Source: Candidatus Aenigmatarchaeota archaeon (GTDB taxonomy: Archaea; Aenigmatarchaeota; Aenigmatarchaeia; QMZP01; JAFGSV01). Taken from it: DNA of 13,335 bases. The translations under genes were made by a program, and so were the position numbers. Position 1 is the stretch's first letter. Each line of letters opens with the position of its first letter. The DNA lies in NCBI GenBank assembly GCA_030624445.1, contig JAUXKD010000002.1, forward strand, positions 1 to 13,335, given 5' to 3'. Positions 1-13,335 of the stretch are shown piece after piece. Below the pieces are notes generated by a model. It was given only the letters and a program-made list of their open reading frames with translations, searched no databases and had not been told where the DNA came from.

Positions 1-2
1 CC

Positions 3-653
3 GTTTTCTCAGCTTCCGAGAAGCCTGACGACAGGTTCGTTAAGAGGCTCTCGGAGGCTCTGCTCGAGCTTTCGGAGGAGCACAAACTGCTGGTCGTCGT
101 CGGCGGTGGCAGGCTTGCCAGAAAGATGATACAGGACACCAGGCCATTGACCTCATCGAAAAAGAAGCTGCACTTCGTGGGGATAATGGCATCGAGGGTG
201 AACGCCTCGGTACTCGTGCTTGCGCTAGGAGAGAACGTCTTCAGCGGGATACCAAAAAACGTGAAAGAGGTGAAAGACGCGTTCTCTGAGGGAAAGATAG
301 TGGTGACGGGCGGTTTCAAGCCGGGACAGACGACCGATGCTGTAACGCTTCAGTCGGCAGAAGCCTTGGGCGCTGACCTCGTCATCATAGGGACGGACGT
401 GAAGGGTGTATACGACAAGGACCCGAAGAAATTCAGGGACGCCAGGCTGCTCAAGAGGATAGAGGCGTCAAAGCTCAGGGAGATGGTTGAAAGCGAGGGC
501 ATGGAGCCCGGAAAGAAGACCGTAGTGGACCCGATTGCAGCAAAGATCGTAGAGAAGAGGGGCATGAAGACCTTCGTTCTGGATGTGAGGGACCTCGACA
601 ACCTGAAAAAGGCGATAGCGGGTGAAGATTTCGAAGGCACGGTTATAATTTAA
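3..653 (+). CDS. pyrH: UMP kinase, archaeal type (5' truncated by window edge)
   Basis: Transfers phosphate from ATP to UMP to give UDP in pyrimidine nucleotide synthesis, in the cytoplasm; belongs to the amino acid kinase superfamily. The frame is open to the window edge, so the ATG at 126 is internal: the codons before it read ...LLVVVGGGRLARKM, the family's conserved glycine loop. Further family signatures are GIMASRVNA, the TGGFKPGQTTDAV nucleoside-binding stretch (about 306-345), GADLVIIGTDVKGVYDKDP (382-438) and the terminal EGTVII. About 216 residues are visible; archaeal UMP kinases have about 225, so only roughly the first ten residues (including the start and first lysine region) are missing. 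It stands apart from the next gene, which has its own TATA box. The assignment is firm; only the start is unseen. Confidence 0.95.
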   Translation, partial: VFSASEKPDDRFVKRLSEALLELSEEHKLLVVVGGGRLARKMIQDTRPLTSSKKKLHFVGIMASRVNASVLVLALGENVFSGIPKNVKEVKDAFSEGKIVVTGGFKPGQTTDAVTLQSAEALGADLVIIGTDVKGVYDKDPKKFRDARLLKRIEASKLREMVESEGMEPGKKTVVDPIAAKIVEKRGMKTFVLDVRDLDNLKKAIAGEDFEGTVII

Positions 654-677
654 AATCAGTTCGGGGGAAAGGGGTAA

Positions 678-686
678 AAATTTAAA
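678..686 (+). promoter_or_regulatory. TATA box for the HAD phosphatase-cutA unit
   Basis: AAATTTAAA, preceded by a purine-rich BRE-like stretch (GGGGTAA), lies about 40 nt before the ATG at 722. Transcription would start near 708, leaving a leader of about 14 nt. GGTTGAT at 712-718 is only an imperfect Shine-Dalgarno match. Confidence 0.5.
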
Positions 687-721
687 GGTTAAGGGATTAT
701 TAGAACTTACCGGTTGATTGC

Positions 722-1372
722 ATGATAAAGGTAATCATATTCGATTTCGACGGGGTCCTGGTGGACTCCAACGAGGCGTGGATCGGCATATTCAACAAGG
801 CGTCGAAGGCTGCCGGCGTTAGGAGAAGCTTCACCTACGAAGACATAAGGCCGCACTACGGAAAGCCTTACATCGAGGTCTTCAGGAGCGCCCACCCGAA
901 GTTCAGGGAAAGCGACAATGTTCTGGATCTCATGTACGCCAATTTCATGGACCTTGCAAATTCCGACGATTTCACGGACTCCTTCAGGCCTATCAGCGGC
1001 ATCAAGGGTGTGCTGGGTAAGCTCAGCAAGAAGTGCAGGCTGGCCGTGGGATCGGGAAACAGCAACCGCATACTCAACAGGTTCCTTAAAAAGCTAGGCC
1101 TCAGGAAATATTTCGATTTCGTGGTTGGCGGCGACCAGGTCAAGAGGGGAAAGCCGAACCCTGACATGCTGCTTAAGATCATGAACCATTTCAACGTCTC
1201 CCCCGATGAGGCCGTTTACGTCGGCGATTCCATGTCCGACATAATCGCGGCCAAGAGGGCGAAAATGAAGTCTGTGGCCGTCCTGACGGGTGCCCTGAGC
1301 AGGGAACAGGCGGAAGAGCTGCGGCCTGATTTCATACTCGACAACGCCACGCAGGTGCAGGAGGTCCTGTGA
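722..1372 (+). CDS. HAD-superfamily hydrolase, subfamily IA (phosphoglycolate phosphatase-like)
   Basis: A haloacid dehalogenase-type phosphatase with all four motifs: motif I DFDGVLVDS (D8 nucleophile, D10), motif II AVGSGN (S111), motif III lysine in KRGKPNPD (K144), and motif IV VYVGDSMSDIIAA (D169, D173). The stretch of about 80 residues after motif I is a small helical C1 cap, as in phosphoglycolate phosphatases, beta-phosphoglucomutases and pyrophosphatase PpaX. The length, 216 residues, is normal for the group. The substrate cannot be read from sequence; phosphoglycolate is only the most common annotation. The stop codon overlaps the ATG of cutA by one base (TGATG), so the two are very probably co-transcribed and translationally coupled. 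The first ATG after the TATA box is taken as the start. Confidence 0.9.
   Translation: MIKVIIFDFDGVLVDSNEAWIGIFNKASKAAGVRRSFTYEDIRPHYGKPYIEVFRSAHPKFRESDNVLDLMYANFMDLANSDDFTDSFRPISGIKGVLGKLSKKCRLAVGSGNSNRILNRFLKKLGLRKYFDFVVGGDQVKRGKPNPDMLLKIMNHFNVSPDEAVYVGDSMSDIIAAKRAKMKSVAVLTGALSREQAEELRPDFILDNATQVQEVL
1360..1365 (+). promoter_or_regulatory. Shine-Dalgarno deciding the cutA start
   Basis: GGAGGT, a full match to the 16S rRNA 3' end, lies inside the end of the HAD gene, six bases before ATG 1372. That spacing favours ATG 1372 over the in-frame GTG at 1369. Confidence 0.75.
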
Positions 1373-1695
1373 TGTATGTGATTGTCCTGGTCACGTGCCC
1401 TGACGAAAAGACCGCGGAGGGCCTTTCAGACGCGATTCTGAATAGGAGGCTCGCGGCGTGCGTGAACACGGTATCAGGAATGACGAGCAAGTACTGGTGG
1501 AAGGGGAAGCTGGAGAAAAACAGGGAGCACCTGATGATCATAAAAACCGTCGAAAGCCGGCTTGAAGAGCTTGAAAAAACGGTCAAGGAAAACCATCCGT
1601 ACGAGGTGCCGGAATTCATTGCGCTTCCCGTCACCTCCGGCTCAAAGGACTACCTGGGCTGGCTGAAAAAGGAGACCGGTCCGCTTCCGGACTAA
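1372..1695 (+). CDS. cutA: CutA1 divalent-ion tolerance family protein
   Basis: CutA1 proteins are very stable cytoplasmic trimers, linked in bacteria to copper/divalent cation tolerance; the biochemical role in archaea is not settled. The protein is 107 residues, the usual length, and carries the family signatures in order: VTCPDEKTAEGL near the N terminus, AACVN (C30-N32), YWWKGK (Y41-K46), KT at 58-59 and HPYEVPE (H75-E81). The start at 1372 is set by the preceding Shine-Dalgarno. It is the second gene of a HAD-cutA unit. Its stop lies six bases from the stop of the convergent enolase-like gene; a small inverted repeat (AAGGG/CCCTT, 1694-1710) spans both stops and may help termination from both sides, though it is short. 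Confidence 0.95.
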   Translation: MYVIVLVTCPDEKTAEGLSDAILNRRLAACVNTVSGMTSKYWWKGKLEKNREHLMIIKTVESRLEELEKTVKENHPYEVPEFIALPVTSGSKDYLGWLKKETGPLPD

Positions 1696-1701
1696 GGGGA
1701 A

Positions 1702-2850
1702 TCATCCCTTCAGGCCCGTAAGGCTCATCCTCGGGGCCGGAGAATCTTCCCATATCTCAAGCAGCCTGTTGAATTTGGATACGTTCCCCACACCCAGAAT
1801 CCCGAGCTTGAGCATGTCTGCACCGAACGCAACGGACAGGTCCGCGACCCAGTTGTCGGATGTTTCCCTGTCGAACCTGGAAAGCATAAGCTTGAGGCCC
1901 TTTCCTTTGGTCAGTTCGGATATTTCGGCCAGCTGGGATATCGTTGACAGGTCATCTGGTTTCACCGATACGGCCTTTGTGGACATGCTCTTGGCCCCCC
2001 TCTTTATCCTCGAGATTTGCGCACCGTAGAGTTCGCAGCCCGAGATGATGGTGTCTTCGAGCTTGTGGCTGAGGTACGCGTGGGACAGGAAATCCGAGCT
2101 GCGGAAGGGGTCCTCCATGTACCATATCTTGTACTGCTCCATTATCGCCGATATCAGGCTCGCGTGCTCATGGGCCGAGAGGCTGCTTCTTATCGCCATC
2201 CTCTCGAAGTTGTAATTGTAAGTCCTGTTTTTCCAGAGCGAAGTGGCTCTCATGTTTATGCCGAGCCTCATCTTCCAGTCTCTTGCAATCTGGTCGATAA
2301 AGTAGAGGGTTTCTATGTCGTCCAGGTCGGTAAGCCATGCCCCGCTGGCCGTCCTGCCCCTGAGGAATCCCTTCTTTCCCAGCTCTTCGCCCGTGACCTT
2401 AAAGGCTTCCCTGAGAGACACGAATGCGTCCATGACGCTCGTCTCCCTGTGGGGTATAAGCAGGAACTCTTTCCAGTCAGTCCCCTGCGCGACAGACCCT
2501 ACGATGTGGGGGAACCACTTCTTCGTTCCGTTGATCTTCCACAGCTCGTTTTGGGTGGCTGCCCTGGCGCAGGCCAGCGACAGCGCCATGCTCATGGAGG
2601 GATCGATCTCCTTATTGGAATTCAACTGCGACAGGAAAGAATCGAATGACACCCAGTCCTCTTCGTTGAGGCCTATGAAGTTTGGCCTTATGGACGAAAA
2701 GAGGCTTCTCAGCCTTTTGAGCTTTTCCGGGGTGCCTTCCGCGAGAGGGACCTCCGCCTGATAGACGCCGGAACGTGTCCACAGTTTCACGAGCAGCGCA
2801 TAGGTTCCTGAACCGTTCAAAATCACGTAAAGTTTAACGTTCTGTATCAC
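1702..2850 (-). CDS. Degenerate enolase homologue (probable pseudoenzyme) at the rpoK-eno locus
   Basis: The full length aligns by eye with enolase, but most of the active site is gone. Recognisable landmarks: an N-terminal domain with LYVILNGSGTYALLVKL in place of REILDSRGNPTVEVEV; WKEFLLIP (E128, like yeast E168); YMEDPF (E246, like Mg ligand E295); SVKPDDLSTIS (K297, like K345); LSRFDRETSDNWVADL in place of SHRSGETED; LKLG (K348, like K396); and the family's C-terminal SKFNRLLEI. Lost: the DEGG motif with the catalytic Glu (yeast E211) is absent; Mg ligand D246 is N199; Mg ligand D320 falls at C272; the loop histidine H159 is absent; H373 is R325. It has 382 residues against about 420-430 for archaeal enolases. 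The start is GTG 2850. It follows rpoK, the conserved archaeal order. 2-phosphoglycerate dehydration activity looks unlikely; the role is unknown. The open, full-length frame argues against a dead pseudogene. Confidence 0.82.
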   Translation of the reverse strand: MIQNVKLYVILNGSGTYALLVKLWTRSGVYQAEVPLAEGTPEKLKRLRSLFSSIRPNFIGLNEEDWVSFDSFLSQLNSNKEIDPSMSMALSLACARAATQNELWKINGTKKWFPHIVGSVAQGTDWKEFLLIPHRETSVMDAFVSLREAFKVTGEELGKKGFLRGRTASGAWLTDLDDIETLYFIDQIARDWKMRLGINMRATSLWKNRTYNYNFERMAIRSSLSAHEHASLISAIMEQYKIWYMEDPFRSSDFLSHAYLSHKLEDTIISGCELYGAQISRIKRGAKSMSTKAVSVKPDDLSTISQLAEISELTKGKGLKLMLSRFDRETSDNWVADLSVAFGADMLKLGILGVGNVSKFNRLLEIWEDSPAPRMSLTGLKG

Positions 2851-2880
2851 GGTATATCAATAAATTATATGATTTCGGGG

Positions 2881-2890
2881 CTTTAATAAG
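2881..2890 (-). promoter_or_regulatory. Possible TATA box for the enolase-like gene
   Basis: On the minus strand it reads CTTATTAAAG, about 35 nt before GTG 2850, predicting a leader of about 10 nt. A second AT-rich stretch at 2860-2872 is too close to the start codon. Read-through from rpoK is equally possible. Confidence 0.3.
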
Positions 2891-2979
2891 AGCATACATA
2901 AAAGCCCGGAACATCGGAATGAGAAATTAACGCCGGACGTCCGCGCCTGGGAAAGTTCCTGGCAGTGGAGCGTAAAGAA

Positions 2980-3186
2980 TCAGAATGTCCTATGCCTGGT
3001 TTCTATCGGGATGAGGTTGTTCTCCCATTCCACTTTTGCGATTTCGACAGGGTTTATCATGCCCTTGGGTATCTTCGCGAGCACCGGGGCCCCCTGGGAG
3101 ATCTGCAAGGCCCTGGCCGATATTATCCTTATCTTCTCGTAGTGCGAGTATTCTTCTTTTTTCCTCATGTCACCCAACTCTTGCAT
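2980..3186 (-). CDS. rpoK: DNA-directed RNA polymerase subunit K (Rpb6 family)
   Basis: A small core subunit of archaeal RNA polymerase, homologous to eukaryotic Rpb6 and bacterial omega, which helps assemble and stabilise the enzyme. The protein (68 residues from this start) contains the family block YEKIRIISARALQIS, then GAPVLAKIPKG, NPVEIAKVEWE and the terminal IPIETRR-like IPIETRHRTF. Three in-frame starts exist: GTG 3195, ATG 3186 and ATG 3168. ATG 3186 is preferred because GTGAT lies five bases before it and the TATA box at 3215-3224 predicts transcription starting near 3195. The enolase-like gene follows downstream on the same strand, as in the ancestral archaeal rpoN-rpoK-eno-rpsB cluster; here rpoN and rpsB are not adjacent. 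Confidence 0.95.
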   Translation of the reverse strand: MQELGDMRKKEEYSHYEKIRIISARALQISQGAPVLAKIPKGMINPVEIAKVEWENNLIPIETRHRTF

Positions 3187-3214
3187 TAGAATCACGATTT
3201 AATAGTGTGATTGG

Positions 3215-3224
3215 CTTTAAAAAT
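3215..3224 (-). promoter_or_regulatory. TATA box for rpoK
   Basis: On the minus strand it reads ATTTTTAAAG. It is centred about 25 nt before the GTGAT ribosome-binding site (3191-3195), so the leader is only about 10 nt. Confidence 0.55.
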
Positions 3225-3225
3225 G

Positions 3226-4014
3226 TTAGCCGATGTACCTCAGTTCTTCGCCCGAGGGAACCTTGGGACCCTTGCTGAGTTCCGAGAGCGCCTTCCTCTG
3301 AAGGCCTTCGACCTTTTTGATGAAATCCTTCATTTCATCCACCTTCTTTTCAAGCTTGCCCATGTTTATTTTCAGTTTCAGTATACTGACCACCACGTCG
3401 AGAACCGTTTCTGCGGCTTTCGGGTCCGTGACTATGGGAAATCCGCTCGTCTGGCCAAGCAGGCAGAGTCCTTCCATCCCCCTTTCCTTGCCGAGACCGG
3501 GGAGCAGTCCGGCGGCCCCGACGATGTAACCGACCTTTTCGCCCGCCCTGAAATCTATTTTGTATTTCGCGTATTTCTTCCTGACCTTTTCGTCGGTAAC
3601 GGAGCCCATCACCCGGTCGGCGGATTCGAGGTCACCAGTGGCAAGACCACCAATCGTTATGATTTCCTTGACTCCCAGCTCTTCGATGAAGTCAAGGATT
3701 TTATCTGTCACCTCGTAGTGTCCCTGTGGTGAGAGAGACTGGCAGTCCCCTATAAGAAAAATAACGTCCCTCTGCCCGCGCCCCTTGGCCTTCAAGTAGT
3801 AGAACTCGTTCTTCAGCAGGTGGATCTTGTATTTATCATGCAGCATGACGAAAGGGAAAAACCACTTTGAATAGAGCGTTGCGAATTTTTTTGCCTTGAG
3901 CTCGCTGATGAGATAGCCAACAGCCACACGGCCGATGTTTCCAACACCGGGAAGACCTTCTATCAGTATAGGGTCTTTCAGCTTGGGCTTTTCAGAAACC
4001 TTTACGACAGTCAT
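3226..4014 (-). CDS. PAC2 family protein (archaeal proteasome-assembly-chaperone homologue)
   Basis: PAC2-family proteins include the eukaryotic proteasome assembly chaperone PAC2 and archaeal PbaA/PbaB, which bind proteasome components. The protein has 262 residues. The N-terminal ILIEGLPGVGNIGRVAVGYL (about 16-35) is the family's signature; other conserved features are a FLIGDCQ segment, IITIGGLATGDLE and GAAGLLPGLGKERGMEGLCLLGQT. A charged helical stretch near 215-250 looks like a short coiled coil. The C terminus is ELRYIG: a tyrosine near the end, as in proteasome-binding tails, but not a strict HbYX motif because the tyrosine is third from last. The ATG at 4014 has a GAGGT Shine-Dalgarno (4022-4026) seven bases upstream. 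A proteasome-related role is inference from family membership. Confidence 0.87.
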   Translation of the reverse strand: MTVVKVSEKPKLKDPILIEGLPGVGNIGRVAVGYLISELKAKKFATLYSKWFFPFVMLHDKYKIHLLKNEFYYLKAKGRGQRDVIFLIGDCQSLSPQGHYEVTDKILDFIEELGVKEIITIGGLATGDLESADRVMGSVTDEKVRKKYAKYKIDFRAGEKVGYIVGAAGLLPGLGKERGMEGLCLLGQTSGFPIVTDPKAAETVLDVVVSILKLKINMGKLEKKVDEMKDFIKKVEGLQRKALSELSKGPKVPSGEELRYIG

Positions 4015-4046
4015 AGTAAAAACCTCTACACATTATTTCATTCGGT

Positions 4047-4057
4047 GTTTATAAAAC
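4047..4057 (-). promoter_or_regulatory. TATA box for the PAC2 gene
   Basis: On the minus strand it reads GTTTTATAAAC, centred 38 nt before ATG 4014. Transcription would start about at the Shine-Dalgarno sequence (4022-4026), another very short leader. Confidence 0.55.
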
Positions 4058-4091
4058 TTTTTGGGCCGCGTTCACGGCGTTTTTCGCAAAA

Positions 4092-4883
4092 TCATACTTT
4101 CAATCCGAACAGCCTGACCGCGTTTTCCGTTGTCGCCGTGAGTACGTCTGAAATATCCACTTTCTTTATTTCCGCTATTTTCTGCGCGGAAAACCGGACG
4201 TTCCAAGGATGGTTTTTTTCGGGATCGAAACCCTTCTTGAGCAGTCTCTCTTCGCCCTTTATCCTGAGGTACTTGTACGGCGAGAGGAACGGCGAATCGG
4301 TCTCAAGGAGCATGTGCTCGAGAGGCAGGACCTTCGCGAGTTTTCTGTGGTTTTTGGAGAAAAGGATCTGGGTGGAAACGGACACGTAAAACCCATTCTT
4401 GATAATTTCCGCTGACAGTTCACCAGACCCTGAAAAGCAGTGGAACACAACGCCGTGTTCGAAATCCCTCACCATGTCGAAGCATTCCTGTTCGGCGTCC
4501 CAGCTGTGAATCACGAGAGGCTTTTTCAGCTCCGTTGCCAGGTCTATGAATTCCGAGAAGACCTCTCTCTGCCGCCTCCTCTTCGACTCGTCTTTCTCCC
4601 AGTGGTAGTCCAGGCCGACCTCACCCACGCCCACTATCCTGTCACTGTTCTTCCTGATGAGCTCCCTGAGCTTTCCAGGATTCCCCCCGCCCTCGACGGG
4701 ATGGTAACCGAGGGTCACGAACATCTTCCGGTGCCGCTCGCCCAGTTTCAGGGCGCACAGGCCCTCTTCATACCTGGCGGAACCCACAATGACCGCTCTC
4801 ATTTCCCTTTCGCACTCTGCGACCACCCTTTCCCTGTCGTTGTCGAAAGGCGGAAAACAAAGATGGGCGTGTATGTCTATCAT
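4092..4883 (-). CDS. TatD-family metal-dependent hydrolase (DNase-like)
   Basis: A cytoplasmic TIM-barrel hydrolase of the TatD family, whose studied members are Mg-dependent 3'-5' DNases/RNases. Metal-binding residues are all visible: DIHAHL (H5, H7), VGEVGLDYH (E88, D92), VIHSW (H126), VFHCFSG (H148) and LLETDSPFL (D196). RQREVF at 104-109, the usual helix after the EVGLDY motif, and the C-terminal NPWNVR-like HPWNVRFSAQKIAEI block also fit. The length, 263 residues, is standard. AGGT at 4893-4896 is a weak ribosome-binding site nine bases before ATG 4883, and CTATATTAA at 4918-4926 is a plausible TATA box. The stop lies only about 35 bases from the PAC2 gene's TATA box, so the two may be separate transcripts. 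Confidence 0.93.
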   Translation of the reverse strand: MIDIHAHLCFPPFDNDRERVVAECEREMRAVIVGSARYEEGLCALKLGERHRKMFVTLGYHPVEGGGNPGKLRELIRKNSDRIVGVGEVGLDYHWEKDESKRRRQREVFSEFIDLATELKKPLVIHSWDAEQECFDMVRDFEHGVVFHCFSGSGELSAEIIKNGFYVSVSTQILFSKNHRKLAKVLPLEHMLLETDSPFLSPYKYLRIKGEERLLKKGFDPEKNHPWNVRFSAQKIAEIKKVDISDVLTATTENAVRLFGLKV

Positions 4884-4917
4884 GTAAATCAGACCTGATT
4901 TCTCGTATTCGGTAAAG

Positions 4918-4926
4918 TTAATATAG
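4918..4926 (-). promoter_or_regulatory. Probable TATA box for tatD-like gene
   Basis: On the minus strand it reads CTATATTAA, 39 nt (centre) before ATG 4883. The surrounding DNA is AT-rich, so the exact box is uncertain. Confidence 0.4.
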
Positions 4927-5021
4927 ATTATCGAATTTAATTATACGCATTACGCGGCGGTGCTCGGTATAGAAGCGGGCTCGATGGGGGGCGTCCCGGG
5001 GATGCTGTAGAATTTCGATGG

Positions 5022-5840
5022 TCATTTTTCTATTATCATGTATTCCGCCGCTTCCCAGATGTCTATGACCTCTTCGACGTCTATGCCGACGTCCCGTTCT
5101 ATATCGATCTTGACGGGGTACGTTTCGCTCGTGCAGAAATCCGTCCAGCCTATCTTTTCGCAGTATTCCCTCGTCTTGTATATGACCTGCACGGATTGCG
5201 TGAGTGGGACGAGAAGTGTCTGTGCACCCACGTCTTTCGACGCGACGGCCTTCTCAAAGATGCCGCCGACAGGGCCGATGGTCCCGTCGTGGTTGACGGA
5301 GCCCGTTATCATGATGGAGTGATTGATTGTCTTGTTTTCGATGGCCGCTATGGTGGCAATGGTTATCGCGGCGCCGGCCGAGGGCCCGCCGATCACAGAG
5401 GCGTTAGCTGTTATGGTGTATACTATGTCGTAATTGCTCACGTTTTTGCCGGTGACGTTCTCTGCCACCATGGTGGCTCTCCTTATCGAATTCTGTGTAT
5501 CGACCCAGAAAAGGAGCCTGTCAATGTTGGTCAGGATCCGGCCAGATCCGGGAAGCACCTGCACCGTCATAAGCGTAACGACACCGGTGTCGTCCTTGTC
5601 CACCGCGGGTATTCTCACCGTGACGGTGGATGACGCGTTCGTGTTAAGAAGCATCTCATAGTCGAAAGATTTCATCGTTATTCCGGTCTTCTGGGGCATT
5701 GTGGCGTTGTAGACAACCACCTTTTCCCCGCTGAAAAAATTCCCCATGATGATACCGCTGAAAAATGCTATCACTAACAATAGCGAGACGGCTAGCTTGG
5801 TCTTCCATGTTTTCTTTTTCCTGGGCCAGTAATCGTACAT
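5022..5840 (-). CDS. Membrane-anchored Lon-like (S16) serine protease, archaeal type
   Basis: A protease with the Lon catalytic Ser-Lys dyad but no ATPase domain. After a basic N terminus (RKKKTWKTK) comes one transmembrane helix (about 15-33, LAVSLLLVIAFFSGIIMG), so the C-terminal domain probably faces outside (positive-inside rule). The protease domain shows VIGGPSAGAAIT with nucleophile S154 and IGPVGGIFEKAVAS with K197; the 43-residue spacing is the same as in Lon. The region before it carries several N-X-S/T sequons, consistent with an outer location. It resembles the archaeal serine protease group COG1750. ATG 5840 has a G-rich GCGGGGGAC site (5848-5856) upstream. It starts only 35 bases after the SRP RNA with no clear promoter between, so read-through from the SRP RNA promoter is likely. 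Substrates are unknown. Confidence 0.9.
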   Translation of the reverse strand: MYDYWPRKKKTWKTKLAVSLLLVIAFFSGIIMGNFFSGEKVVVYNATMPQKTGITMKSFDYEMLLNTNASSTVTVRIPAVDKDDTGVVTLMTVQVLPGSGRILTNIDRLLFWVDTQNSIRRATMVAENVTGKNVSNYDIVYTITANASVIGGPSAGAAITIATIAAIENKTINHSIMITGSVNHDGTIGPVGGIFEKAVASKDVGAQTLLVPLTQSVQVIYKTREYCEKIGWTDFCTSETYPVKIDIERDVGIDVEEVIDIWEAAEYMIIEK

Positions 5841-5875
5841 AAGACGTCCCCCGCTTTCCGCAGGAACATGAAAAT

Positions 5876-6152
5876 GGCAGAAGAACGCCTTTGATGGATA
5901 TCAGCATCCGGTACCGGTTTGTCCTGGCATCCTTCTCCACTCTTGTATCCTGCAAGCACCACTAACGCAACTTAAGGATGCTCCATTCCTGGCCTGACCT
6001 GTTTCGCCATGATAACAGTCCTGCAGGGCAGAGCTTCGCAGTCGGACATCAGGGCCGATTCCGTGCACCGAAACCGCTCTCGGGCTTCGACCCCGCCATG
6101 AAGACGGTTTGCGGTAACAGGCTACGCCCAGCAGCCCGGCCTATCTTCTGCC
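5876..6152 (-). ncRNA. ffs: Archaeal signal recognition particle RNA (7S RNA)
   Basis: Read on the minus strand, this 277-nt region shows the archaeal SRP RNA layout. The ends pair perfectly over nine bases (GGCAGAAGA at 6144-6152, TCTTCTGCC at 5876-5884), forming helix 1. The 5' part matches the Alu domain: ATAGGCCGGGC, then CTGTTACCGCAAACCG (UGUNR-type loop) and GGGTCGAAGCCCGAGAGCGG. The S domain has the diagnostic helix 8 strands: GGTCAGGCCAGGAATGGAGC (5980-5999) and GGTGCTTGCAGG (5949-5960), the SRP54-binding internal loops. A minus-strand TATA box (6173-6180) lies 25 nt before the predicted 5' end, and TTTT follows the 3' end. It scaffolds SRP19 and SRP54 for membrane targeting of proteins. 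It is slightly shorter than the usual about 300 nt. The fold was judged by eye. Confidence 0.93.
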
Positions 6153-6172
6153 AATAGATTCTTGTGGTCTGG

Positions 6173-6180
6173 TTTTAAAT
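6173..6180 (-). promoter_or_regulatory. TATA box for SRP RNA
   Basis: On the minus strand it reads ATTTAAAA, centred 25 nt before the paired 5' end of the SRP RNA at 6152. It lies about 25 bases from the oppositely oriented SpoIIM TATA box. Confidence 0.7.
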
Positions 6181-6197
6181 AATTGCATCCGGATTCG

Positions 6198-6206
6198 AAA
6201 TATAAA
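6198..6206 (+). promoter_or_regulatory. TATA box for the SpoIIM-family gene (leaderless)
   Basis: AAATATAAA is centred 27 nt before ATG 6229, and no Shine-Dalgarno is present, so the transcript probably begins at or within a base or two of the start codon. Confidence 0.65.
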
Positions 6207-6228
6207 GAAAACTTTACATATTATATCT

Positions 6229-7137
6229 ATGCTGGAGTCTCTCGTAAAGTATAACGAAATAGAAAGACATCCGTGGATAATGTTTCCCTGGGCACTTCTA
6301 TTATCCAGCGTGGGCATACTGTTCAGCCTGCAGCTGTCCTACCAGGTATACATTTCCGGCAACGTGTTCAATCTAACAGGGCTTTTCTCTGTCATCTTTA
6401 CCATAATACCTTCCGTGTACTTCCTGACGCTGTTCATAAAGAAGGAAGAGTCAATGGACGAGAAGGACATCGCGAGACATTACGAGAAAGGCTTCTGGCT
6501 CAGGCACAATAAGGACATCCTGATATTCCTTTTTTACTTCTTCGGGCTCACCTTTTCCTTCGCGTTCTGGGCGAACGCGCTTCCGGCGGGAACATTCCAG
6601 ATACAGACGATGAAAGTGCAGGAAATCAGGGCGCTCGCCGGCAATATGCTGGAGGGATCCGCAGGCCTCAACGAATTCGGTGCGTTCGTGCAGGTTCTGG
6701 CCAACAATCTGCAGGTCACGGGATTCGCCTTCATCTTCTCCCTGCTCTTCGGCGCGGGCGCCGTTTTCATCATTGTCTGGAACGCAAGCATACTGGGCGT
6801 GTACATAGGCAGGCTGAGCGAGGCGTTTTACCACATACCGGCCGTGAGCCTGAACTTCCTGCCACACGGCATACCGGAGATCGGGGGCTATCTCCTCGCC
6901 GGAATCGGGGGAAGCCTCATATCGGCCGCCGTGATAAGGAGCCACAAGAAGGATATAATGTTCGGCGTGATCTTCGATGCGCTGAAACTGCTCGGTCTGG
7001 GTATACTTTTCGTTTTTCTGGGAGCCGTCATAGAAACCGGCGGATTCATGCTGAAGGTCGTTTCGATTTTCATATTCTACACGATTTTCATATTCATAAT
7101 AACAACGACGCTCACGAGCAAGAGGAAAAACAGCTGA
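6229..7137 (+). CDS. SpoIIM-family (DUF95) integral membrane protein
   Basis: A polytopic membrane protein of 302 residues with about seven hydrophobic helices (near 18-40, 48-70, 95-117, 162-194, 217-236, 246-268, 274-295). The family signatures are in the second half: an NNLQV pair of asparagines (159-163), a long small-residue helix ending VWNASILGVYIG (183-194), and the LPHGIPEIGGYLLAG loop (211-225) that defines the stage II sporulation protein M family. In archaea the family is widespread and unrelated to sporulation; its function is unknown, though membrane remodelling or transport roles have been suggested for relatives. The N-terminal three-helix extension precedes the core domain. 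Its TATA box predicts a leaderless mRNA. The next gene follows after 80 bases with its own promoter-like elements. Confidence 0.88.
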   Translation: MLESLVKYNEIERHPWIMFPWALLLSSVGILFSLQLSYQVYISGNVFNLTGLFSVIFTIIPSVYFLTLFIKKEESMDEKDIARHYEKGFWLRHNKDILIFLFYFFGLTFSFAFWANALPAGTFQIQTMKVQEIRALAGNMLEGSAGLNEFGAFVQVLANNLQVTGFAFIFSLLFGAGAVFIIVWNASILGVYIGRLSEAFYHIPAVSLNFLPHGIPEIGGYLLAGIGGSLISAAVIRSHKKDIMFGVIFDALKLLGLGILFVFLGAVIETGGFMLKVVSIFIFYTIFIFIITTTLTSKRKNS

Positions 7138-7173
7138 AACAAGGGCATCTGAAGGCTGATTTTGCATAGAAAA

Positions 7174-7198
7174 CATATTTAGGTGGGTTCGGACCTAA
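7174..7198 (+). promoter_or_regulatory. Promoter and inverted repeat before the small membrane protein gene
   Basis: CATATTTA (7174-7181) is a TATA-like box predicting transcription near 7203. Directly after it lies an inverted repeat, TTAGGT (7179-7184) and ACCTAA (7193-7198), in the position where a repressor would block RNA polymerase. Six-base arms can occur by chance. Confidence 0.4.
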
Positions 7199-7217
7199 TA
7201 TTATATTGTGGTAAACC

Positions 7218-7562
7218 ATGCCATATGATAAGAGATTTGGAGGATGGGCCTTCATTCTGGGCGTAGTGATTGCATTGGTAGCAGGACTCGCATCTGCCGG
7301 ACTAGACGCTATTTCGGCAGGTTACGTGACACTTGCACTGGTGGTACTCGGACTTGTAGTGGGTTTCCTTAACATCGGCGAAAAAGAAGTCAAAGACTTC
7401 CTCATCGCCGCAATAGCACTGATACTTGTCGGTACCGCCAACCTCAGCGCAATCCCAGTTCTGGGCAGTTACCTTGCTGCGATGGTACTCAACATCTCGG
7501 CGTTCGTAGCTACTGCAGCTCTGGTGGTCGACCTTAAGGCCGTATTAAATCTCTCTTCCTAA
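7218..7562 (+). CDS. Small hydrophobic membrane protein of unknown function (four predicted helices)
   Basis: I do not recognise a named family. The 114-residue product is almost entirely membrane: helices near 9-28, 35-53, 58-75 and 80-106, with a short polar loop GEKEVKDF (54-61) and no cysteines, histidine motif or enzymatic signature. Glycine, alanine, valine and leucine dominate. It is alone between its own promoter elements and a strong 3' hairpin with T tracts that begins directly after the TAA stop; that arrangement, and a codon choice unlike its neighbours (more GTA, CTT, GGA), suggest an abundant, separately controlled transcript. Similar small membrane proteins are frequent hypotheticals in DPANN-type and other small archaeal genomes. 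A role as a structural or transport-accessory membrane protein is only speculation. Confidence 0.85.
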   Translation: MPYDKRFGGWAFILGVVIALVAGLASAGLDAISAGYVTLALVVLGLVVGFLNIGEKEVKDFLIAAIALILVGTANLSAIPVLGSYLAAMVLNISAFVATAALVVDLKAVLNLSS

Positions 7563-7645
7563 CCGACAGAATTTTAAGAAGCAATTTTCTGTCGGAAGGG
7601 TGTAAGAGATCATTTTTTTATTTTTATTTATCTGGTTTTTCTATT
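7563..7645 (+). terminator. Hairpin plus oligo-T terminator after the small membrane protein
   Basis: A nine-base perfect inverted repeat, CCGACAGAA (7563-7571) and TTCTGTCGG (7587-7595), abuts the stop codon. It is followed by T-rich runs (seven T at 7613-7619, then further T5 runs to about 7640). Archaeal RNA polymerase terminates on oligo-T; the hairpin may mainly protect the mRNA 3' end. Confidence 0.75.
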
Positions 7646-7651
7646 CCAAAT

Positions 7652-7665
7652 CCGGAAAAAATCGG
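7652..7665 (-). terminator. Oligo-T terminator for the AAA ATPase gene
   Basis: On the minus strand it reads CCGATTTTTTCCGG, a T6 run with CCG/CGG-like flanks about 65 bases after the ATPase stop. Together with 7563-7645 it makes the gap between the convergent genes a two-way termination zone. Confidence 0.4.
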
Positions 7666-7727
7666 TTTTTCAGTGCGTTTCAGCAGAAATACAAGGTTTT
7701 TCGTATTCTTTCTTGTTTCTCAAACCC

Positions 7728-8849
7728 TCAGCCGAACTCATTCTGCCAGTCATCGTATTTTTCCAGCACGGGTTCCTTCGAAGACGGCTTGACCTTCCCA
7801 AAGGCATGCCCGAAGTCTGACGGGAGCATCTCCCTGGTCCCCAGCGTGTAAATCTCCAGCTGCTTTGCGGTAAGGTCTTCAAGGCCGGGGTTTTTCTCGG
7901 TTATCATGTTTGTAACCGCCTCCTGGCAGAGGCCCGCTATATCCCGGCCGCTGTATCCTGCGCTGTTATCAACGAGCTCTTGAAGGTTCACCCCGCTCAG
8001 GTCGGCACCCATCAGGTGAACCTCGAAGATGGCTTTCCTTGATGCCCCATCAGGCAGGGGAACGTAAATCTTTGACTGGAACCTGCTCAGAAGCGCGTCG
8101 TCGAGGTCCCACGGCTTGTTCGTTGCGCCCATGAAGAGCACCTTATCTTCGCGCCTGCTGTCGAATCCGTCCATTTCGGAAAGCATCTGCCCGAGGACCC
8201 TCCTGCTGCTCTCGTCGATTCCACCTTCCCTCTTCGCGGCTATAGAGTCGATCTCGTCCATGAAAATAAGCGAGGGTTGCATTTTTCTGGCCTTCGAGAA
8301 GAGCCCTGAAATGATCTTGCTGGACTCGCCGAAGAACTTCGAAAGCAGGCCGGACCCCTTTGCCTCGAAAAACGTGGCGCTGAGCGTGTTGGAGCTCGCC
8401 TTGGCCAGCATGGTCTTGCCCGTGCCCGGCGGGCCGTAAAGCAGTATGGATTTAGCCACATCCACGAAATCAGGTCTGCCACGCACGAAAGGCATTATTA
8501 TCGCATGTTTGAGGGTTTTTTTGGCCTCTTCCAGCCCTCCAATGTCTTCCCACTTCGTGGCGGGCTTCTGGGTGACTATGAGCTGGTCGATGGTGTCAGG
8601 GGATTTCGCCCTCACGTATCCGGTGGTGGTGGTGATTATTTTACCCACGGACTCGTACTGGGAGGCCGTCTGAAAGAAATCCTCGGCGTCCTCCCTGGGC
8701 GCCTGATAAGCGAGCCTCCTTGATATCATTCCTGCCTTGAGAAAATGTGTACCGGCCTCTTTTTCCTTTCCCTCAGATTCAAGCCTGCGGGCGGTGTCAA
8801 GCTCCAACTGAAGCTGCTGCTTCAGTATGTTCTGCCTGAGTTCACCCAT
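7728..8849 (-). CDS. Vps4/CdvC-like AAA ATPase with N-terminal MIT-like region
   Basis: A cytoplasmic AAA ATPase of the Vps4/CdvC class, which disassembles or remodels ESCRT-III filaments. From the ATG at 8849 (373 residues): an MIT-like helical bundle (about 1-70), a WEDIGGLEEAKKTL linker helix motif (100-113), Walker A GPPGTGKT (139-146), pore loop LLSKFFGES, Walker B LIFMDEID (194-201), GATNKPWDLDDALLSRF with sensor asparagine N244 and R256, and a Vps4-like tail FGKVKPSS...VLEKYDDWQNEFG. Differences from typical Vps4 are a Phe instead of Trp in the pore loop and SRF instead of RRF at the arginine finger. ATG 8912 would add 21 residues but is rejected: a TATA box lies at 8868-8878, 24 nt before 8849, so 8849 is a leaderless start. 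A coiled-coil ESCRT-III-like gene is nearby on the same strand. Confidence 0.88.
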   Translation of the reverse strand: MGELRQNILKQQLQLELDTARRLESEGKEKEAGTHFLKAGMISRRLAYQAPREDAEDFFQTASQYESVGKIITTTTGYVRAKSPDTIDQLIVTQKPATKWEDIGGLEEAKKTLKHAIIMPFVRGRPDFVDVAKSILLYGPPGTGKTMLAKASSNTLSATFFEAKGSGLLSKFFGESSKIISGLFSKARKMQPSLIFMDEIDSIAAKREGGIDESSRRVLGQMLSEMDGFDSRREDKVLFMGATNKPWDLDDALLSRFQSKIYVPLPDGASRKAIFEVHLMGADLSGVNLQELVDNSAGYSGRDIAGLCQEAVTNMITEKNPGLEDLTAKQLEIYTLGTREMLPSDFGHAFGKVKPSSKEPVLEKYDDWQNEFG

Positions 8850-8867
8850 AAGATTAAATTCCGGCTT

Positions 8868-8878
8868 AAAATTTAAAA
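8868..8878 (-). promoter_or_regulatory. TATA box for the AAA ATPase (leaderless)
   Basis: On the minus strand it reads TTTTAAATTTT, centred 24 nt before ATG 8849. It lies inside the longer alternative frame from 8912, which is why the shorter start is preferred. Confidence 0.65.
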
Positions 8879-8896
8879 GCGTTAATGAAGTTTCAG

Positions 8897-8903
8897 AAAA
8901 AAA
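8897..8903 (-). terminator. T7 run after the small AT-rich gene
   Basis: Seven consecutive T on the minus strand, 13 bases after the stop at 8916, is enough to act as an archaeal oligo-T terminator. It would separate the transcript of the 90-residue gene from the ATPase. Confidence 0.4.
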
Positions 8904-8915
8904 TGGTTTCATATT

Positions 8916-9188
8916 TCATGTTAAGGACGGTATATAATTACTCATAGCGCCTCTGACTAATTCACGAACCTGTTCAAATTCCGGAGTCTCTTTAAATTTA
9001 TTGTCATACAAATCATATGCATGATACGTCATTTCCCCTGCCAATGAACCTTTGTTTTCGGCAGAAAATTGACTTGCCCGTTCGAGAGAAAATCGAATAC
9101 TTGTGAATGCGTTACTTTCGTGCAAGTTTTCAACACTTCCTTGCCTATAATGTAACTCCAAATCCATATAACGTAACTCCATATCCAT
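8916..9188 (-). CDS. Small AT-rich gene, unknown function (about 90 residues)
   Basis: No family is recognised. The product is soluble, charged and probably helical (MDLELHYRQGSVENLHE..., TSIRFSLERASQFSAENKGS, EFEQVRELVRGAMSNY), without membrane segments or catalytic motifs. Several in-frame ATGs exist (9215, 9194, 9188, 9182). ATG 9188 is chosen because GTGAT stands four bases before it (9193-9197), the same arrangement as at rpoK and the two genes upstream, and because the TATA box at 9219-9229 predicts transcription near 9199, downstream of ATG 9215. Base composition is clearly more AT-rich than the flanking ATPase, with A/T-ending codons. It lies between the ATPase and a second small AT-rich gene, all on the minus strand. 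It could be a recent acquisition or a fast-evolving accessory gene. Confidence 0.65.
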   Translation of the reverse strand: MDMELRYMDLELHYRQGSVENLHESNAFTSIRFSLERASQFSAENKGSLAGEMTYHAYDLYDNKFKETPEFEQVRELVRGAMSNYIPSLT

Positions 9189-9218
9189 AGTCATCACTAA
9201 AGTATCTGACAGCATAAT

Positions 9219-9229
9219 AATTTAAAACT
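9219..9229 (-). promoter_or_regulatory. TATA box for the 90-residue gene
   Basis: On the minus strand it reads GTTTTAAATT. Distance to GTGAT (9193-9197) and ATG 9188 matches the short-leader pattern of rpoK. The AT-rich background lowers certainty. Confidence 0.45.
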
Positions 9230-9277
9230 ATCGGCAAACCCAATGCGAGCTAATAACAAGGCAGAACCATTGTTTTT

Positions 9278-9517
9278 TCAATCTTTAAACCATTCTGGAT
9301 GCGTTGCTTTATCTATTTCAAGATGAATTTTCCAGCCTTTTGTCCTGTATAAATTCATTCCGTTAAAATAATCCACGTCAGTTGCTCTAGCTTTACCAAA
9401 GTCATCTAATTCTCTTAATGCGACGCCCAATTTTTTTTTGGAATCACTGTATCTGCCGGCTTTGTAAAATTCATCCGCCTCTTCTATTAATTTTTTTGTG
9501 TTTTCATAAATATTCAT
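9278..9517 (-). CDS. Small helical protein with TPR/MIT-like hairpin (79 residues)
   Basis: No named family is recognised. The first half, NTKKLIEEADEFYKAGRY followed by SDSKKKLGVALRELDDF, has the two-helix pattern of a TPR or MIT repeat: an amphipathic helix with A and Y, a turn GRY, and a second helix. The second half ends LEIDKATHPEWFKD. Such hairpins usually bind other proteins. GTGAT lies three bases before ATG 9517 (9521-9525), and a TATA box at 9549-9559 predicts a leader of about 11 nt. It is markedly AT-rich, like the 90-residue gene after it, and unlike the coiled-coil gene before it. Its place between an ESCRT-III-like coiled-coil gene and an MIT-bearing ATPase makes an accessory role conceivable, but that is inference from position. 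Confidence 0.72.
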   Translation of the reverse strand: MNIYENTKKLIEEADEFYKAGRYSDSKKKLGVALRELDDFGKARATDVDYFNGMNLYRTKGWKIHLEIDKATHPEWFKD

Positions 9518-9548
9518 GATATCACGTTAAGAACGTATTGAGCAGAAC

Positions 9549-9559
9549 ATATTTAAAAC
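9549..9559 (-). promoter_or_regulatory. TATA box for the 79-residue gene
   Basis: On the minus strand it reads GTTTTAAATAT, centred 37 nt before ATG 9517, giving a short leader that contains the GTGAT site. Confidence 0.5.
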
Positions 9560-9581
9560 TTGGCGCGGGTTGCGGCCCCTC

Positions 9582-10202
9582 TCATTCCTTTTCTGAAAGG
9601 GTCTTCTTGGGGGACTCTTCCGCGAGCAGCTTGGCCTTCTCCCCCGCCATCTTCAGGGCGGTCTCTTCGTCCACTTTCTCCAAGTCGTCAATGGCCTTCA
9701 GTATGTCCTGCGATTCCTCGTCCACCGGCATCTCTTCCTTGCCGTAGACCGCAGAAAGCTTGCCCTTGACGAGATCCAGCCTGCCTTCTTCTATCGCCTT
9801 CTTCACGTCGATGTCCATTATGGCATTGGTGAGCTGCTCCACGTCCGTGTTCATAATCCTTTCAATGAAATCCGATTCCTCCTCGAACTTCTCCTGCTCG
9901 TGCATCGCCTCAATGAGCAGCAGAATCTGGAGTTCCCTGAGATACCGGCTGGCCTCCTGCTGCTTGGTCGCTGATTCAAGCCTCAGTGACTTTATCTTCT
10001 GCACGTTCAGCAGTTTGAGGGTTTTCGGCTGGCCCTTCGCTTCAAGCATCAGCTTCTGTATCCTCTCCTGTATGTCCTTTATCTCGTCGGAAAGCCTTTC
10101 CACGTTCTTCTCGCTTTTAACCCTCTCCTGAAGCAGGTCGTCCTGGCCCAAAGAAAAAACATTCTTGCCGAATTTCTTCGTGAGGAAGCTCTTAAGATCC
10201 AT
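9582..10202 (-). CDS. Coiled-coil protein with ESCRT-III/Snf7-like architecture
   Basis: 206 residues, almost all helical and highly charged, without membrane segments or enzymatic motifs. A long heptad-like helix (about 22-56, LLQERVKSEKNVERLSDEI...) turns at KGQPK (56-60) into a second long helix (61-106), the hairpin seen in Snf7/ESCRT-III and PspA-type proteins. Shorter helices follow (112-155), then a hinge KEEMPVDEES and an acidic C-terminal helix, DILKAIDDLEK (166-176), which loosely resembles the MIM1 motif bound by MIT domains. Size and order fit ESCRT-III proteins, and an MIT-like Vps4/CdvC-type ATPase is encoded 1.3 kb downstream on the same strand. GTGAT three bases before ATG 10202 and a TATA box at 10230-10241 support the start. 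A generic coiled-coil protein remains possible; family membership was not tested. Confidence 0.85.
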   Translation of the reverse strand: MDLKSFLTKKFGKNVFSLGQDDLLQERVKSEKNVERLSDEIKDIQERIQKLMLEAKGQPKTLKLLNVQKIKSLRLESATKQQEASRYLRELQILLLIEAMHEQEKFEEESDFIERIMNTDVEQLTNAIMDIDVKKAIEEGRLDLVKGKLSAVYGKEEMPVDEESQDILKAIDDLEKVDEETALKMAGEKAKLLAEESPKKTLSEKE

Positions 10203-10229
10203 AGTATCACTTAACTTTTATCTCATACA

Positions 10230-10241
10230 TTTTTATATGTT
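10230..10241 (-). promoter_or_regulatory. TATA box for the coiled-coil gene
   Basis: On the minus strand it reads AACATATAAAAA, centred about 33 nt before ATG 10202. Transcription would begin near 10210, exactly at the GTGAT ribosome-binding site (10206-10210). Confidence 0.6.
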
Positions 10242-10377
10242 TATTTTTCGCATCAGAACCCAAATCCGTTGATTTCCGGTAAATCCAGCCTGAAAATCCT
10301 TAACACGCGGATCGGAAATACTGGCAAGATTATGTTATGAATGTTTTCCGTGTTAAACGGCCAGAAGAGAATTCAAA

Positions 10378-10388
10378 GAAATATATAC
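10378..10388 (+). promoter_or_regulatory. TATA box for the vWA surface protein (leaderless)
   Basis: GAAATATATAC is centred about 27 nt before ATG 10411, with no Shine-Dalgarno between, so the mRNA is probably leaderless. The 10242-10377 stretch between the divergent genes shows no other recognisable element. Confidence 0.6.
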
Positions 10389-10410
10389 GAAACCACACAT
10401 TAGTTAATTA

Positions 10411-12981
10411 ATGAAAAGGGCTTTTGTATTCTCTCTGGACGCCTTGGCCGCAGTGGGTCTTCTTTTCGTACTTACGGCTTTCCTGTCAAGCCTGTCGATA
10501 AGCTATTCGACCCCCGAGCTGAGATACCAGGCTCTTTACTACACGGGCAAGGACGCGATGAATGTACTGGAGACTGCAAAGCTGTCGTCCGTGATTGACC
10601 TGCTGTCGGAAAACTATACGGATAACTGCAACATAACCGGTGACGACATGGACAAGACCATACTCGATGTACTGGGATACCTGTGGGTCCAGAACAACAC
10701 GGTGCTCAATCAGTGCGCTGAAAATCTTACCAATGAAACGCTCGGCATGATGCTCGGTCCAAGTCTGGGATACGAGGTTTTGATAGGCGGTGTGAACATA
10801 ACCACCAAAGGTACGCTGGGTGAATACGTGTCCAGGCTCCACACAATAGTTTCGGGATACGAGCTCGGGAAGCCTGTTTCTGGATACCTCGCCAGTGCAT
10901 ATATTTCGAGAATGGCGAAAAGCACCAGCGGCTTCATCTACTTCGGGGGATACGAGGGAGACGGCAATATAACGAAGGTCATAACCCTTCCCGATGATGC
11001 AAACGTCACGGAGGCTTATCTTGAACTTAATGCTGGTAACAATTTCACCCTCTGGGTCAACGCAAACTACGAAGGGTTTTATGCACCCACAGGGAATAAC
11101 ATGAGCGCTGACAGCTGGACGGTATGCAACGACGTGGTTTCATGCGGTAATTTCTCAGCAGGGAACAACACGGTCGAAATCAAATTCGGTTCAGATGAGA
11201 GCAACTTCATAGGCGGGGGCTTTCTTCAGATCACGTACAACACATCGAAGCCGAACACCCTCCCTTACGAATCGTCAAATGAGTCTGCAACGAGGTATTT
11301 TGACTTCCCGGGGATCGAAGGTATAGTGAACCTTTATTCTTCGTTCTACGTGCCTGGGAACCTAAATTCGATGAGAATCCATCTGCGTCTGCAAAGCAAT
11401 TACACGCTGTTTCTGAACATCGGCAACAAGACCGTCTTTGAGAATTCTACCCAGGGCGAGGAAGTGATAGACCTGGATAACAGCACCCTTTTCAGTATGC
11501 TTTCATACGATTCGATAAGCAACAAAACGATTCCCCTGAGGATGAGCCTGAGTAATGTATCATACCTGCCGGTCATTTTAAAGAACAATACTGATGTCGT
11601 GCTTACTACGGATATATCGAAAAGCATGGATAATTGCGTAGAGTACACATGCTCTTATGACTGCTTAATTGGCGACAGCCAGTCATGCATGGTCTACAAC
11701 GAGAGCGTGTGCGACGAAAATGGTGAGAACCCTTGCGGAGGTGATTGCGACAGCCCGACAAATCATGACACGGTCTGCAACACGACGAAGCTCGATCTTG
11801 CAAAGGGCGCTGACAAGGAATTCTTAAACATCGTATTGAACGTTAGCGGAAACAGGATCGGCCTCGTTGGATACCATGCGACCACACCGGCTGCCAGGAG
11901 GCATAATCTTTCTAACAACACGGTTACACTTTACAGCATGATAGACAGTTACTTTGCAGCGGGAGTAGATAACACGTGCATGTCTTGTGCCATCAGGACT
12001 TCCTATGAGATGATCGATAACGAGAGCAGCGATAACCGCAACAAGTTCATAGTGCTAATGAGCGACGGCTATGCTAACAAATGCTGGCCATCCAAGAGCT
12101 GCTCATTAGAAGAAGCCAAGAATGAGTCGATAAACTATTCCTGCATAGCATACAATATTTACAACATAACGGTTCACACGATTGCCTACGGCGATGACGC
12201 CGATACACAGACAATGCAGGAAATCGCCGCATGCGGAAACGGTAACTATTATTTCTCAAACGCGACGGATCTCCTTAATGTGTATCAAGATGTAGCAGAA
12301 GACATCCTCGCAGCGTATTTCATGCAGACGATAAAAATTGTAGGGAACACCAGTCTGGAAAGCCGTCTTTTTTCAGATTCTTTTATAGAATTTAACTACA
12401 CCCCGAATGTCTATCTTGGATACGGCGAGGTTTCCCTTTCGCTCCAGTCCGATAAATTCGGTGGCAATCTGACGTCCCCAAAGAACGGCACTTTTTACAT
12501 ACCAGGTGGCTGCAGAATATTGGATGCCAAGGTAACGTCCTACTCATCCAGGTTCTGGACCAGTTCTCTTCTCCTGAACACTACAGAAACATCCGGCTGG
12601 GAGACCGTATTCAATCTAACGGATTACGGGGATAACTTCACAGACCTCGGGGACCCGTTCGTCGTGTACCTGCCTGTCAAAGACCTGGTCACTGGGAACA
12701 ACAATTCTGTCAGTCTTGATACCGGATTCACTCCTGTAAACAACTCAGGAGGTTCGCCCGACGACAGGGCGATCTATTACGTCGGCGTTACAGGTGTCGT
12801 GGGTTACGGTGGTGTCTTCCTGACACTTGAAAACGCGACCGATGATGCCGTGGCAAGGCTTCAGAACCAGTTATCGGAATTCAACATAACGCCCCTCGAG
12901 GTCAAAACGACGTCCCAATACATTGCCAACCTCCCGTCCCTCTGGGGACCTGCCGTAATGGAAATAAGAATATGGTCGTAG
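10411..12981 (+). CDS. Large surface protein: pilin-like N terminus, von Willebrand A domain, many glycosylation sequons
   Basis: An 856-residue extracytoplasmic protein anchored or assembled by its N terminus: MKRA then FVFSLDALAAVGLLFVLTAFL (hydrophobic to about 30), resembling class III (type IV pilin-like) signals with possible cleavage after KRA. No C-terminal membrane helix follows. A vWA domain runs from about 394: VVLTTDISKSMD gives the DxSxS metal site (D401, S403, S405), T522 lies in GVDNTC, and D552 in IVLMSDGYAN. Between D401 and the next core helix (LDLAKG) is an insert of about 55 residues with eight cysteines; about six more lie later in the domain, implying disulfides. Roughly 40 N-X-S/T sequons are spread over the whole chain. 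vWA domains usually mediate metal-dependent adhesion. Regions before and after are beta-rich and unassigned. Its stop is four bases from that of the convergent gene. Confidence 0.88.
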   Translation: MKRAFVFSLDALAAVGLLFVLTAFLSSLSISYSTPELRYQALYYTGKDAMNVLETAKLSSVIDLLSENYTDNCNITGDDMDKTILDVLGYLWVQNNTVLNQCAENLTNETLGMMLGPSLGYEVLIGGVNITTKGTLGEYVSRLHTIVSGYELGKPVSGYLASAYISRMAKSTSGFIYFGGYEGDGNITKVITLPDDANVTEAYLELNAGNNFTLWVNANYEGFYAPTGNNMSADSWTVCNDVVSCGNFSAGNNTVEIKFGSDESNFIGGGFLQITYNTSKPNTLPYESSNESATRYFDFPGIEGIVNLYSSFYVPGNLNSMRIHLRLQSNYTLFLNIGNKTVFENSTQGEEVIDLDNSTLFSMLSYDSISNKTIPLRMSLSNVSYLPVILKNNTDVVLTTDISKSMDNCVEYTCSYDCLIGDSQSCMVYNESVCDENGENPCGGDCDSPTNHDTVCNTTKLDLAKGADKEFLNIVLNVSGNRIGLVGYHATTPAARRHNLSNNTVTLYSMIDSYFAAGVDNTCMSCAIRTSYEMIDNESSDNRNKFIVLMSDGYANKCWPSKSCSLEEAKNESINYSCIAYNIYNITVHTIAYGDDADTQTMQEIAACGNGNYYFSNATDLLNVYQDVAEDILAAYFMQTIKIVGNTSLESRLFSDSFIEFNYTPNVYLGYGEVSLSLQSDKFGGNLTSPKNGTFYIPGGCRILDAKVTSYSSRFWTSSLLLNTTETSGWETVFNLTDYGDNFTDLGDPFVVYLPVKDLVTGNNNSVSLDTGFTPVNNSGGSPDDRAIYYVGVTGVVGYGGVFLTLENATDDAVARLQNQLSEFNITPLEVKTTSQYIANLPSLWGPAVMEIRIWS

Positions 12982-12985
12982 TTTC

Positions 12986-13335
12986 CTAGACTTTCCAGAA
13001 ATATTCAACGAGCTCTCCATTGCAATCACTCTTCCCTACCACTTCCCTCGGAAGGTCCGAAAGGCTATACGAGCACGACATGGTCATGCCAATGATATCC
13101 AATGGAACGTACGGTGGGAGATTAACTGCTCCCACGATCTCCACGAACAATAAGCACGAGTTTCCGCTTCTTGATATAGTCATTTCCTTGACCCAGTAAC
13201 TGACATTGGCAGGATCGGACGCCCTTGTCAGGTCAGTAACCTTAATCACAGACGGTGTGCACCATTTCCTGTCGATTATGGCCGTTTTCTTGCAATCGTC
13301 ATCAAAGAGGGAACAATACAGATACTTGGGGGGAC
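12986..13335 (-). CDS. Partial gene: cysteine-containing protein, C-terminal part only
   Basis: The frame is open from the TAG at 12986-12988 to the right edge, about 115 codons, so GTG 13249 is not the true start and the N terminus lies outside the window. The visible part has cysteines in pairs (YCSLFDDDCKK, KWCTPS, NSCLLF, MSCSYS, SDCNGE) and mixed beta-like segments such as SCLLFVEIVGAVNLPP, suggesting a disulfide-bonded extracytoplasmic domain. Codon choice (AGG, CTG, GTC, ATA) is like that of neighbouring genes. No family is recognised. It converges on the vWA protein gene with four bases between stops, which supports it as a genuine gene. It may be another surface or pseudopilin-type protein, but the anchoring end cannot be seen. 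Confidence 0.72.
   Translation of the reverse strand, partial: PPKYLYCSLFDDDCKKTAIIDRKWCTPSVIKVTDLTRASDPANVSYWVKEMTISRSGNSCLLFVEIVGAVNLPPYVPLDIIGMTMSCSYSLSDLPREVVGKSDCNGELVEYFWKV

Follow-up and report, generated by a model that had tools for sequence, protein, structure and literature searches.

Why would an archaeon keep, beside a gene for an RNA polymerase subunit, a protein with the fold of enolase that has lost most of the enolase active site? The question is raised by a 13,335-nucleotide stretch of DNA from Candidatus Aenigmatarchaeota archaeon (GenBank assembly GCA_030624445.1, contig JAUXKD010000002.1), hereafter the window, in which an earlier note made from the sequence alone had placed such a homologue at positions 1702 to 3186. 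That interval does contain the gene, here called eno', but it also spans most of rpoK. The gene itself occupies 1702..2850 on the minus strand, starts with GTG, and encodes 382 amino acids with no internal stop, in agreement with the intact frame of 382 codons described in the note. The archaeal order rpoN-rpoK-eno-rpsB that the note cited is kept only in part, as rpoK adjoins eno' but rpoN and rpsB are not adjacent in the window. The gene has PAC2 and rpoK on its upstream side and CutA1, in convergent orientation, on its downstream side:

1369..1695, plus strand: CutA1, convergent downstream neighbour (profile match)
1702..2850, minus strand: eno', enolase-fold protein without an enolase active site (profiles, alignments, structure model)
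2851..2979, minus strand: spacer of 129 bases that separates eno' from rpoK, rich in A and T ahead of the GTG
2980..3195, minus strand: rpoK, RNA polymerase subunit K / Rpb6 (profile match); the true start may be an ATG near 3168
3226..4014, minus strand: PAC2 gene, of the proteasome assembly chaperone family, upstream in the shared order (profile match)

Elsewhere in the window, the minus strand carries an archaeal signal recognition particle RNA (5877-6151), which is also present in loci L032, L033, L035, and L036. It further encodes an AAA ATPase (7728-8912) that is closest to CdvC/Vps4 models while scoring below the CdvC cut-off, with small genes upstream, and a protein (5022-5840) whose C-terminal domain is a Lon-type protease and whose N-terminal stretch is, by eye, hydrophobic; there is no ATPase domain among its profile matches.

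Profile searches place the eno' protein among enolases at a considerable distance. It matches Pfam Enolase_C with 64.7 bits (gathering cut-off 21.5), while Enolase_N reaches 21 bits against a gathering cut-off of 35, the NCBIfam eno model (TIGR01060) 100.8 bits against an equivalog cut-off of 300, and the MR_MLE_C branch of the enolase superfamily 17.4 bits against a gathering cut-off of 29.4. The next curated NCBIfam family, the enolase-like PRK08350 (NF006223), matches only the C-terminal part (residues 291-369), with 21.7 bits against a cut-off of 624. A PHROGs match was uninformative. In the structure model the enolase fold spans the whole protein, which bears out the full-length homology claimed before, and the mapped active-site residues lie on, or at most three residues from, successive strands (128-132, 163-166, 195-199, 244-246, 268-271, 293-296, 320-323, and 346-350). 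The top sequence matches and the best fold matches of the model are enolases, ruling out the different barrel enzyme family that the earlier note had raised against its own reading. Descent of eno' from enolase can be regarded as confirmed at the level of sequence.

Active-site residues were mapped in the numbering of yeast enolase, using two MAFFT alignments (with 83 and with 129 other rows) and an hhalign profile-profile comparison of the window clade with 15 canonical-type enolases, and the mapping agrees across all three. The main codons, with coordinates obtained by arithmetic, are as follows (alignment):

2467..2469, minus strand: E128, yeast E168, kept
2344..2346, minus strand: S169, yeast E211, catalytic Glu lost
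2254..2256, minus strand: N199, yeast D246, metal ligand lost
2113..2115, minus strand: E246, yeast E295, metal ligand kept
2035..2037, minus strand: C272, yeast D320, metal ligand lost
1960..1962, minus strand: K297, yeast K345, kept in the window and lost in the other 27 of 28 clade members
1876..1878, minus strand: R325, yeast H373, lost
1807..1809, minus strand: K348, yeast K396, kept

D247, F326, and D327 correspond to D296, R374, and S375, respectively. Compared with enolase (EC 4.2.1.11; TIGR01060, PF00113/PF03952; e.g. Methanocaldococcus jannaschii MJ0232, PDB 2pa6), the protein is about 45 residues shorter than 2pa6 and lacks E211 (now S), D246 (N), D320 (C), H373 (R), R374 (F), and S375 (D), as well as H159, which falls within a deletion, and a normal S39 loop, which is shortened and replaced. 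E168, E295, D296, K345, and K396 are kept in all three alignments. The metal-ligand triad D246/E295/D320 therefore reads N, E, C and the acid/base pair E211 and K345 reads S and K, while among the substrate contacts (H159, H373, R374, S375, K396, and the S39 loop) only K396 is present. The residue calls that had been made by eye proved correct at every listed position, and no alignment brings back the three metal ligands or E211. These losses bear on whether eno' might be a working enolase that uses other residues. The window protein does have the equivalents of K345, K396, E168, and E295, but it has lost the catalytic Glu and two of its three metal ligands together with H159, H373, R374, and S375, K345 is absent from the other 27 counted relatives, and the genome has a canonical-type copy elsewhere, albeit with one in-frame TAG in the assembly. 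We consider this reading very improbable, and the protein would be unable to turn over 2-phosphoglycerate.

The same pattern runs through the window clade, for which 28 sequences were counted (five genomes and 23 database proteins; P0012 and P0026 as copies of G001 and G003, P0024 as a suspected G002 copy, and the masked or partial G005 copy and P0028 were left out). E211, D320, H373, R374, and H159 are kept in none of the 28, D246 in one, K345 in one (the window protein itself), and S375 in three, with D246 replaced by N in 25 and H373 by R in 22. By comparison, E168 is kept in 24, E295 in 25, K396 in 27, and D296 in all 28; the uncounted G005 copy, which has a masked stretch, carries D at E168 and S at K396. 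As several otherwise intact copies of group B, our term for the rpoK-linked short enolases of Aenigmatarchaeota, also lack H159, it was dropped as a criterion of intactness. Among 31 clade rows, two of them flagged duplicates, conservation is 0.84 for N199, 0.81 for R325, and 1.00 for G170, W172, W126, and W206. The residues that follow R325, E-T-x-D-x-W, show hardly any variation, while positions 211, 320, 345, 374, and 375 are variable. Many of the conserved residues are also present in intact relatives, and these shared residues may have a structural role.

A gene that has lost most of its active-site residues could simply be a pseudogene in decay whose frame is open by chance, and its amino-acid identity is indeed lower than that of the canonical-type copies (46-61% in 10 pairs from five genomes of the window's family, f1, against 65-81%). 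However, the matched frame has no stops in any of the six f1 genomes (G005 has a masked stretch), 53 columns are invariant across 27 clade sequences, and the protein is conserved while fourfold sites agree at only 24-36% in the 10 f1 pairs, which is close to random. Identities of neighbouring genes in the family are 51-70% for HAD and CutA (9 pairs), close to the eno' values, 70-81% for PAC2, and 56-80% for rpoK. The comparison of dN/dS across relatives that the earlier note had proposed points in the purifying direction (NG86 dN/dS 0.14-0.26 by arithmetic, with dS 1.3-2.6 in the 10 pairs). Because dS is saturated for eno', and undefined in some comparison-gene pairs, only this direction is claimed. 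Open frames, invariant columns, and constraint thus disfavour decay for the clade, and we give this explanation almost no credence, although individual genomes may be exceptions, for example G096, with broken frames in its group B copy. The eno' protein is an enzyme homologue that lacks essential catalytic residues and is maintained by selection, of which only the direction is firm, and both properties belong to our working definition of a pseudoenzyme.

The window's genome (G000) contains two enolase matches, which answers the earlier suggestion to look for a second, intact enolase. The other match, on contig C4, is flanked by an Alba gene (Pfam) and by a PF01676 phosphoglycerate-mutase-type gene; when its stop is read through, it reaches 546.6 bits against the enolase model. 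That stop is a single in-frame TAG in the present assembly (L001:1457-1459), which may reflect an assembly error, a polymorphism, or a recent lesion; P0122, a relative 96% identical, is full-length and stop-free. Both types of enolase are matched in all six f1 genomes (G000-G005), the canonical-type match of G005 being split into two parts that are separated by about 430 kb on a single contig containing masked stretches. An Alba-type gene precedes the canonical-type enolase in 6/6 (Pfam checked for two) and a PF01676 gene follows it in 6/6. In these incomplete genomes, where absences are tentative, PGK is matched in 5/6, PF01676 in 6/6, PPDK_N in 6/6, and pyruvate kinase in 0/6. Two side observations concern enolases other than eno'. 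The L001 enolase (410-1657), P0122, and P0123 differ from the other canonical-type rows examined at D210 and neighbouring residues, and despite this odd loop they retain E211, the metal ligands, K345, and K396. A biased pattern scan (loci L107-L171) found E168 to D combined with H373 to A in 56 of 65 loci, apparently a distinct enolase class judging from these residues.

The closest kin of eno' are the group B enolases. The intact ones of the same order show the arrangement PAC2-rpoK-eno, often followed by rpsB, L19e, and L18 (one set Pfam-checked), and share with eno' this gene order and the length class. Group B copies differ in keeping the five core catalytic residues (in 77 genomes of the phylum without a canonical-type copy), and those of the order also in lying 2-40 bases from rpoK (14 copies with rpoK found), compared with 129 or more in the eno' clade. 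Two trees were built, neither of them rooted by data: a careful tree of 65 rows with the catalytic columns removed, and a quick one of 120 rows that used every column, from which contig-end pieces and four close rows were dropped. In the careful tree the window clade (100/100) has the intact G038 copy as its sister (97/98) and falls within a 33-row group (100/100) that comprises the copies of the order and one outsider, G119. G006 and G010 join the window clade in the quick tree (95* and 87) and sit in an open fork in the careful one, with G010 on a long branch in both. Both trees place the window clade beside the intact copies of the order, the exact sister being unsure, and the vertical inheritance proposed earlier is borne out by the tree without catalytic columns and by the common PAC2-rpoK-eno order. 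Four genomes with an intact rpoK-linked enolase (G014, G017, G034, and G038) have no PGK or pyruvate kinase match and do match PF01676 mutase and PPDK_N, so that their enolase apparently stands outside a full glycolysis.

To see how often such loss occurs, we surveyed 156 genomes of the phylum, 120 of which have a PF00113 match, at five core positions (E211, D246, E295, D320, and K345); the canonical-type calls for G045 and G136 are uncertain. Without a canonical-type copy there are 87 genomes: 77 are intact at all five positions, two are truncated but intact where readable, G096 has 4/5 with broken frames, G006 has 3/5, and four genomes of the genus g70 have 1/5 (G022 and G071 were not judged, and G080 and G106 were judged in part). 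Where all five positions could be read, this amounts to 77 of 83 intact. The remaining 33 genomes have a canonical-type copy, accompanied by a degraded rpoK-type copy in eight (G000-G005, G008, and G010), by an intact one in two (G099 and G136, the latter with a canonical-type piece of 86 amino acids at a contig end), and by no group B match in 23. The rpoK-type copy is therefore degraded in 8 of the 10 genomes that have both types, although the six f1 genomes are one lineage and one event, and the association rests on few independent events.

The substitutions recur in related genomes, as the earlier note had asked, and they arose independently in at least one other lineage. Forcing g70 and the window clade into one clade costs 166 likelihood units (p-AU 8.9e-91), which rejects a single shared loss for g70, whereas G008, which groups with the intact G012 and G014 (100/96 in the careful tree), is separated only narrowly (32 units, p-AU 0.047); the AU test assumes groups named beforehand, and as ours were named by catalytic state after the first tree, both values are formally weaker. 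The G008 copy carries D in place of E168 and R in place of K396, so that the charges are preserved. All four g70 copies keep E168, E295, D296, and K396 and none keeps E211, D246, D320, K345, H373, R374, or S375. Of ten positions g70 thus retains exactly E168, E295, and K396, the same three that most of the window clade retains; the chance of such a coincidence is 1/120 by arithmetic if three of ten are kept at random. A structural need is the simplest reason for this match, and a common new ligand is a possible one. We did not find PGK, PF01676 mutase, or pyruvate kinase in any of the five g70 genomes, which are incomplete, so these absences are tentative; PPDK_N is weakly matched in one, and G091 has no enolase match. 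As the inactive protein is nevertheless kept in four of the five, glycolysis is an unlikely reason for its retention.

The retained residues also bear on whether the pocket was rebuilt for a new ligand or a metal-free reaction, giving changed chemistry or a small-molecule sensor. The mouth of the barrel is not simply eroding, as E168, E295, D296, and K396 are conserved together with N199, R325, G170, W172, W126, and W206, the motif after R325 is close to constant, and the kept trio recurs in g70. However, the variable positions 211, 320, 345, 374, and 375 and the shortened or missing S39 and H159 loops leave no evident constant acid/base set in the clade, and many conserved residues occur in intact relatives as well and may be structural. 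We view a rebuilt pocket as unlikely, if worth keeping in mind. Enolases are dimers or octamers, and eno' might instead serve as a non-catalytic partner subunit that tunes the canonical-type enolase of the genome through hetero-oligomer regulation. Its complete fold in the model and the presence of both types in the six f1 genomes, G008, and G010 would fit, but the four g70 genomes and G006 have a degraded copy and no canonical-type match (incomplete genomes), and the two proteins are distant, the window protein matching the canonical-type copy of G001 with 38.8 bits. This makes a partner subunit quite improbable in our judgement.

We instead favour, at roughly even confidence, the view that eno' is an rpoK-linked enolase turned pseudoenzyme that was kept for an ancestral non-catalytic job. 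The phylum's own rpoK-linked enolase would have lost its dehydratase chemistry in a family where a canonical-type enolase is encoded as well, with the second enolase probably arriving first and freeing the old copy. It would have been retained because the ancestral enolase also had a non-catalytic job, perhaps binding to another macromolecule, for instance scaffolding an RNA-related complex in the manner of enolase in bacterial degradosomes. E168, E295, D296, and K396 may persist as a network of charges that keeps the mouth of the barrel together after loss of the metals, although 4 of the 28 clade members lack E168 and 3 lack E295. As the likeliest function we propose non-catalytic protein binding, passed down from the ancestral enolase, and the fact that another lineage separately lost the active site yet retained the protein hints at such a further job. 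The 23 canonical-type genomes without an rpoK-type match imply that the proposed job is dispensable there or has moved, although the metagenome-assembled genomes are incomplete, and G099 has an intact rpoK-type copy alongside a canonical-type one.

The gene neighbourhood offers a weak link to RNA machinery, through rpoK and through other genes near eno. Of 14 related loci outside the order, mostly from family f24 and its kin, 11 have a beta-CASP nuclease cluster close to eno (Pfam checked for three), and RtcA follows eno in three of four g70 loci. These neighbours may reflect inheritance only, because most of them also flank catalytically intact enolases. In G002-G005 the gap between rpoK and eno' widens to 745-1004 bases, and with no Rfam family and between-genome DNA conservation over only one 28-base match, a conserved RNA or gene in this gap finds no support in these comparisons. 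In G002-G004 the gap is filled by opposite-strand frames of 234-262 codons (L033:8094-8961, L034:4281-5025, and L035:7794-8733), which by eye may be divergent copies of one gene.

Bacterial degradosome enolases are catalytically active. They resemble eno' in a possible RNA-linked role (the E. coli RNase E complex and the B. subtilis network) and differ in being bacterial, while eno' is archaeal and its putative RNA link comes from gene neighbourhood. Enolase in the degradosome-like network of B. subtilis provides a precedent (PMC8152036), and the likeness of eno' to such an enolase-fold protein with a possible RNA-linked, non-glycolytic role draws on PMC8152036 and PMC4435900. Pseudoenzymes and moonlighting enolases are known kinds of protein. 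In the open-access literature, judged by titles and the beginnings of abstracts, we recognised no description of an inactive enolase in Aenigmatarchaeota, nor did we find a conserved archaeal clade of enolase-derived pseudoenzymes with separate origins and matching kept residues. Passages of PMC8576121 and PMC11537232 held nothing bearing on the eno' protein.

Among the 28 nearest proteins listed (P0001-P0028), at least five are labelled enolase by a source. Such labels would misread the metabolism of these uncultured archaea and are a warning to annotators. Non-glycolytic roles of enolase are hard to study, as the protein is an essential enzyme. With the fold kept, the chemistry dropped, and a canonical-type enolase encoded separately, the family amounts to a natural experiment in separation of function, and the repeat of this experiment in another genus indicates the parts of the protein that may be required for the other role. 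It is a tentative possibility, which we rate below an even chance, that the rpoK-linked archaeal enolase has long had a second, non-catalytic function in gene expression, exposed by at least two erasures of the active site in Aenigmatarchaeota with the protein kept. If true, erasure where a second enolase is present or lower glycolysis is gone would reveal an ancient role that catalysis has masked.
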